Positions 1-64,000 of a stretch of DNA of 64,000 nt are shown here, one piece after another (the first letter of the stretch is position 1; every line of letters starts with the position of its first letter). The notes under the pieces are model-generated. The model searched no databases. It saw only the letters and a list, made by a program, of their open reading frames with translations, and was not told the origin of the DNA. The stretch is from an uncultured Flavobacteriales bacterium (GTDB lineage Bacteria; Bacteroidota; Bacteroidia; Flavobacteriales_D; Crocinitomicaceae), in the NCBI GenBank assembly GCA_903945495.1, contig CAJAVU010000107.1, positions 62,001-126,000 of the forward strand, written 5' to 3'. Both the position numbers and the translations under genes were made by a program.

Positions 1-16
1 TTGAATACAACGGTAA

Positions 17-1309
17 ATGACAAGTATATTCTGGCATCGACGAGATTTACGCTTGCACGACAACGCGGGTTTATTCAAGGCTTTAAAATCAGGAGATAAA
101 ATTCAACCAATCTTCATTTTTGACAGTACAATCCTTTCTCGCTTAAATGTTTCTGATCAACGTGTTTTATTCATCTATCAGGAAATAAAAAAACTGAAAG
201 AAAAATATGCCGAATACGGAAGCGATTTAAAGGTATTTCATGGAAATCCTGTTGAACTAATACCGTTGATTGCCCATAATCTCAAGGCGAATGCAGTTTA
301 CACAAATCGTGATTATGAGCCGTATGCACTAAAACGAGATAAAACCTTATTCGAACTACTTAAAACACAAAATTGCGAGTTAATCGGAGCAAAAGACCAC
401 GTGATTTTTGAGAAAAATGAAGTTCTCAAAGCTGATGGACTTCCCTACACTATTTTCACACCTTATTCACGGAAATGGAAAGAACTTTTGAATTTTTTCT
501 ACCTGAAAAGTTATCCAGTAGAAAAGCACTTTGGAAATTTAATACATTCTCCCTCAGAGCCACTGATGTCATTAGAAAACATAGGCTTCAACTCACGTCA
601 ATTCGTGGAATTCCCAACAATTGAAATTCCACTGTCTAGAATAGAGATATACAATACAACGCGTGACATTCCTTCAATTTTAGGCACGAGTCGACTAAGT
701 TTACATCTTCGTTTTGGAACGATTAGTATCCGAGAATTAGCTCGTGTCGCTCAAGCAAAAAATGAAACGTATTTAAACGAGCTCATTTGGCGTGATTTCT
801 ATCAAATGATTATTTTTCATTTCCCGCATTCTGCAACTGATTCGTTCAAAAAGCAATACGATCGCATTCAATGGGAACGAAATGAAAACCATTTCATTGC
901 TTGGTGTGAAGGTAAAACAGGTTATCCATTAGTTGATGCTGGTATGCGTGAATTAAACGCTACTGGATTTATGCACAACCGAGTTCGTATGGTTGTTGCA
1001 AGTTTTCTGACAAAGCACTTACTATTAGATTGGCGTTTAGGAGAAGCTTATTTCGCTGAAAAATTATTGGATTTCGAATTAGCGAGTAATACAGGAGGTT
1101 GGCAATGGGCTGCTGGTTGCGGATGTGATGCTGCACCTTATTTTAGAGTGTTTAATCCAACTAGTCAGCAAGAAAAATTCGACAAAGACTTCAAGTACAT
1201 AAAAAAATGGGTTCCAGAATACGGAACGTCTGAGTATCCAAATCCAATTATCGATCATAAATTTGCACGTGAACGTGTTTTAGCGCGTTACAAAGAAGCA
1301 TTAACTTAA
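17..1309 (+). CDS. phrB: Deoxyribodipyrimidine photolyase (cryptochrome/photolyase family)
   Basis: Light-dependent repair of cyclobutane pyrimidine dimers, using reduced FAD and an antenna pigment. The 430 residues have the family layout: an N-terminal Rossmann antenna domain (about 1-165, opening with FWHRRDLRLHDN) and a helical FAD/DNA-binding domain (about 200-425). Family motifs seen include GTSRLSLHLRFGTIS (223-237), WRDFYQMI (258-265) and GGWQWAAGCGCDAAPYFRVF (360-379). Asn358 lies where CPD photolyases carry the flavin-N5 Asn that plant-type cryptochromes replace with Asp. Length is usual for class I photolyases. An in-frame bcp gene follows after 11 bp, so the two probably form a UV/oxidative-damage pair. 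Whether it repairs CPD or 6-4 lesions is inferred from overall similarity only. Confidence 0.95.
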   Translation: MTSIFWHRRDLRLHDNAGLFKALKSGDKIQPIFIFDSTILSRLNVSDQRVLFIYQEIKKLKEKYAEYGSDLKVFHGNPVELIPLIAHNLKANAVYTNRDYEPYALKRDKTLFELLKTQNCELIGAKDHVIFEKNEVLKADGLPYTIFTPYSRKWKELLNFFYLKSYPVEKHFGNLIHSPSEPLMSLENIGFNSRQFVEFPTIEIPLSRIEIYNTTRDIPSILGTSRLSLHLRFGTISIRELARVAQAKNETYLNELIWRDFYQMIIFHFPHSATDSFKKQYDRIQWERNENHFIAWCEGKTGYPLVDAGMRELNATGFMHNRVRMVVASFLTKHLLLDWRLGEAYFAEKLLDFELASNTGGWQWAAGCGCDAAPYFRVFNPTSQQEKFDKDFKYIKKWVPEYGTSEYPNPIIDHKFARERVLARYKEALT

Positions 1310-1320
1310 ACAAAATTACC

Positions 1321-1776
1321 ATGGCTTTACAAATCGGCGACAACTGTCCATCATTCAAACTAGCAAATCAATTCGGTGAATTAATCGATAGCTCAAACTT
1401 AATCGGTACAAAAAACTTGGTCATCTATTTTTACCCGAAAGATGACACTCCTGGTTGCACAAAAGAAGCATGTTCTTTCAGAGATTCATATGAAGAGTTC
1501 AAAGATTTGGGTTGTGAAGTTTTGGGTATCTCTTCCGACTCTGTTGAAGACCACAAGAAGTTTGCAGAAAAATATAGATTAAGTTTCAACTTACTTGCCG
1601 ATACTTCAAAGGAATTACGCAAAGCATTTGGAGTTCCTGGAAATCTATTTGGATTAATTCCAGGACGAGTAACCTACATTATCGATTTAAAAGGAAAAAT
1701 TCGTGGTGTTTACAATTCACAAACGAACCCGCTTGGTCACATTGAACAAGCATTAGCGTTAGTGAAAAAGTTATAA
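1321..1776 (+). CDS. bcp: Thioredoxin-dependent peroxiredoxin, Bcp/PrxQ type
   Basis: Reduces hydrogen peroxide and organic hydroperoxides with electrons from thioredoxin. The 151-residue protein shows the PrxQ active site FYPKDDTPGCTKEACSFRD, with peroxidatic Cys46 and resolving Cys51 five residues on, the intramolecular arrangement of the Bcp subfamily. The later segment GVPGNLFGLIPGRVTYIID is the usual C-terminal part. It begins 11 bp after the photolyase stop and is probably cotranscribed with it. The next gene, on the other strand, ends 2 bp away, so the two converge without room for a strong terminator. Confidence 0.96.
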   Translation: MALQIGDNCPSFKLANQFGELIDSSNLIGTKNLVIYFYPKDDTPGCTKEACSFRDSYEEFKDLGCEVLGISSDSVEDHKKFAEKYRLSFNLLADTSKELRKAFGVPGNLFGLIPGRVTYIIDLKGKIRGVYNSQTNPLGHIEQALALVKKL

Positions 1777-1777
1777 A

Positions 1778-2227
1778 TTACTTGAATCGTTCATCAACAA
1801 CTTTGAAACGATAAGCAAAAATCGCTTCCAATTTTGGACGGATTATGATTGGATGAACCAATCTACCTAGTAATCCAAACGGAACTTCGTACGAAACAAT
1901 GTCTGTCATTTCGACTCCACCTTCAACAGCTTTGAAATGGTGCTCGTGGTGCCAAATTTTGTAAGGCCCTTTGCGCTGTTCATCTACAAAATAATTACGG
2001 TCTTTAACATGCGTAATCTCTGTAATCCAACGCATGGGTATCCCTAACAGAGGTCGCACACGATATTCAATCATCAAACCTTCATACATGTCTTTTGGTG
2101 TTTCAACTAAAACATCAAAACCCATTGATTTTGGGGTAATTTCCTTCAAATTGGCTGGAGATGAGAAAAAATCCCAACACGTTTCCAAATCTGCTTTTAC
2201 GAACTGAGTGCGTTTTAATTGATACAT
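1778..2227 (-). CDS. SRPBCC-fold ligand-binding protein
   Basis: A 149-residue START/Bet v1-like (SRPBCC) protein. The opening MYQLKRTQFVKADLETCWDF and the phrase SSPANLKEITP are typical of the small cytoplasmic SRPBCC proteins often found near photolyase genes in Bacteroidota. There is no signal peptide and no transmembrane segment. The ligand and reaction are unknown; the fold binds a hydrophobic ligand in a deep cavity. A second potential start lies upstream in another frame and is disregarded. It is divergent from the DUF3050 gene with about 125 bp between them. Confidence 0.8.
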   Translation of the reverse strand: MYQLKRTQFVKADLETCWDFFSSPANLKEITPKSMGFDVLVETPKDMYEGLMIEYRVRPLLGIPMRWITEITHVKDRNYFVDEQRKGPYKIWHHEHHFKAVEGGVEMTDIVSYEVPFGLLGRLVHPIIIRPKLEAIFAYRFKVVDERFK

Positions 2228-2296
2228 AACCTTTTTCTTTAACGAACAATTTCAATTTCATTTTGTTCATATTTTTTAGTAATAAATCTCTTTTCA

Positions 2297-2329
2297 TTGA
2301 TATGAAACAAAACGGAGAAATTACCTTTG
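2297..2329 (+). promoter_or_regulatory. Bacteroidota promoter of the DUF3050 gene
   Basis: TTG at 2297-2299, 22 bp, then a perfect TAccTTTG at 2322-2329. This matches the Flavobacterium consensus TTG-N17-23-TAnnTTTG. A start point near 2333 would leave a leader of about 20 nt before the ATG at 2353. Confidence 0.75.
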
Positions 2330-2352
2330 TAAAAAATTCAAATTAGGTTGAT

Positions 2353-3144
2353 ATGAACAAGCACATCGAACAATTACAAGCCAACATCGAACCACTCCGC
2401 CAAGAAATAATCAATCACAAAGTTTACACGCAAATCAATGATATTGAGGATTTACAAATCTTCATGCAGCACCACATTTACGCAGTTTGGGATTTTATGT
2501 CCTTATTAAAAGCTTTACAAAATAATTTAACCTGCACGCAAGTTCCTTGGACTCCAAAAGGATCTGCTGAAACACGCTATTTGATTAATGAAATTGTTGT
2601 TGGAGAAGAATGTGATGTGGATTTAGACGGAAATCGCAGAAGCCATTTTGAGCTGTATTTGGACGCAATGGAACAATGTGGAGCTGACACAAAACGAATC
2701 AATGCGTTTATTGAAAAAATTCAAAGCAATATAACCGTGAAGGAATCCTTGTCTCTAACAACTGATGACAAAGGAATTAATCAATTTGTGAATGGTACAT
2801 TTGATGTTATTCAGTCCGAAAAAGATTACTTACAAGCGGCAGTTTTCACTTTCGGAAGAGAAGATTTAATTCCGAGCATGTTTATTTCAATCGTCAATGA
2901 TATCTATCAACGAATTCCTTCAAGTGTTTCTGTTTTCAAGTATTATTTAGAACGTCACATAGAAGTTGACGGCGACCACCACAGTCATTTAGCTCTTGAA
3001 ATGACAAGTAGTTTGTGTGGTGATGATGTATCAAAATGGAACGAAGTTGAACAAGCAGTTACTGCCTCATTAAAACAGCGAATAAAACTTTGGGATAGCG
3101 TATACGAAGCAATTCAACTAAAAAACACTGTATCAATGAATTAA
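2353..3144 (+). CDS. DUF3050 protein (heme-oxygenase-like fold)
   Basis: A 263-residue cytoplasmic helical protein recognised as DUF3050 from the N-terminal block IYAVWDFMSLLKALQ and the C-terminal histidine-rich VDGDHHSHLALEM. The family belongs to the heme-oxygenase-like superfamily, in which such His/Glu clusters can hold metal. No reaction is established. The start is supported by a perfect promoter box 23 bp upstream. Its stop codon lies 1 bp before a fragment that looks like the end of another gene, so the original downstream partner may have been lost. Confidence 0.8.
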   Translation: MNKHIEQLQANIEPLRQEIINHKVYTQINDIEDLQIFMQHHIYAVWDFMSLLKALQNNLTCTQVPWTPKGSAETRYLINEIVVGEECDVDLDGNRRSHFELYLDAMEQCGADTKRINAFIEKIQSNITVKESLSLTTDDKGINQFVNGTFDVIQSEKDYLQAAVFTFGREDLIPSMFISIVNDIYQRIPSSVSVFKYYLERHIEVDGDHHSHLALEMTSSLCGDDVSKWNEVEQAVTASLKQRIKLWDSVYEAIQLKNTVSMN

Positions 3145-3145
3145 A

Positions 3146-3229
3146 ATGATTGTAATCACTGAAGCAGGAAGCATCGTAGTGAACAGCGAAACAAAATTAA
3201 ACGCAGAAGTACAATTGATTAAACAATAA
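3146..3229 (+). pseudogene. 27-codon ORF, possible C-terminal remnant of a pirin-like cupin
   Basis: An ATG one base after the DUF3050 stop opens 27 codons beginning MIVITEAGSIVVNSETKLNA and ending EVQLIKQ. The strand pattern (ITEAGSI then AEVQLIK) resembles the final beta-strands of pirin-family proteins. I infer a deletion remnant; it could equally be a small real peptide or chance. A terminator hairpin follows at 3271-3315. Confidence 0.3.
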
Positions 3230-3270
3230 TCAAACTTCTTTGTTATACAATCATAGTAGTAGGTTGATGT

Positions 3271-3315
3271 AAAAAGTCGTATTCACAGAAATGTGTTGCG
3301 GCTTTTTTCTTTTTT
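3271..3315 (+). terminator. Rho-independent terminator
   Basis: Outer arms AAAAGTCG and CGGCTTTT (one G-T) enclose an inner CACA-gaaa-TGTG stem, followed by runs of T broken by single C. It ends the DUF3050 transcript. Confidence 0.75.
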
Positions 3316-3337
3316 TCAAATCCCAACCTCCTTGAAC

Positions 3338-3414
3338 TTATGTGGTTAAAACACTACAAACTAATTCTTTTGTGACCTCATGTGCCTTATGTGGTTATAC
3401 ATTGAATCAACTTC
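3338..3414 (+). repeat. Degenerate intergenic phrase repeat
   Basis: The phrase CTTATGTGGTTA occurs twice (about 3338 and 3389) with an intervening CTCATGTGCC. It is low-complexity, non-coding text lying between the terminator and the convergent zinc-ribbon gene. Confidence 0.4.
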
Positions 3415-3777
3415 CTACCTCACATAATCCTGCTTATGCACCAACATATACTGATCGCCCTCCAATTTCACATACCCTTGATCGTAACAGAAATAATAGG
3501 TCGCTCCCTTTTGAGTTGCATAAATATTCGTGAAATAATGAAAGTTAAAACCTTCTTCTGCTAAACGAATTCCATCCACAGTTTTCTTTCCAGATGGATT
3601 CATCGTACTTAATATCCGTCGATTTTTACGCAAAATATTATTGATACGTCGCATATAAGCAGTTGCATCCTCATTCTGACGATTATTGAATGTATTGCGA
3701 CAGTAGTCTGAACAAAACTTCTGATCCTTTCTTCCTGATAATTTCTGACCACATTCTTTACAAGCGCGTGTTTCCAT
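3415..3777 (-). CDS. Small zinc-ribbon protein of unknown function
   Basis: A 120-residue protein with an N-terminal treble-clef/zinc-ribbon made by Cys6, Cys9, Cys22 and Cys26 (CKECG...FCSDYC), similar to DUF2116-type ribbons. A basic helix (MRRINNILRKNRRIL) follows, then a C-terminal part rich in Tyr and Phe without a recognised motif. Proteins of this shape are widespread in Flavobacteriales and have no assigned function; nucleic-acid binding is an inference from the ribbon and the basic helix. It is divergent from the moxR/Bat operon across a 110-bp AT-rich gap. Confidence 0.75.
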   Translation of the reverse strand: METRACKECGQKLSGRKDQKFCSDYCRNTFNNRQNEDATAYMRRINNILRKNRRILSTMNPSGKKTVDGIRLAEEGFNFHYFTNIYATQKGATYYFCYDQGYVKLEGDQYMLVHKQDYVR

Positions 3778-3858
3778 TGGTGCTGGTTTGGTAGTTTATG
3801 CAAAACAATGTTAACAATATTTAACAGCAAAATCAAGCGTTTTGGAGCTTATCTTTAT

Positions 3859-3866
3859 CACCTTTG
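3859..3866 (+). promoter_or_regulatory. -7 box of the moxR/Bat operon
   Basis: CAccTTTG, a one-mismatch TAnnTTTG, lies 22 bp before the ATG at 3888. No TTG was found at the expected upstream distance, so only the -7 part is supported. Confidence 0.5.
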
Positions 3867-3887
3867 TATATTCATCTTATTCGATTT

Positions 3888-4910
3888 ATGACAGATAATA
3901 CAATCAATCCGATAAATCCTGCGGAAGCGTTACGCATTCTCAGTGAGAAAATTAAACTCGAAACAGTCATCATGCAACGCCTGCGTGAAGAAGTAGGTAA
4001 AGTAATTGTTGGTCAATCCTATATGATTGATCGTTTACTTATTGCGCTGTTGGCAGATGGACACGTATTACTTGAAGGTGTCCCCGGTTTAGCAAAAACA
4101 TTGGCAATTAAAACATTGGCTGAGGCAATTGATGTTGAATTTAGTCGTATTCAATTCACGCCTGATTTATTACCTGCCGACGTAACTGGAACGCTTATTT
4201 ACAATCAGAAAAGTGAACAATTCACTGTAAAAAAAGGACCAATCTTTGCCAATTTTATTCTTGCAGATGAGATTAATCGTGCTCCAGCGAAAGTGCAAAG
4301 TGCCTTGTTGGAAGCGATGCAAGAACGCCAAATCACAATCGGTGATGAAACCTATAAGTTACCTGCTCCTTTCTTGGTATTGGCAACACAAAATCCAATC
4401 GAACAAGAAGGAACATACCCATTGCCTGAAGCACAAGTTGATCGTTTCATGTTGAAAGTGTTCTTGGGCTACCCAACAATCGAAGAAGAAAAACAAATCA
4501 TACGTACCAATGTGCAAAAAGGTGGAATTCCTGCTTGTGGAAAAGTCCTTTCTACCAACGATATCATGCGTGCACGCGAATTAGTGCGCGAAGTCTATTT
4601 AGATGAAAAAGTGGAGCAATACATTGTTGATTTAGTTTACGCAACACGTACTCCTGAAAAATACGGTCTTGCTTATTTAGAACCAATGATTGGCTTCGGC
4701 TGTTCACCTCGCGCAAGTATCAATTTGGCTTTAGCAGCAAAAGCATATGCTTTCTTACAAGGAAGAGCATTTGTTGTTCCGGAAGATGTGCGTGCAATTG
4801 CACCAGATGTGATGCGTCACAGAATGGGATTAACGTATGAAGCTGAAGCAGAAAACATTACCGCGACAGACATCGTGAATAAAATCATCAATAAAGTAGA
4901 AGTTCCTTAA
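3888..4910 (+). CDS. moxR: MoxR-family AAA+ ATPase of the Bat operon
   Basis: A chaperone-like AAA+ ATPase thought to act with von Willebrand factor A (VWA) partner proteins. I chose the ATG at 3888, which lies after the promoter-like box, over an in-frame start 24 nt upstream; this gives 340 residues. Walker A is GVPGLAKT (64-71) and Walker B ILADE (124-128), with an extended ATQNP sensor region, all typical of the MoxR family. It leads an eight-gene operon (moxR, DUF58, membrane protein, BatA, B, C, D, E) in the order known from Bacteroides and Flavobacterium. Confidence 0.93.
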   Translation: MTDNTINPINPAEALRILSEKIKLETVIMQRLREEVGKVIVGQSYMIDRLLIALLADGHVLLEGVPGLAKTLAIKTLAEAIDVEFSRIQFTPDLLPADVTGTLIYNQKSEQFTVKKGPIFANFILADEINRAPAKVQSALLEAMQERQITIGDETYKLPAPFLVLATQNPIEQEGTYPLPEAQVDRFMLKVFLGYPTIEEEKQIIRTNVQKGGIPACGKVLSTNDIMRARELVREVYLDEKVEQYIVDLVYATRTPEKYGLAYLEPMIGFGCSPRASINLALAAKAYAFLQGRAFVVPEDVRAIAPDVMRHRMGLTYEAEAENITATDIVNKIINKVEVP

Positions 4911-4921
4911 GCGCAATTTCA

Positions 4922-5791
4922 TTGGAAACAAAAGAACTCATTAAAAAAATCCATCGTTTGGAAATCAAGACAAAGGGCTTGACCAAACACATCTTTTCGG
5001 GTGAATACCATTCGGCGTTCAAAGGAAGAGGTATGGCGTTTAGTGAAGTTCGAAACTACCATTTCGGTGATGAAGTCCGAACAATCGATTGGAATGTCAC
5101 AGCTCGTTACAATGATCCATATGTAAAAGTATTTGAAGAGGAACGTGAATTAACGGTGATGCTTGTAATCGACATTTCTGGTTCAGAAGAATTTGGTACG
5201 AGTGATAAAACCAAAAAAGACGTTGCCCTGGAAATTGCAGCTGTACTCGCTTTTTCTGCTATTAGCAACAACGATAAAGTAGGTGCAATCTTAGTATCCG
5301 ATAAAGTTGAACGGTTCATTGCTCCTGAAAAAGGAAAGAAACACGCCTTGATGATTTTGCGCGAATTGATTGAGTTCAAACCAAAAAGTAAAGGAACAAA
5401 TCTCAATGAAGGATTAAAATTCCTGCGCAATACCCAGAAAAAAAGAGCAATTACGTTTGTATTAAGTGATTTCATCGATCAGAATGATTTTATGGAAGGA
5501 ATGCGTTTAACAAAAAAACGTCACGATACAATCGCTATTAAACTCTCTGATAAAGCTGAATATGAATTGCCTAATATGGGCTTTATTCAATTATACAATG
5601 CCGAAACAGGTGAAACAACGTGGGTAAATTCCAGTTCAACTGAAGTGCGCGAAAAATTCAAACAAAACTTTCTTGATCAAGAAGCAAGTACAATGAAAGC
5701 CTTTAAAAAAGCTGGAATTGACAGTGTAAGCTGTTCAACAGAAGATGATTTAATTAAACCATTAGTAGCACTTTTCAAACAACGCGGATGA
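4922..5791 (+). CDS. DUF58 domain protein, MoxR partner
   Basis: A 289-residue cytoplasmic protein with the DUF58 signature FSEVRNYHFGDEVRTIDWNV near residues 40-60, followed by a VWA-like domain whose MIDAS loop is DISGSEEFG. It is the usual MoxR partner encoded next to it. The reading frame begins at TTG (4922): family members begin METKEL, and translation from this TTG gives exactly METKELIKK, while the next in-frame ATG would remove part of the conserved domain. It starts 11 bp after moxR and its last codons overlap the next gene (ATGA). Confidence 0.9.
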   Translation: METKELIKKIHRLEIKTKGLTKHIFSGEYHSAFKGRGMAFSEVRNYHFGDEVRTIDWNVTARYNDPYVKVFEEERELTVMLVIDISGSEEFGTSDKTKKDVALEIAAVLAFSAISNNDKVGAILVSDKVERFIAPEKGKKHALMILRELIEFKPKSKGTNLNEGLKFLRNTQKKRAITFVLSDFIDQNDFMEGMRLTKKRHDTIAIKLSDKAEYELPNMGFIQLYNAETGETTWVNSSSTEVREKFKQNFLDQEASTMKAFKKAGIDSVSCSTEDDLIKPLVALFKQRG

Positions 5792-6753
5792 AATGGATAA
5801 TTAGTCATATCGTCCTATTTCTATTCGCTGTCGGAGCCAACGCTCAAACAGCACGAACAAACGTGTCACAAAAATCAATTTTAGTTGGCGAGAAAATCAC
5901 CTTAACATATACATTGACATTCGATAGTAAGTCGAAAAAACCTAATTTCATTCCTGCCGTGGGCGTCTTACCAAGTCGCTTAAAATCAAAAACGGGAAGT
6001 TTATCAAATGCTATTTCCGATAACATTGAAGTGGAAACACCTTTCAAGGACACGTTAATTAAAGGTAAAAAACAATCTACTTGGACAGGAACGTATGAAA
6101 TAACAGCGTGGGATGAAGGGAAATATGTCATTTCTGGACCTAAAATAACCATTGATGATTCAACTATCTATTTTCCCGATGCGGAAATTCAAGTAAAATT
6201 AGTCAGCGCCAAAAAAGGACAAGATATTTACGACATTAAAGAATCATTTGCTGAAATTCCAGACGAACCTTTTTCATTCAAGCGCTTTTTTGCAAATCAT
6301 TGGTGGTGGCTCCTTCCATTACTACTGATTCCACTTATTTATTGGATGGTACGAAAAGTGAAAAACGCCGAAAAGCATCCTGAACGCATTAAAGAAATGC
6401 CGTTAAAAGAGCGAACACTCTTGGCAATTGACGCCTTAGAAAAAAGTAAATTGTGGGAGAAAAATCGCGTTAAGGAACACTTCAGTGAATTGACATTTAT
6501 TCTACGCTCCTACTTATCGTCGCGCTACAACATTAATTTATTAGAGAAAACATCACACGAAACAAAATTACTTTTGCTGCAACGAGGATTACACCCTGAA
6601 ACAGTGCGTGTAATTAGTGAAATATTAAATGAAGCCGATATGGTGAAATTTGCCAAATCGCACCCAGACGAAATTGCAATCTATAAACATGCTCAATTAG
6701 CACGACAAGTAGTCGCTGAAACGAGTCCAATTGAATTTGACCATGCTGAATAA
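5788..6753 (+). CDS. Bat-operon membrane protein with BatD-like N-terminal domain
   Basis: A 321-residue protein with a signal peptide (ends near Gln20), a periplasmic beta-sandwich segment related in style to the BatD N-terminus (residues 21-165), one transmembrane helix (WWWLLPLLLIPLIYWMV, about 172-188) and a cytoplasmic helical tail resembling DUF4381 (KERTLLAIDALEKSKLW..., about 205-310). Proteins of this type always sit between DUF58 and BatA in Bacteroidota, which supports a structural role in the membrane MoxR/VWA assembly. It overlaps DUF58 by 4 nt and BatA by 11 nt, suggesting translational coupling. Confidence 0.8.
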   Translation: MKWIISHIVLFLFAVGANAQTARTNVSQKSILVGEKITLTYTLTFDSKSKKPNFIPAVGVLPSRLKSKTGSLSNAISDNIEVETPFKDTLIKGKKQSTWTGTYEITAWDEGKYVISGPKITIDDSTIYFPDAEIQVKLVSAKKGQDIYDIKESFAEIPDEPFSFKRFFANHWWWLLPLLLIPLIYWMVRKVKNAEKHPERIKEMPLKERTLLAIDALEKSKLWEKNRVKEHFSELTFILRSYLSSRYNINLLEKTSHETKLLLLQRGLHPETVRVISEILNEADMVKFAKSHPDEIAIYKHAQLARQVVAETSPIEFDHAE

Positions 6754-7774
6754 TTGGAACATACGTTTTTGGGAATACAATTTTCAATCACCGAATTGGT
6801 TGTGGTTATTGATCCTAGTGCCTGTAATTTGTTGGATTTTATTGAAACGCGAATCAAAACGTCAAGGAGATTGGAAATTCTCTGGTAATTCAGAAACGCA
6901 ACGCAAGTTTTCAACGCGTTGGATTATGGCTGTGCGACGAACAAGCATTGTACTACAATGTTTTGTGTTAGCACTTTTGATTGCTGCCATGGCAAAACCA
7001 TTTCATTGGTCGAGTTTCGATGATTTTGATGAAAACTATAAAAATGGTATCGATATAATCATCGCGATGGACGTTTCAGGTTCAATGCTAGCAATGGATT
7101 TCGAGCCCAATCGTTTGGAAGCATCCAAAGAAGTGGCAAAGGAATTTGTTGACGGAAGAAGAGGCGATCGCATTGGTTTAGTTGTATACGCCGGTGAAGC
7201 TTACACCGCTTGTCCTGCCACCTTGGATTATACCATTTTGAAAAAGCAAATCGATAAAATTGGTGAAGAAAACATTGAAGGTGGAACAGCCATCGGAACA
7301 GGTTTGGGAACTGCTGTCACACGATTACGAAGCGATAGTTTACAGTCAAAAGTGATAATTTTATTGACTGACGGTAGTAACAACGCAGGTGACATTGATC
7401 CGCTGACCGCTGCAGAACTGGCACGTGCTAAAAACATTCGCGTTTATACAATCGGTGTTGGAAGTAATGGTGAAGCACCTACCCCAATTGCAACTCCTTT
7501 TGGAATTCGCTACGAAAATCAAGAAGTGGAAATCGATGAAATCTCGCTGATGAAAATCGCTGAAATCACTAAAGGGCAATACTTCCGAGCAACAAACAAA
7601 GAAGGTTTAAAAGAAATTTACAAAGAAATCGAGAAACTTGAAAAACGTAAAATGCTCGATCAGCATTACAAATCTGAACCGCCAGCAACACCAATGGCAT
7701 TTATGAATTGGGCGTTGTTGATCGCACTACTCTCCTTTATTACCAATCGTTTTTTATTCAAAACAAATGAATAA
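6743..7774 (+). CDS. batA: BatA, membrane-anchored VWA protein
   Basis: A VWA-domain protein of the aerotolerance (Bat) operon. Two N-terminal membrane helices (about 18-34 and 66-84) precede the VWA domain, whose MIDAS motif D110-x-S112-x-S114 is intact (MDVSGSM), with the later LLTDGSNNAG strand. A C-terminal hydrophobic helix (MNWALLIALLSF) closes the protein. I chose the ATG at 6743; an in-frame TTG start at 6731 is less likely. It overlaps the upstream gene by 11 nt and batB by 8 nt. Confidence 0.9.
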   Translation: MLNNWNIRFWEYNFQSPNWLWLLILVPVICWILLKRESKRQGDWKFSGNSETQRKFSTRWIMAVRRTSIVLQCFVLALLIAAMAKPFHWSSFDDFDENYKNGIDIIIAMDVSGSMLAMDFEPNRLEASKEVAKEFVDGRRGDRIGLVVYAGEAYTACPATLDYTILKKQIDKIGEENIEGGTAIGTGLGTAVTRLRSDSLQSKVIILLTDGSNNAGDIDPLTAAELARAKNIRVYTIGVGSNGEAPTPIATPFGIRYENQEVEIDEISLMKIAEITKGQYFRATNKEGLKEIYKEIEKLEKRKMLDQHYKSEPPATPMAFMNWALLIALLSFITNRFLFKTNE

Positions 7775-8921
7775 CGTCAGCTACACATATCGCTTAAAAC
7801 TGATTTTGGCAGGCGTGCTGATTTGGGAAGCAATTTTCTGGTCTTTGAGCGGTGTTGTATTATTTTTAATCGGCTATCTAGATCCTTCAGCGACTGGTCA
7901 GCAAATCGGATTTAAATTTCCAGGACAGTTTTGGTTATTGGTGTTTTTACTTCCAATTCTAGGAGTTTACTTTTTCAATGTTTACAATCTTAATCGCTTT
8001 GCAGATGCAGCGCATCCAACGGTTCGCAAATACATTTTACAACCTGTTTCTTCATTCAATAGCTTCCTTACCTTCTTCTTTTTCCGCAATGCAATTGTCT
8101 TGCTGATTTTCGCAATGGCACAACCCGTGTTTGGAATGAAGAAAGTGAACGGAACGATGGAAAGCTTAGAATTAGTTGTTTGTTTAGACGTTTCTAATTC
8201 GATGAATACGAAAGATATTTCATCGGATATGTCGCGCTTAGAAATTGCTAAGCGTGCTTTAAATGAACTCGTGAATAAATTACATGGCGAGAAAATTGGA
8301 ATCAGTGTTTTTGCTGGTGGAGCATTTGTTCAATTGCCATTAACAGGTGATTACGCAGCAGCCAAAATGTTTATTTCTGAAATTGAAACGAACATGGTTT
8401 CCAGCCAAGGAACGAATATTTCAGAAGCATTGATTGTTTCAAGTGATATGTTCTCTGAAGCGAAAACCACCAAAGGAATTATCCTTGTTACGGACGGTGA
8501 AAATCACGAAGCAAATCCTAATGAAATCCTTCAGAAGCTAAAAGAGAAAAAAATTCAGTTGAGCATACTTGGAATCGGAACAACACAAGGCGGACCAGTT
8601 CCAATAGATCCACTTCGACCAGAATTGGGGAACAAAACTACAGCGACTGGAAGAACAGTAATTTCACGTGTTAATCCAGATTTCATTAAAACGATTGCAT
8701 CCAAAGCAGGAGGTTTCGCAACCCTTAGTTCTGACGAATTTCCAGATTTATCGGAATTATTAACACAAATTAACCAAATGAAGCGCGCTGAGGTGCAAGA
8801 TTTAGAGTTTGACGTGCAAGAGAATCGCTATCAAATCCCGTTATTTGCATCATTGATTTTATGGTGCTTATTTTTAGTTTGGACAAAGCTTCCAAAACAA
8901 CTTAAAAAAGTAGAACAATGA
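7767..8921 (+). CDS. batB: BatB, membrane-anchored VWA protein
   Basis: The second VWA protein of the operon, 384 residues. It differs from the usual BatB by a longer hydrophobic N-terminus (helices about 12-36, 55-75 and 103-123). MIDAS is D141-x-S143-x-S145 (CLDVSNSM), followed by ILVTDGENHEANP. One C-terminal membrane helix (FASLILWCLFLVW) precedes a basic tail. BatA and BatB are thought to form a metal-dependent membrane complex with BatC and the MoxR ATPase. It overlaps batC by 4 nt (ATGA). Confidence 0.88.
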   Translation: MNNVSYTYRLKLILAGVLIWEAIFWSLSGVVLFLIGYLDPSATGQQIGFKFPGQFWLLVFLLPILGVYFFNVYNLNRFADAAHPTVRKYILQPVSSFNSFLTFFFFRNAIVLLIFAMAQPVFGMKKVNGTMESLELVVCLDVSNSMNTKDISSDMSRLEIAKRALNELVNKLHGEKIGISVFAGGAFVQLPLTGDYAAAKMFISEIETNMVSSQGTNISEALIVSSDMFSEAKTTKGIILVTDGENHEANPNEILQKLKEKKIQLSILGIGTTQGGPVPIDPLRPELGNKTTATGRTVISRVNPDFIKTIASKAGGFATLSSDEFPDLSELLTQINQMKRAEVQDLEFDVQENRYQIPLFASLILWCLFLVWTKLPKQLKKVEQ

Positions 8922-9652
8922 GACAGTTGGCAGTCATATTTTTTCTTTTAATTGGTTTCGGATCCTATTCGCAAGAATGGCGCGATTCCTTAAAAGTGGC
9001 GCGTGATGCTTACAAGAAACAGGAATATCCAAAAGCATTCAAATACTATCAGTCAGCACAAAAAAAGGCACCTTCAGATATTGACTTGTCCGATGAAATG
9101 GGACAATCTGCTTACAAAGCAAGAGAATTTGAAAAAGCGGAGAAGATTTACCAACAAAGTGCAGCTTCTAAAAAAGATGCAAGCTCAAAAGCAAAATCGT
9201 ATCACAACATGGGCAATTCACGCATGCAATCGAAAGATTACAATGGTGCAATTGATGCTTACAAAGAAGCTTTGCGCAACAATCCAAAAGATGAACAAAC
9301 ACGCTACAATCTTTCTGAAGCAATTCGTCGTTTGAAAGATGAACAAAAAAAGAATTCCAATCAAAACGAGGATAACCAAAATAATCAGAATCAGAACAAG
9401 AACAAGAATCAGAATCAAAATCAGAACCAAAACAATTCTGGAGGTCAAGGAAAACAAAACAATCAATCGCAAAGCAAAAATCAACAAGGCGGAAATCAGG
9501 AGAAATCTGGCAATGGAAATCAATCGAAACTTCCGAACAAAACGGTTGAACGCATGTTAGATAATTTGATGAAAGCTGAAGCTGCTACCAAACGTAAAAT
9601 GAATGGAAACGGAGCAGGCGGAAGTACAACAACATCGGGGAAAGACTGGTAA
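8918..9652 (+). CDS. batC: BatC, TPR protein with Asn/Gln-rich linker
   Basis: An exported 244-residue protein. After a signal peptide (1-18, ending GSYSQ) come about three tetratricopeptide repeats (20-135; the clearest contains YHNMGNSRMQSKDYNGAIDAY). Residues 140-205 are an extreme Asn/Gln/Lys tract with runs of NQN, encoded by near-repetitive AAT/CAG/AAC codons. A short conserved tail (KTVERMLDNLMKAEA) follows. This is the normal BatC architecture; the linker is a flexible spacer and prone to slippage. It overlaps batB by 4 nt and batD by 1 nt. Confidence 0.88.
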   Translation: MRQLAVIFFLLIGFGSYSQEWRDSLKVARDAYKKQEYPKAFKYYQSAQKKAPSDIDLSDEMGQSAYKAREFEKAEKIYQQSAASKKDASSKAKSYHNMGNSRMQSKDYNGAIDAYKEALRNNPKDEQTRYNLSEAIRRLKDEQKKNSNQNEDNQNNQNQNKNKNQNQNQNQNNSGGQGKQNNQSQSKNQQGGNQEKSGNGNQSKLPNKTVERMLDNLMKAEAATKRKMNGNGAGGSTTTSGKDW

Positions 9653-11373
9653 TGAAACAAGCATTTTTACATAGCGTATTTTTATTTGTGGCACTTTGCT
9701 CCTTTGGGCAAAAACCAATCGTTATTTTGGAAGTTGAACCGAAAGAAGCGGAAGTTGGTGAAATGCTTACAATTACCGTACGCGCCAATGTACAAGGTGA
9801 AATTGACGTCGATTTACCGAGCGGATTCATTCATGGCTATGAAATCATGAACGGGATGAATCAAGAAATTGATTACAATACCGGTAAAGTGATCAATTAT
9901 TTCTACTTATCACAAAATGGAGCAATGCCAAAGGCTGGAACCTTCAAATTTGGACCTGCTTACGTAAAACGTGGAAACAAAGTTTATCGATCTAACACTG
10001 TTACTGTTACCATTCGCAAAGAAAACACTGCTCCTGTTACAAATGGAAATGAAATTTCTGCCAAGCAATTACGTCAACCTGCATTTGGAATCATTGAAAA
10101 ATCCAAATCTGTTATTTACGAAGGTGAACCACTGATTTTAAACGCAAAAGTCTATTCAATTTTTGACCCTTCGCATTTGGAAGATTATCAAGAATATAAA
10201 TTGGATGGAGCGCTTGACAAACACGACATTACAACTAGTTCACGAATTACTGTTCGCGAAGAAAAAGTTAAACGCAATACCTATTATGCGTTCGAACATG
10301 ATAAGAAGGTAATCTTTCCAATTGGAACAGGAAAATTCACCATCGAACCCTTCAAGTTAATGTTGCGCAGAGGAATTGAAGGCGTTCCGATTACTTCGTC
10401 GAGCACAGCAATTGAAGTAAAACCACTTCCTGGAAATGCTCCGAAAGATTTTATTGGTGGTGTGGGCGTTTTTACTGTTACAAGTTCAATCGACCAAACA
10501 AAATTAAAACAAGGGGATGTCTTCACGCTGATTGTTGAAGTTGCTGGATACGGGAATTTGCAAAACATCAGTGAACCAAAATTGAACTTACCGAAAGGTT
10601 TTGTGGTGTATGGAGATGCGATTGTAAAAGAAGAGATTTCTTTTACGAGCCGAGGTGCGGAAGGAAAAATCACGTATGAATACAACATTCAAGTGACAAA
10701 ATATGGTGAACTGGTATTTCCAGAAACAACCTTGTCTTATTTCGATCCGTTCAAAGAACAATACGTTCAAATTAGAACGGAACCAGCGACCTTGAGTGTT
10801 CAGAAAAATGCTGGATTTAAAATTTCAGACAATTCGACAAGCACGTTGGTTGAAAGCAAGGGCCAAGACATTTTTCCGTTCAAAACGTCGAATGAAGTAT
10901 CCACTGAACACAGTTCAATTGTGCATTCTCCAGTATTCTGGGCGGGTGTAACAGTTCCTGTTTTGTTTGGACTCTTCTTAGGTTTATTCTGGCGTAAACG
11001 CGAAGAAAATGTAGAACATGTTGTTAAAAAGCAAGAAAAACAACAAGCAAAAGTTGGAATACAAAACGTCTTTAGTGAAGCTGAAAATGCACTGAGCAAT
11101 CAAGATTACACCAATTATTATGGTTTAATAGAAAAAGGCTTGCAACGTTCAATGGGCTTGTATTTGCGCAATGACGATTCGATTATCTTAAGTAAATCAA
11201 CCATTCTTGAAGAATTGCGCTTGAAAAATGTGGACGCTGCAAAAATCGCAGCACTTCAACAATTATTTACTTCATGTGAAGAAGCAAGATATGGTTTTGG
11301 AGTAAGTCCAGAAAACAGAGATGCATTAATTGTTTCAGCTAAACAAATCTCACAATCAATTTTGAAAGCATGA
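9652..11373 (+). CDS. batD: BatD, periplasmic/membrane Bat protein
   Basis: A 573-residue BatD family protein (oxygen-tolerance domain). Signal peptide 1-18 (ending CSFGQ), then a long tandem beta-sandwich region beginning VILEVEPKEAEVGEMLTITV with the family phrase IYEGEPLILNAKVYS. One transmembrane helix (about 428-445, VFWAGVTVPVLFGLFLGLFW) separates it from a cytoplasmic helical tail of about 120 residues. The length fits BatD of Bacteroidota. It shares one base with the batC stop and overlaps batE by 4 nt. Confidence 0.88.
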   Translation: MKQAFLHSVFLFVALCSFGQKPIVILEVEPKEAEVGEMLTITVRANVQGEIDVDLPSGFIHGYEIMNGMNQEIDYNTGKVINYFYLSQNGAMPKAGTFKFGPAYVKRGNKVYRSNTVTVTIRKENTAPVTNGNEISAKQLRQPAFGIIEKSKSVIYEGEPLILNAKVYSIFDPSHLEDYQEYKLDGALDKHDITTSSRITVREEKVKRNTYYAFEHDKKVIFPIGTGKFTIEPFKLMLRRGIEGVPITSSSTAIEVKPLPGNAPKDFIGGVGVFTVTSSIDQTKLKQGDVFTLIVEVAGYGNLQNISEPKLNLPKGFVVYGDAIVKEEISFTSRGAEGKITYEYNIQVTKYGELVFPETTLSYFDPFKEQYVQIRTEPATLSVQKNAGFKISDNSTSTLVESKGQDIFPFKTSNEVSTEHSSIVHSPVFWAGVTVPVLFGLFLGLFWRKREENVEHVVKKQEKQQAKVGIQNVFSEAENALSNQDYTNYYGLIEKGLQRSMGLYLRNDDSIILSKSTILEELRLKNVDAAKIAALQQLFTSCEEARYGFGVSPENRDALIVSAKQISQSILKA

Positions 11374-12107
11374 AAAGTCTAAGCATTTTTCTAGCAATTT
11401 TCAGCTTTACATGTAGCTCTTTTTTACATGCAAATTCATTTGATGATGGTTTGAAAGCTGCCAATGAAAAAAACTACAAACAAGCAATTCATGAGTTTGA
11501 AGAAGTTGCCAAGGAAGAGCCAGAAAATAGTGCCGCATTCTATAATTTAGGGAACGCTTATTACAAGAATAAAGAATTTGGAAAAGCAATCTGGGCATAT
11601 GAAACGTCGATTAAATTGAATCCGAAAAATGCTGAGGCGCCAGTAAACATAGAATTGTGTTACCGTGAATTAACGAATGGTAATTCGTGGCAACCGAGTA
11701 TTAGCGGCCTTCAACGTATGATTTATGGAATTGGTTCTACAACTTGGGCGATTCTTTCCATTCTCATTAGCTGTCTAATTGGTTATTCCGTTTTTTCACT
11801 TTTAAAGCATAAAAACACTCCTTGGAAACGTTTTCATGTTATGGCCTTGTTTGGTGAATCGATTCTATTTATAGGCTTTTTAATCGCCGCAAATAGTTCT
11901 GCCAACTATCCAGCCAATCACGATTATGGAATAATTACCGCAAAAACAAGTTCATGCTATTTGGATGAAACCACAAAATCATCTGATTTCACAATCAATG
12001 AAGGAGCCAAAGTGCATATTCTTTCTGAAAAAGCAAATCGCGTAGAAGTTGAATTGTTGGAAGGTCGAAAAGTATTCATTTCGAAAAAGGATTTACGCAT
12101 CATCTAA
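11370..12107 (+). CDS. batE: BatE, TPR plus SH3-like protein
   Basis: The last gene of the Bat operon. The 245-residue protein has a signal peptide (1-21), two TPR units (22-90, including NLGNAYYKNKEFGKAIWAYE), two membrane helices (about 118-138 and 152-171) and a C-terminal SH3-like segment (LDETTKSSDFTINEGAKVHI...). This is the standard BatE order. No terminator is visible; rlmN starts 46 bp later with its own promoter box. Confidence 0.87.
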   Translation: MKSLSIFLAIFSFTCSSFLHANSFDDGLKAANEKNYKQAIHEFEEVAKEEPENSAAFYNLGNAYYKNKEFGKAIWAYETSIKLNPKNAEAPVNIELCYRELTNGNSWQPSISGLQRMIYGIGSTTWAILSILISCLIGYSVFSLLKHKNTPWKRFHVMALFGESILFIGFLIAANSSANYPANHDYGIITAKTSSCYLDETTKSSDFTINEGAKVHILSEKANRVEVELLEGRKVFISKKDLRII

Positions 12108-12138
12108 ATTCAAGCGGTAATATTCCCTTGCAATTCTT

Positions 12139-12146
12139 TACCTTTG
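12139..12146 (+). promoter_or_regulatory. -7 box of rlmN, nearly leaderless
   Basis: A perfect TAccTTTG ends 7 bp before the rlmN ATG. With the start point about 4 nt after the box, the mRNA leader would be only a few nucleotides. No TTG -33 element was found. Confidence 0.65.
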
Positions 12147-12153
12147 CACTTCA

Positions 12154-13233
12154 ATGAGTCAAAACAAAGCAAATATTCGCAATTTTTCGTTCGAGGAACT
12201 GAAGGCTTCCATGGAAGTTTTGGGTGAAAAATCATTTCGCTCTAAACAAGTCTATGAATGGCTGTGGAAGAAAAATGCAGCGTCATTTGAAGAAATGTCC
12301 AATCTCAGCAAAGACCTTCGCTCGAAACTGGAAGAACATTACTTTATTGACCATATCAAGTTGGATGATCAACAAATCAGTTCCGACAAAACCATTAAAT
12401 GTGCATTTTCTGTTGAAGAAAACAAAGTGGTTGAAGGCGTTTTAATTCCAACGACTTCACGCACAACGGCTTGTATTTCTTCTCAAGTTGGATGTAGTTT
12501 GGCGTGTACGTTTTGTGCAACTGGTCGCTTAAAACTGATGCGTAATTTAACAGCTGGAGAAATCGTTGACCAAGTTGTTTACTTGAGAGATCAAGCTGAA
12601 AATCGTTATAATACTCCTTTGACAAACATTGTGTACATGGGAATGGGTGAACCGTTGTTGAATTACAAAAACGTTCTTCGCTCGGTTGAAATGATTACTT
12701 CAGAAGAAGGATTGGGAATGTCACCAAAACGCATTACTGTTTCAACAGCTGGAATTGCAAAAATGATCCGAAAATTGGGCGATGATGAAGTGAAATTCAA
12801 TCTTGCGCTTTCCTTGCACGCTGCAAATGATAAAAAACGCAGTCACATTATGGAAATCAATGATTCAAATAACTTGACTGAATTATCGGATGCCTTGCGT
12901 TATTTCCATCAAAAAACTGATTCCCGTGTAACCTTCGAATACATCATTTTCAAAGACTTTAACGATCAAATCGAAGACGCACAAGAATTAGCAGAATTTG
13001 CGAAATGTGTTCCTTGTAAAATCAACATCATCGAATACAACCCAATCGACGACAGTGAATTCCAACAAGCGGATCGCTCAAAAGTGGATAATTTCGCTTC
13101 CTATTTAGAATCCAAAAACCTTGTTGTAAACGTTCGCAGAAGCCGTGGAAAGGACATTGACGCTGCTTGTGGACAATTAGCAAACAAGAACAAAGCGATT
13201 TTAAAAGAAGAACGTGTTTTGAAGGCAAAATAA
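12154..13233 (+). CDS. rlmN: 23S rRNA (adenine2503-C2)/tRNA (adenine37-C2) methyltransferase
   Basis: Radical SAM enzyme that methylates C2 of A2503 in 23S rRNA and A37 of some tRNAs. The 4Fe-4S ligands Cys114, Cys118 and Cys121 are in GCSLACTFCATG. Cys339 in DAACGQL is the catalytic cysteine that carries the methyl group. GMGEPLLNY and the RITVSTAGI block complete the family signature. The 359-residue length is normal. It is monocistronic or the start of a small group with the next gene, each with its own -7 box almost touching the start codon. Confidence 0.97.
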   Translation: MSQNKANIRNFSFEELKASMEVLGEKSFRSKQVYEWLWKKNAASFEEMSNLSKDLRSKLEEHYFIDHIKLDDQQISSDKTIKCAFSVEENKVVEGVLIPTTSRTTACISSQVGCSLACTFCATGRLKLMRNLTAGEIVDQVVYLRDQAENRYNTPLTNIVYMGMGEPLLNYKNVLRSVEMITSEEGLGMSPKRITVSTAGIAKMIRKLGDDEVKFNLALSLHAANDKKRSHIMEINDSNNLTELSDALRYFHQKTDSRVTFEYIIFKDFNDQIEDAQELAEFAKCVPCKINIIEYNPIDDSEFQQADRSKVDNFASYLESKNLVVNVRRSRGKDIDAACGQLANKNKAILKEERVLKAK

Positions 13234-13279
13234 ATTTGATTTAACACTTTTTATTTAGCAAAAAACATAATCAATCTCG

Positions 13280-13287
13280 TATATTTG
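13280..13287 (+). promoter_or_regulatory. -7 box of polyprenyl synthase gene, leaderless
   Basis: A perfect TAtaTTTG ends 4 bp before the ATG at 13292, predicting a leaderless transcript. There is no TTG at 17-23 bp upstream; a TTTAG at 13254 is the nearest candidate. Confidence 0.6.
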
Positions 13288-13291
13288 TGTC

Positions 13292-14263
13292 ATGTTGAGT
13301 GTAAAGGAGATAATGGCGCCAATCGATTCAGAAATGAACGAATTCGAAGTTCGTTTTCGTGAAAGTATGAAATCGAAAGTTCCCCTACTCGATAAAATCA
13401 CGCACTACATCATTCGCCGTAAAGGCAAGCAAATGCGTCCAATGTTTATTTTCTTGACAGCCAAAATGTTAGGAGAAATGAATGACAAAGCATACGACGC
13501 AGCATCATTGGTTGAATTATTGCACACGGCTTCACTTGTACATGATGATGTTGTTGATGACGCCAACGAACGCAGAGGATTCTTCTCAGTAAACGCATTG
13601 TGGAAAAACAAAATTGCAGTACTTGTTGGTGATTTTATGCTGTCACGCGTATTGCTACTTTCCATCGAAAAAAACAATGTTCGCTTACTTGAAATCGTTG
13701 CTCGCGCTGTGCGTGAAATGAGTGAAGGTGAATTGTTGCAAATTGAAAAGGCGCGCAGACTTGACATTACAGAAGAAGTTTATTTTGATGTCATTCGTCA
13801 AAAAACAGCTTCCTTGATTGCTACTTGTTGTGAATCTGGCGCTGTTGCTGTTGATCGTGAGGATATGGCTCCTTCCATGCGCAAATTCGGTGAATTGGTT
13901 GGATTGGCCTTTCAAGTAAAAGACGATATTTTCGATTACGGAACACCGGGAAACATAGGTAAACCGACTGGAATCGATATTCGTGAGCGTAAAATGACGC
14001 TTCCCTTGATTTACACGCTGAATACAGCACCAATTGAAGTTAAAAAGGAACTGATCAACATTGTGAAAAACCACAATGAAAATCCAAAAAAAGTGCAACG
14101 AGCTATCGAATTGGTGCATCAACACGGTGGCATCGCATACGCACACAAAAAAATGATGGAATTGAAAGAAGAAGCGATGAACATGCTTACGGACATTCCA
14201 GATTCTGAAGCAAAACGCTCTATTATCGGGCTTGTTGAATACACTACATTACGCGAAAAATAA
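13292..14263 (+). CDS. All-trans polyprenyl-diphosphate synthase
   Basis: Adds isopentenyl diphosphate units to make the long isoprenoid tail, in this group presumably for menaquinone. The first Asp-rich motif is D85-D-x-x-D89 (LVHDDVVDD) and the second D211-D-x-x-D215 (KDDIFDYG). A small residue (Ala80) five positions before the first motif, where short-chain synthases carry aromatics, argues for a long product. The 323-residue length fits IspB/HepT-like enzymes. The exact chain length cannot be read from sequence. A lipoprotein gene and dnaG follow closely (11 bp, then 1-nt overlap). Confidence 0.92.
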   Translation: MLSVKEIMAPIDSEMNEFEVRFRESMKSKVPLLDKITHYIIRRKGKQMRPMFIFLTAKMLGEMNDKAYDAASLVELLHTASLVHDDVVDDANERRGFFSVNALWKNKIAVLVGDFMLSRVLLLSIEKNNVRLLEIVARAVREMSEGELLQIEKARRLDITEEVYFDVIRQKTASLIATCCESGAVAVDREDMAPSMRKFGELVGLAFQVKDDIFDYGTPGNIGKPTGIDIRERKMTLPLIYTLNTAPIEVKKELINIVKNHNENPKKVQRAIELVHQHGGIAYAHKKMMELKEEAMNMLTDIPDSEAKRSIIGLVEYTTLREK

Positions 14264-14274
14264 ATTCAATAAAC

Positions 14275-14682
14275 ATGAAACAAATCGTTGCATTTTTAAT
14301 GTTGGCGCTTTTAGTCAGCTGCTCTAGTGAAGAAGAGAAAGAAGATACAAAGCCTGTAAAAGAAGAAGTTCTTGTAGAGGTGAAAAATGGTGTTTACTAT
14401 GAATGGTATCCTGGAAAAAAACAGTTGAAATACAAAGGCGCACAAACCAAAGACAAAAAACGTGACGGTATCTGGACATTCTACTCTGAAAACGGAGATG
14501 AATTATCTGTTACTGCATACGAAAAAGGAATGCGTGAAGGATTTACAGTTGTAAAATATCCTACCGGAGTTGTGCATTATCGTGGTGAATACCACAACGA
14601 TCAAATGGTTGGTGTTTGGACAACCTTCGATCCAAAAGGAAAAGTTGAATCAGAAAAAGATTGGGGCCATCCAGCTGAATAA
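14275..14682 (+). CDS. MORN-like repeat lipoprotein
   Basis: A 135-residue lipoprotein: signal peptide with lipobox LVSC (Cys16), an acidic stalk, then three YwqK/MORN-like repeats of the type YYEWYPGKKQLKYKGA, WTFYSENGDELSVTAYEKG and YHNDQMVGVWTTFDPKGK. Such repeats are common in Bacteroidota envelope proteins and are often misnamed as antitoxins; no toxin gene is near. Its stop codon overlaps the dnaG start (TAATG), so it is translationally coupled to the primase, which is probably coincidental to function. Confidence 0.82.
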   Translation: MKQIVAFLMLALLVSCSSEEEKEDTKPVKEEVLVEVKNGVYYEWYPGKKQLKYKGAQTKDKKRDGIWTFYSENGDELSVTAYEKGMREGFTVVKYPTGVVHYRGEYHNDQMVGVWTTFDPKGKVESEKDWGHPAE

Positions 14683-16649
14683 TGTCTAAAATTCCACCAC
14701 ATATCATTGATGACATCATGCAAACTTCTCGTATTGAGGAGGTGATTGGTGAATTCGTTAATTTGAAGCGTGCTGGATCAAATTTAAAAGGTTTAAGTCC
14801 GTTTACCGACGAGAAAACGCCATCGTTTGTGGTGTCTCCTGCTAAGCAAATCTTTAAATGTTTCTCAACAAGTAAAGGTGGTTCTGTTGTAACCTTCTTA
14901 ATGGAAAAGGAACATTTTTCGTATCCTGAAGCCTTGCGTTGGCTTGCAGATAAATACGGAATTCAAATTCCTGAAGATGAACCAGCAACTGCTGAAGAAT
15001 TAGCAGCAATTACCGAACGCGAAAGTTTACACATCATCAATGAATTTGCGAAAACGCATTTCATGCACAACTTACTCGAAACAGAAGAAGGTGCAGCTGT
15101 CGGACTTTCGTATTTCGAAGAGCGTGGATTCAGAAAAGACATCATTCAAAAATTTCAATTGGGATATTGCTTAAATGTCAGCGATGATTTCACAAAAGCA
15201 GCTCAAAAGAAAGGGTATAAATTAGAATATTTAGAGAAAGTCGGATTGGTCAAATCAAAAGATGATCGCCACTTCGATTTCTTCCGCGGAAGAGTTATGT
15301 TCCCAATCCACAGCGTTTCTGGACGCGTGCTAGGCTTTGGTGGACGAACACTCATAACCGATAAAAAAATTGCGAAATACTTCAATTCGCCTGAAAGTAT
15401 CATTTACAACAAAAGTGAAATCTTGTACGGTTTACACTTTTCGAAGGGTGATATTATCAAATACGACAATTGCTTTTTGTGTGAAGGTTACACCGATGTG
15501 ATTTCCATGTTTCAAGCGGGAATTCAAAATGTGGTTTCCTCTTCTGGTACTTCGCTCACGAAGGATCAAATAAAATTAATTCGCCGTTACACCCAAAACA
15601 TTACCATTCTTTACGATGGTGATGCAGCTGGAATCAAAGCTTCTTTCCGCGGAATTGATTTGATTCTTGAAGAAGGAATGAATGTGAAAGTGGTCTTGTT
15701 CCCTGAAGGAGAAGATCCTGATTCATATTCAAAAAAGGCTTCAACGACTGAATTAGAAAATTACATCAAAGAACACACACAAGATTTCATTTCGTTTAAG
15801 GCCGATATTCTTCTGAAGGATGGAGAAGCCGACCCAATTAAACGAGCGGAATTAATTCGTGAAATCGTGCATTCTGTTGCCTTGATTCCTGATCAAATTA
15901 CACGACAAGTCTATCTACAACAGATTGCTTCTCAATTTGATATCAGCGAGCAAATCATTTCGAGTGAATTGATAAAATTGCGTAAAGGTGTTGTTGCGAA
16001 ACAATTGCAAGAACCTGAAATTCTTGATTTACCCGTTGAAAAACAAGCTGAAACATTTATTCCTGAAACAGGTGCGAATGCAAAAGAAGCTTCCTTGCAC
16101 GATGAATTCAATTTGATCAATCTCTTGATTAAATACGGAACGCGTGTGATAGAAATCGAACAATTCGATGAAAACGGTCAAGCACACAAAGTGGAAACAA
16201 GCATTATTGAATTGGTTCACTCTGAATTAGATCGCGACGAATTGACATTTAAGCATCCTTTGTGCGCAAAGATTTATGCAGTTTTCATCAATGGGTTAAA
16301 TGAAAATCAATTGTTTCAATCAAGCTATTTCAAACGCCTAGAAGATCAGGAAATCGTGCGGTTTGTTTCCGATATTGAATCAAACGACCATGAATTGAGT
16401 GCAGGTTGGTTTAGTAATTATAGCATTATCACACGTTCCGAATCCGATCGCTTAGAAGAAGCAATTATGAATTCCATTTACGGTTTCAAGGCAGCCAAAA
16501 TCGAGCAACGCATAAATGAAATTCGCGTTAAACTCCAAGAACCAAATCTTTCAGACGAAGAAATGATGGGATTATTGGCAGAACAAATGGCGTTTGAGCG
16601 TGTGAAACTCGTTTTTGCAGATAAATTAGGTCGAATAATTTTACGTTAA
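14682..16649 (+). CDS. dnaG: DNA primase with degenerate zinc finger
   Basis: Synthesises RNA primers at the replication fork. The 655 residues contain an N-terminal CHC2-type region, the primase core with EGYTDVIS and DGDAAG TOPRIM motifs, and a C-terminal helicase-interacting region. The zinc site is broken: in the segment 37-66 the family pattern CPFH...CFGC reads SPFT (Ser39, Thr42) and CFST (Cys60 kept, Thr63), so three of four ligands are missing. The fold and DEKTPSF motif remain. Loss of the zinc appears shared by Bacteroidota relatives as I recall them, so the gene is probably functional. Confidence 0.95.
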   Translation: MSKIPPHIIDDIMQTSRIEEVIGEFVNLKRAGSNLKGLSPFTDEKTPSFVVSPAKQIFKCFSTSKGGSVVTFLMEKEHFSYPEALRWLADKYGIQIPEDEPATAEELAAITERESLHIINEFAKTHFMHNLLETEEGAAVGLSYFEERGFRKDIIQKFQLGYCLNVSDDFTKAAQKKGYKLEYLEKVGLVKSKDDRHFDFFRGRVMFPIHSVSGRVLGFGGRTLITDKKIAKYFNSPESIIYNKSEILYGLHFSKGDIIKYDNCFLCEGYTDVISMFQAGIQNVVSSSGTSLTKDQIKLIRRYTQNITILYDGDAAGIKASFRGIDLILEEGMNVKVVLFPEGEDPDSYSKKASTTELENYIKEHTQDFISFKADILLKDGEADPIKRAELIREIVHSVALIPDQITRQVYLQQIASQFDISEQIISSELIKLRKGVVAKQLQEPEILDLPVEKQAETFIPETGANAKEASLHDEFNLINLLIKYGTRVIEIEQFDENGQAHKVETSIIELVHSELDRDELTFKHPLCAKIYAVFINGLNENQLFQSSYFKRLEDQEIVRFVSDIESNDHELSAGWFSNYSIITRSESDRLEEAIMNSIYGFKAAKIEQRINEIRVKLQEPNLSDEEMMGLLAEQMAFERVKLVFADKLGRIILR

Positions 16650-16650
16650 C

Positions 16651-17655
16651 ATGTTGAACAGTCTTTTATCATTCGTACTATCATTTCTAGGGAAATTATC
16701 TTTTTCCAATCAACAATTCAGTAACTTTCGCTTTCAACCCTTGAGTCAAGAAAGTTTCAATCAAGTTCCAGGAATGCCAGCTCCCTCAACTGAAGATACT
16801 TCATCTTTCTTTGATTTTCTTGATTTCAAATTAATCGATACCGACAAGTTTGATGTGAGTTTGTACGATATTATTGCTTTGGTCTTCATTTTCATTATGG
16901 CAAAAATGATCTTGAAAATTGTCAAAATCAACATCCGAAGAAAGTTTAGATCAAAAGAAGATTACAACAAAGCAACAGAGTTTGTTTACATTCAAATTGC
17001 CAAGTATATCATTTATCTTTTTGCAATCATTACCGCATTAAAAGCTGTTGATATCGATATTACGATTCTGTTGACCGGTTCTGCAGCATTGTTGGTTGGT
17101 ATTGGACTTGGACTGCAAGATGTGTTCAAAGATATGTTTTCTGGTTTGGTATTATTGTTTGAAGGAAATGTACGCGTTGGTGACATTGTTGAAATTTCGA
17201 ACGGTGGAAAAACTGAACCAATTGTCGCGAAAATTCTAAAAATCAACGTACGAACGACACAAATTGAAACCCGTGAAGGAAACGTGTTGATTATTCCAAA
17301 TGCCAAATTAACGCAAGAATACGTTGAAAACTGGAGTCACGGTTCGGAGTTGTCGCGTTTCAGAATTACTCTAACGGTTGAATACGGTTGTGATACCGAA
17401 ATGATTATCCGTCTTTTGAAACAAGCCGCTTACGCACATCCGAAAGTACGAAAAACGCATCCTGTAGATGTTCGTTTATCACATTTCGGAAACAATGGAT
17501 TAGACTTAGAACTCATTTTCTGGGCCGATCAAAGTTGGGACATCAACAACTACAAATCAGAAATTCGCTTCGAGATTGATCGTTTATTCAGAGAACATAA
17601 AGTCGCGATTCCATTCCCACAAACGACCGTTCACATGGGAAATCCAGCGCACTGA
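16651..17655 (+). CDS. mscS: MscS-family mechanosensitive channel
   Basis: A small-conductance channel that opens on osmotic downshock. The 334-residue protein has an N-terminal hydrophobic segment, transmembrane helices at about 70-90 and 115-135, the glycine/alanine-rich pore helix ITILLTGSAALLVGIGLGLQ (about 131-150), the conserved beta domain (EGNVRVGDIVEI, NAKLTQEYVENW) and a C-terminal cytoplasmic alpha/beta domain. It starts 1 bp after the dnaG stop. Downstream lies 290 bp of low-complexity DNA. Confidence 0.93.
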   Translation: MLNSLLSFVLSFLGKLSFSNQQFSNFRFQPLSQESFNQVPGMPAPSTEDTSSFFDFLDFKLIDTDKFDVSLYDIIALVFIFIMAKMILKIVKINIRRKFRSKEDYNKATEFVYIQIAKYIIYLFAIITALKAVDIDITILLTGSAALLVGIGLGLQDVFKDMFSGLVLLFEGNVRVGDIVEISNGGKTEPIVAKILKINVRTTQIETREGNVLIIPNAKLTQEYVENWSHGSELSRFRITLTVEYGCDTEMIIRLLKQAAYAHPKVRKTHPVDVRLSHFGNNGLDLELIFWADQSWDINNYKSEIRFEIDRLFREHKVAIPFPQTTVHMGNPAH

Positions 17656-17656
17656 T

Positions 17657-17945
17657 AAGGATTCAAAGGATTTGAAGGATTGAAGATTCAAAAATTTGAG
17701 AATTTGAAAATTTGAAAATTGAAGAATTTAAAAATTCGTAGACTTTCACGATTCAATTTCAACATCACATGAACCAATTAACGTTTTCATGAATAAACGA
17801 ATAAATGAGTAAATGAATTCATTTACAAGCCATGTTTTCAATGCTATACATCTAGTGTCAAATACAAAAAATTGTATGAAATGTTCGAATCATCAAATCA
17901 TCAAATCATCGAATCATCGAATCATCAAATTCTCGAATTTTCGAA
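17657..17945. repeat. Low-complexity intergenic phrase repeats
   Basis: Non-coding. The left part (17661-17735) is a drifting series of GATTCAAA, GGATTTGAAGG, AATTTGA units. The right part (about 17886-17945) is a near-perfect tandem of AATCATCA/GAATCATC with an 8-10 bp period, ending CTCGAATTTTCGAATC. Between them is text such as AAACGAATAAATGAGTAAATGAATT. No ORF, promoter or hairpin of note was seen. Confidence 0.7.
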
Positions 17946-17946
17946 T

Positions 17947-18660
17947 CTACAGCAACAACAACTTATAGCGTTGAATCGTATTTTCCAAACCAAAGTACAA
18001 GGCATCTGAAATCAAAGCGTGTCCAATTGAAACTTCATCCAGTTGCACCAAGGATTGCTTGAAATAGTTGAGATTGTCTAAGCTCAAATCGTGACCTGCA
18101 TTGATTTCCATTCCCAAGTCTTTCGCCATTTGCGCAGCAGCAACGTATGCTTTCACAGCTTCTGCTGGGTTCTTTGGATAATCTTCAGCAAATGGTCCTG
18201 TGTACAATTCAATGCGATCTACACCTGATTTTGCTGCATATTCAATGTTCTCCAAATTCGTATCTACAAAGATCGAGCTTCGAACGCCTAAACTTTTGAA
18301 CTGTTGCACCAAATCAACCAATAAATTTTGATGTTTTTTTGTTTCCCAACCTGCATTTGAAGTCAAAACGTGCGGCGGATCTGGCACCAAAGTCGCTTGT
18401 GCTGGCAAAATGTCAGTAATCAATTGCATGTAACGCGCATCTGGATAACCTTCAATATTGAATTCCGTCTTCACAACTTCCTTCAAATCATAAACATCTT
18501 TTGTCGTAATGTGACGCTCATCTGGTCGCGGATGCACAGTGATTCCGTCAGCACCAAAACGCTCACAGTCAATGGCAACTTGCACAACACTCGGAACATC
18601 TCCACCACGGGCATTTCGAATTGTTGCAATTTTATTTATGTTAACGCTTAATTTGGTCAT
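17947..18660 (-). CDS. pdxJ: Pyridoxine 5'-phosphate synthase
   Basis: Condenses 3-amino-2-oxopropyl phosphate with 1-deoxyxylulose 5-phosphate in vitamin B6 synthesis. The start at 18660 gives [20 protein letters not shown], the standard beginning; an upstream ATG would add nine non-family residues. Conserved blocks are [32 protein letters not shown] and [11 protein letters not shown]. At 237 residues it is a full-length TIM-barrel enzyme. It is divergent from the CBS-domain gene with a 69-bp shared promoter region. Confidence 0.97.
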
Positions 18661-18729
18661 GATACGGTACAATTTTTGACAAGCCAAAAGTACAAAGTTC
18701 GGAACATATTTACTATTTTGGCAACAAGA

Positions 18730-19392
18730 ATGAGAGCAATAGAATTAATAACAGACGAAATACCGCCATTAACGCACACTGATTCAGGCGAGAAAGCCTT
18801 GCGTTGGATGGACGAATTTAAAGTGTCGCATTTGCCTGTTTTGAAGAATGGCAACTTTGTTGGTGTGCTCTCAGAATCGGATATCTTAGACAAATTAGAC
18901 TTGGTAGAGAACTTGGATAAGTTGTTCGATCACCTTCCTCGCCCCTACGTTTTTGCGAATGCACACATTTACGAGGTACTTGCGAAAATGTCAGAACACC
19001 GCGTAAGTGTTTTACCAATTCTTGATGAAACAGAGAAATACTTAGGCTGCACAACAGTTTACCATTTATTAACAGTGATTGCCAATACAGGCAGTATCAA
19101 AGAAACAGGTGGAATTATTGTTGTGGAAGTAAACAGCATGGATTATTCGATGGCGCAAATTGCACAAATTGTTGAAAGCAATAACGCCAAGATTCTTAGT
19201 TCATATATCATGTCTACTCCAGATTCAACAAAGTTAGAAGTAACCTTAAAGATCAATCAAATCGAGTTGACACGCATTATTCGCACATTTGAACGCTACG
19301 ATTATGTCATCAAAGCATCGTATCAAAAAAGCGAAGGCGACGACGATATTCAGCAACGCTACGAATCATTAATGAACTTTTTGAAATTTTAG
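18730..19392 (+). CDS. CBS-domain pair protein
   Basis: A 220-residue cytoplasmic protein made of two CBS motifs (about 5-60 and 72-120; [20 protein letters not shown] and [18 protein letters not shown]) and a C-terminal ACT-like segment ([20 protein letters not shown]). CBS pairs bind adenosyl nucleotides and act as energy or cofactor sensors. nadK starts 1 bp after its stop, so control related to the NAD(P) pool is possible but is an inference. The ATG at 18730 is preferred over one 54 nt upstream that would invade the promoter gap. Confidence 0.85.
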
Positions 19393-19393
19393 T

Positions 19394-20272
19394 ATGAACG
19401 TTGCGATATACGGGAAGAAAATAAACAAGCAAAGTCTCGCACATTTTAGTGAGGTCTTGGCAATTCTTAAAGATTTCGGGTGGAATCCTGTGATCGAAAA
19501 AGAATTAAAAAAGCATTTGGTTAGTAAAATTGGTTTATCACCAATGACAGATGAATTTTCTTCGCACAACGATTTTCATCATGGAATCGATTTAACGCTT
19601 TCAATGGGTGGTGATGGAACCTTCATCAAATCTGTTGGATTCATTCGCAATTCTGGCGTTCCAATTGTCGGGATTAACACAGGGCGCTTGGGATTCTTGG
19701 CAAACATTTCGAAAGATCAAATTGCCCAAACGATGGATTTAATCAAACGTAAACAATTTGAATTTCAAAAACGTTCCTTGTTACGCATTCATACCGAAGA
19801 AAATCTTTTTGGCGATGACAACTTTGCATTGAATGAAGTGACGTTCCACAAAAAAGATACCGCTTCAATGATTACGGTTCACGCCTCATTGGATGATAAA
19901 TACTTGAATTCATATTGGGCCGACGGTTTAATCGTTGCAACACCAACTGGTTCAACTGCCTATAGCTTGAGCTGTGGCGGACCAATTATTACACCTGGAT
20001 GCCAGGTACATATTTTAACGCCAATTGCGCCACACAACTTGAATGTGCGTCCAATGGTGGTTCCAGATCACATGCCAATCAAACTCAGCCTAGAAGGAAG
20101 AGAACGAAAATATTTAATCAGCTTGGATGGGAATTCCAAAAACATCCGTCAAGGAGAAGAAGTTATTATTACGAAAGCAGAATTTATGATTAATGTCATT
20201 AAATTTGAGGACAATAACTTTTTGGATACTATTCGAAACAAAATGCTTTGGGGCATTGACAAACGCAATTAA
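19394..20272 (+). CDS. nadK: NAD kinase
   Basis: Phosphorylates NAD to NADP. The 292-residue protein has the family GGDGT motif (72-76), the NE/D motif in LNEVTFHKKD, and the glycine-rich ADGLIVATPTGSTAYSLSCGG block. Length and layout are normal. It begins 1 bp after the CBS gene. The gene for a prolyl isomerase follows after 28 bp, possibly in the same transcript. Confidence 0.97.
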   Translation: MNVAIYGKKINKQSLAHFSEVLAILKDFGWNPVIEKELKKHLVSKIGLSPMTDEFSSHNDFHHGIDLTLSMGGDGTFIKSVGFIRNSGVPIVGINTGRLGFLANISKDQIAQTMDLIKRKQFEFQKRSLLRIHTEENLFGDDNFALNEVTFHKKDTASMITVHASLDDKYLNSYWADGLIVATPTGSTAYSLSCGGPIITPGCQVHILTPIAPHNLNVRPMVVPDHMPIKLSLEGRERKYLISLDGNSKNIRQGEEVIITKAEFMINVIKFEDNNFLDTIRNKMLWGIDKRN

Positions 20273-20300
20273 TTGTATTTTAAAAACTAAAAGAAAATTT

Positions 20301-21425
20301 ATGAGAGCAGTAGCATTTGCACTTTTTACCGTATTTACAAGTCTTTTGTCATTTGGACAAGGAGAAGGAGAATTAGCTCCTGGAATGTATGCGCAATTCA
20401 CAACTACAAAAGGTGTGATTACATGTGCATTGGAATTTGAAAAAACACCAATGACAGTAGCTAACTTTGTTGGTTTAGCAGAAGGGAATTTCAAAGTTGA
20501 CAACGTAACGATTTCAAAACCATATTACAATGGATTGAAATTTCACCGTGTGATCAAAGATTTTATGATTCAAGGTGGATGTCCACTTGGAAATGGAACG
20601 GGTGATCCTGGTTACAAATTTTACGATGAAACGACTCCAGATTTAAAACACACAGGTCCTGGAATTTTGTCAATGGCCAATTCAGGTCCAAACACAAACG
20701 GAAGTCAATTCTTCATCACGCACAAAGCAACGCCTTGGTTGGACGGAAAACACACTGTATTCGGACATGTTGTTTCTGGACAAGACATCGTTGATGCAAT
20801 TCAACAAGATGATGTAATGTCAGAAGTGAAAATCATCCGTGTTGGTGATGCTGCAAAAAATTTCAACGCAATTGACGTTTTCACAAAAATCTACGGTCCA
20901 AGACACGAAGGTGAAAAAGCGGAGCAAGAGCGTTTAGCAAAAATTGCAGCGATGTCTGAAGAAGAATACAAAACGTATATGTTTGCTGAAGTAAAAAAGC
21001 AATACAAGAAAGCCAAAATGACGAAAAGCGGATTGGTTTACGTGATTGAGAAAAAAGGTGGTAAAGTAAAACCGGTTCAAGGAACAAAATTATCTGTTCA
21101 CTACAAAGGAACATTCCGTTCTGATGGAAAACAATTTGATTCATCGTATGATAGAAAACAACCAATGGATTTCACCTACATTGATAACAAAATGATCCCA
21201 GGATTCGAAGAAGGATTGGCAATGCTTGGTAAAGGTGGTAAAGGAAAATTCATTATTCCTTACTTTGCTGCTTATGGTAAAAATGGTCGTCCAGGAGCAA
21301 TTCCTCCATATTCAGATTTAGTATTTGAAGTGGAAATTGTCAACCTTACACCTGGTGATGCTGCTCCAAAAGCAGACGATGGACATGGACACCAACATTC
21401 AGAAGGTGACGGTCACAAACACTAA
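20301..21425 (+). CDS. Dual-family prolyl isomerase: cyclophilin-FKBP fusion with His-rich tail
   Basis: An exported 374-residue foldase with two unrelated prolyl-isomerase domains. After the signal peptide (1-20) comes a cyclophilin domain (about 28-195: NGLKFHRVIKDFMIQGG, NGSQFFITHKATPWLDGKHT), a charged helical linker (205-250), an FKBP domain (about 255-350: VHYKGTFRSDGKQFDSS, GFEEGLAMLGKGGKGKFIIP) and a short His-rich tail (GHGHQHSEGDGHKH) that could bind metal. Dual-family immunophilins in cyclophilin-FKBP order are known from Flavobacterium. The start at 20301 is the one that gives a clean signal peptide. Confidence 0.92.
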   Translation: MRAVAFALFTVFTSLLSFGQGEGELAPGMYAQFTTTKGVITCALEFEKTPMTVANFVGLAEGNFKVDNVTISKPYYNGLKFHRVIKDFMIQGGCPLGNGTGDPGYKFYDETTPDLKHTGPGILSMANSGPNTNGSQFFITHKATPWLDGKHTVFGHVVSGQDIVDAIQQDDVMSEVKIIRVGDAAKNFNAIDVFTKIYGPRHEGEKAEQERLAKIAAMSEEEYKTYMFAEVKKQYKKAKMTKSGLVYVIEKKGGKVKPVQGTKLSVHYKGTFRSDGKQFDSSYDRKQPMDFTYIDNKMIPGFEEGLAMLGKGGKGKFIIPYFAAYGKNGRPGAIPPYSDLVFEVEIVNLTPGDAAPKADDGHGHQHSEGDGHKH

Positions 21426-21445
21426 GAAAATAAAGAGTTTATATA

Positions 21446-21479
21446 AAAGACTTCCATTTCGTTGGAGGTCTTTTTTTTT
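21446..21479. terminator. Bidirectional rho-independent terminator
   Basis: AAAGACTTCCA and TGGAGGTCTTT form a 10-11 bp stem around TTTCGT, followed by nine T. It lies between two convergent genes and also has a U-rich run on the minus strand. Confidence 0.88.
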
Positions 21480-21494
21480 GCACTAGTATGAACG

Positions 21495-22205
21495 TTAGAA
21501 TTTCACTAAACGATTGAAATCAAGTGGTGCTGGTGCTTTGAAGGTCATTTCTTTTTTGGAGAAGGGATGAACGATTGTCAGCGAAGAAGAATGCAAAGCC
21601 AAACGACGAACACCTTTTGCATCTTTACTATACATTTTATCGCCCAAAACAGGATGTCCTTTTTCTGAAAGATGCACACGGATTTGGTGTTTACGACCAG
21701 TGAATAAATCAATGTTCAACAAACTGAAATCAGCAGTTTCTTTTAAGACTTTGTAGCCTGTTCTTGCCAATTTCCCTTTCGTTTCATCTTTCACCGAATA
21801 CACACGGAATACTTTGTTTTCAGCAAGACAACTTGTAATTACACCTTCTTTTTCTTTCAGTTTACCTTGAACAATTGTTAAATACGATTTACTGAAATCG
21901 GCCCAGTTTTCTTGTAAGAAAGCTTTGGTTTTTTCATTCTTGGCAAACACGAGAACGCCAGAAGTCTCACGATCCAAGCGGTGAACCACATACACACGAT
22001 TTTTCGAGCGAATGTTTCCTTTTTTCACGTATTCATTCAACAGGTAATGCACAGTGCGTTCGCGTTCACGGTCTGTTCCAACTGTCAACAATCCAGCAGC
22101 TTTATCAACTACAAGAATATCTTGATCTTCGTGTAGAATTGAAATACCTTTAGGTTGAAATTTAGATGGTTTTGGCGCTTTACCCGCTTTGTTCGCTTCT
22201 GTCAT
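21495..22205 (-). CDS. RluA-family pseudouridine synthase
   Basis: Isomerises uridine to pseudouridine in rRNA or tRNA. From the preferred ATG at 22205 the protein has 236 residues. The catalytic aspartate is in VHRLDRETSGVLVFAK; other family blocks are VVDKAAGLLTVG, TGRKHQIRVHLSEKGHPVLGD and LALHSSSL. There is no S4 domain, so it belongs with RluA/TruC-like short enzymes; the target site is unknown. Confidence 0.92.
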   Translation of the reverse strand: MTEANKAGKAPKPSKFQPKGISILHEDQDILVVDKAAGLLTVGTDRERERTVHYLLNEYVKKGNIRSKNRVYVVHRLDRETSGVLVFAKNEKTKAFLQENWADFSKSYLTIVQGKLKEKEGVITSCLAENKVFRVYSVKDETKGKLARTGYKVLKETADFSLLNIDLFTGRKHQIRVHLSEKGHPVLGDKMYSKDAKGVRRLALHSSSLTIVHPFSKKEMTFKAPAPLDFNRLVKF

Positions 22206-22280
22206 GTTCTTTGAATGGAATAAGAGATCAGATGAATTCAAATCATCTCAATCAAGGCAAAGGTCGGAAAATTTACTGAA

Positions 22281-23096
22281 TTAGTGATTGTAGCATTTGT
22301 TTGGAGCGCCCAAACGGAATGTCAACATCATTCCGGAAAAGAAATACCAATCTTTCGTAGCTGCTGTTCCTCGCTTACCAAAACGATTCCCGTTCAAACT
22401 GCGATTTGCTAAGGTTGCTGCTAATGGCCCATTCTCAGCAGCCAACACATCTAAATCAACATACGAATCACTATGCACATCATCTAAATAATCCGTAAAC
22501 GTTTTGCGAATTCCAGTTTCAAACGTCAAAGCCGCTTTTTTACCCAAAGACAATTTACATCCAACTCCTAGTGGAATCGTTAATTGTGTTAAACTGTAAT
22601 GATTTTTCGAATTCAAGCTACTACCCTGACCTTCTGTTCCAAGTGGTTGCAATTCGATTTGATCGCCATTAAAATCGGTTGTTGGATTCATGCGAAACAA
22701 ACCAATTTCAGCCAAAACATACGCCGTTCCTTTGTAGCGGTCGTGTCCCAAACGAAATGGAAAGTAATTGAACTCAACACCACCAGCCAACTCATATATT
22801 TTTGATTCAAAATTCAAATTACGGTTCACCAAAATCGACCGAGAAGCATCTGAATCGGCTCCTTTAACTGTTCCATAGAAGAAATTTGCGCGAACACTTA
22901 AACGTGAATGTACATTGTAGCGATATACCAAACCAGCAGCCAATTGCGTATTGCGAATTGGGTTAAACTGATTCAAATCTCCCAAATAGCTTGACCCACC
23001 GACCATAAATCCTATTTCGGATTTCGATCGACCGTTCGCTTGTTGACCAAAGACCAATAAGGGAACAAGTGCTATTATAAACAAGGTACCTTTCAT
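22281..23096 (-). CDS. Outer-membrane beta-barrel protein (DUF6089-like)
   Basis: A 271-residue protein with a signal peptide (1-17, ending VFGQ) and an eight-strand-like barrel of alternating aromatic strands (GSSYLGDLNQFNPIRNTQLA, LSVRANFFYGTVKGAD, KAALTFETGIRKTFTDYLDD). The GGSSYLGDLN opening and TDYLDDV loop are typical of the DUF6089 family of Bacteroidota outer-membrane proteins. It ends in a hydrophobic strand plus CYNH. The function is unknown. Confidence 0.82.
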   Translation of the reverse strand: MKGTLFIIALVPLLVFGQQANGRSKSEIGFMVGGSSYLGDLNQFNPIRNTQLAAGLVYRYNVHSRLSVRANFFYGTVKGADSDASRSILVNRNLNFESKIYELAGGVEFNYFPFRLGHDRYKGTAYVLAEIGLFRMNPTTDFNGDQIELQPLGTEGQGSSLNSKNHYSLTQLTIPLGVGCKLSLGKKAALTFETGIRKTFTDYLDDVHSDSYVDLDVLAAENGPLAATLANRSLNGNRFGKRGTAATKDWYFFSGMMLTFRLGAPNKCYNH

Positions 23097-23260
23097 TCAA
23101 ATTATGCTTTGAGAACGCCAAATTACAGAGAAAATTGTGAAGTACATAAAGAAAAAAGAATTTTTACCTTGGATCTAAATATCAATTTTATTTGATTACT
23201 AGACAATTAATCAGGTCGAAAATTATTTAACACATTTTTTTATTAAGCTTTTTAACTTTT

Positions 23261-23293
23261 TTGACATTATATATAATTTTTTTAATAGTTTTA
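23261..23293 (+). promoter_or_regulatory. Promoter of first mini-lipoprotein
   Basis: TTG (23261-23263), 22 bp, TAgtTTTA (23286-23293): the Flavobacterium promoter pattern with one mismatch in the -7 box, 36 bp before the ATG. Confidence 0.5.
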
Positions 23294-23328
23294 GCACCTA
23301 ATTTATAAATCAATTAAATCGATTAATT

Positions 23329-23517
23329 ATGAAAAAAGTATTATTTGTTGCTGCTTTAGGAATGTTGACTTTAGCATCTTGTAAAAAAGAATATACATGT
23401 ACTTGTACTGACGGAACTGGAGCAGTTACTACTGAAACAGCTAAAGGAAAAGATGCAACTGATGCATGTGCTGATGCTTCTTCAGTTATCAACTTGAAAG
23501 TTTGTACTCCTCAATAA
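23329..23517 (+). CDS. Tiny cysteine-patterned lipoprotein A
   Basis: A 62-residue lipoprotein: signal peptide and lipobox LASC (lipidated Cys18), then KKEYTCTCTDG and a short Thr/Ala-rich body. After Cys18 the cysteines are at 24, 26, 47 and 59, suggesting two disulfides in the periplasm or on the cell surface. The next gene is a paralogue with the same pattern. It has its own promoter-like sequence and a strong terminator 24 bp downstream, as expected for an abundantly transcribed small gene. No function is known to me. Confidence 0.8.
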   Translation: MKKVLFVAALGMLTLASCKKEYTCTCTDGTGAVTTETAKGKDATDACADASSVINLKVCTPQ

Positions 23518-23537
23518 TCATTAGGACCAAATGAATG

Positions 23538-23567
23538 AAAGGAAGTTTTTAAACTTCCTTTTTTTTT
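23538..23567 (+). terminator. Rho-independent terminator of mini-lipoprotein A
   Basis: Perfect hairpin AAAGGAAGTTT-tt-AAACTTCCTTT followed by T9. Confidence 0.92.
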
Positions 23568-23653
23568 GCCCAAAAAAATTAAAACACACACACAATTTTA
23601 TGTGTTTTACGATTATTTCATAGCTCATTTACCGTCTGAAATTATATTTTTCT

Positions 23654-23661
23654 TAGATTTG
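23654..23661 (+). promoter_or_regulatory. -7 box of second mini-lipoprotein
   Basis: A perfect TAgaTTTG, 40 bp before the ATG at 23702. No TTG at standard spacing. Confidence 0.55.
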
Positions 23662-23701
23662 GTCGTCGAAATTTATTTATTAATCAATTAAACCAAAACT
23701 T

Positions 23702-23905
23702 ATGAAAAAGGTATTATTTGTTGCTGCTTTGGGAATGTTAACTTTAGTTTCTTGTAAAAAAGATTACACTTGTGAGTGCACAACTACAGTTTTTGGATTC
23801 TCTTCATCAGCTACTACAATCGTCAATGGAACGAAAAAAGATGCGAAAGCTGCTTGTGAGAATGGAACAAATGCAACTACTTACACAACTTGTGTTATTA
23901 AATAA
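23702..23905 (+). CDS. Tiny cysteine-patterned lipoprotein B (paralogue of A)
   Basis: A 67-residue paralogue of the preceding gene. The first 27 codons are almost identical at protein level (one lipobox residue differs, LVSC for LASC) and differ mostly at third codon positions, while the body has diverged. Cysteines are at 18 (lipid), 24, 26, 52 and 64; the last pair keeps the same 12-residue spacing as in A. It has its own -7 box and terminator. The arrangement shows a tandem duplication followed by rapid change of the exposed body. Confidence 0.8.
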   Translation: MKKVLFVAALGMLTLVSCKKDYTCECTTTVFGFSSSATTIVNGTKKDAKAACENGTNATTYTTCVIK

Positions 23906-23926
23906 TTGCAACATTGAAAATGTTTT

Positions 23927-23957
23927 GAAGGGAGCCAAATGGCTTCCTTCTTTTTTT
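23927..23957 (+). terminator. Rho-independent terminator of mini-lipoprotein B
   Basis: GAAGGGAGCC-aaat-GGCTTCCTTC stem (one G-T) followed by a T run; the next gene starts 12 bp later. Confidence 0.9.
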
Positions 23958-23968
23958 ATTCTTAGTTT

Positions 23969-24619
23969 ATGAAAAAAATTGTCCTTTTACTTTTACTCGC
24001 AATCGTTTTAGTTTTCGCTAATCAACTTGAGCAATTCTGTCTATCAATGAATTTCAGCTGGACCCTTTCGAAAGCACTTCCGTATATATTATTAGTGGTA
24101 TTAGGAATATTGCTCGCTTTTGCATTTTCTAAGAATAAAATCAGAAATAAATTTTTAAAGTATTCTCTTAGTGTTCTAATTCTTTTAGCGCCATTTGGAA
24201 TCGGTTTTATTCTTCATCCAATTTACGAAGGTGACTTTTCTTTAATTGGTACTGACATGAAAGCATCAACTGGTTTAAAAGAATTTAAGAATACAGATTT
24301 AGCCGTGATTACAATTCCAGGTTGTCCTTATTGCATGGCTAGCATCGAAAAGTTGAAATTGATTAAACAACGAAACCCTTCAATTCGCATTCAATTCATC
24401 GTATGTTCAGAATCGAAAAACGATTTGAAACCGTACATTCAAGAAGCTAAAGGGGCATTTCCAATCGTCTTAACCTCATCAATAGACAAGGCAGCTGAAA
24501 TCGCAGGACATCGTTTCCCAACATTTATTCAAATACAAGCGAATAAAGCCGTTTACAAATGGTCCAATGATCAGTTTGGCGTTCGTGCTGTAGATAAATT
24601 AGAAAGTGAACTAAACTAA
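23969..24619 (+). CDS. Membrane protein with C-terminal thioredoxin-like domain
   Basis: 216 residues: three hydrophobic helices (about 1-18, 36-54 and 63-83), then a thioredoxin-fold domain with an active-site C119-P-Y-C122 (TIPGCPYCMASIEKL) and a cis-proline loop (GHRFPTFIQIQ). The CPYC dithiol is that of classical glutaredoxins, but the domain probably faces the periplasm. It could reduce or form disulfides in envelope proteins; the two cysteine-patterned lipoproteins just upstream are attractive substrates, which is purely contextual. Confidence 0.78.
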   Translation: MKKIVLLLLLAIVLVFANQLEQFCLSMNFSWTLSKALPYILLVVLGILLAFAFSKNKIRNKFLKYSLSVLILLAPFGIGFILHPIYEGDFSLIGTDMKASTGLKEFKNTDLAVITIPGCPYCMASIEKLKLIKQRNPSIRIQFIVCSESKNDLKPYIQEAKGAFPIVLTSSIDKAAEIAGHRFPTFIQIQANKAVYKWSNDQFGVRAVDKLESELN

Positions 24620-24647
24620 GTTAGCCCACTTTCTGATTGATTGATTC

Positions 24648-26378
24648 TTAAAACGATGGACAGGAAACTGTTCTGAATCGTTGAATCGTAATATTTGCAT
24701 CCTTCGGATATTTTACTGTATACCCAATTTCTGTTGACTTAACTTCCGTTGGTTGAATGACATATTGCCAGCTCACCTCACCTGTTTCTGCATTTGTTTT
24801 GCCTTCGGAAACATTGTCTACCGTTACTGTAATGTCGCTGCTTCTAGAAATTGGAATTTGATCGTAAACATCAATACGAATTGGAACAGCTCTGTTGTTA
24901 CGCACGACAATCTCATACAAATACGCTTCTTTTTTGCTTCCCCCAATCACTTTTTTCGTGCTCATTTCTTGTTTCAACTTGCGCATCACCACCACTTTTG
25001 AATCGCGTCCAAATGACAAAGACAGAGTGTCAGAAACATTGCGCGTTTCGATTTGTGAAACACCAACAAATTCTCCACCGAAATACACATTTGTTGGACC
25101 AGGAATCAATTCCAATTCTTGCCATCCAACGATGTGCGCCATCAAAAAGGCTGCATTGTCCAATTTCGGAACGGTAATGTGTGAGAATGTTGCATCCAAG
25201 TTCATTTCCTTGACATTCACCATGTATGGTTTTGCATCAGAAGGACACGAAAATTTATCTGGAATAATGAATTCAGCAGTCAATTCTGAAATTTCAATTT
25301 GACGCATATTCACTACAGCTGCTTGCACTTGCTGTGGCGTTAAAACTGATTGATCAAATAATTTATTCGATTTGAAATCATTTAAATCTTTGTCCAACAC
25401 GTAATTATCATACGCACGTTGATTCGCGACATTGATATTATATTGCGCTTCTTGACGATAATCTTCTTGCACGACTTGTGGCGCGTAATACGATTTTTTG
25501 CTCAATTTGGACGCTTCGTAATAATTCAAATACCACGGAGAAAGTTCTGGATGTGAAGCTGATAAACGCGGATCTCCAGTCGATAAAACCAAATCCACAT
25601 TGTTCCAGTCACTTCCAGTATTGTTATACACTTGCGCTTTGTATTTCAAATTGATTTTTTGATTAATATCTGCTGCTGATAAATCATAACTTGCAGCCCA
25701 GCCACAGTCAGAAACCAAGTATTTCAAATTCGTTTTCATTGTCGCTGCATCATCACAATCAATTAATACAACAACTTGGTTACTGCGTTGATTTTCATGA
25801 AAATTCAATTCTACCAATTGATAGCGGGTATTTTCAATCATTGCATCAAATTTCTGTTGTTCTTTCTTTAATTTCGAAAGTGATTTATTGATTTCCAATG
25901 TTCTGGTTCTGTAATACTCACCCGCTTCTTTGATTTGTGCAGTCGTCAAATTTTGTCCTTGTCCGCCCAATTTCATATTCGCCTTCATCAACTGACTTTC
26001 CATGTTTAAGGCATCCATTTGATCTAAATTGAATTGATGCTTGTCTTTCAAACTTTCCAATGAATCTTGAAGTACTCGAATGCGAGGATTGAATTGCTCC
26101 GCGGCCAAGAAATCCATTTCTGTAGAAACCGAAACGATTCTGTATTTTCCATCACCAACAAATTGAATCGATTGTGGATCAGCATAGGCAGAAATTCCGG
26201 AGAAAATCAACTTGTTTCTTCCTTTTACAAATTTGACTGTCTGTTCATGCTGAAATTCTCCTGAAGTTAAGAAAAGTCGAACTTTCTTTATTTCGGATTT
26301 TAAGGTTTGTACGGTAGATGTTTGTGCGATCAATGCAACTGAAAACAGCATTGAAAACGCGAGCAAAAGTTTTTTCAT
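24648..26378 (-). CDS. MuiA/DUF4139 family exported protein
   Basis: A 576-residue exported protein (signal peptide 1-18) with an N-terminal DUF4140-like domain (VRLFLTSGEFQHEQTVKFVKGRNKL type opening), a coiled-coil segment (about 90-195) and a C-terminal DUF4139 domain. Such proteins are annotated as mucoidy inhibitor MuiA after a weak genetic link in one organism; the true role is unknown. The gene is monocistronic and convergent with the thioredoxin-like gene. Confidence 0.85.
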   Translation of the reverse strand: MKKLLLAFSMLFSVALIAQTSTVQTLKSEIKKVRLFLTSGEFQHEQTVKFVKGRNKLIFSGISAYADPQSIQFVGDGKYRIVSVSTEMDFLAAEQFNPRIRVLQDSLESLKDKHQFNLDQMDALNMESQLMKANMKLGGQGQNLTTAQIKEAGEYYRTRTLEINKSLSKLKKEQQKFDAMIENTRYQLVELNFHENQRSNQVVVLIDCDDAATMKTNLKYLVSDCGWAASYDLSAADINQKINLKYKAQVYNNTGSDWNNVDLVLSTGDPRLSASHPELSPWYLNYYEASKLSKKSYYAPQVVQEDYRQEAQYNINVANQRAYDNYVLDKDLNDFKSNKLFDQSVLTPQQVQAAVVNMRQIEISELTAEFIIPDKFSCPSDAKPYMVNVKEMNLDATFSHITVPKLDNAAFLMAHIVGWQELELIPGPTNVYFGGEFVGVSQIETRNVSDTLSLSFGRDSKVVVMRKLKQEMSTKKVIGGSKKEAYLYEIVVRNNRAVPIRIDVYDQIPISRSSDITVTVDNVSEGKTNAETGEVSWQYVIQPTEVKSTEIGYTVKYPKDANITIQRFRTVSCPSF

Positions 26379-26452
26379 TTGTGATGAATTAGATGGGTAA
26401 ATCTTAAATTTTGTTTGAATACACTACTAGAACAATTTCGTTCAGGAGAATG

Positions 26453-27949
26453 TTACAGCAAAATTCGAGATGATTCGTTTATTTCTCCACAGGCAATTTT
26501 CGCAGAGAGTAAACACAAAGGAATTCCTCCTCCTGGATGAACACTTCCTCCAACGAAATACAAACCTTTTACCTTTGAGAAATTTGGATGTCTGAAGAAT
26601 GCTGCCATGCGATCATTTGAACTTGCTCCATACAGCGCACCTGCAAAACTTGAGGTACGTTCTTCAATGCGAATTGGATCTAAATAATCTTCTTCTTCAA
26701 TCAAGGATTCGATGTCTTCATTCAAGGCTTTGGAAAGTTTTGAAATCACATCTTGGCGAATGGTTGTACGAATGGTTTCCCAGTCTTGTCCTGCGTTACT
26801 TGGAACATTCACCATCACGAACCAGTTTTCTTTTCCTTCTGGTGCATCCGCTTTCACATATTTCGAGCTGATGTGCACGTAAACAGTTGGATCGGAACTT
26901 ATTGGTTTTTTGCTGAACAAAGCGTCAAATTCAGCTTCGTAATCTTCTGTGAAGAAAATATTGTGTAGGTCAAGATTTTCAAACGACTTATTGATTCCCC
27001 AATAAAAGATCATCGCTGAACTCGATGGCTCTTGCTCCAAAGTTTTCTTTTTGGCTTTTGTGTTTTTCAGTAAATGTTTGTAGGCTGGTTTAATGTCCGA
27101 ATTACACACAACGATATCCGCTTCAACAAATGCATCATTCACTTTTACCCCTTTCACTACTGTTCCATCTTCGACAATTTCTGTGACTTTCGAAGAAACA
27201 TGAAACGTAACGCCCAATTCTTCCGCCAATTTCACCAAACTTGTTGTGATGCTGTGCATTCCTTTCGTTGGGAAAAATGTTCCTATTCCATGTTCTAAAT
27301 GCGGGATGATTGTTAGAATTCCTGGTGCCTTGTATGGACTAGAACCATTGTACGTTGCGTATCGATTAAACAATTGCACCAATTTAGGATGATTCAAGCG
27401 ACGCTCATTTGCTTTGTGCATCGTTGTGAACAATTGCAACTTCGGAATAGCTACAACCGTTTTCAAAATATCAGTAGAAAGGTAATTCTTAAAACGGTGA
27501 AGTGATTGTTCTAAGAACGTGCGTTTTGTTCGTTTGTAAATGAATTCGCTGCGTTTTAAATGCTCAAACATTGGTTCTGCGCTAACGTTTAACACTTTCT
27601 CAATCGTTTCCCCTAATTGTTTTTTATCTGCATAAAAAGGCAAGAATGTTCCATCGTTGTAGAAATAATGGCAAGCAGTTGCGCAACGTTCATATTCAAA
27701 ATAATCAGATGGATTTTTACCGGCCAAACGAAACAACTCTTCCACATATTCTGGCATGGTAAACAAAGAAGGACCGGCATCAAAGCGATAATCCCCTAAT
27801 TGGAGCAATGAAAGTTTTCCGCCAACATAGGAATTCGCTTCGAACACTTCCACTTTATATCCTTTAACAGCTAAACGAATCGACGAGGCAAGACCTGCGA
27901 TTCCAGAGCCAACCACGATTGCTTTATCTTGTTTCTTTTCCATTTTCAA
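26453..27949 (-). CDS. crtI: Phytoene desaturase-type carotenoid oxidoreductase
   Basis: An FAD-dependent carotenoid desaturase or related isomerase of 498 residues. The N-terminal dinucleotide fold reads VVGSGIAGLASSIRLAVKG and the C-terminus has the family GLYFVGGSVHPGGGIPLCLL signature. Blocks such as YRFDAGPSLFTMP are typical of bacterial CrtI. Phytoene synthase and other carotenoid genes, normally adjacent, are absent here, so the exact step (phytoene desaturase or a later CrtD-like step) cannot be decided. The start may be the third codon (27943). Confidence 0.9.
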   Translation of the reverse strand: MKMEKKQDKAIVVGSGIAGLASSIRLAVKGYKVEVFEANSYVGGKLSLLQLGDYRFDAGPSLFTMPEYVEELFRLAGKNPSDYFEYERCATACHYFYNDGTFLPFYADKKQLGETIEKVLNVSAEPMFEHLKRSEFIYKRTKRTFLEQSLHRFKNYLSTDILKTVVAIPKLQLFTTMHKANERRLNHPKLVQLFNRYATYNGSSPYKAPGILTIIPHLEHGIGTFFPTKGMHSITTSLVKLAEELGVTFHVSSKVTEIVEDGTVVKGVKVNDAFVEADIVVCNSDIKPAYKHLLKNTKAKKKTLEQEPSSSAMIFYWGINKSFENLDLHNIFFTEDYEAEFDALFSKKPISSDPTVYVHISSKYVKADAPEGKENWFVMVNVPSNAGQDWETIRTTIRQDVISKLSKALNEDIESLIEEEDYLDPIRIEERTSSFAGALYGASSNDRMAAFFRHPNFSKVKGLYFVGGSVHPGGGIPLCLLSAKIACGEINESSRILL

Positions 27950-28139
27950 TCAATTGAACAATAGTAGTAAAAAACAAACTACTAAATTGTTTAACAATTA
28001 GAAAAAAATAAACAATGAAAGGCTAGTAATTGATACGATTCCCACATATTCGAATGAATCCAGAATAAACAATGTAAATGTGCTAGTGAATTTTCGGAAG
28101 TACGTTTTGGAATAACTGATTGAACGCTAGAAATACTGA

Positions 28140-28274
28140 CACAAAATACATAACGTTGAAGAATACGAATACGGCAAATTTCTTCACATCAGTGATCCAG
28201 AAGGAAACCGAATTGAATTATGGGAAGCAATTGATACTGCTTTTGACAAAGAAAAAATGACAGAAATGCGTTAA
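28140..28274 (+). pseudogene. C-terminal remnant of a glyoxalase/VOC protein
   Basis: An open stretch after a TGA at 28137, without a start codon, encodes HKIHNVEEYEYGKFLHIS followed by DPEGNRIELWEA and ends TEMR-stop. The DPEGNxIELWE ending with preceding EYEYGKF is the signature of VOC-family proteins (glyoxalase/bleomycin resistance type). The N-terminal two thirds are missing, so this is a decayed gene. It is convergent with the next gene. Confidence 0.75.
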
Positions 28275-28288
28275 GAAACGTAAATCGA

Positions 28289-28660
28289 TTAGTTTAGATT
28301 TTGAAGGTAACGCTCTAAATTAACGTTTCCAATCAATGAATCAGCACCGATAAAAAGAACTTTCTTGCAACGGTTGCGCTCAATCCACAAATCCAAATTT
28401 GAGATTCCAACCATTAATGTTCCGTTAATATCGATTTTGTGTACAGGCTTTTGTTTGTTGTCAAACATTTCACGTACTTCAAGTATATCGCGATCAACTT
28501 CTTGGTTTTCATTGAAAATTACCAAACCATCGATGCCAGCATCTGCTTCATCATTTTTGTCTGAAAATTCAAGAATTGTATAGTTACGCTCGTTCGCCCA
28601 CAATGTTAATAATTGGGAAAACTTCGAATTACTCTTTAAATAAATTGCATCTAATTTCAT
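28289..28660 (-). CDS. Hypothetical protein, 123 residues
   Basis: I do not recognise this protein. From the likely start MKLDAIYLKS (28660) it is a soluble alpha/beta protein with short hydrophobic strands (YTILEF, GLVIFN, TLMVGI, KKVLFIGAD) separated by acidic helices, a pattern like a nucleotide-binding or Rossmann-type domain, but there is no glycine loop. There is no signal peptide or transmembrane segment. An alternative upstream start (28708) would add 16 residues. Confidence 0.6.
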   Translation of the reverse strand: MKLDAIYLKSNSKFSQLLTLWANERNYTILEFSDKNDEADAGIDGLVIFNENQEVDRDILEVREMFDNKQKPVHKIDINGTLMVGISNLDLWIERNRCKKVLFIGADSLIGNVNLERYLQNLN

Positions 28661-28794
28661 GCTCACAGGTAGACCTCTCTCTTCTAAATAAGGCTGCAAA
28701 AGTAACACTTTCCTTTCAATAAACGAGAGGAAAGTTTACATATTTTTAATAAATCGATTTATACGGATAATATCTGTTACTTATTATAGAAAAC

Positions 28795-28999
28795 ATTGGG
28801 AATGGAAGATAGAACATGCCTGCCTGTCGTAGCCTCCAGCGCAGACTGGGAGCATAGAACATGGAGCATAGAACATGGAATTTTAACCAAACTATTCTTC
28901 TGACAAGATACTACTTGAAGTTAGAACTTAATTCCTTCCTTTGTTTTTTGTCAACTAGTCTTTTGTCTTAAAGTCCTAAAGTCTTGATGTCTTGATGTC
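28795..28999. repeat. Intergenic phrase repeats upstream of the hypothetical gene
   Basis: Non-coding text with three repeat types: GAGCATAGAACATGGA tandem copies (about 28847-28880), an imperfect hairpin-like GC-rich stretch CCTGCCTGTCGTAGCCTCCA (28820-28839), and a drifting AGTCTTTTGTCTTAAAGTCC / GTCTTGATGTCTTGATGTCC series (28958-29000). No gene was seen. Confidence 0.6.
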
Positions 29000-30391
29000 C
29001 TAGTATCCCAAAATTCTCAAATAATCTGCCGCTGTCTGTTCTTCACTAAACAGCTCCGTTTGTAGCTTTCCGTTTTCGTCACGTTTGATCAAAATATGCT
29101 TTGGCTCTGGAATTAAACAGTGTTTCAATCCACCAAATCCACCAATGGTTTCTTGGTAAGCACCTGTATTAAAGAAGCCTAAGTACAATTTTTTATTGCG
29201 ATCGTATTTCGGTAAATAGATGGCATTCGAATGTTGCTCAGAATTGTAATAATCATCACTATCACATGTCAATCCACCCAACAAAACACGCTCGTAGTCA
29301 TCGTTCCAACGGTTGATCGGCAACATGATAAAACGTTGGTTGATCGCCCAAGTATCTGGCAAGTTGGTCATGAACGAAGAATCAATCATGTTCCATTTCT
29401 CACGGTCATTTTGTTGTTTTTGGTGCAAGACACTAAAGATTGCTCCTCCACTTTCACCAACTGTAAATGATCCGAATTCCGTAAAAATATTTGGTTCTGG
29501 AATGTCGTTATCTGTACATACGCGTTGCACTTGCGTTAAAATCTCACGCACCATGTAAGCGTAATCGAAATCAAAAGCCAAGGATTTTTTAATTGGGAAT
29601 CCACCGCCAATGTTCAATGAATCCAAAGAAGGACACACTTTCTTCAAATCACTGTAAATACGCAAACATTTCGTCAACTCATTCCAGTAATACGACGTAT
29701 CGTTGATTCCAGTATTGATGAAGAAATGCAACATTTTCACTTCCACGCGCGGATTGTCTTTCAACATCGCTTTGTAGAACGGCACAATTTCGCGGTAACG
29801 AATTCCCAAGCGCGACGTATAGAACTCAAACTTCGGTTCCTCTTCCGACGCAATACGAATCCCGATTTTAATATCGCGATCTGTTTTCGCTAAAATATCT
29901 TGTAGTTCTTGCGTGTTGTCAACTACTGGAATCACGTTTAAATTCCCTTCGTTGATCAATCCTGCAATGTTGTCAATGTATTGCTGTGGTTTGTAACCGT
30001 TACAAATGACGTATTTTCCTTGCGTTAATTTACCCGTGTTGTACAAGTTGCGTACAATGTCGATATCGAAAGCAGAAGACGTTTCAATGTGTACATCGTT
30101 TTTCAGCACCTCATCCAATACGAATGAGAAGTGATTACTTTTTGTACAGTAAGAATAATAGTAATTCCCAGAATAACCAAGGTTACTGATTGCTTCACGG
30201 AACCAACCTTTCGCCCTCTGAATGTTGTTTGAGATTTGCGGTAAATAATTAAACTTCAATGGCGTACCGTACGTTTCGATCAAGCGCATTAAGTCAATAC
30301 CATGAAAAAACAAATGGTCTTCACGCAAATGGAATTCATTTTGTGGAAAGTCAAATGTTTGGTCAATCAAATCAAAATACTTCGTTCTCAT
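29000..30391 (-). CDS. speA: Arginine decarboxylase (PLP fold III)
   Basis: A 463-residue fold-III PLP decarboxylase. The PLP lysine is Lys84 in YSYCTKSNHFSF, followed by HIETSSAFDI. The C-terminal substrate cysteine motif CDSDD (GLTCDSDDYYN) and GAYQETIGG are present. The length and the FEFYTSRLGIRY block fit the short arginine decarboxylases of Flavobacteriia, which start polyamine synthesis from arginine to agmatine. Substrate choice against other diamino acids is not proven by sequence alone. Confidence 0.82.
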   Translation of the reverse strand: MRTKYFDLIDQTFDFPQNEFHLREDHLFFHGIDLMRLIETYGTPLKFNYLPQISNNIQRAKGWFREAISNLGYSGNYYYSYCTKSNHFSFVLDEVLKNDVHIETSSAFDIDIVRNLYNTGKLTQGKYVICNGYKPQQYIDNIAGLINEGNLNVIPVVDNTQELQDILAKTDRDIKIGIRIASEEEPKFEFYTSRLGIRYREIVPFYKAMLKDNPRVEVKMLHFFINTGINDTSYYWNELTKCLRIYSDLKKVCPSLDSLNIGGGFPIKKSLAFDFDYAYMVREILTQVQRVCTDNDIPEPNIFTEFGSFTVGESGGAIFSVLHQKQQNDREKWNMIDSSFMTNLPDTWAINQRFIMLPINRWNDDYERVLLGGLTCDSDDYYNSEQHSNAIYLPKYDRNKKLYLGFFNTGAYQETIGGFGGLKHCLIPEPKHILIKRDENGKLQTELFSEEQTAADYLRILGY

Positions 30392-30448
30392 TTCATTCAG
30401 TTGGGATGCGATGTTCCCTTAAACATTAATATTACTTGATAGTTGGTG

Positions 30449-30799
30449 TTACAACACTTCCAAAATTCGTTCAGTTGGACGTGCTACAACCGCTTTCGCA
30501 TTCTTTAGTACGATAGGACGCTCAATAAGTTTCGGATGCGCCAACATTGCGTCGATCCATTCGCTATCTGAGAGTTTTTTTCCTTTGTACACTATTTTGT
30601 ATTCCTCTTCCCCTTTTCGGATTAATTCTTCGGGGCGAATTCCTAATTTTTGAATGATTTCAGTAAGTTCAGCCTTTGTTGGAACATCTTTTAGGTATTC
30701 CACCACATCGAATTCGATTCCTTTTTCGTTCAAGAAATCGAGAGCGCAACGGCTTTTTGAGCAGCGTGCGTTATGGTACACAAGAACTTTATCACTCAT
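30449..30799 (-). CDS. ArsC/Spx-family reductase
   Basis: A 116-residue thioredoxin-fold protein. The catalytic cysteine is Cys13 in NARCSKSR, and the KLIERPIVLKNAKAVVARP block ends with the conserved arginine typical of the ArsC family. Genomes usually call it arsenate reductase; housekeeping paralogues (YffB type) look similar, and no arsenic genes are nearby. The start at 30799 is supported by a perfect -7 box 20 bp upstream; longer frames (to 30952) run through that box and are unlikely. Confidence 0.85.
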   Translation of the reverse strand: MSDKVLVYHNARCSKSRCALDFLNEKGIEFDVVEYLKDVPTKAELTEIIQKLGIRPEELIRKGEEEYKIVYKGKKLSDSEWIDAMLAHPKLIERPIVLKNAKAVVARPTERILEVL

Positions 30800-30818
30800 C
30801 GGTTCAAATTTAGGAGCA

Positions 30819-30826
30819 CAAAGGTA
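30819..30826 (-). promoter_or_regulatory. -7 box of the ArsC-like gene
   Basis: Perfect TAccTTTG on the minus strand; it settles the start codon at 30799 with a leader of about 16 nt. Confidence 0.65.
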
Positions 30827-31072
30827 GTGGAAATCGCAGGAAAGTGGTGACTTGAGCGCGAAAAAGTTCTTGGTTTTGACTGATTTTTCTGAAAGAGGAA
30901 GTTTACGAGGAATAGAAGGAGTTGGGAAGAGGAATTTTACCTGTCTTTTCATTCCTGCATTTAGATATTTTTAGTAGTTTAGTGTGCAGGTTTATGCACC
31001 TACCAAGGTAAGCCAATCCAACAAACCGCTGTTGTCTTTGTGTACTTTTGAGGGAGGTGAGCCTGTATGTAA

Positions 31073-31087
31073 GTTAGTAACAATAGC
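31073..31087 (+). repeat. Cassette-boundary-like motif upstream of membrane gene
   Basis: GTTAGTAACAATAGC just before the ATG at 31091. The same motif (GTTAGTnnCAATAnC) lies upstream of the gene at 32040. Confidence 0.45.
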
Positions 31088-31090
31088 AAA

Positions 31091-31927
31091 ATGAGCATAG
31101 AAGACATTACAACAGATCCATATTTCCCATTGATAACATTTATCATAGGTATCATCCTTTCACTTTTTTTATATAATAAAAGTAAACGATCGAAGTCCCT
31201 TAAATACGTTATAAGAACAAATAATTTGTTCAAAGATCATACTTCGAAGCTTACAGGTTTAGAAGTAAAATACAAAACTGAATCTGTCAAAGATCTCTCG
31301 GTATCGAAGTTAATGTTTTGGAATTCGGGAAAAGTCACAATTGAAGGAAAAGATAATACAGAGGCTGAACCACTTGCGATTTGTATGGATGGAGATGCAA
31401 AAATCTTAGAAGCTTCAATTATTAAAGAGAACAACAGTGCATCTCGAATCGAACTATTTGAAAATGAACAAAATTCGTATACATTGAAATTCGACTATCT
31501 TGATGGGCTTGACGGTGCTGTAATAAATATTGTTCACACTGGGTTAGATTCAGAAGGCATTACGTTAAAAGGAAAGATAAAAGGGATAAAGAAAATAAAA
31601 AAATCATCAATACCTAAAGCACCTCAAAGAATACATCTTTTGGTGCCAATTCCCATCGAGATTAGCATCGCAAAATATACCGCAAAAAAACGCAGAGTAT
31701 TATATGGGCTTTCACATATCAGTATTGGAATCTTATGGGCTTTAATTGCAAGTGTAGGTAAATTTTTAGAGAAAACTTTTCCTGATAATGCTTTTTTCAA
31801 TTCTGACGGTAATACAGAAATACCAGTTTGGATTGTCGTAATACCAGCTGCATTATTTGTTCTTAATGGTTTATACATTATAGTTAAGAAAATTCCACAA
31901 GACATTGATCTTTATGAGGACGAATAA
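31091..31927 (+). CDS. Unknown three-helix membrane protein
   Basis: 278 residues, not recognised. One N-terminal membrane helix (about 11-27, FPLITFIIGIILSLFLY), a central beta-rich soluble domain (about 45-170) with the phrase MFWNSGKVTIEGKD, as in proteins that present a modified Ig-like cap, and two C-terminal helices (about 205-225 and 247-267). The layout suggests a membrane-anchored sensor or effector. It is flanked on both sides by motifs shared with the next genes, suggesting a mobile cassette. Confidence 0.6.
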   Translation: MSIEDITTDPYFPLITFIIGIILSLFLYNKSKRSKSLKYVIRTNNLFKDHTSKLTGLEVKYKTESVKDLSVSKLMFWNSGKVTIEGKDNTEAEPLAICMDGDAKILEASIIKENNSASRIELFENEQNSYTLKFDYLDGLDGAVINIVHTGLDSEGITLKGKIKGIKKIKKSSIPKAPQRIHLLVPIPIEISIAKYTAKKRRVLYGLSHISIGILWALIASVGKFLEKTFPDNAFFNSDGNTEIPVWIVVIPAALFVLNGLYIIVKKIPQDIDLYEDE

Positions 31928-32019
31928 TGTTATTAACACGCACTAAGCAAAAATGGTGCACAAACATTTTCGAGAGAAAGCGCCACTTCGCCTATTGCGA
32001 AACCGTTAGTTGCAATAAC
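31928..32019 (+). repeat. Cassette-junction-like element A
   Basis: Directly after the stop codon: TGTTATTAACACGCACTAAG then CAAAAATGG; later GCGCCACTT and CCGTTAGTTGCAATAAC (ends 32019). TAACACG pairs with CGTTA at the outer edges, and AATGGTGC pairs imperfectly with GCGCCACTT inside, an attC-like nested inverted-repeat layout. The left end is shared with element B (21 of 28 bases); the right end with the motif at 31073. Confidence 0.45.
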
Positions 32020-32039
32020 CAGAAAACAACAATATAACA

Positions 32040-32807
32040 ATGTCACTTCAAGAAATACATAAAAACTGTCATCGACTCTTCCATGAAGGTTTGTTTGAAA
32101 AATACTTTGTTGAAGAAAATGGACAGGAGGAGTTCATGGGATATTCAAAAGCTTGTAAAGTATATGATAAATTAATTGAAGATGCTACTGGAAGAACGGA
32201 TTGTATAGGTGAAAATTTCAACCAATTGATTAATAGAATAGATGAAGAGTGGTTTACAAATTATACGCCAGGGGGAAACTTAGATTATTACTTTTTTAAT
32301 TATTTCTTACTACTTTATTTAATTGTAGAGCGCGTAGATTTGATTTTTCATGTCATTAATCAAGATGGTAAATCCAAATTGTTTAATGACTTTCAGTTTA
32401 ATAATTTTAAAACACTTCGAAAAATAAACAAATGGGCTAATTTTATTAAGCATCCAAAAGAGTTTATGTTTACGCATTGGCCTACTTATTACATAAAAGA
32501 TCAAGAACAAGTTGAATTATCGGAAGGAGATGTTCTAATAAATACCGAATTCATTTTTGAGCATTATTTCAGTGAAAGCAAACCAAGACCCGTGATATTG
32601 GAAAATCACGAATCAGTCTTTGTGGAAATTCCAAACCTTGAGGACATTACACGTCAATTCTGTAGAGAGATGAACATGTTCTTCGATTTTATTTGTTGTA
32701 ATCAGGTTGTAGCTGATTATTTAAAGAAAAAGTCAACAGTTGAGTCATTCTTCGAATTGGATAACATAGACTTAGATAATGGTTTGTCTGATATACCGAA
32801 TGAATAA
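32040..32807 (+). CDS. Unknown 255-residue helical protein
   Basis: Not recognised. Mostly helical and soluble, with an acidic character and conserved-looking segments YFFNYFLLLYLIVERVDLIF and INKWANFIKHPKEFMFTHWP; the latter, a helix with Lys-His-Pro, has a faint resemblance to HEPN-type nuclease helices, too weak to name. It lies 3 bp before the next unknown gene, so the two form an operon and probably act together. It lies inside the cassette-like patch. Confidence 0.6.
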   Translation: MSLQEIHKNCHRLFHEGLFEKYFVEENGQEEFMGYSKACKVYDKLIEDATGRTDCIGENFNQLINRIDEEWFTNYTPGGNLDYYFFNYFLLLYLIVERVDLIFHVINQDGKSKLFNDFQFNNFKTLRKINKWANFIKHPKEFMFTHWPTYYIKDQEQVELSEGDVLINTEFIFEHYFSESKPRPVILENHESVFVEIPNLEDITRQFCREMNMFFDFICCNQVVADYLKKKSTVESFFELDNIDLDNGLSDIPNE

Positions 32808-32810
32808 TCT

Positions 32811-33980
32811 ATGCTAAAAGAGATTACAATCAAATCAAGTGAAAACCTCCCAGCAGATTTAGGCCAAATCGCTGAGTGTATGTTTTTTTATGAAAAGGTT
32901 AACTTGATCACTGATTTTGGCTTTTTCATTCGACTTATTCAAGCAAATCAAGTCTATTCCTTTCTAGAATTGATGAAATCTAATGGCTTGAATGTTTTTA
33001 TTACAGATAATTTTTTTGCATTTGGTAATAGTAAAATCACCCCCGATTGGAATAATATTGTATTAGTAAGTAATGCAGCACATCTGTCCCAGTTTGAACG
33101 TCTAGAAAGAATGGTTATTGAGACCACCGGGAGAAGAGGATATGGGAGACGATTAACATCTAAAATAATTGATAATTCTTCGCCCTATGAAAATAAAGCA
33201 GAGGTAATGGATCATGTTCAGGAGGACTTCGAAGATATAATTTACATGAAAAAAGCCATTGCTCATTCTGCAAATGAATATGATGTTAAAGGTATTGGTA
33301 AAATTTACTCAGAACTTGTAGAATTCAATCTAAAAAAAGTAAACGGAGGAATTCTTTTAAAATCTAACATAAATGTTGAACTTATTGAAAGCAGAGAGGG
33401 TCAGAGACCTTTCGATAACATAACTATCCTCGGAAACGTTTTGAATACTAGAGCAGATGCGAATATTGCTGCTGAATTTCAATCGGACCTATTAACTAGT
33501 AATGTGAACACGTTATTGATGGAATATAAGGTAAACGATATTTTAGCGAGGTCTTCAAAAAACAGAACTTCGATAAATAATTTCTCAAAATTGTATCTGC
33601 CAAATGGGAAACCTATTCGCGATGCAATCAATAGTAAAGAAAGAAGTCTCACTGAGTTTATGAAATTACTTGAAAAGGCGGAAAAGTTTAAGACCTGGCT
33701 CAATAATTTTAATGGAGATCAGGATATTCTAAAGGAATATTATAATGCCGTTTCAAGGGAAAGTTGGGTTGACAATTTACCTGCCAAGGGATTTCGCTGG
33801 ACAATATTCACAGGTTCAGGAATACTAGCAGATATTGCAGCGGATGGAGGAGTAGGAACATTGATCGGTCTTGGATTGAGTATTGGTGACACTTTTTTAT
33901 TGGACAAGATGATAAAAGGATGGCAACCAAATACTTTTATTGATAATGAACTGGCGAAATTTTTAATGAAAAAAGAATAA
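32811..33980 (+). CDS. Unknown 389-residue protein, partner of preceding gene
   Basis: Not recognised by function. An N-terminal alpha/beta block begins LGQIAECMFFYEKVNLI and reads like a protein family of patchy, probably horizontal distribution; a charged middle part contains TTGRRGYGRR; the C-terminus has a glycine-rich hydrophobic stretch (GSGILADIAADGGVGTLIGL, about 336-355) that could sit in a membrane, followed by KGWQPNTFIDNELAKFL. It starts 3 bp after the previous stop. An element with an inverted repeat follows immediately. Confidence 0.6.
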   Translation: MLKEITIKSSENLPADLGQIAECMFFYEKVNLITDFGFFIRLIQANQVYSFLELMKSNGLNVFITDNFFAFGNSKITPDWNNIVLVSNAAHLSQFERLERMVIETTGRRGYGRRLTSKIIDNSSPYENKAEVMDHVQEDFEDIIYMKKAIAHSANEYDVKGIGKIYSELVEFNLKKVNGGILLKSNINVELIESREGQRPFDNITILGNVLNTRADANIAAEFQSDLLTSNVNTLLMEYKVNDILARSSKNRTSINNFSKLYLPNGKPIRDAINSKERSLTEFMKLLEKAEKFKTWLNNFNGDQDILKEYYNAVSRESWVDNLPAKGFRWTIFTGSGILADIAADGGVGTLIGLGLSIGDTFLLDKMIKGWQPNTFIDNELAKFLMKKE

Positions 33981-33981
33981 A

Positions 33982-34098
33982 TGCTACTAACATACGCTTA
34001 GCAAAAAAGCCGAAATCTTGGTTCAGAACTATTATTAATTTAAGAACTTAATCACTTGGACCGCAAAGAAAACTAATTTTAAAATCGGCTTTTTTGCC
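33982..34098 (+). repeat. Cassette-junction-like element B with 13-bp inverted repeat
   Basis: Starts 1 bp after the stop with TGCTACTAACATACGCTTAG then CAAAAAAGC, matching element A. GCAAAAAAGCCGA (34001-34013) is the exact reverse complement of TCGGCTTTTTTGC (34085-34097), 71 bp apart. This can fold as a very long hairpin; the T-rich right arm may also help termination. It lacks the GTTAG right end of element A. Confidence 0.5.
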
Positions 34099-34143
34099 AG
34101 ATACAAAACCTCAATAAAAGCAACTAAATACAAAACTAAAAAA

Positions 34144-34878
34144 ATGATTCGACTAGTTTTTATATTCTTTCTAACGCTCAATCTGAGCGGACTTTCTCAA
34201 ACACAAGCAGAAAACAATATAGATGCTTGCACAAAATTTAAGGAATCTGATAAGCGATTAAATGAAGTCTATAAGGCAATTTTGACCATATACAGTAACG
34301 ACACAATCTTCATTCAAAACCTCAAGAAATCCCAACGAATTTGGATACAATTCCGAGATGCTGAAATGTTAGTAAAATACACCGACTACTCTGATCAAAC
34401 TATCGATTCAATTCAACCGTCTTGCCACTCTAATTATAAAAGAGAATTAACTGACCAACGAATAGACAGACTTATAGATTGGGTTATTGGAATTGAAGAA
34501 GGATATATTTGCAATGGCTCGATTCAATTTTTTGAAGATTTTATTTCTGATGACATGGAATTGGCACATGTCGAAAAGGATTCTAGCATTACGTTATCAG
34601 TAAATATGAGAAAGGTTCATCGAATTTTTGGTTATAACGAAAGCGATATTAATTCAACCAAAAAAATATTAATATCAATATTTACATTCGATGTTGAACA
34701 CAATCCTTTTAATTGCCAATACGGAGCTTATTACGAGATAGCAGGAATGACTGATTTAAGCTTAAGGTATTTGAGAACAGATGGTGATTTTTTGGAAGTT
34801 GCCATAATCAAAGATCAGAAAGAAATGGATAAGGTTTATATGCTTAAAAAGTGGTTTAAATTTGATGTAAATGATTGA
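34144..34878 (+). CDS. Exported protein with LprI-like (DUF1311) domain
   Basis: A 244-residue protein with signal peptide (1-18), then a short LprI-type helical domain: ACTKFKESDKRLNEVYKAIL, LKKSQRIWIQFRDAEM and ELTDQRIDRLIDW, the order of the lysozyme-inhibitor LprI/DUF1311 family. The C-terminal half (about 120-244) is a beta-rich unknown domain. Whether it binds lysozyme is not known; the family is named after one mycobacterial member. It is the last gene of the accessory patch. Confidence 0.7.
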   Translation: MIRLVFIFFLTLNLSGLSQTQAENNIDACTKFKESDKRLNEVYKAILTIYSNDTIFIQNLKKSQRIWIQFRDAEMLVKYTDYSDQTIDSIQPSCHSNYKRELTDQRIDRLIDWVIGIEEGYICNGSIQFFEDFISDDMELAHVEKDSSITLSVNMRKVHRIFGYNESDINSTKKILISIFTFDVEHNPFNCQYGAYYEIAGMTDLSLRYLRTDGDFLEVAIIKDQKEMDKVYMLKKWFKFDVND

Positions 34879-34973
34879 AACTATTGCTGAATTGACCTTA
34901 CGCAACAGCCCAAATCCTCTTTGAAACAAAAGAAAATTTGAAACTAAAAACCCCACAAGGAAATAAAAATTTA

Positions 34974-34981
34974 TACATTTG
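34974..34981 (+). promoter_or_regulatory. -7 box of the 35025 T9SS gene
   Basis: Perfect TAcaTTTG, 43 bp upstream of the ATG at 35025; no TTG at standard distance. Confidence 0.55.
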
Positions 34982-35024
34982 GAATAAACACCAACCAAAT
35001 TAAACTAAACATCAATTAACTATC

Positions 35025-36011
35025 ATGAATAAACTAAACCTACCATTATTGAGCTTTTTCTATTTATTTTTCGCAAGTATTTACGCTCAACCAACATTGA
35101 ACAACTCTGTTTTCCCGATCATTGGAGATGTTAGCGAGTATGGTTATTTGTCAAGTGGACAAAACATCTTACCAGGAAATTCTGGAGAAAATATAACTTG
35201 GGACTTTTCAAATTTGGTTCTTGATTTGTCGACAACCACTATTTCATATTTAGAACCATCGACTACTCCTTATTTTAATTCATTTCCTGAAGCCAATATG
35301 GCTATTTTTTACTCAAATAATCAAATTGAATATACAAAAAAAACAGCTGATTCAATGATTCATCAAGGTCAATATATCACGGGTATTGACTATCAATTAT
35401 ACAGTAATACACGCTTAGATTTAAAAGTGCCATTAAATTTAGGAGAATCTTTTACAGATGATTTTGCAACCAATTTCACAAATCCAAGTGGTGATTATAT
35501 CGTGAGGACAGGCACAATTGAAAGTACTTTTGACGGATATGGAACATTAATCTTACCAGAGCAAACCATACCGAATTGTATAAGAATTAAAACAACAAAA
35601 TACTCACATGACATAGTAGGATCTTCAACTGTCGATTATTACGATACATTGTATCATTGGTATTCGCCTAACATTAGAAATTATCTGCTCCATTATAATT
35701 CTTTTACTGTTTCTGGAACACATTATTCGTTTGGTTATTTAAGAGGCAATTTTCATTTAAATTTGGACGAAATTAACGACCAAAACTTCGAAATAACTAT
35801 TTCCCCGAATCCTTCAACCGAGTTAATTACGATTTCTATATTTAACGTGGAAGATTCTAAAAAAACATGTTACATTTTTGATGCAAGTGGAAGAGTAATG
35901 AAGGAACTCACCTTAACTGAAAGCAATTCAATTGTTGATATTTCTGAATTAAAGGCAGGAATCTATTTTGTGAGGATCGGAAATTCGGAACAAAAATTTG
36001 TGAAGGAATAA
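35025..36011 (+). CDS. T9SS-secreted protein of unknown function
   Basis: A 328-residue protein with signal peptide (1-21, ending SIYAQ), a beta-rich unknown body and a type A T9SS sorting domain at the C-terminus (about 252-328: ISPNPSTELITISIF, YIFDASGRVMKELTL, LKAGIYFVRIGNSEQKFVKE). It would be exported through the type IX system and anchored to or released from the surface. No catalytic motif was found. Confidence 0.82.
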   Translation: MNKLNLPLLSFFYLFFASIYAQPTLNNSVFPIIGDVSEYGYLSSGQNILPGNSGENITWDFSNLVLDLSTTTISYLEPSTTPYFNSFPEANMAIFYSNNQIEYTKKTADSMIHQGQYITGIDYQLYSNTRLDLKVPLNLGESFTDDFATNFTNPSGDYIVRTGTIESTFDGYGTLILPEQTIPNCIRIKTTKYSHDIVGSSTVDYYDTLYHWYSPNIRNYLLHYNSFTVSGTHYSFGYLRGNFHLNLDEINDQNFEITISPNPSTELITISIFNVEDSKKTCYIFDASGRVMKELTLTESNSIVDISELKAGIYFVRIGNSEQKFVKE

Positions 36012-36191
36012 GCATTTATACCATAGTAGAAATACGAAACCAATGCATTCCCAAACCTTAAATTAGACCTTTCGCCAAGTCTCAAACCATTCATCAAAAA
36101 CAAACCAACCCTTCCACGTGTTTAATCGTTTGAAGTGAAAATCAAATTTCACAGAAACAAAATAAAATTCATCTTTTTAAGTTAATGCGTC

Positions 36192-36713
36192 ATGAAAGAA
36201 AAACGAAACGTGCTGTTCATTTTATGCTTGTGCTTCACAAGTGCTTTGACAATTTCTTCATGTACCAAAGAAAAAACCGATGATGGTACAGATCAAGAAC
36301 TCTATGAAATGGCCAAAACAACGGATGGATTTGTTTGGTTTAAGGAAAGTGATGATTTACTGGATAAAAGTTCAGGAAGTGGTCATCCACAAGCGTTTCT
36401 TCGCACACGTTATAATGCCGTGGCCGCAACAAAACTCGACTCGGATGGTAAAATTGTTCCAGGTGCCGTTTTCCCAGAAGGTTCATTGATTGTCAAAGAA
36501 TTATATGCGAACGCAACAACACTTGAACGGTATGCCATTTTATACAAACAATCTCAAAATATCAACGCCGATGCCAACGGCTGGGTTTGGGGTTATATTG
36601 ATGCAAACGGAACAGTTGCGGTGCCAGCATCCAGCAAAGGAAATTCTTGTATAAGTTGCCATTCGCAAGGAGGAAATATTGATTATATGTTGATGAACAA
36701 GTATTTTCCTTGA
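36192..36713 (+). CDS. Cytochrome P460-like heme lipoprotein
   Basis: A 173-residue lipoprotein (lipobox ISSC, Cys24) with a cytochrome P460-like domain (FVWFKESDDLL, GAVFPEGSLIVKELY, YAILYKQSQNINADANGWVW) and a C-terminal heme-binding motif CISCH (153-157). P460 proteins include hydroxylamine/NO-detoxifying enzymes, but most Bacteroidota members have no proven reaction. It precedes a membrane protein gene by 21 bp. The heme needs periplasmic cytochrome-c maturation. Confidence 0.85.
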   Translation: MKEKRNVLFILCLCFTSALTISSCTKEKTDDGTDQELYEMAKTTDGFVWFKESDDLLDKSSGSGHPQAFLRTRYNAVAATKLDSDGKIVPGAVFPEGSLIVKELYANATTLERYAILYKQSQNINADANGWVWGYIDANGTVAVPASSKGNSCISCHSQGGNIDYMLMNKYFP

Positions 36714-36734
36714 TGATAAGACGTTACCAAAAAA

Positions 36735-37364
36735 ATGATTGATAAACAGCCCACAAAAAAAGTCAGCGAACGAAAAAAAACAATTCGAAATGGATTCTGG
36801 ATTGCCTTGCTAGCCGTTTGGAGTTTCTTGGCTGGAGCCTATTTTCATTTGGGCTGGGTTCGCGATCGATCGTTTAATTTCCAAGCAGGATTTATTCTGG
36901 GAGGAATTGCCATGTGGCTCGTGTTCGGTGGAATTGGCATTTTGGTTTACCGTCTTTCAAAAAGAGATGGATTTACTGACCCTTCTAAATTCGCCTTAGG
37001 AATAATCAGTTTTTTAACCCTCTTTTTTCTTGCGATAGCAGGTGTGAAGTATTCGGATGTCCAAAAAGACAAATTTGTCGAAGAACTAGAACCCTATTTC
37101 GTTGAATACTACACGGACAAAGCCGTTAAAAACGGAAGTAAAATCGAACAACTGGATCTTGAACTTCACGACCTGTATTTTATGCTTTCGTATGATCTTC
37201 GAAAACAAAAAGACCTGCCAAAATTGATGCAACTTACATCAAGTAAAGCTATTTTTCATGACCATCAGTTGATTTCGGATATGTGCGTTAAACAATTGAA
37301 AGCCGAGGCGAGATTGGGCTATCCGCCACCGAAAGGTTTGTTAGAACTCTTTGAACACGATTAA
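36735..37364 (+). CDS. Unknown integral membrane protein
   Basis: A 209-residue protein with three membrane helices (about 20-42, 51-73 and 85-104) and a cytoplasmic or periplasmic helical tail containing FVEELEPYFVEYYTDKAVKN. I do not recognise a family. It starts 21 bp after the P460-like cytochrome gene, which suggests a shared transcript, although neither protein indicates a function for the other. Confidence 0.65.
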   Translation: MIDKQPTKKVSERKKTIRNGFWIALLAVWSFLAGAYFHLGWVRDRSFNFQAGFILGGIAMWLVFGGIGILVYRLSKRDGFTDPSKFALGIISFLTLFFLAIAGVKYSDVQKDKFVEELEPYFVEYYTDKAVKNGSKIEQLDLELHDLYFMLSYDLRKQKDLPKLMQLTSSKAIFHDHQLISDMCVKQLKAEARLGYPPPKGLLELFEHD

Positions 37365-37416
37365 ATTCTAAAGGATTTATTTAGTTCCGAATACGAAAGT
37401 AGTTTCAAATTCGTTC

Positions 37417-37424
37417 TACCTTTG
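37417..37424 (+). promoter_or_regulatory. -7 box of outer-membrane protein gene
   Basis: Perfect TAccTTTG, 56 bp before the ATG at 37481; it lies upstream of the false in-frame start at 37439. Confidence 0.55.
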
Positions 37425-37480
37425 AAGACAACAAACTTTTGAAAACAAATAAGCACAAAATATCCTTAAAACAAAACCCA

Positions 37481-38197
37481 ATGAAACAACTAAGCCTCAC
37501 TACAATCCTATTCGTTTTCTTCGCTTTAAGCGGAAACGCACAAACCAAAAAATTCGCTTTTGGAATCAATCTTTACCCAAACTATTCTGCAGGAATTATT
37601 TCGAACGATGGAAATACGCCAGGATCTGTTGAAAACGGTTTCGATGCGATTGAAACGTGGAAGCCGTGTTTAAGTTCAAGCATTTTTGTAGAATACATCA
37701 TCAATGAAAAATCAATGCTCGGATTCGGAATGGGTTATCAAAACAATGGTGAAAAAACACAAAAAATTCAATTGATTTATGCTTACAATCCACAAACTGG
37801 ACAGCCAATTATCGATCCTTCTGCACCTTCAGAAGCTCAATTCATCCACAACCGACACAATCTTGAACTACCCATTTATTATAAACGCATGTTCGGAAAG
37901 CGCTTTTATTTGCAAGCAGGCGTCAGTGGTCTGATCAACTTATTCAATACAAGTACTTCTGTTTACACCTATTTGGATGATTCAAAAGAAAGAACGACGA
38001 GCACTGATAATTCAACCGATTTTCGAAGATTTAACATTGCTGCAAATCTTGGTTGCGGATGGAACTATTTAACCCGTGACAAATTCACGCTCTTCGTTCA
38101 ACCATCATTCCAATACGGTATTTTAGGTGTTTCAAAAACGGCTTCACTTAACCGCAATTTCTTTTCAACAGGAATTTCAACGGGAATTAAATTCTAA
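37481..38197 (+). CDS. Outer-membrane beta-barrel protein
   Basis: The ATG at 37481 gives a proper signal peptide (MKQLSLTTILFVFFALSGNA, then Q), so the in-frame TTG 42 nt earlier is rejected. The 238-residue mature-type protein alternates polar and hydrophobic strands (GFGMGYQNNGEKTQ, LELPIYYKRMFGKRFYLQAG, NIAANLGCGWNYLTRDKFTL, TGISTGIKF) as in porin-like OmpW/PorT-type barrels of Bacteroidota. Function unknown. Confidence 0.82.
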   Translation: MKQLSLTTILFVFFALSGNAQTKKFAFGINLYPNYSAGIISNDGNTPGSVENGFDAIETWKPCLSSSIFVEYIINEKSMLGFGMGYQNNGEKTQKIQLIYAYNPQTGQPIIDPSAPSEAQFIHNRHNLELPIYYKRMFGKRFYLQAGVSGLINLFNTSTSVYTYLDDSKERTTSTDNSTDFRRFNIAANLGCGWNYLTRDKFTLFVQPSFQYGILGVSKTASLNRNFFSTGISTGIKF

Positions 38198-38254
38198 TTC
38201 CCGCCGAGCACCCCTTTATTGATTTTCTTGAAAGTCTAATTACTAATTCAACAC

Positions 38255-41245
38255 TTATTCAATGGCAATCTTTCTTTGGGTAAAATGAGGTTGATTCCAT
38301 TCATCCAAATAGTTGATGTATAAAAGATAGTTTCCTGGAGCAAAATGTGCAGTTTTTAGCTGAATTCCTCCTTCTTCGATTACGTTGTACTTTTCGTTCA
38401 CCATTTTACGACCTGTAATGTCTATCAGTTCGATCGACACATTTGACCAATCAGCAGAATTGCGAATTGTCATTATATCAGTAGATGGATTTGGATACGT
38501 TGAAATAGTTGATGCCCCAGATTCTAGTTCATCAATTCCAATTCCGCCGACAGAAATTTGCATTGTCTGAGAGTTAACAGTTCCATCACAAAAAGTGACG
38601 GTTAATGTGACTGTATAAACACCGTTCGCAGTATAAGCGTGCGTCGGGTTCTGAATTGTGGTAGTTACACCGTCTCCAAAATTCCACATCCAATAAATTG
38701 GGTTATCATAACTGGCGTCCGTAAAGAAAATGGTTTGATTCGACGAAGGACTTGGCGTATTGACACTGAAATTTACAATTGAATTGGCTGGTGTACCTGA
38801 AGGCGTTGAGGTATATGAAAGCTCAAAACCTGTTTCAGTCACAGAAAAATCTGATGTAAATTCAATATATGCTATTCCTGCTGTGGTGGTATATGGGAGT
38901 TGAAGATCAACACCAGTATACGTTACCAATACAGGAGCCGTTGCATCGGGACCATCGTAAATAATAAGATAATCATACCATGCTTCAATGCTCATTGCTT
39001 CCATTGTGAACGTAATATTTTCTGCATCACACAGCTGAATGAGCAAGGAGCAATTTTCTCCATCTTGGTATGAACCAGACGCTCCACCAGAATCGAAAAT
39101 ATAGCCCGCAGGTAAATACGTGATACCTTGAGTACACATACTCAAATTTGAAAAGCATTCAATTTGTTGAACAATCGTATCAACACCTGCACAATTATGC
39201 GCGATTAATTGCACAGAATACATTCCTGGATTCATGTACATTTTGTTAGGATTTTGAACATTCGCTGTCGTTCCATCGCCAAAATCCCATTCCCAACTTG
39301 TTGGATTGTGTGTTGTAAGATCAGTGAACTGGGATAGTTGACCAGCAGATACTCCTTGAACAGAAAAATTGGCAACTGGATCCAAAGGATTTATTTCAAT
39401 TGCGTTGACAATCGTTTCAGTGTCTACTCCAGGACAAAGAAGTGTATTAGAGACAACCAATGTCACCGTATAACTTCCGTTCGCAGCATAAACATGTGTT
39501 GGGTTTTGTAACGTTGACGTGTTTCCATCTCCAAAGTTCCAAGAGTAATTTTCATAACCTGTATTGGCGCCAAAAGACGTTGTTAAAGGAGCGACGCACG
39601 CGAAATTTTCTGAGATTGTAAAATCAGCATTCACCTGGCCAGATACAGTGTTCGGTCCAACCCCAACAGCATACCAAGCATGTACAACGGCAAAATGCTG
39701 AGGAGAGCACAAACCGAATAAATCAATTGCGGCTTGTTCAGAACCTAAACGAGCATCCATAAACGTTGATGACGGCGTAAGATAAAATGCTAAGTTTCGA
39801 TAAGCGATTGCCATTGCGTCAGTCATCCCAATTGAAGCGACCGCATAATTATCTCCCAAATCATTTGTTCCTGTTCCTCCATTGCACAAAAGATAGTACC
39901 AGAAGTTTTGAATTCCACTGTCATAATGCACAATATCACCATTGTTAAAATACAAACCATTGTAACAATCTGCATTGAAAAACTCATTCGGATTTGCCAT
40001 ATTTCTGAAAGCCGATTCGCCCGGAGCATTTGGATGTAATAGTTGATCTCCGATATACCAAGTAGCAATTGCTGGAGCATTTAGAAATCGAATTGTCGCA
40101 CCAAAAATGTCACTAAACGATTCATTCAAAGCACCCGACTCATCAGAATAAATCAATCCAGCTGAATACTCAGTAACACCATGTGTTAATTCATGTGCCG
40201 TCACTTCCAACGAAACAACTGGAAAATGATCTGCGTCTCCATTTCCATAGTACATAGAATTTTCCGGACCACCAGACCAATACGCATTTAATCCAACATT
40301 CGCATCATTCACATAATTAATGATTATCCCAGCTGCGTTATCATAAGAATCACGGTTAAAATTGTTAAAATAAAAATCGTACGTTGCCTCTGCTCCAAAA
40401 TGAGCATCCATTGCAAATTCATCCAAATTTGCATTTACATTGTTCCAATTATTGTCAGCATCCACATACGGTTGCATTGACGCAGCATTCAGCGTTTGAA
40501 TTCCGCTTCCTCTTCCCGTTTCCGTGGTAACAAAATTGGATGACGATACTGCATTTGTCGTTACGGTTTGAACACCTGAAAATTGTGTATGACCTATACC
40601 GACTGCATCGGTTGAACACATTTTGTTTATTACTGACAATACTTTTCCAGAAAGGGCATCAATGTAAATCACTTTATTTACATGTGGCGATTTCGAAAAG
40701 ACCGCAAGTTTATACGCCAGATTTGGTTTGTTTTTGGACAGAAACACAACAATATCCGAACTAGTTGAGCTTAAATTTTCCTTTTTAAGTTGCACCAAGC
40801 TATCCTTTAGTGCTATCATCAAGGCATCGTCACTTGAAATCGTTGGCACGATGTTTAACTGAATAGTTGGTTCAAAATCACCATTTGCCGATTGAATAAA
40901 ACCGTTTTTTGAGTGATAAATAAAGACATTTCCTTCAACAGGTGTGTTTTTATACATTTGCTGATAACGCGAATGCACCATTCCCATTTGATCCGTCTCT
41001 GTTCGGATTAATTCCCACGAATTGTCTTGATTATCACCAAACAACAAATGTGATAATTCAAGCATTGAAGAATCATTGTAAGCGTTTGAACGAAGATTAA
41101 TCGACTCGATAGAATGGTTTTTTTCATTGAGCAGAATGCTTGTTGCGCCTGGTATTTTATGTTCGGCATCCTTCCCGTAGAATCGTTGAGCATTGGAAAA
41201 TTGTGTAATTAAAATTCCAAAAAGCAAGAATATCATTTTTCTCAT
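38255..41245 (-). CDS. T9SS-secreted M4 metallopeptidase with PKD and CUB domains
   Basis: A 996-residue secreted thermolysin-type protease. Order: signal peptide (1-20), FTP/PepSY propeptide (about 30-205), M4 catalytic domain (about 210-530) with zinc ligands H351, H355 and E375, catalytic E352 (HELTHGVTEY, GALNESFSDI) and active-site H440 (VHYDSGIQN), two PKD domains (about 540-620 and 622-695), a CUB-like domain (about 704-815), a third PKD (about 830-905) and a type A T9SS sorting domain (about 915-996). All catalytic residues are present. It likely degrades external protein. Confidence 0.92.
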   Translation of the reverse strand: MRKMIFLLFGILITQFSNAQRFYGKDAEHKIPGATSILLNEKNHSIESINLRSNAYNDSSMLELSHLLFGDNQDNSWELIRTETDQMGMVHSRYQQMYKNTPVEGNVFIYHSKNGFIQSANGDFEPTIQLNIVPTISSDDALMIALKDSLVQLKKENLSSTSSDIVVFLSKNKPNLAYKLAVFSKSPHVNKVIYIDALSGKVLSVINKMCSTDAVGIGHTQFSGVQTVTTNAVSSSNFVTTETGRGSGIQTLNAASMQPYVDADNNWNNVNANLDEFAMDAHFGAEATYDFYFNNFNRDSYDNAAGIIINYVNDANVGLNAYWSGGPENSMYYGNGDADHFPVVSLEVTAHELTHGVTEYSAGLIYSDESGALNESFSDIFGATIRFLNAPAIATWYIGDQLLHPNAPGESAFRNMANPNEFFNADCYNGLYFNNGDIVHYDSGIQNFWYYLLCNGGTGTNDLGDNYAVASIGMTDAMAIAYRNLAFYLTPSSTFMDARLGSEQAAIDLFGLCSPQHFAVVHAWYAVGVGPNTVSGQVNADFTISENFACVAPLTTSFGANTGYENYSWNFGDGNTSTLQNPTHVYAANGSYTVTLVVSNTLLCPGVDTETIVNAIEINPLDPVANFSVQGVSAGQLSQFTDLTTHNPTSWEWDFGDGTTANVQNPNKMYMNPGMYSVQLIAHNCAGVDTIVQQIECFSNLSMCTQGITYLPAGYIFDSGGASGSYQDGENCSLLIQLCDAENITFTMEAMSIEAWYDYLIIYDGPDATAPVLVTYTGVDLQLPYTTTAGIAYIEFTSDFSVTETGFELSYTSTPSGTPANSIVNFSVNTPSPSSNQTIFFTDASYDNPIYWMWNFGDGVTTTIQNPTHAYTANGVYTVTLTVTFCDGTVNSQTMQISVGGIGIDELESGASTISTYPNPSTDIMTIRNSADWSNVSIELIDITGRKMVNEKYNVIEEGGIQLKTAHFAPGNYLLYINYLDEWNQPHFTQRKIAIE

Positions 41246-41436
41246 ATGACACGTGGTTTAATTGTTTTGAGATAAATCAAATTAAAGAAATTTTAAGACA
41301 TGAGCGCTTAAAAAATATTTAAAATGTAGCAATTAATTTTTTAAAGGTAATTTAGGTCAAGTAATCGCTTTGTAATGCATCCAAGCAAGGCGAAGAGAGC
41401 TCCCAGCAGTTAAAATGAAATTTGTACTTTTATCCG

Positions 41437-41736
41437 ATGCTCGGCAAAATCCCATACGAATTCTCAGCTCAAACATGGCAACATGCTGCTCCTGGCGGTT
41501 GGTATTTTGTGACCTTGCCTGTTGACGTTTCTACAGAAATTCGTGCGCATTTTAAATGGCAAGAAGAAGGTTGGGGACGCTTAAAAGTGCTGGCGAAAAT
41601 TGGTTCAAGCGAATGGGAAACAGCCATTTGGTTCGACACGAAACGCTCCAGTTATTTACTTCCATTGAAAGCGGTCATTCGCAAAAAAGAAGGAATTGAA
41701 GTAAATCAAACGATTCAGATTACGCTTTTGGTTTAA
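41437..41736 (+). CDS. DUF1905 domain protein
   Basis: A small soluble protein; from the ATG at 41437 it has 99 residues (MLGKIPYEF...). The body is the DUF1905 fold: WYFVTLPVDVSTEIRAHFKW, WGRLKVLAKIGSSEWETAIW, YLLPLKAVIRKKEGIEVNQT. DUF1905 domains usually stand alone or fused to YdeI/OmdA-type segments. The reaction is unknown. An upstream in-frame TTG at 41422 would add five residues and is unlikely. The next gene follows after 13 bp. Confidence 0.82.
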   Translation: MLGKIPYEFSAQTWQHAAPGGWYFVTLPVDVSTEIRAHFKWQEEGWGRLKVLAKIGSSEWETAIWFDTKRSSYLLPLKAVIRKKEGIEVNQTIQITLLV

Positions 41737-41749
41737 CTTTGAAGCTCGT

Positions 41750-42616
41750 ATGAAAGTTACAAAACTCAGTCTAAACGAATCATTACCGCTCACGTGCTCT
41801 CGCAAAGGAACGTGTTGCCATGGAAATCAAGTATTGTTGAATCCATGGGAATTGGCACGTTTGGCACATGAAAAGAACATGTCAGCAGCTGAATTTCGTG
41901 CAGCGTTTTGTATTCAAGGAGGCAGTGTTTTGCATTTCAATGGAGAAAAAGATCAACGTGGAAAAGCAGCCTGTGGTTTGTACACTGAGAATTTTGGTTG
42001 CAGCGTTCATACTGCAAGACCGCTTGCTTGTCGTTTATTTCCTTTGGGCCGACAAGTGCAACATGAAAAAGCGGAATACATTTTCCAAGGAACTACTTTT
42101 CCTTGTTTGAATGGCTGTTCAGAAGTGCTTGATTTACCAAAAATCACCGTTGCAGATTATTTAGAAGGACAAGTAACCGCCGATTTTGAATTGGCGCAAG
42201 ATGCCTATTTGGAAATCATGCAGAACTTGGCAGATATCGCTTTCACCTTACTATTGGAAACAGGTTTGTCTGAATCAGGCGACAAAGCAACCTTAACACA
42301 ATGGCGCAAAAGTGGATTGCTAAATGGCGAGCAACTTGCACAATTACTACCAACTGAATGGCAAGAAGCATTGATTGTACCAAGCATTTCAGTCGAGAAA
42401 ACAGATGTTCAATCCTTTATCGAGGCGCACAATGAGCGATTGCAAGAACAAGCGCAACTTCACGTCAATGGTTTGTCGAGCATGAACGATTTCCATGAAG
42501 CTGCTGTTCTAATGATGCGTATGGCCTTGTTTTTGGCCCGTTCGTTGGGAGCCGATTCAAGCTCATTGTCAGAAATGTGGATTGATGTTGCGAAGGAAAA
42601 CGGCGCTCGTGAGTAA
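41750..42616 (+). CDS. YkgJ-family cysteine-cluster protein
   Basis: A 288-residue cytoplasmic protein with the YkgJ metal site: CSRKGTCCHGNQVLLNPWEL near the N-terminus (cysteines at about 17, 23 and 24), CGLYTENFGCSVHTARPLACRLFPLG, and FPCLNGC. The cluster is thought to bind iron-sulfur or zinc. The C-terminal half is helical and specific to this group. It is the second gene of a pair with the DUF1905 gene. Confidence 0.85.
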   Translation: MKVTKLSLNESLPLTCSRKGTCCHGNQVLLNPWELARLAHEKNMSAAEFRAAFCIQGGSVLHFNGEKDQRGKAACGLYTENFGCSVHTARPLACRLFPLGRQVQHEKAEYIFQGTTFPCLNGCSEVLDLPKITVADYLEGQVTADFELAQDAYLEIMQNLADIAFTLLLETGLSESGDKATLTQWRKSGLLNGEQLAQLLPTEWQEALIVPSISVEKTDVQSFIEAHNERLQEQAQLHVNGLSSMNDFHEAAVLMMRMALFLARSLGADSSSLSEMWIDVAKENGARE

Positions 42617-42620
42617 GTGT

Positions 42621-42893
42621 TTAAATCGCTGAATCTTTAATCAATGGTAAAATTTCCAAGGATTTTTTCAACTGATACAATGGTAGCGTTTCCATCTTTG
42701 TTGCAACTTGGTTTTCATCAAGGTCTTTAAAAATCAATACAGCGCCATTTCTTGTTGGACGCAAATACAATTGTTCTAAAAAGCCTTCTGCTTTCCAAGC
42801 CACAATAACTTCTCGTTCATGCTGGATGATTTCTTGGAAATTAGTCGGTAAATTTTCTGTGTCGATTGTCAAAATTGCTAAAACTCTGTTCAT
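42621..42893 (-). CDS. Muconolactone isomerase-like dimeric alpha/beta-barrel protein
   Basis: A 90-residue ferredoxin-fold protein (VLAILTIDTENL, REVIVAWKAEGFLEQLYLRP, GAVLIFKDLDENQVATKMET), like the muconolactone delta-isomerase/YCII-type family. In Bacteroidota such genes are commonly divergent from HxlR-type regulators, as here (128-bp shared control region). The substrate is unknown. Confidence 0.75.
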   Translation of the reverse strand: MNRVLAILTIDTENLPTNFQEIIQHEREVIVAWKAEGFLEQLYLRPTRNGAVLIFKDLDENQVATKMETLPLYQLKKSLEILPLIKDSAI

Positions 42894-42979
42894 GATTGTT
42901 TCTTTAAATAATTCGTAGTGCTTTTGGGATAAATCCTTATCCGTTTAAAACGAAATTACTAACTTGGACTACTTGTAAT

Positions 42980-42997
42980 CAATCGTAATTAAGATTG
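42980..42997. promoter_or_regulatory. Candidate HxlR operator palindrome
   Basis: CAATCGTAATTAAGATTG, 18 bp, palindromic except for one base pair, in the divergent gap 25 bp before the HxlR gene. Binding is inferred. Confidence 0.4.
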
Positions 42998-43021
42998 TGT
43001 ATAGACTAAAATAATAGACCA

Positions 43022-43396
43022 ATGGGAAATACGGCAGTTCGCAAGACAAAAGACTTTATTCCGGGAAATTGTCCCGTATCTTTCACAATGAATATGTTTG
43101 GTGGAAAATGGAAACCAAGCATTATTCACATGATTCGCACAGATCGCAATCGTTACAGTTTAATGTTGAAAGACATGCATGAAATCAGCAAGCAAACCTT
43201 GACGAATCAATTACGTGAGTTGGAAATGGATGGAATAATTGAACGTACTATTTTTGCAGAAATTCCGCCACGTGTTGAATATTCGATTACACCTTATGGT
43301 GAAACATTGCTTCCAATCATTGACAGTATGTCGCGTTGGGCAAAAGAACACATGCCAGTGCAATTGCGCAAAGTTGAAGGAACCTGTGTGAAATAA
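43022..43396 (+). CDS. HxlR-family transcriptional regulator
   Basis: A 124-residue winged-helix regulator. The N-terminus has the family CPVSFTMNMFGGKWKPSIIH block with the sensing cysteine, then the winged helix (QTLTNQLRELEMDGIIERTI, PRVEYSITPYGETLLPIID). HxlR proteins usually respond to reactive or electrophilic compounds and control a divergent neighbour, here the isomerase-like gene. Two small genes follow in the same direction (14 and 30 bp), probably part of the same response. Confidence 0.9.
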   Translation: MGNTAVRKTKDFIPGNCPVSFTMNMFGGKWKPSIIHMIRTDRNRYSLMLKDMHEISKQTLTNQLRELEMDGIIERTIFAEIPPRVEYSITPYGETLLPIIDSMSRWAKEHMPVQLRKVEGTCVK

Positions 43397-43410
43397 TATT
43401 AGTTGATTTT

Positions 43411-43683
43411 ATGGCAATTTTCTACCTCATTCTGATTCTCATTACTGCAATCATAAGTATTTATTTCGCATTCAAGAGCCATGAATTTCGTAAGTTTTTA
43501 GCTGGTGCTTTTTTCGTGAGTGGCGGCATTCAACTTTACTTGGCCTATATGCATGTTTCAATTCCAGTTGCTGGAACTACTATTTTACAAGAAGCATCAC
43601 TTGGTTATACACGCGGGATTATGCACTTAGTTTTAAGTTTGGTTTGCATCTATTTTGGATTTATCCGCAAGAAAAAACACTAA
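43411..43683 (+). CDS. Small membrane protein
   Basis: A 90-residue protein with three hydrophobic helices (about 2-19, 28-47 and 66-83) and a basic tail (IRKKKH). The AFFVSGGIQLYLAYMHVSIP stretch is found in small membrane proteins that neighbour HxlR regulators; the function is not known. It starts 14 bp after the regulator gene. Confidence 0.65.
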   Translation: MAIFYLILILITAIISIYFAFKSHEFRKFLAGAFFVSGGIQLYLAYMHVSIPVAGTTILQEASLGYTRGIMHLVLSLVCIYFGFIRKKKH

Positions 43684-43713
43684 ACAAATTCTTGCAATCA
43701 TTGTTCTTTAAAT

Positions 43714-44037
43714 ATGATTGTATCCATCACCAAATTAGAATTAAAATCCTACGCCAAAATAGTTGCCTTTTTCGGGTTTAACCAGAAAATCATTAAGGAG
43801 TTACAAGGCTCCAACTGCAAAGCATTCAAAGTTTCGCCCAATTGGAGTTTTAGAACGTGGTACACAATGACCTTGTGGGAATCGGAAGCAGATTTACTTG
43901 CATTCTACCGCGGTGGAACCCACGCAGAAGCAATGCGACAAGCGGCAAATTTCTCAACGAACCTGAAAGCTTTTCGCACGGAAGGGAAACACTTGATTTC
44001 ATGGAACGAGGCAAAACAACTATTGAAACAACAGTAA
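43714..44037 (+). CDS. Monooxygenase-like dimeric alpha/beta-barrel protein
   Basis: A 107-residue protein of the DUF3291/antibiotic-biosynthesis-monooxygenase-like fold (MIVSITKLELKSYAKIVAFF, FRTWYTMTLWESEADLLAFY, GTHAEAMRQAANF). Enzymes or heme-binding members of this fold are small dimers. It may belong to the HxlR group upstream; the next gene on the other strand ends 4 bp away. Confidence 0.72.
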   Translation: MIVSITKLELKSYAKIVAFFGFNQKIIKELQGSNCKAFKVSPNWSFRTWYTMTLWESEADLLAFYRGGTHAEAMRQAANFSTNLKAFRTEGKHLISWNEAKQLLKQQ

Positions 44038-44041
44038 GCGA

Positions 44042-44968
44042 TTAGTTTCCTTTCACCAGTTGAAGAAAAGCGATTTGTCCATTCTTTAATTTTATTCGCA
44101 AAAAGAAGTTGCCTGTAGCCAAGTTCTTAACATTTAGCTGTGCTTCATTTTTCGCTAAAAGAGCAAACGTTAATTCTTGTTGTTTTCCATTTACGTCAAT
44201 TGCTTTAATGGATTGAATTTCAGATAAACGGTCTGAATAAATGGTAACAAAATCAGTTGAAGGATTTGGATAAGCCTTCAAATCGATGTTCGCCTGCAAT
44301 TCCATCGTTCCTACGTTTAGGTCACAACCATCAATCCCATTATCATAATACGTCGTGTCGTTTCTCGAATAGCAGATCAAATCAGATTCAAAAAATTCAA
44401 AAGGTTGCATGTGACCTAATAGCCCTTTATTATGTCCAATACCTTCCATCCATTTTTCTGCAATACCCAAATTTGTACTCAATTCGAATACACTGCGCGT
44501 TTCATTTCCAACTTGAAAATTGGTAATTGCCGTAACCGTTATTGCAGTGTCTGAATTAATAATTGTTTGCGGCAAGGTATCTCCCACTTGTAAATCAAAA
44601 TCATACAACAAGGTATCGACAGAATTGATCAAATCATAGGAATACACTTTTTTACCCACTTGTCTAACATAACCATAGAGATTGGAAAACGTATAATCCG
44701 CATTACAAATAACTCCAGGCAGCGGGTTTATCGGACTTTCAGACATTACACCATGATAGATTAAATGCTTGTAGGTTAATCCCCCAATGACAGAATCACC
44801 AACAATTTCAACGACATATTTCCCTTGCGTCCAACAAGGTGCTGTTAACGAAAGTCCTACAGAGTTTATTCTCCATTTTGAACCATCAGCCAAATAATTA
44901 GGCGTTTGACCCAAAACCATTTTTCCAGAAAAAAACAGCACCATAACCACTAGAACAATTGACTTCAT
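44042..44968 (-). CDS. T9SS-sorted secreted protein
   Basis: From the preferred ATG at 44968 (MKSIVLVVMVLFFSG) it has 308 residues: signal peptide (ending VLGQ), an unknown domain with SKWRINSVGLSLTAPCW and LPQTIINSDTAITVTAITNF, and a C-terminal type A T9SS sorting domain (AYPNPSTDFVTIYSDRLSEI, LATGNFFLRIKLKNGQIAFL). An upstream start (44998) exists. No catalytic motif was found. Confidence 0.8.
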   Translation of the reverse strand: MKSIVLVVMVLFFSGKMVLGQTPNYLADGSKWRINSVGLSLTAPCWTQGKYVVEIVGDSVIGGLTYKHLIYHGVMSESPINPLPGVICNADYTFSNLYGYVRQVGKKVYSYDLINSVDTLLYDFDLQVGDTLPQTIINSDTAITVTAITNFQVGNETRSVFELSTNLGIAEKWMEGIGHNKGLLGHMQPFEFFESDLICYSRNDTTYYDNGIDGCDLNVGTMELQANIDLKAYPNPSTDFVTIYSDRLSEIQSIKAIDVNGKQQELTFALLAKNEAQLNVKNLATGNFFLRIKLKNGQIAFLQLVKGN

Positions 44969-45029
44969 AAACATACTTTTAACACTACGAACGTACATTT
45001 TCTTTTAAAGGTTGAGAAATTCTGCAATT

Positions 45030-46274
45030 TCAACCAATTAATTGTGTGAACAAGCTCGGGTTTTGATTCAAGTATTCAAAATGAAATTGCAAACGTTCCA
45101 AGTTTTGCATGATTGCGTCAAGATCTGTTTTGTTTTTTAATTCCAAGCCAACAACTGCAGGACCACTTTCACGGTTATTCTTCTTTGAAAATTGGAAAAA
45201 AGTAATGTCGTCTGTTGGTCCCAACACCTTGCTCACAAAATCTTTCAAAGCTCCTGGTCGCTGCGGAAATTGAATTAAAAAGTAGTGTTTTAGTCCTTCG
45301 TAAAACAATGAGCGTTCCTTAATTTCCTCTGTGCGCGTGATATCATTGTTACTTCCACTCACAATACAAACGACGGTTTTTCCCTGAAGTTCTTCTTTCA
45401 ATTGATCCAACGCAGCGATACTCAAGGCTCCCGCTGGTTCTACCACCATTGCTTCTTCGTTGTACAATTTCAGAATGGTGCTGCACACTTTTCCTTCATC
45501 CACCGTAATGACACGATCCAAGCGATCGCGGCAGAGTTGAAAATTCAAATCTCCCACACGCTTTACCGCTGCTCCGTCTACAAACTTGTCGATTTCCAGC
45601 AAGCCTATATTTTCGCCCGCTTCAATAGCCGTTTTCATCGAGGCTGCTCCTGCAGGTTCAACTCCAATAATTTTGGTATTCGGGCTCAAGTGTTTAAATA
45701 CAGTTGAAACGCCTGCTGCTAATCCACCTCCACCAATTGGAAGCAGTAAATAATCGATTGGATCTTTTACCTGTTTTAATAATTCCAACCCAATTGTTCC
45801 TTGTCCAGCAATCACTTTCACATCATCAAACGGATGGACAAAAACGTTGTTATTCTTTTCACAAAATACGATTGCTTCCTTGTAAGCGTCGTCAAAGGTA
45901 TCGCCTGCTAATACTATTGTCACATTTCCTTTTCCAAACAATTCAACTTGCTTAATTTTCTGTTTGGGCGTTGTGGTCGGCATGAAAATCGTACCGTGGA
46001 TGTTCAATAAATTGCACGAAAAGGCGACTCCTTGTGCATGATTTCCTGCACTTGCACAAACGATTCCTTGCGATTTTTGCGTTTCATTCAAGGAGAGAAT
46101 TTTATTGTATGCTCCACGAATTTTATACGAACGCACCACTTGTAAATCTTCTCGTTTCAAAAAGATAGTTGCACCTATTTGTTCAGATAAATTCATGTTC
46201 CAACTACAAGGCGTTTCAGTGACGACTGATTGAAGTGTCTCATACGCTTTGTCTATTTGATTAACTAAATCCAT
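45030..46274 (-). CDS. ilvA: Threonine dehydratase, biosynthetic
   Basis: Converts threonine to 2-oxobutyrate, the first step to isoleucine. 414 residues. The PLP lysine is in RSYKIRGAYN; the phosphate loop GGGGLAAG and SGSNND are present. The C-terminus carries one ACT-like regulatory domain (YFLIQFPQRPGALKDFVSKV), shorter than the two-domain enzyme of E. coli (514 residues), as in other short IlvA forms. It is the last gene of the ilvEDBNCA operon, 1 bp after ilvC, and is presumably inhibited by isoleucine. Confidence 0.95.
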   Translation of the reverse strand: MDLVNQIDKAYETLQSVVTETPCSWNMNLSEQIGATIFLKREDLQVVRSYKIRGAYNKILSLNETQKSQGIVCASAGNHAQGVAFSCNLLNIHGTIFMPTTTPKQKIKQVELFGKGNVTIVLAGDTFDDAYKEAIVFCEKNNNVFVHPFDDVKVIAGQGTIGLELLKQVKDPIDYLLLPIGGGGLAAGVSTVFKHLSPNTKIIGVEPAGAASMKTAIEAGENIGLLEIDKFVDGAAVKRVGDLNFQLCRDRLDRVITVDEGKVCSTILKLYNEEAMVVEPAGALSIAALDQLKEELQGKTVVCIVSGSNNDITRTEEIKERSLFYEGLKHYFLIQFPQRPGALKDFVSKVLGPTDDITFFQFSKKNNRESGPAVVGLELKNKTDLDAIMQNLERLQFHFEYLNQNPSLFTQLIG

Positions 46275-46275
46275 T

Positions 46276-47745
46276 TCAATTGAGCGTTTTCATGTCGGTC
46301 ATCGCTTGACGCAAATAATCTCCCACGTATTCAATCTCATGCGAACGAATTGATTTGTTTACAGCAATTAATTCCAAATTGTCAACTTCATTTGATACAC
46401 TGAAATCTGTACCTATTATCGTTTCAGAACACTTTGCCATAAAACCTTCTAATAAAGGAAAACAAGAATGATAAAACAAATAGCAACCATATTCTGCTGT
46501 ATCGGAAATAATGCGATTCATTTCATACAACTTTTTACGTGCAATCGTGTTTGCAATAAGCGGAACTTCGTGCAAAGATTCATAATATGCCGATTCAGCT
46601 TTAATTCCTGATTTCGTCATTGTTTCATACGCCAATTCAACACCTGCTTTTACGAAAGCCACGAGCAAGGTTCCATGATCAAAGTACTGTTGATTCGCGA
46701 GTTTTTCACTGCTCGCACTTGTCTTTTCAAAAGCAGTTTCGCCAGTTTGACGTCTCCATTCCAACAATTCAGCATCGCCATTTTTCCAATCAAGCATCAT
46801 GCGTTGTGAAAAAGCTCCACTTAAAATATCATCCATGTGTTTCACAAAAAGCGGACGTAGAATGAACTTCAATTCAACCGCCAATTCGAATGCTTCAATT
46901 TTGGCAGGATTCGATAAGCGATCCATCATGTGTGTAATTCCACCTTGTTTCAATGCTTCCGTAATTTCTTCCCAACCATATTGAATCAAATGAGCTGCAT
47001 ATGCTGGTTCCACCCTATTTTTAAGCATTTGATCAAAACACAAGACAGAAGCCGTTTGCAATAAACCGCACAACATCGTTTGTTCACCCATTAAATCAGA
47101 TTTTACTTCGGCGACAAACGAAGATAACAACACGCCGGCTTTATGTCCACCAGTTGCTACGGCATACGCTTTCGCTTGGTTATAGCCAATCCCTTGTGGA
47201 TCATTTTCTGAATGAATTGCAATCAATGTTGGCACACCAAAACCACGTTTGTATTCTTCACGCACTTCTGTTCCTGGACATTTTGGAGCAACCATGATTA
47301 CGGTGATATCTTCACGAATTTGTATACCTTCTTCCACAATGTTAAAACCGTGTGAATATGACAAGGTCGCTCCTTTTTTCATCAATGGTATTAATGTATT
47401 TACTACAGATGTGTGTTGTTTATCGGGAGTCAAATTCAACACAACATCTGCTGTTGGAATCAACTTTTCGTAGGTATCAACCTGAAATCCATTCTTTGCG
47501 GCGTTTTGCCAAGACGTATTTTGTTGTTCAATCGCTTCTTTTCTCAAGGCATACGAAATATCTAAACCAGAATCGCGCATGTTTAAACCTTGATTTAATC
47601 CTTGAGCGCCACATCCTACAATGACGATTTTTTTGTTCAATAACGCCGTAACTCCGTTTTCAAATTCAGATTTTGGTAGGAATTCACATTTCCCAAGTTG
47701 TTCGGTTTGTTTTCTAAATGGAAGTTGATTAAAGTAATTTTTCAT
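46276..47745 (-). CDS. ilvC: Ketol-acid reductoisomerase, class II (long form)
   Basis: Second common step to valine and isoleucine: isomerises and reduces acetolactate and acetohydroxybutyrate with NADPH. 489 residues, the length of the plant/E. coli class II enzyme rather than the 330-residue class I form. The NADPH fold starts [19 protein letters not shown]; further blocks include [20 protein letters not shown] and the duplicated knotted helical domain. It lies 1 bp upstream of ilvA and 10 bp downstream of ilvN. Confidence 0.96.
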
Positions 47746-47755
47746 GTCAATTTTA

Positions 47756-48274
47756 TTAATGTTCTAATTCGTGTAAATATGTTTTAAGTGTTTTCATTGG
47801 CTTGGATATCGCCACGCGTCCGGAGCGCACAAATTCAAGCACATCGAACTGATCTAAATCTTCAAACAGTTGATCTAATTCTTTTGACTGACCCGTTTTT
47901 TCAATGATGATAAAGGCTTCTTCTACCGCTAGAATTCGTGCATTGTGTTCGCGAATCACACTTTCCGTTTCTCCTTTCAAAAAAGCTTGCGTCGGGATTT
48001 TATACAAGGCAATTTCTTGATGAACAACGTCTTCATCCGCATGATAAAATGCTTTTAGCACTTCCACTTGTCGCTCAATTTGTCCAACCACTTTTTTCAC
48101 TTGTTCCACATCCGTTTTCACCACAATCGTGTAACGGTAAACACCTTTCACTTCCGATTCTGAAGCCGTAATACTCTCAATATTCAAATGGCGACGCGTA
48201 AAAATGATGGTGATACGGTTCAATATTCCAATTCTATTTTCCGTAAAGACGGATATATTAAAGATCTTTTCCAT
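47756..48274 (-). CDS. ilvN: Acetolactate synthase small subunit
   Basis: Regulatory subunit of acetohydroxyacid synthase, 172 residues. The N-terminal ACT domain opens [20 protein letters not shown], then the second (ACT-like) domain ([33 protein letters not shown]). It makes the large subunit active and sensitive to valine or isoleucine. It starts 4 bp after ilvB. Confidence 0.95.
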
Positions 48275-48278
48275 GTTC

Positions 48279-49967
48279 TTAGTTTAATCTGATTTCTGAT
48301 ACTGAAGCGCCTGTTTCGATCATTGGGAATACGTTTTCCTCTTGCTGAACGACTACCTCCAAGAAAAATGCACCTTTCGATTGCAGCATTTCTTCTAATC
48401 CTTTTTCAAGTTCATTGCGTTCAGTAATCTTGCTTGTTTGAATTGAATAAGCTTTGGCAATTGCACAAAAATCTGGGTTCACAATTTCCGTAAATGAATA
48501 GCGACGATCAAAGAACAATTGTTGCCATTGGCGCACCATTCCTAAAAAGTTATTGTTGAGCACCATTATTTTCACATCGACTTTTGCTTGTAAAATCGTT
48601 CCCAATTCTTGCAAGGTCATTTGGAAACCGCCATCACCAATAATGGCAACAACCGTTTGACTTGGATTACCCAATTTTGCACCAATCGCTGCTGGCAAAC
48701 CAAAGCCCATTGTTCCCAAACCACCAGAAGTGACATTGTTGCGTTGACCTTTGTATTTGTAATAACGTGCCGTAACCATTTGATGCTGTCCAACATCCGT
48801 CACCACAATCGCTTTTCCATCGGTTTGTTCGGATAATAAATGGATTACTTCGGCCATTTTTAATTCATCACTTGTTGGATGTATTGCCGCATCAACAATT
48901 TCATTCGCTTCAATTGCTTCCAAGTCTTTGAATTGTTGCAACCATTGCCCATGATTTTTTGCCTCTACCACTTTCGTCAATAAATCCAACGCTTCTCGTG
49001 CATCCGCATGAAGCGCAACCGTTGCAGGAATGATTTTATTCAATTCTGCTTTGTCGATATCGATGTGAATCACTTTCGCTTGCTTGGCATAACGCGAAAC
49101 ATCACCCGTTACCCGATCATCGAAACGCATACCAACGGCAATTAAGACATCGCATTCATTGGTCAACACGTTAGGCGCATAATTTCCATGCATTCCCAAA
49201 TAACCAAAGTATTGTTCATGATTTGTAGGAAAAGCTCCCAAGCCCAACAAAGTTGAAGCAACGGGAATTCCACTTTTTTCTGCGAAATCGATTAACGCTT
49301 GCTCAGCATTCGACAAATAAATTCCTTGTCCAACAACTAAAAACGGACGCTTCGCCGAATTGATCAATTCAACTGCTTCGTTCAAAACTGTCTTATCAAT
49401 TGTTGGCTTAGTGCTATAACTTCTGATCGACGTGCACGGTTCATAGACAAAATCTACCATTCCAAATTGCGCGTCTTTTGTAATATCTACCAACACCGGG
49501 CCTGGTCGACCAGTTCGTGCGATGTAAAATGCTTTTGCCAATGCTGGTGAAATATCTTCCGCTTTCGTGACCTGAATGTTCCACTTGGTAACTGGCATTG
49601 AAATTCCAATTACATCGGTTTCTTGAAAAGCGTCCGTTCCTAACAAATGTGATGCAACTTGTCCCGTAACACAAACCACTGGAGTAGAATCGATCATGGC
49701 ATCGGCCAAACCTGTAATGAGGTTCGTTGCTCCCGGACCAGATGTTGCGAAACAAACTCCCACTTTTCCAGACGTGCGCGCGTAACCTTGCGCTGCGTGA
49801 ATTGCACCTTGTTCGTGTCGCACCAACACATGCTGTATTGTATCTTTAAAATCGTATAACGCATCATAAATCGGCATAATTGCGCCTCCTGGATAACCAA
49901 ATAAGGTTGTTACTCCTTCTTGTTCTAAGCAGCGCATCACTGCTTCTGCACCTCTACTTTTCATCAT
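48279..49967 (-). CDS. ilvB: Acetolactate synthase large subunit
   Basis: ThDP- and FAD-dependent enzyme that makes acetolactate and acetohydroxybutyrate. 562 residues. The catalytic glutamate is in [16 protein letters not shown], and the ThDP-binding block [15 protein letters not shown]...[12 protein letters not shown] is intact, so this is a biosynthetic acetohydroxyacid synthase rather than a pyruvate oxidase. It starts 3 bp after ilvD. Confidence 0.97.
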
Positions 49968-49970
49968 TTC

Positions 49971-51644
<1,674 letters not shown>

Positions 51645-51647
51645 GAG

Positions 51648-52538
51648 TTATAAATAAACGTGTTTGTATTCGTTGGTAGCAACTCTACGTTTGTACATGC
51701 GCTGCACCAAATAACTGTTTGTATCTTCCCAGTTCATTGGAAAACGGTAGTCATTGAATTGTTCAATTCCAATTACTTCAGCTGCTGTTCCGCAGAAAAA
51801 TGCTGCATCTGCGTTTAACAATTCTTCAGGCTTAAAGAAACGTTCTTCAATTTCAACTCCTAACTCTTGTGCAAGTTCGAAGACTGTGGCGCGCGTAATT
51901 CCAGAAAGGATATTTCCTAAAGGGGCCGTTACCAATTTTCCGTCTTTTTCAAAAAAGAAATTCGCTCCAGGTCCTTCTGCTACGTTTCCATTAATGTCTG
52001 TCAATAAAGCTTCGTCGAATCCTTTTTGTTTCGCTTCTGTTGTTGCTAAGATGCTGTTTGTGTAATGTCCAACAACTTTTGCTTGCACGTGACATGCTTT
52101 TGGGTTTGGACGTTGGTAAGAAGAGAGCATAACTTTCAACATTTTATCACCAAGGTATTTTCCCCATTCCCACACCATGATAACAACATTCACTTCATCT
52201 GTAGGTGTTAGCGACATGTTTTCTCCAAGATAAACCAAGGGACGAATGTAGGCATCACTCAAGTCGTTCAATTCCAATAAGCGATACGTGATTTGTTCTA
52301 ATTCCTCAGAAGAATAGCGCAATGAAATATGCATTTTATCTGCTGAATAATGCAAGCGATCATAATGCTCTTTCGCTTTAAAAATTCGCGTTCCATCTGG
52401 TGTTTCATACGATCGAATTCCTTCGAACACTCCATTCCCATAGTGCATTGTTTGATTGTACAAACCTACTTTGGCATCTTTTGCTTTTACATACTCACCG
52501 TTCAAAAAAACGATTGTTTCATCTGTGTAATACATCAT
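51648..52538 (-). CDS. ilvE: Branched-chain amino acid aminotransferase
   Basis: PLP-dependent (fold IV) transaminase for the last step to valine, isoleucine and leucine. 296 residues. The PLP lysine is in AKVVGHYTNS; DEALLTDINGNVAEGPGANF and LSGITRATVFELAQELG are the family blocks. It is the first gene of the operon: a terminator/antiterminator leader lies directly upstream (its U tract ends 20 nt before the ATG), so the gene is only transcribed when the attenuator opens. The frame can start at either of two adjacent ATGs. Confidence 0.95.
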   Translation of the reverse strand: MMYYTDETIVFLNGEYVKAKDAKVGLYNQTMHYGNGVFEGIRSYETPDGTRIFKAKEHYDRLHYSADKMHISLRYSSEELEQITYRLLELNDLSDAYIRPLVYLGENMSLTPTDEVNVVIMVWEWGKYLGDKMLKVMLSSYQRPNPKACHVQAKVVGHYTNSILATTEAKQKGFDEALLTDINGNVAEGPGANFFFEKDGKLVTAPLGNILSGITRATVFELAQELGVEIEERFFKPEELLNADAAFFCGTAAEVIGIEQFNDYRFPMNWEDTNSYLVQRMYKRRVATNEYKHVYL

Positions 52539-52558
52539 TTTAAAAATTTACATAAACT

Positions 52559-52590
52559 AAAAAAGCCCTCCCCAAATGAATGAGAAAGGC
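52559..52590 (-). terminator. Attenuator terminator upstream of ilvE
   Basis: On the minus strand GCCTTTCTC (52590-52582) pairs over 9 bp (including G-U pairs) with GGGGAGGGC (52573-52565), followed by six U. It is mutually exclusive with the antiterminator described for the leader. Confidence 0.85.
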
Positions 52591-52615
52591 TGACTTTTTT
52601 GAATACAAGCAATTC

Positions 52616-52666
52616 TCACTCCATCGGAATGATAATAATGATTGGGATAATGATTGCTTGTTTCAT
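52616..52666 (-). CDS. ilv operon leader peptide, Ile-rich
   Basis: A 16-codon ORF, ATG at 52666 and TGA at 52616, encoding MKQAIIIPIIIIIPME. Eight of sixteen codons are isoleucine (ATC and ATT), the amino acid made by the downstream operon (ilvA, ilvB, ilvC, ilvD, ilvE). It sits 78 bp upstream of the ilvE ATG and immediately before the alternative hairpins. Its Ile-only composition, with no leucine or valine codon, predicts control by isoleucyl-tRNA charging. Confidence 0.85.
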   Translation of the reverse strand: MKQAIIIPIIIIIPME

Positions 52667-52692
52667 ACCTAATTGTAACTTGAAAAACACTA

Positions 52693-54672
52693 TTATCTGT
52701 TAACTACGATGAATTTGCTAGTATACGATACCGAAGCATTCGTCAACTTTACAAAATACACACCTGTTGCAAGATTCTCTTTTAAAAACACATCTACTTT
52801 ATTGTCATTTGCTTCGAAAGCAATTGTGTTTGATGCGATTGTTTGTCCTGTTGAATTAACAATTTGAACATCCAGCTCTTCTGATTTTGAAAAAGAATAA
52901 TAGATATTCAATACATTGTTTAAATTGTTAAATGACGCTTTAATGTCAATTTCTTTGTTGCATGAATTATCAACTGAAATCGTTTTCAATTGGCGTTTTG
53001 TTCCATCTAAATCAGTTTGAGATAAGCGATAATAACTCATACCTCTTGTCAATGAATAATCTTGGAAAGAATAGTCAACATATTCTGTAGAGTTAATCAT
53101 TCCTTGGACAATGCTCAATTCAGAAAACTGGCCGTCTTCGTTTGCTTTTTCAATTGTAAAGAATGCATTATTATGTTCGGAAGCTGTTTCCCAAATTAGA
53201 TTATTAAAGTTTTCATTACAGAAACCTTTGAAATCAATTAATTCGATTGGTAACACTTCGATTGAGCCACATGTTCCAGTAAAACTTGGAGGAGACAATG
53301 TTGGTGTGTAAAACGTATTTGAACTTAGTGTTTTTGTCACTGGACTTCCAGAACTTGAAGGAACGGATCCAAAATAGGTAACTGAAACACTCGTCGCTGA
53401 AGATGAAGCATCACTAACAATGTTTGTACTTCCACTCGTTAAAAATTGACAATCTCGCACAGTCACGTTACACGCATTACTGAATCCATTTGCTGCATAG
53501 ATATCAAATCCAAGATCACCAACATTACCTATGAATACTGTTGAATCCACTGTCAGGTTGATTGTTTTCAAGGTTGAGAAAGCACCAGAAGTACCTAAGT
53601 ATCGGCATGCAATTGCTCCACCTCTCAAGGTTCCAGCAGATTTTGCATTATTTTCAAAACGGCATTTTGTAAATCGTGCGGTTCCTGCATTCATAAAGAA
53701 GGCACCACCATAAACGGTTGTTGAAGTTTGACCAGCGGTATTGCCTTGAATAATACAATTAGAAACATTCAACACTCCATTCGTTTGAGAAATCGCCCCA
53801 CCATGTGAAGCCATATTATTTGAAATTCTGCAATTTCGCACGGTTACGTTTGTAGTAGGATCTCCCTCAATTCTCAATCCACCACCGTCAAATGAGCCAA
53901 CCTTATAATTGTTTGAAAGTATAGAATTTTCGATTACTAATGTGATTGCTGTTCCGTATGCTTCTATTCCACCGGTGTAGGCTGTACCATTTGTGTTACA
54001 AAAACTTCCACCGCCTTTTACGGTTACTGATGAATTGGATAAAACAGAAAGTGCAGGATTACCGCCAGACAAACCATTTTCTATAAAGTTTATATTTTCT
54101 AAGAGAATTCCAGATCTTACAACTCCTGCACCACCAATTGTAATTGCTTGTCCACTGTGTCCTGGTGATTGAGTGCCATTGTTATCGAATTCGCGAATGG
54201 TCATATTCTTTAAAACAACATTGCTTGCATTGATGTACATGAAGTACTCTGTTGGTGTTCCATGATGGTTATGATCAAAAATCGTCGTGTTCATGTTTGA
54301 CCCCATAAACGTTAATCCTGCAACTGTAATGTCAAAACCAGCTTCATCAACACTTGCTCCACCAGTTGCACTGTAGGTTCCTGCATCAATAAAAATTACG
54401 TCACCACTTGTTAGAACATTCGTACCTGAAGGTCCATAGGTCATCCATAAATTCTTTAAAGTCAATTTTGGTGTACCCGCTGTTAAACCATTATTTGAGT
54501 TATTACCAATTGCTAAACAATAAGTGTCACCAGTTGCACTTGCATCATTTACGTAATAGTTAGTAGCAGTAACGTAGTTTGATAATGTACAAGACAAAAA
54601 CAATAATGCAACAGTTGACATATAAACCCTTGTGTGTAATCGGGAGATAGTATCGAAAAGTGGTTTCAACAT
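52693..54672 (-). CDS. T9SS-secreted parallel beta-helix protein
   Basis: A 659-residue surface protein: a putative signal region near residues 15-35 (MSTVALLFLSC...YVTA), a long right-handed parallel beta-helix (about 45-420) rich in VVLKNMTIREF, NVTVRNCRISNNMASHGGAI and similar turns as in polymorphic outer-membrane and pectate-lyase-like proteins, then a linker and a type A T9SS sorting domain (about 580-659, ending SYTSKFIVVNR). It likely binds or cleaves polysaccharide. A 21-bp-period direct repeat lies upstream. Confidence 0.85.
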   Translation of the reverse strand: MLKPLFDTISRLHTRVYMSTVALLFLSCTLSNYVTATNYYVNDASATGDTYCLAIGNNSNNGLTAGTPKLTLKNLWMTYGPSGTNVLTSGDVIFIDAGTYSATGGASVDEAGFDITVAGLTFMGSNMNTTIFDHNHHGTPTEYFMYINASNVVLKNMTIREFDNNGTQSPGHSGQAITIGGAGVVRSGILLENINFIENGLSGGNPALSVLSNSSVTVKGGGSFCNTNGTAYTGGIEAYGTAITLVIENSILSNNYKVGSFDGGGLRIEGDPTTNVTVRNCRISNNMASHGGAISQTNGVLNVSNCIIQGNTAGQTSTTVYGGAFFMNAGTARFTKCRFENNAKSAGTLRGGAIACRYLGTSGAFSTLKTINLTVDSTVFIGNVGDLGFDIYAANGFSNACNVTVRDCQFLTSGSTNIVSDASSSATSVSVTYFGSVPSSSGSPVTKTLSSNTFYTPTLSPPSFTGTCGSIEVLPIELIDFKGFCNENFNNLIWETASEHNNAFFTIEKANEDGQFSELSIVQGMINSTEYVDYSFQDYSLTRGMSYYRLSQTDLDGTKRQLKTISVDNSCNKEIDIKASFNNLNNVLNIYYSFSKSEELDVQIVNSTGQTIASNTIAFEANDNKVDVFLKENLATGVYFVKLTNASVSYTSKFIVVNR

Positions 54673-54708
54673 AATTCTAAGGCTTTTAAACGATTAGCAT
54701 TTATGCAG

Positions 54709-54716
54709 CAAACCTA
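54709..54716 (-). promoter_or_regulatory. -7 box of the beta-helix gene
   Basis: Perfect TAggTTTG on the minus strand, 36 bp before the ATG at 54672. The direct repeats 54789-54821 lie about 73-105 bp further upstream. Confidence 0.55.
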
Positions 54717-54788
54717 CAATGACTTTATAGAACCATAAAATTAACTACGCATACGGTTAATATACGCAGTGAAGTGTGGGGATTTGGG

Positions 54789-54821
54789 GTGAATGGTTAG
54801 AGGAAATTGACAAATGGTTAG
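54789..54821 (-). promoter_or_regulatory. LytTR-type tandem direct repeat, site 1
   Basis: On the plus strand GTGAATGGTTAG (54789-54800) and ACAAATGGTTAG (54810-54821): the identical 9-mer AATGGTTAG twice, start-to-start distance 21 bp (9 + 12). This is the spacing known for AgrA and other LytTR regulators (ACAGTTAAG-N12-ACAGTTAGG). It lies between the stop of the LytTR gene and the promoter of the beta-helix gene. Confidence 0.65.
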
Positions 54822-54823
54822 AA

Positions 54824-55624
54824 CTAATTCTTGTCAATTAACTTCTGTTCCAATTGATTAATGGAATATGATCGGGAAACAGGAATTAGGTTTTCAAGGC
54901 CTTGCAATTCCAATTTATAGGCTTGCGCTTTACCCGAAATGGCTATTAGAAAATTCGGATTAATCAAAAATGATTTATGAACGCGTTCAAATTTAACGCT
55001 TTCTAGAAGTAAAATTTCTTCCATTTTTTTCAATGAAAAACGCTCCATTAGCTTCTTCAAATTGTTGTTCTTATCGACGTAATATATGATTACATAATTA
55101 TCATTTGCCTCAAAACAAATCAACTGATTTACGGGAAGTTTCAACAACATTTTTCCTGTTTCATTTTCCAAACAAAACATAGCTTCCGTAGCCCCTTCGT
55201 TCGGATTTTCTGCAATTGCTGGAGTTTTAGCTATTTTGCTTTTCGCTTCGTTAAAAATAAAGTACAAGATTACAATCATGGTAGGAAGTAAACCACCTAC
55301 TAAAAAAGTTGTCATGAATAAAAATAAGGAACTTTGATTTGTATGAAATAAAAACCAAACAATAAAACTTGATACTATTCCAGACAACTGAAAAGACAGT
55401 ACGAAAAACGTCCGATAGCTTTTACCATTCGTATTTCTCCGTTTTACCCATTCAAGTAATGAGAGTTCTACGCTAAAAACAATCGCAATTAAAGCAACAT
55501 TTATAATAACTGAATTTACCGTTGACGCTACAAAGTTCAATGAACTGAAGAAAAATACAATTAAGGCAGTGTAGATTCCATAACTGGAAGCAATCAAAAT
55601 TCTATTTTTCAATATTTCTAGCAT
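54824..55624 (-). CDS. Membrane-anchored LytTR transcription regulator
   Basis: 266 residues. Four N-terminal membrane helices (about 14-34, 38-57, 72-93 and 100-124) are followed by a cytoplasmic LytTR DNA-binding domain (about 158-262: FEANDNYVIIYYVDKNNN, ERFSLKKMEEILLLESVKFE, RVHKSFLINPNFL). There is no receiver domain, so it is a membrane-tethered regulator rather than a two-component response regulator. It follows the TPR gene after 4 bp and probably receives its signal from it. Its likely targets carry 21-bp direct repeats at 54789 and 62001. Confidence 0.85.
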   Translation of the reverse strand: MLEILKNRILIASSYGIYTALIVFFFSSLNFVASTVNSVIINVALIAIVFSVELSLLEWVKRRNTNGKSYRTFFVLSFQLSGIVSSFIVWFLFHTNQSSLFLFMTTFLVGGLLPTMIVILYFIFNEAKSKIAKTPAIAENPNEGATEAMFCLENETGKMLLKLPVNQLICFEANDNYVIIYYVDKNNNLKKLMERFSLKKMEEILLLESVKFERVHKSFLINPNFLIAISGKAQAYKLELQGLENLIPVSRSYSINQLEQKLIDKN

Positions 55625-55628
55625 TCTG

Positions 55629-56756
55629 TTATTTTGTCAATTTTTTAATTCCAACAATCATTAACCCAATGAAAACGACGATTAAGATAATTACAAACCA
55701 AATTATTTTCTGTGAATATACACGTAATTGTTTTTCGGAAATTTCATTTTGTTTTGCCAAATCACGTTCTTCTTGAACCAATTCCAATTCTAGGTCTTTT
55801 TTCGTCATTTCATTTCTGAAACTTAAATCGTCTAATTGATTGCGAATATGCAGACTATTAATCTGATCATTTAAGCGCACAAATTCTTCCAATTTCAGCG
55901 TTGAACCTTTCCAATCTTGTTTGGCTTTTGATACTTTAATTTGACCTTTGTAAATTGACAATAAATGCGTTTTAACACCCGTTTTCTCCGAGATGTTTTC
56001 TGCAACAACAAACGAACTCATCGCTCCATCAGTATCACCTTGAATCAATTTTAATTCTCCTTTGAGCTTAGCAAGCATGATGTTTTCTTCAATTGCATTC
56101 GGTGCAATTTTACTTTGAACTCGGTCCAAGGTAATTGAGGCATCCGTGAATCGCTGAATTCTAATGTAAATATCCGAAATACCTAATTCAGCATAAATGA
56201 TTCCTTCTGTGTTTTTTTCTTGCTGCTCAATTAGCAACGAATTATTGAAATACGTCAAGGCTAAATCATACTTTTTCAAAGCTTTGTAGGATTCTCCAAT
56301 ATTGTAGTAACGAATGGATTGTTGTAGCGGATTCTTTAGTTTTTTTTCAATTTCTAGACTTTGATTAAAATAATCGATTGCTTGCTTGTGCTTTTCTTGC
56401 AATTGAAAAATCATTCCGATATTATTAAAACAAGCTGATTTTCGAGGCTGATCATGAATTAAATCAGCTGCATTCAGCGCTTTTAGATAGTAATCCAAAG
56501 CTGACATGTAAAATCCTTTGTCTTTATTTAATATCCCAAGAATGGTATAGGCATTTACGCGATAAAATGAAGGTTTTACCTTTAAACTAGCTGCTAGAAG
56601 TTTTTCAGCCTCCTGCTGTGCATTTGGTGAATTATTTTCTAATGCAGAAAAAGCTATTGAATCCAATTTTTGAAGCTCAGGATTTGTCTTAACCTGTGCT
56701 AAAACTGTATATTCCGACAGAAAAATGAATAGTAAAAAAACAATTGTTAATCGCAT
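55629..56756 (-). CDS. TPR protein with C-terminal membrane anchor
   Basis: From the preferred ATG at 56756 (MRLTIVFLLFIFLSEYTVLA) it has 375 residues: signal peptide, about five to six TPRs (about 35-270; ACFNNIGMIFQLQEKHKQAI, RYYNIGESYKALKKYDLALT), a coiled-coil segment with ELELVQEERDLAKQNE and one C-terminal membrane helix (IIWFVIILIVVFIGLMIVGI). The TPR part would be periplasmic. It lies 4 bp upstream of the LytTR gene. In many Bacteroidota TPR, helix and LytTR are one fused protein; here they are split. Confidence 0.85.
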   Translation of the reverse strand: MRLTIVFLLFIFLSEYTVLAQVKTNPELQKLDSIAFSALENNSPNAQQEAEKLLAASLKVKPSFYRVNAYTILGILNKDKGFYMSALDYYLKALNAADLIHDQPRKSACFNNIGMIFQLQEKHKQAIDYFNQSLEIEKKLKNPLQQSIRYYNIGESYKALKKYDLALTYFNNSLLIEQQEKNTEGIIYAELGISDIYIRIQRFTDASITLDRVQSKIAPNAIEENIMLAKLKGELKLIQGDTDGAMSSFVVAENISEKTGVKTHLLSIYKGQIKVSKAKQDWKGSTLKLEEFVRLNDQINSLHIRNQLDDLSFRNEMTKKDLELELVQEERDLAKQNEISEKQLRVYSQKIIWFVIILIVVFIGLMIVGIKKLTK

Positions 56757-56827
56757 AGTTAAACACAAAGTAACAATTTTTTTCTAAAACGCCCATCAAC
56801 CTAATTTTTTAAGGGCTTACATCCACC

Positions 56828-57856
56828 TTAAATTCTAGAACGATATCCTCTTGAAAATGGATTAGGTGTTACGAATTTCAATGCCAATTCAAATCCTCCT
56901 CTGGATTTATTTGCAGCCGATAATTTAGACAATGTTATATCATATCCCATATAAACCGAAAAGTTTCCATAATCGATACCGAAGGAAGCAATCAAAGCGT
57001 CTTTCACGCGGTAATTCAATCCCAATGAAATTGCAGAGCTTTTCGTGAAACCAGTAAAATGCGATCCTTCACTCAATAAATAACGGAAGGTATTGCCAAC
57101 AATAATTTCTCTCAAACTACTTTGTTGAACAAAAACTAGTTCTGGAATGAATGTCAAATTCGTGTTTTGTTTTCCAAATTCACCTCTACCATGAAAAATA
57201 AACTTAGTATTCATTTTTTCATCGCTTGAACCAATAAATGAAGTTTTAGGAATTCCAAAATGAAAGGCTGATAATCCAAATGTCATTTTCACACCATTGT
57301 TTTGAGTGATATAACCCTGATCTTTTCCATAAGACCAAGCAATACCCGCTCCTGCATCCATGTATGAAAAACTTGATGATGCTAAATTCTCACCTGAATT
57401 AACAGAAGCATTAAACGAACCATTTTGATACTGACTTTCCCAACGAAGTGCCGAATAATTAATTGAACGTGTTCCAAATCCACCCATCAATCCAACACTC
57501 AATTTACTATCCGCATCCAAACGAATTACACTTGATATGTTAATGTTGCCTTGATTTAAATTCAATTTAGCATCACCAGATTGATCATTGATCAATTGTA
57601 TTCCAACACCTAAACTCGCTTTGCTATACTTGTCTTTTGTGACATTCGCATCAAAAGAAAATCCTGCTGTTTTAAAAGGATTTGCAACACTTCTCCATTG
57701 CTGTCTATAATTGATATTGGCTCTTAAATTATTGTTCAAACCTGCATTCGCTGGATTCAATAACAAAGGAGAGTTATTGTATTGCGAAAAATGAGGGTCT
57801 TGCCCAAATGTAAATTGGGCTAATAAACAGACAATAAGTAAACGAATATTCTTCAT
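56828..57856 (-). CDS. PorP/SprF-family outer-membrane protein
   Basis: A 342-residue barrel protein (signal peptide 1-18, then QDPHFSQYNNSPLLLNPANA, the PorP/SprF signature) with GLMGGFGTRSINYSALRW and a YMGYDITLSKLSAANKSRGG C-terminus. SprF-like proteins are needed to secrete and attach partner proteins with type B C-terminal domains; the partner is the gene ending 9 bp upstream of it. Transcribed with the adhesin gene. Confidence 0.92.
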   Translation of the reverse strand: MKNIRLLIVCLLAQFTFGQDPHFSQYNNSPLLLNPANAGLNNNLRANINYRQQWRSVANPFKTAGFSFDANVTKDKYSKASLGVGIQLINDQSGDAKLNLNQGNINISSVIRLDADSKLSVGLMGGFGTRSINYSALRWESQYQNGSFNASVNSGENLASSSFSYMDAGAGIAWSYGKDQGYITQNNGVKMTFGLSAFHFGIPKTSFIGSSDEKMNTKFIFHGRGEFGKQNTNLTFIPELVFVQQSSLREIIVGNTFRYLLSEGSHFTGFTKSSAISLGLNYRVKDALIASFGIDYGNFSVYMGYDITLSKLSAANKSRGGFELALKFVTPNPFSRGYRSRI

Positions 57857-57865
57857 AGCACTTTC

Positions 57866-60800
57866 TTATTTAATGAGTGTTAAATTTCCTTTGTAACGAT
57901 TGCTTTCTTGCTCACCTACGAATTGGATATCCAATACATAGACAAAAACTGCGGGATCTAATTCTTTGCCTTTGTATTTTCCATCCCAAGAATCCACAGG
58001 ATTTGTAGTTTCAAACATTAGTTCGCCCCAACGATCAAATACTTGTAATTGCATTGATTGAACACAATTGGCATTGATTTTTATCCTAAATGCACTATTG
58101 ATGGCATCATCATTTGGCGAAAAAGCAGTTGGCACAAATAAATCACCGCAATTAATTGCTAAAAAGACATTAACATCATCTGTACTTACACAGCCATTTG
58201 AATCGGTTAATGTTACTGTATAAGTTGTTGTAATTTGTGGACTTACAAATGTTTGTATTGTATCACCATTTTCCCAAATCATCGTTCCCGTACCTGAGGC
58301 AATTAATACTGCTGTTTCGCCTGAATTGATTGTTTGATCTGGCCCAGCATCTACTGGAAGTGGTGTTGGAATTCCATTCGTCGTAACGTCAAATGCAGTT
58401 GAAAGACAGTTAGTCACATTATCCAACACATAAAATGAATATGTTTCATTTGGTGCCAAATTATTGATTGATGTTGAACTCAAAGGGTAAACTACACCAT
58501 TGTTCTCCATAGAATAGACGTAGTTTGCACCAATTGGTGCAACGATTTCAACTATGCCATATGGTGTTAAACATGTTGGTTGTGAGGCAATATTTACCAC
58601 TGGAGCTGAAGGCGCTGAAGGAATGGTATTTACAGTGAATTGAGTAGCTGTCGACACACAACCTGTTGTACCATCTTGCACCGTGATTGAATAGGTTCCC
58701 GGAGCTAAACCACTGAAAATTGGATTTGCTTGATAAGTTGTACCGTCAATACTATACGAATAAGCTACCCCAAGTGGATTGGTAACTTGAATTGTTCCTG
58801 TTTGAACTGTACATGTTGGTTGTGCAGTTACAGAACCAGCTGGTGCTGCAGGAGCAGCTGGCAACGAACTTATTGAAGCAGTTAATGAAAATGCTGATTG
58901 ACACCCGTTGTCATCGGTAATGCTGAATGTATAATTTGTATTTGCAGCTAATTCAGTGATCAAAACACTCGTTCCACTTCCAGTTACTACAGTGGTTACA
59001 GGATTTGAACTAATTGACCAATTTCCGGCTGCTGGCAAACCATTTAAGACAACAGAACCATCTGGTAATAAACATGTAGGTTGAGTAATCGTTCCAATTG
59101 CAGGAGCTGATGGATTCGCAGGAATCGCTGCTATTGAGAAGTTGGTTGGTGTTGATGTACAACCTTGACTATTCGTTACAGAAACTGTATAAGCAGTTCC
59201 TTCGGTTAAGTTCGTTAAACTAAATGTAGTTCCTGTTCCTGTGAATGATCCTGCTGGAGTTAATCCTAGCGTCCACGTTCCTGATGCTGGTAAACCACTA
59301 ATATTTGCACTTCCAGTTGTTAGAATACATGTTGGATTAACAATCGAAGCAATTGTTGGAGCTGCAGGAGTTGTGGGTTGAGTATTTACTATAGCATTGG
59401 TTGATGCAGCAGATAAACATCCCGCATTATCTGCAACGACAAACGTGTATGTTGCTCCCGCAGGTAAATTTGAGAAATTCGCGCTTGTGCCTGTATTTGT
59501 AATCGTTTGTCCACCTGGGGAACTTGTAACTGTCCATGTTCCAGAAGATGGTAAGCCACTCAAAGCTACCGTTGCAGTTGAAACTGTACATGTCGGTTGT
59601 GTAATTGCTCCCACAATCGGTGCCGTTGGAGAATACAACGAGATAGCTGCAGTTCCTGAAGGATTTGACGTACACGAAGTTGCTGAATTCGTAACTGTAA
59701 AAGTATAATTGGTATTTGCTGACAGCCCTGTGAATGTTGCGGTAGTTCCTGTCCCAGTTTGCGTTAACCCACCTGGCATTGCAGTAATTTGCCATGTTCC
59801 AGTTGCTGGTAATCCACTCAATGAAACACTGCCCGTTGGTGTCAAACATGATGGCTGTGTAATTGAACCTACAAGTGGTGAATTTGGTTGGCTAGGAATA
59901 GTATTAATCGCTATTGAAGTTGAATTTGAAGAAGTACAAAAAGAGGCGTTTGTGACAGTCACTGTAAACGTTGTTCCAGCTGTTAAGCCTGTCCAAGTAT
60001 AGCTTGTTCCTGTTCCAGTAGTTGTTACTCCTAAAGAACTTGTAATTGTCCAAGTGCCTGAACTAGGCAAACCAGATAATGTGACTGAACCTGTTGAAGT
60101 CAAACATGTTGGTTGTGTAATTGTTCCAACAACTGGAGCTGTCGGTGTTACAGGCTGAGTGTTTAATGAGGCACTTGAAGATACAGGCGAAACACAACCA
60201 CTAGCATTTGTAACTGTAAACGTATACGCGCTACCAGCAGGTAAATTTGTGAAAACTGCTGTTGTTCCAGATCCTGTTTGTGTTAACACTCCTGGCGAAG
60301 CCGAAAGTGTCCAACTACCAACGGAAGGCAAACCACTTAACGCAACAGATCCCGTTGCTACAGCACATGTTGGCTGAGTGACTGTTCCAACAATTGGAGC
60401 TGTTGGGGTATAAACGCTAATTACCGCATTTGCTGATGCAACAGATATACATCCAGAAGCATTAGTTATAGTAAATGTATACGCTGTGTTTGGCGTTAAA
60501 CCTGTAAAAGTTGTTGTCATTCCTGTACCAGTTGATGTTAAACCTCCTGGAGTTGATGTAATAGTCCATGTTCCCGAAGATGGTAAACCTGATAAAGCAA
60601 CACTTCCAGTTGGAGATAAACATGATGGTTGTGTAATTGATCCAATTACTGGAGCTGTAGGATTCGTTGGCAATGCATTTACAGCAGCATTAGAAGAAGC
60701 AACTGAAGTACAACCAGCTGCATTCGTAACTGTGAATGAATAAGTAGTATTTGGGTTTAATGAGCTAAAATTTGCTGTTGGTCCTGAGCCTGTGATTGTT

Positions 60801-61873
60801 GCAAATCCTGGGTTTGCGGTTACGGTCCAAGAACCTGAAGATGGCAAATTAGACAAAGCAACTGTTCCTGTTGGAGTTGTACATGTTGGCTGAGTAATTG
60901 TTCCGATCGTTGGTGCAGGTGGGTCAATGCATGATAAAGTCGTGAAACTTCCTGCTTCTAGGTATACAACCGCATCATATGCTGCATCTCCAACATCCGT
61001 AATCATTAATTTAATGTGATACGTTTGACCTGGCGTTAATCCTGTTTGTTCAGCAGTTAAAATATCTGTATTACCATTTAATTCTGTTCCATCTATTGTT
61101 CCCAAATATTCTGGAGTCGGCGAATTTTGAACCCAAGCAGGATTAGCAGCTAAACAATTTGCAGCAGATGGAGCTCCTGCACTTGACCCTACTGTTCCAC
61201 CATTTACAGAATTGATGGATACTTCAGAACCATTCGCTAAACGTGCTATGTTTCGTGCATTATTAGTGAATCCTTGTCCACCAGCAATCCCAGGACCACT
61301 GATCAAAAATCCGAATTTATCATTGTAAGATGAACACTGATAGTTGATTAAACCAAAGTTATCCGTATATTCCTCCGAACCAAAAATGTATCTGAATTGA
61401 ACGACCGTTGAAACTGGTACGAAATCGAATTCTAAAATTACTGCATTGTAATAATTACTGCTTCCTGCCAATACATCAAGATCATTAATTAAAACCCCAC
61501 ATGTTCCTGTTTGGCGAACTTCACCAGGCGTACAAGAAACGTAACCCGTACTCATCTGTCCAGCAGCTTGTGGATTTGAACCAAGTGTTAAAGGAATATC
61601 TGTTGTGTTACCAGTTGTTAAAACAATACCTGAAGAAAATCCCATTTGGGCCAAGGTTGTTGTTGCAGTTGAAAAATAACCTACTTGGTATTTACTCGCA
61701 TTGTTGTAAACTCCAGAAAAAGTAACGTTTGAAATAGTAGTTCCACTTCCTGAAGGAACAAGCACACCATTTACCAATTGATTGGTTGTGTACAGCGTAT
61801 TATTGATTGTAATTTGAGCGGATAAATCCGTACATAAAAGCGTTAAAGCAATTAAAGTAAAAATTTGTTTCAT
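57866..61873 (-). CDS. Giant T9SS type B adhesin (choice-of-anchor L, ten repeats, CHU_C)
   Basis: From the preferred ATG at 61873 it has 1335 residues. Signal peptide (MKQIFTLIALTLLCTDLSAQ), a choice-of-anchor L domain (about 20-300, with VQFRYIFGSEEYTDNF), about ten 80-90-residue tandem repeats (about 310-1150), each starting with a QPTC-type motif and ending with a GC near the middle, then a linker and the gliding-motility-associated CHU_C domain (about 1240-1335: VPTAFSPNDDAINSAFRI, FDRWGELMFETTN). It is exported by T9SS with the adjacent PorP/SprF protein. Confidence 0.92.
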   Translation of the reverse strand: MKQIFTLIALTLLCTDLSAQITINNTLYTTNQLVNGVLVPSGSGTTISNVTFSGVYNNASKYQVGYFSTATTTLAQMGFSSGIVLTTGNTTDIPLTLGSNPQAAGQMSTGYVSCTPGEVRQTGTCGVLINDLDVLAGSSNYYNAVILEFDFVPVSTVVQFRYIFGSEEYTDNFGLINYQCSSYNDKFGFLISGPGIAGGQGFTNNARNIARLANGSEVSINSVNGGTVGSSAGAPSAANCLAANPAWVQNSPTPEYLGTIDGTELNGNTDILTAEQTGLTPGQTYHIKLMITDVGDAAYDAVVYLEAGSFTTLSCIDPPAPTIGTITQPTCTTPTGTVALSNLPSSGSWTVTANPGFATITGSGPTANFSSLNPNTTYSFTVTNAAGCTSVASSNAAVNALPTNPTAPVIGSITQPSCLSPTGSVALSGLPSSGTWTITSTPGGLTSTGTGMTTTFTGLTPNTAYTFTITNASGCISVASANAVISVYTPTAPIVGTVTQPTCAVATGSVALSGLPSVGSWTLSASPGVLTQTGSGTTAVFTNLPAGSAYTFTVTNASGCVSPVSSSASLNTQPVTPTAPVVGTITQPTCLTSTGSVTLSGLPSSGTWTITSSLGVTTTGTGTSYTWTGLTAGTTFTVTVTNASFCTSSNSTSIAINTIPSQPNSPLVGSITQPSCLTPTGSVSLSGLPATGTWQITAMPGGLTQTGTGTTATFTGLSANTNYTFTVTNSATSCTSNPSGTAAISLYSPTAPIVGAITQPTCTVSTATVALSGLPSSGTWTVTSSPGGQTITNTGTSANFSNLPAGATYTFVVADNAGCLSAASTNAIVNTQPTTPAAPTIASIVNPTCILTTGSANISGLPASGTWTLGLTPAGSFTGTGTTFSLTNLTEGTAYTVSVTNSQGCTSTPTNFSIAAIPANPSAPAIGTITQPTCLLPDGSVVLNGLPAAGNWSISSNPVTTVVTGSGTSVLITELAANTNYTFSITDDNGCQSAFSLTASISSLPAAPAAPAGSVTAQPTCTVQTGTIQVTNPLGVAYSYSIDGTTYQANPIFSGLAPGTYSITVQDGTTGCVSTATQFTVNTIPSAPSAPVVNIASQPTCLTPYGIVEIVAPIGANYVYSMENNGVVYPLSSTSINNLAPNETYSFYVLDNVTNCLSTAFDVTTNGIPTPLPVDAGPDQTINSGETAVLIASGTGTMIWENGDTIQTFVSPQITTTYTVTLTDSNGCVSTDDVNVFLAINCGDLFVPTAFSPNDDAINSAFRIKINANCVQSMQLQVFDRWGELMFETTNPVDSWDGKYKGKELDPAVFVYVLDIQFVGEQESNRYKGNLTLIK
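58370..60945 (-). repeat. About ten tandem coding repeats of roughly 250 bp
   Basis: Inside the adhesin gene. Each unit codes for a segment starting GxITQPTC or close variant; ten such starts were counted (QPTC six times, QPSC twice, NPTC once and AQPTC/SQPTC variants among the last). Units differ by drift, so no perfect DNA repeats remain. The region may vary in copy number among strains. Confidence 0.8.
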
Positions 61874-61890
61874 AGTTCGCATTTTGAGCC

Positions 61891-61911
61891 GCAATTCTTT
61901 TTGTGAATTGC
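61891..61911 (-). promoter_or_regulatory. 5' UTR hairpin of the adhesin gene
   Basis: GCAATTC (61891-61897) and GAATTGC (61905-61911) form a perfect 7-bp stem just before the adhesin start codon. Confidence 0.45.
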
Positions 61912-61935
61912 AGCGAAATGTAAAACTATAAAACT

Positions 61936-61967
61936 GTTAAGTAAGCGTAAAATCTTTGTTACTTAAC
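61936..61967. promoter_or_regulatory. 9-bp inverted repeat upstream of the adhesin gene
   Basis: GTTAAGTAA (61936-61944) and TTACTTAAC (61959-61967), perfect arms with a 14-bp gap. Candidate operator. Confidence 0.45.
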
Positions 61968-62000
61968 GCTAAAAAGAGCCGTATAACGCTAGCTTTTGAG

Positions 62001-62033
62001 GTGAACGGATAGATTTCTGAAGTGAACAGTTAG
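62001..62033 (-). promoter_or_regulatory. LytTR-type tandem direct repeat, site 2
   Basis: On the plus strand GTGAACGGATAG (62001-62012) and GTGAACAGTTAG (62022-62033), start-to-start distance 21 bp. AACAGTTAG is close to the AgrA half-site. The sequence and period match site 1 at 54789; it lies 128-160 bp before the adhesin start. Confidence 0.65.
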
Positions 62034-62046
62034 CTTGGTATTAAGC

Positions 62047-63129
62047 TTAATCTCCGTACATCATCAAGTATGACTTCAAGAAAGGCATCAATTCGCCGTT
62101 CAATACTTTGTCAGGATCATTCACCGTATAATCTGTTCGGTGGTCTTTTACACGACGGTCATCTAGTACATAACTGCGAATCTGAGAACCCCATTCGATT
62201 TTCTTCTTACCCGCTTCAATTTGATCACGTGATTCGCGTCTTTTACGCAATTCAAGTTCATACAATTGAGAACGTAATAATTGCATTGCTTTTTCACGGT
62301 TTCCTAACTGAGAACGCGTTTCTGTATTTTCAATGACAATACCAGTTGGCGCGTGCTTCAAACGAACACCTGTCTCTACTTTGTTGACATTTTGTCCACC
62401 AGCACCACCTGAACGGAAAGTATCCCAAGAAATATCAGCAGGGTTAATGTAAATTTCAATTGTATCATCAACAGATGGATAAACATAAACAGAAACGAAT
62501 GAAGTCATTCGTTTACCTTGTGCATTGTAAGGTGAAACACGCACCAAACGGTGAATACCATTTTCGCCCTTCAAATATCCATGCGCAAATTCACCTTCAA
62601 TTTCAAGTGTTACTGTTTTTACTCCAGCCACATCGCCTTCTTGGAAGTTCAATTCTTTTACTTTGTATCCATTTTTCTCAGCAAACATTAAGTACATACG
62701 CATAAGCATTCCAGCCCAGTCACACGCTTCTGTTCCACCTGCTCCAGCTGTAATTTGCAAAATCGCACTCAAGGCATCTTCTTCGCCAGAAAGCATGTTT
62801 TTCAACTCAAGCTCTTCAACTTGGTTAACTAATTCCGCATAACTTTCATCTACTTCAGATTCTTCAGCTGCACCTTCTTTCACAAATTCGATTAACACCT
62901 CAATATCATCGTAAATAGCTTTTAATTCATCGTAATTTTCAATCCAGAATTTTAATGTACGAATGGATTTCATTTTCACTTCCGCTTCTTTCGGGTTATC
63001 CCAGAAATTAGGGTCTTGTGATTTCAATTCCTCTTCTTTCAATTGCATGCGTTTTTCACTTATTTTTAAATAAGCTGCAATCGCTTCAATTCTGCCTAAA
63101 ATGTCTTTTAATTGATCTTGATTTACCAT
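62047..63129 (-). CDS. prfB: Peptide chain release factor 2, without programmed frameshift
   Basis: Recognises UGA and UAA stop codons and triggers peptide release. 360 residues with GGQ at 244-246 ([11 protein letters not shown]). Where E. coli RF2 has the SPF anticodon-like tripeptide, this protein reads SPY (199-201). The reading frame is continuous from the ATG: the position equivalent to the CUU-UGA-C shift site is an ordinary AAYLKIS stretch, so the usual autoregulatory +1 frameshift is absent. A perfect TActTTTG box lies 8 bp upstream. Confidence 0.96.
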
Positions 63130-63136
63130 GATGGTG

Positions 63137-63144
63137 CAAAAGTA
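63137..63144 (-). promoter_or_regulatory. -7 box of prfB, nearly leaderless
   Basis: TActTTTG on the minus strand, 7 bp before the prfB ATG at 63129. No upstream TTG at standard spacing. Confidence 0.6.
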
Positions 63145-63244
63145 GTAAAAAGGCGTTAAAAAATGTATCCTTCTGAAAAGCAGTTAAACAGAAACGGTGA
63201 ATAAACGGTTCAAAAAAAGTTAAACAAATAATACAAAAGTTACA

Positions 63245-63273
63245 TTGATAACATGGGAAAAATTATACATTTG
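63245..63273 (+). promoter_or_regulatory. Complete promoter of gcvH
   Basis: TTG (63245-63247), 18 bp, TAcaTTTG (63266-63273): the best match to the Flavobacterium consensus in this window; leader of about 16 nt before the ATG at 63293. Confidence 0.8.
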
Positions 63274-63292
63274 TCTCAAAAAATTACAGATA

Positions 63293-63670
63293 ATGAACGT
63301 TCCACAAAATTTAAAATACACAAAAGACCACGAGTGGGTAAGTGTTGATGGCGATATCGCAACTATTGGTATTACTGATTTCGCACAAAGCGAGCTTGGT
63401 GACATCGTTTACGTTGAAATTGAAACTGAAGGTGAAACATTGGATCAAGAAGAAGTTTTTGGTTCTGTTGAAGCGGTAAAAACAGTTTCTGACTTGTTTA
63501 TGCCAATTAGTGGAGAAATTATTGAGTTCAATGGTGATTTAGACAAAGATCCTGAATTAGTAAATTCTGATCCATACGGAAAAGGTTGGATGATCAAAGT
63601 TAAAATGACAAATGCTTCTGAAGTTGATGGTTTATTAGATGCAGCTGGATATACTGCATTGGTAGGTTAA
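63293..63670 (+). CDS. gcvH: Glycine cleavage system H protein
   Basis: Lipoyl carrier of the glycine cleavage system; shuttles the aminomethyl group between P and T proteins. 125 residues; the lipoylated lysine is Lys63 in [15 protein letters not shown]. The start at 63293 ([18 protein letters not shown]) is preferred because it lies downstream of a complete promoter; a longer in-frame reading would begin at the -33 element (63245). A terminator follows at 63689. Confidence 0.96.
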
Positions 63671-63688
63671 TCAATATACAATACATTT

Positions 63689-63725
63689 AAAATCCTTCGG
63701 TCGTAAGATTGAAGGATTTTTTTTT
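63689..63725 (+). terminator. Rho-independent terminator after gcvH
   Basis: AAATCCTTC and GAAGGATTT arms around CGGTCGTAAGATT-type loop, followed by nine T. Confidence 0.85.
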
Positions 63726-63736
63726 ACATTTAACTT

Positions 63737-64000
63737 ATGAAAATACTATCGACCTTTTTACTTTGCTTCACGTTTGCTTTTAGCCTTTTTGGCAAGGGTG
63801 ATTTGATTACAATTCGACTGATTGACCCTGTTCAAGAAATTTATCTTGAGGATGTGGAGATTTACACCGCTCAAAATCATGTATTAATTGGCAAGACCAA
63901 TGAAAGCGGAAACTTTTCAATTGGCGAAAACTATTTTAACACAACCTTAGAGTTTGTAAAAAAGGGATACAAAACCAGAAATTCTGCTGTTTCTTCAAAA
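63737..64000 (+). CDS. Partial exported protein with carboxypeptidase-regulatory-like fold
   Basis: Starts at ATG 63737 and runs off the window end after 88 codons without a stop. Signal peptide MKILSTFLLCFTFAFSLFGK, then a beta-sandwich segment with the phrase IGKTNESGNFSIGENYF and LEFVKKGYKTRN, which is the carboxypeptidase-regulatory-like (CarboxypepD_reg) pattern of Bacteroidota envelope proteins and TonB-dependent receptor plugs. What follows downstream is unknown. Confidence 0.75.
   Translation, partial: MKILSTFLLCFTFAFSLFGKGDLITIRLIDPVQEIYLEDVEIYTAQNHVLIGKTNESGNFSIGENYFNTTLEFVKKGYKTRNSAVSSK

Follow-up and report, generated by a model that had tools for sequence, protein, structure and literature searches.

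A putative isoleucine-rich leader-peptide attenuator before the ilvEDBNCA operon of a Crocinitomicaceae bacterium, with counterparts in related Bacteroidota

Does the short region in front of ilvE contain a device through which the supply of charged isoleucine tRNA could set the transcription of a whole biosynthetic operon? Leader-peptide attenuation is textbook knowledge in Enterobacteria, where the ilvGMEDA, ilvBN, leu, and his operons are the familiar cases. In the window, that is, the whole stretch of 64,000 nt analyzed here, six genes follow the region in the order ilvE-ilvD-ilvB-ilvN-ilvC-ilvA, and each of them scores above its NCBIfam cut-off (Table 1). The upstream gene (52693-54672), encoding a T9SS sorting-tail protein, stops 26 nt (52667-52692) before the start codon of a short Ile-rich ORF. 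The features described below indicate that the region is very probably a ribosome-mediated transcription attenuator of ilvEDBNCA, which would sense Ile-tRNA by ribosome stalling of the E. coli type.

The short ORF consists of 16 codons and a stop codon at 52618-52616 (ATG AAA CAA GCA ATC ATT ATC CCA ATC ATT ATT ATC ATT CCG ATG GAG TGA). Eight of the codons are Ile codons (ATC or ATT), and neither Val nor Leu codons are present. A first-pass annotation of this DNA had described a 16-codon leader with eight Ile codons at 52666-52616 and without Leu or Val codons; re-reading of the sequence reproduced every coordinate of this observation, and the codon listing agrees with the absence. As a short ORF in which 8/16 codons specify an end product of the operon, and which is kept in relatives, it has the character of an attenuator leader, and its translation is predicted from the sequence. 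Initiation led by a Shine-Dalgarno sequence is mostly absent from Bacteroidota. The Ile density of the ORF should be noted. Among the 3048 short ORFs in the window, at least six Ile codons within nine codons are found exclusively in this ORF (with two start codons), while a first-order Markov sequence gives 0.27 such ORFs per window and none as rich in Ile as this leader. The 129-nt region also folds more stably than expected (z = −4.2), and the terminator scan finds one site there against 0.1 in shuffled sequences.

Three hairpins can be drawn in the RNA. The protector (segments 1 and 2) is a perfect stem of 9 bp, all of which are Watson-Crick pairs, and the antiterminator (segments 2 and 3) also has 9 bp, one of which is a G-U pair. 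In the terminator (segments 3 and 4), nucleotides 52591-52581 are paired with 52574-52564, and the end of the U-tract is separated from the ATG of ilvE (52538) by 20 nt. An intrinsic terminator thus lies before the first structural gene according to both the sequence and the scan, and termination is predicted to occur there. These stems had been proposed in the first-pass annotation as a 9-bp stem over leader codons 2-5, a 9-bp antiterminator with the leader stop codon in its 5' arm, and a terminator with six U ending 20 nt before ilvE, and all of them were recovered with exactly these pairings. The further claim that the pairings are mutually exclusive holds for the terminator and the antiterminator, which have 6 nt in common and are genuinely incompatible, but not in the same sense for the core protector and the antiterminator, which share base 52613 only. 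The exclusion between the latter two is mainly topological, since the 5' arm of the antiterminator is enclosed in the protector hairpin, with a contribution of the inner helix. In several genus-mates, an extended protector also pairs the bases of the stop codon. A protector that would block the antiterminator when no ribosome is stalled is therefore present, with one base in common with the antiterminator, and in distant relatives it is weaker or, by the present definition, not apparent.

Table 1. Features of the putative attenuator and of the operon that follows it
Feature	Position	Strand	Basis and remarks
Leader ORF, product MKQAIIIPIIIIIPME	52616..52666	-	ATG..TGA; Ile-rich ORF in 18/18 related ilvE loci
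Segment 1, protector 5' arm (codons 2-5), ACAAGCAAT	52653..52661	-	Pairing; compensatory change in genus
Protector 1:2, 3' arm, ATTGCTTGT	52605..52613	-	Pairing; compensatory change in genus
Segment 2, antiterminator 5' arm, GAGTGAGAA	52613..52621	-	Includes leader TGA; pairing; arm-swap test
Segment 3, antiterminator 3' arm, TTCTCATTC	52578..52586	-	Pairing; 6-nt overlap with terminator 5' arm; arm-swap test
Predicted intrinsic terminator hairpin 3:4	52564..52591	-	11 bp, 6-nt loop; folding and terminator scan
Terminator U-tract	52559..52564	-	Six T; first T can join the stem
ilvE, branched-chain aminotransferase	51648..52538	-	NF005146 and TIGR01122 above cut-off
ilvD, dihydroxy-acid dehydratase	49971..51644	-	TIGR00110 above cut-off
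ilvB, acetolactate synthase large subunit	48279..49967	-	TIGR00118 above cut-off
ilvN, acetolactate synthase small subunit	47756..48274	-	TIGR00119 above cut-off
ilvC, ketol-acid reductoisomerase	46276..47745	-	NF003557 above cut-off
ilvA, threonine ammonia-lyase	45030..46274	-	TIGR02079 above cut-off

The proposed mechanism is as follows. RNA polymerase would transcribe the leader while a ribosome behind it translates the Ile-rich peptide. When Ile-tRNA is ample, the ribosome would reach the stop codon and cover segment 2, the terminator would form, and transcription would end before ilvE. A shortage of charged Ile-tRNA would stall the ribosome on the Ile codons, where it would mask segment 1, so that segment 2 could pair with segment 3 while segment 4 is still to be transcribed, leading to read-through into the operon. 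If the leader is not translated at all, the protector would form and the terminator would form as well.

The growing RNA was folded stepwise with the ribosome footprint kept unpaired, the footprint being assumed to extend 15 nt behind and 13 nt ahead of the first base of the A site. With the A site on Ile codon 5, 7, or 9, the 9-pair antiterminator becomes the minimum-energy fold from approximately nucleotides 83-89, before segment 4 exists. It remains the best fold up to approximately nucleotide 101 when Ile codons 5-9 are masked, and up to nucleotide 125 for a stall at codon 9. In the modeled state with the ribosome at the stop codon, no structure is found until the terminator forms, and in the model without a ribosome, the protector forms and then the terminator. 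In the modeled states, stalling on the control codons thus releases the antiterminator, which excludes the terminator, and the arms of the antiterminator change together across loci, as described below. The equilibrium of the complete RNA should also be noted. With codons 5-7 masked, the terminator is favored by approximately 3 kcal/mol, so that antitermination must depend on which structure folds first, that is, on kinetics. The outcome is likewise kinetic in known attenuators.

We compared the region with those of relatives in two overlapping sets. The first set comprises 18 loci, including that of the window, whose ilvE products are at least 63% identical within the genus, family, and order. 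In all 18, ilvE is preceded by a short ORF rich in Ile and by a terminator. Examples of the leaders are MKQVIFISIIIDIPKE, MKQAVIILVIQNIPEE, MYNNTVIIINTIIVWTT, and MNVIIIIHS; the leader of L018 lacks an ATG, and its start would be GTG. The second set consists of 80 loci from a scan of named genomes, which belong to Flavobacteriales, Cytophagales-type genera (Pontibacter, Cyclobacteriaceae, Fulvivirga, and Xanthovirga), and Aureispira. A terminator-like hairpin is present in 79 of the 84 loci having enough upstream DNA. An ORF rich in Ile, Val, and Leu ends 15-45 nt before this terminator in 76/79 loci, against 8.7 (sd 3.0) expected from Markov-shuffled sequences, and by the stricter measure of five Ile in nine codons in 48/79 loci against 0.4 in shuffles. 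The distance from the stop codon to the terminator varies little, with a median of 25 nt and an interquartile range of 23-27.

The pairing of the arms was evaluated by swapping them among 74 units chosen by eye from these loci, 71 of which are distinct, in 20000 permutations uncorrected for relatedness. In the 71 units, pairing is better between native arms than between swapped arms, with z = −12 for the antiterminator, z = −5 for the protector, and z = −22 for the terminator, and none of the 20000 permutations is as good as the native pairing. Swaps between kin, whose arms are similar, work against this effect. Within the genus, the protector arms change together (CAAGCA/TGCTTG, CAGGCA/TGCCTG, and CAGACA/TGTCTG). 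The comparison with related genomes that the first-pass annotation had called for thus finds that the leader ORF is kept and that the arms of the hairpins are kept with compensatory changes. Approximately half of the genus-mates (G001-G025), some of whose genomes are incomplete, do not have this ilvE, their best match being a distant paralogue, and the distribution of operon and leader within the genus is thus patchy.

These observations bear on other explanations of the region. The hairpin could be a mere terminator of the upstream gene, next to an accidental short ORF, as it is a good intrinsic terminator and that gene stops close to the leader. However, the leader, antiterminator, and terminator are kept together in relatives at near-constant spacing and change together, also at loci where a promoter-like box immediately precedes the leader, which makes this explanation very unlikely. 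A functional small hydrophobic protein, with the hairpins as separate elements, is still more doubtful. Outside the run of Ile, Val, and Leu, the leader peptide diverges freely in both sequence and length (9 to more than 30 codons) while the distance between its stop and the terminator is nearly fixed, though the start, the stop, and the hydrophobic run are indeed kept. The probability that the RNA senses tRNA or a metabolite directly, as a T-box or a riboswitch, appears negligible. Such elements control amino-acid operons in other phyla, but no Rfam family reaches its gathering score in the whole window, and a search of the region at a lax threshold gave nothing credible. In particular, neither search found a T-box architecture, and the covariance models of the amino-acid operon leader families matched neither the window at the gathering score nor the region at the lax one. 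The RNA is also short for a T-box, and direct sensing would leave the conserved Ile-rich ORF unexplained.

Ribosome-mediated attenuation is thus the preferred reading, and its signal has to be considered next. The first-pass annotation expected control to follow isoleucyl-tRNA only. Judging from the codons, this expectation is reasonable for the genome of the window, since the leaders of its whole genus group use mostly Ile codons and the genome itself has no match to LeuA or a true LeuC. This genome (G000) is 99.99% complete according to the tool, and its LeuC matches are frames of 757 and 934 amino acids, the size of aconitases. This organism, having a full ilv operon without LeuA or a true LeuC, is probably auxotrophic for leucine and a producer of its own Ile and Val. 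The leaders of relatives use Val and Leu codons as well, Leu only sometimes, and they do so more in genomes with leuA, a trend that is confounded with lineage; this would suit an attenuator sensing a mixture of branched-chain amino acids rather than Ile alone. For the leader of the window, with its eight Ile codons and neither Val nor Leu, in a genome where no LeuA is matched and the LeuC matches are aconitase-sized, such mixed sensing is unlikely. The Leu fraction of the leader is associated with the presence of leuA across all loci (P = 4e-4), but the same test without the Cytophagales-like loci is not significant (P = 0.39), suggesting that the association may merely reflect kinship.

No promoter is recognizable in the 26 nt between the upstream gene and the leader, and a sigma-70 scan found none. 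TAnnTTTG corresponds to the consensus of the −7 box in Bacteroidota (PMC9723704). No such box lies directly before the leader of the window, and its genus has no perfect box at that place. In relatives, boxes of this type cluster 15-40 nt upstream of the leader start; the three 10-nt bins between −40 and −11 hold 21 of them, and every other bin holds 0-3. In genus relatives, words resembling GGTTTAGGTTAGG are repeated in the stretch matching 52667-52692. A common word close to AATCAGACTTTTTATTTTTT is also found upstream of the leader in L015, L016, and L018 (three genomes, one other family), and is possibly a promoter or a regulator site.

The number of units per locus varies. The locus of the window has a single unit, and approximately 16-18 of the 80 named loci have a second leader and terminator upstream of the first, including L087, L093, L095, L097, L110, L098, L102, L106, L073, L074, L069, and L072. 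Each tandem unit before ilvE has its own ORF rich in Ile and Val and a matching antiterminator arm, and the matching of this arm in the upstream units gives z = −5.3. A few tandem cases (L057 and L080) look like chance. A promoter-like box is found just before the first unit in L069, L072, and L102, and L072-L074 have boxes only far before the second unit; these positions fit one shared transcript. The tandem arrangement among relatives is possibly a new variant. Whether the units represent a non-Rfam family of RNA regulators on ilv operons across several Bacteroidota orders, part of which would carry two serial attenuators requiring both stalls for read-through and thereby giving a steeper or two-step response to Ile and Val, we judge to be an evenly balanced question.

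Compared with the established attenuators of ilvGMEDA, ilvBN, leu, and his in Enterobacteria, the present element has the same parts, namely a short ORF rich in product codons, a protector, an antiterminator, and a terminator, and precedes an operon of the same function. It differs in using Ile codons only, in its sequences, in its single protector stem, in its occurrence in Bacteroidota, and in having no match to an Rfam leader. The kind of mechanism is therefore already known, while this ilv attenuator is without an Rfam family. Vitreschak et al. (2004) reportedly predicted ilv, leu, and his leaders by comparison, in an abstract that is said to name Bacteroidetes/Chlorobi as well. Naville and Gautheret (2010) wrote that, before their case in Firmicutes, no leader-peptide system beyond Proteobacteria and Actinobacteria was known to them (PMC2965389). 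The first-pass annotation had left it open whether such a leader is described in Bacteroidota. For amino-acid operons, a precedent is found in a 2021 study of Flavobacterium psychrophilum, which speaks of "strong clues" for leader-peptide attenuation upstream of them and places pheA and hisG among the elements conserved in the family; for ilv, the main text of that study names no leader (PMC9723704). Its elements resemble the present one in lying before amino-acid biosynthesis operons of Flavobacteriales without an Rfam match (PMC9723704). For B. thetaiotaomicron, long 5' UTRs that may contain leader ORFs have been noted (PMC7366714). Two serial short ORFs in one leader, as in several of the relatives, are found in mgtCBR of Salmonella, which responds to other signals, whereas the window has a single unit (PMC3641672).

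The comparative evidence, which is strong, extends leader-peptide attenuation to ilv operons in Flavobacteriales, in Cytophagales-type genera, and in Aureispira. The units are ready to seed an RNA family and the annotation of missed leader ORFs, and the varying proportions of Ile, Val, and Leu codons together with the tandem units offer a way into the evolution of sensing specificity.

Elsewhere in the same genome, the locus L111 (G000:C92) has a leader with a His run, MLQHHHHSIAQAS, before hisG. Its short ORF, MIFSMLQHHHHSIAQAS, contains four consecutive His codons and is followed by a terminator-like hairpin, AACCCGTCTGAGTAAAATCAAACGGGTTTTTTG, which makes this locus a candidate for a second attenuator in the genome.
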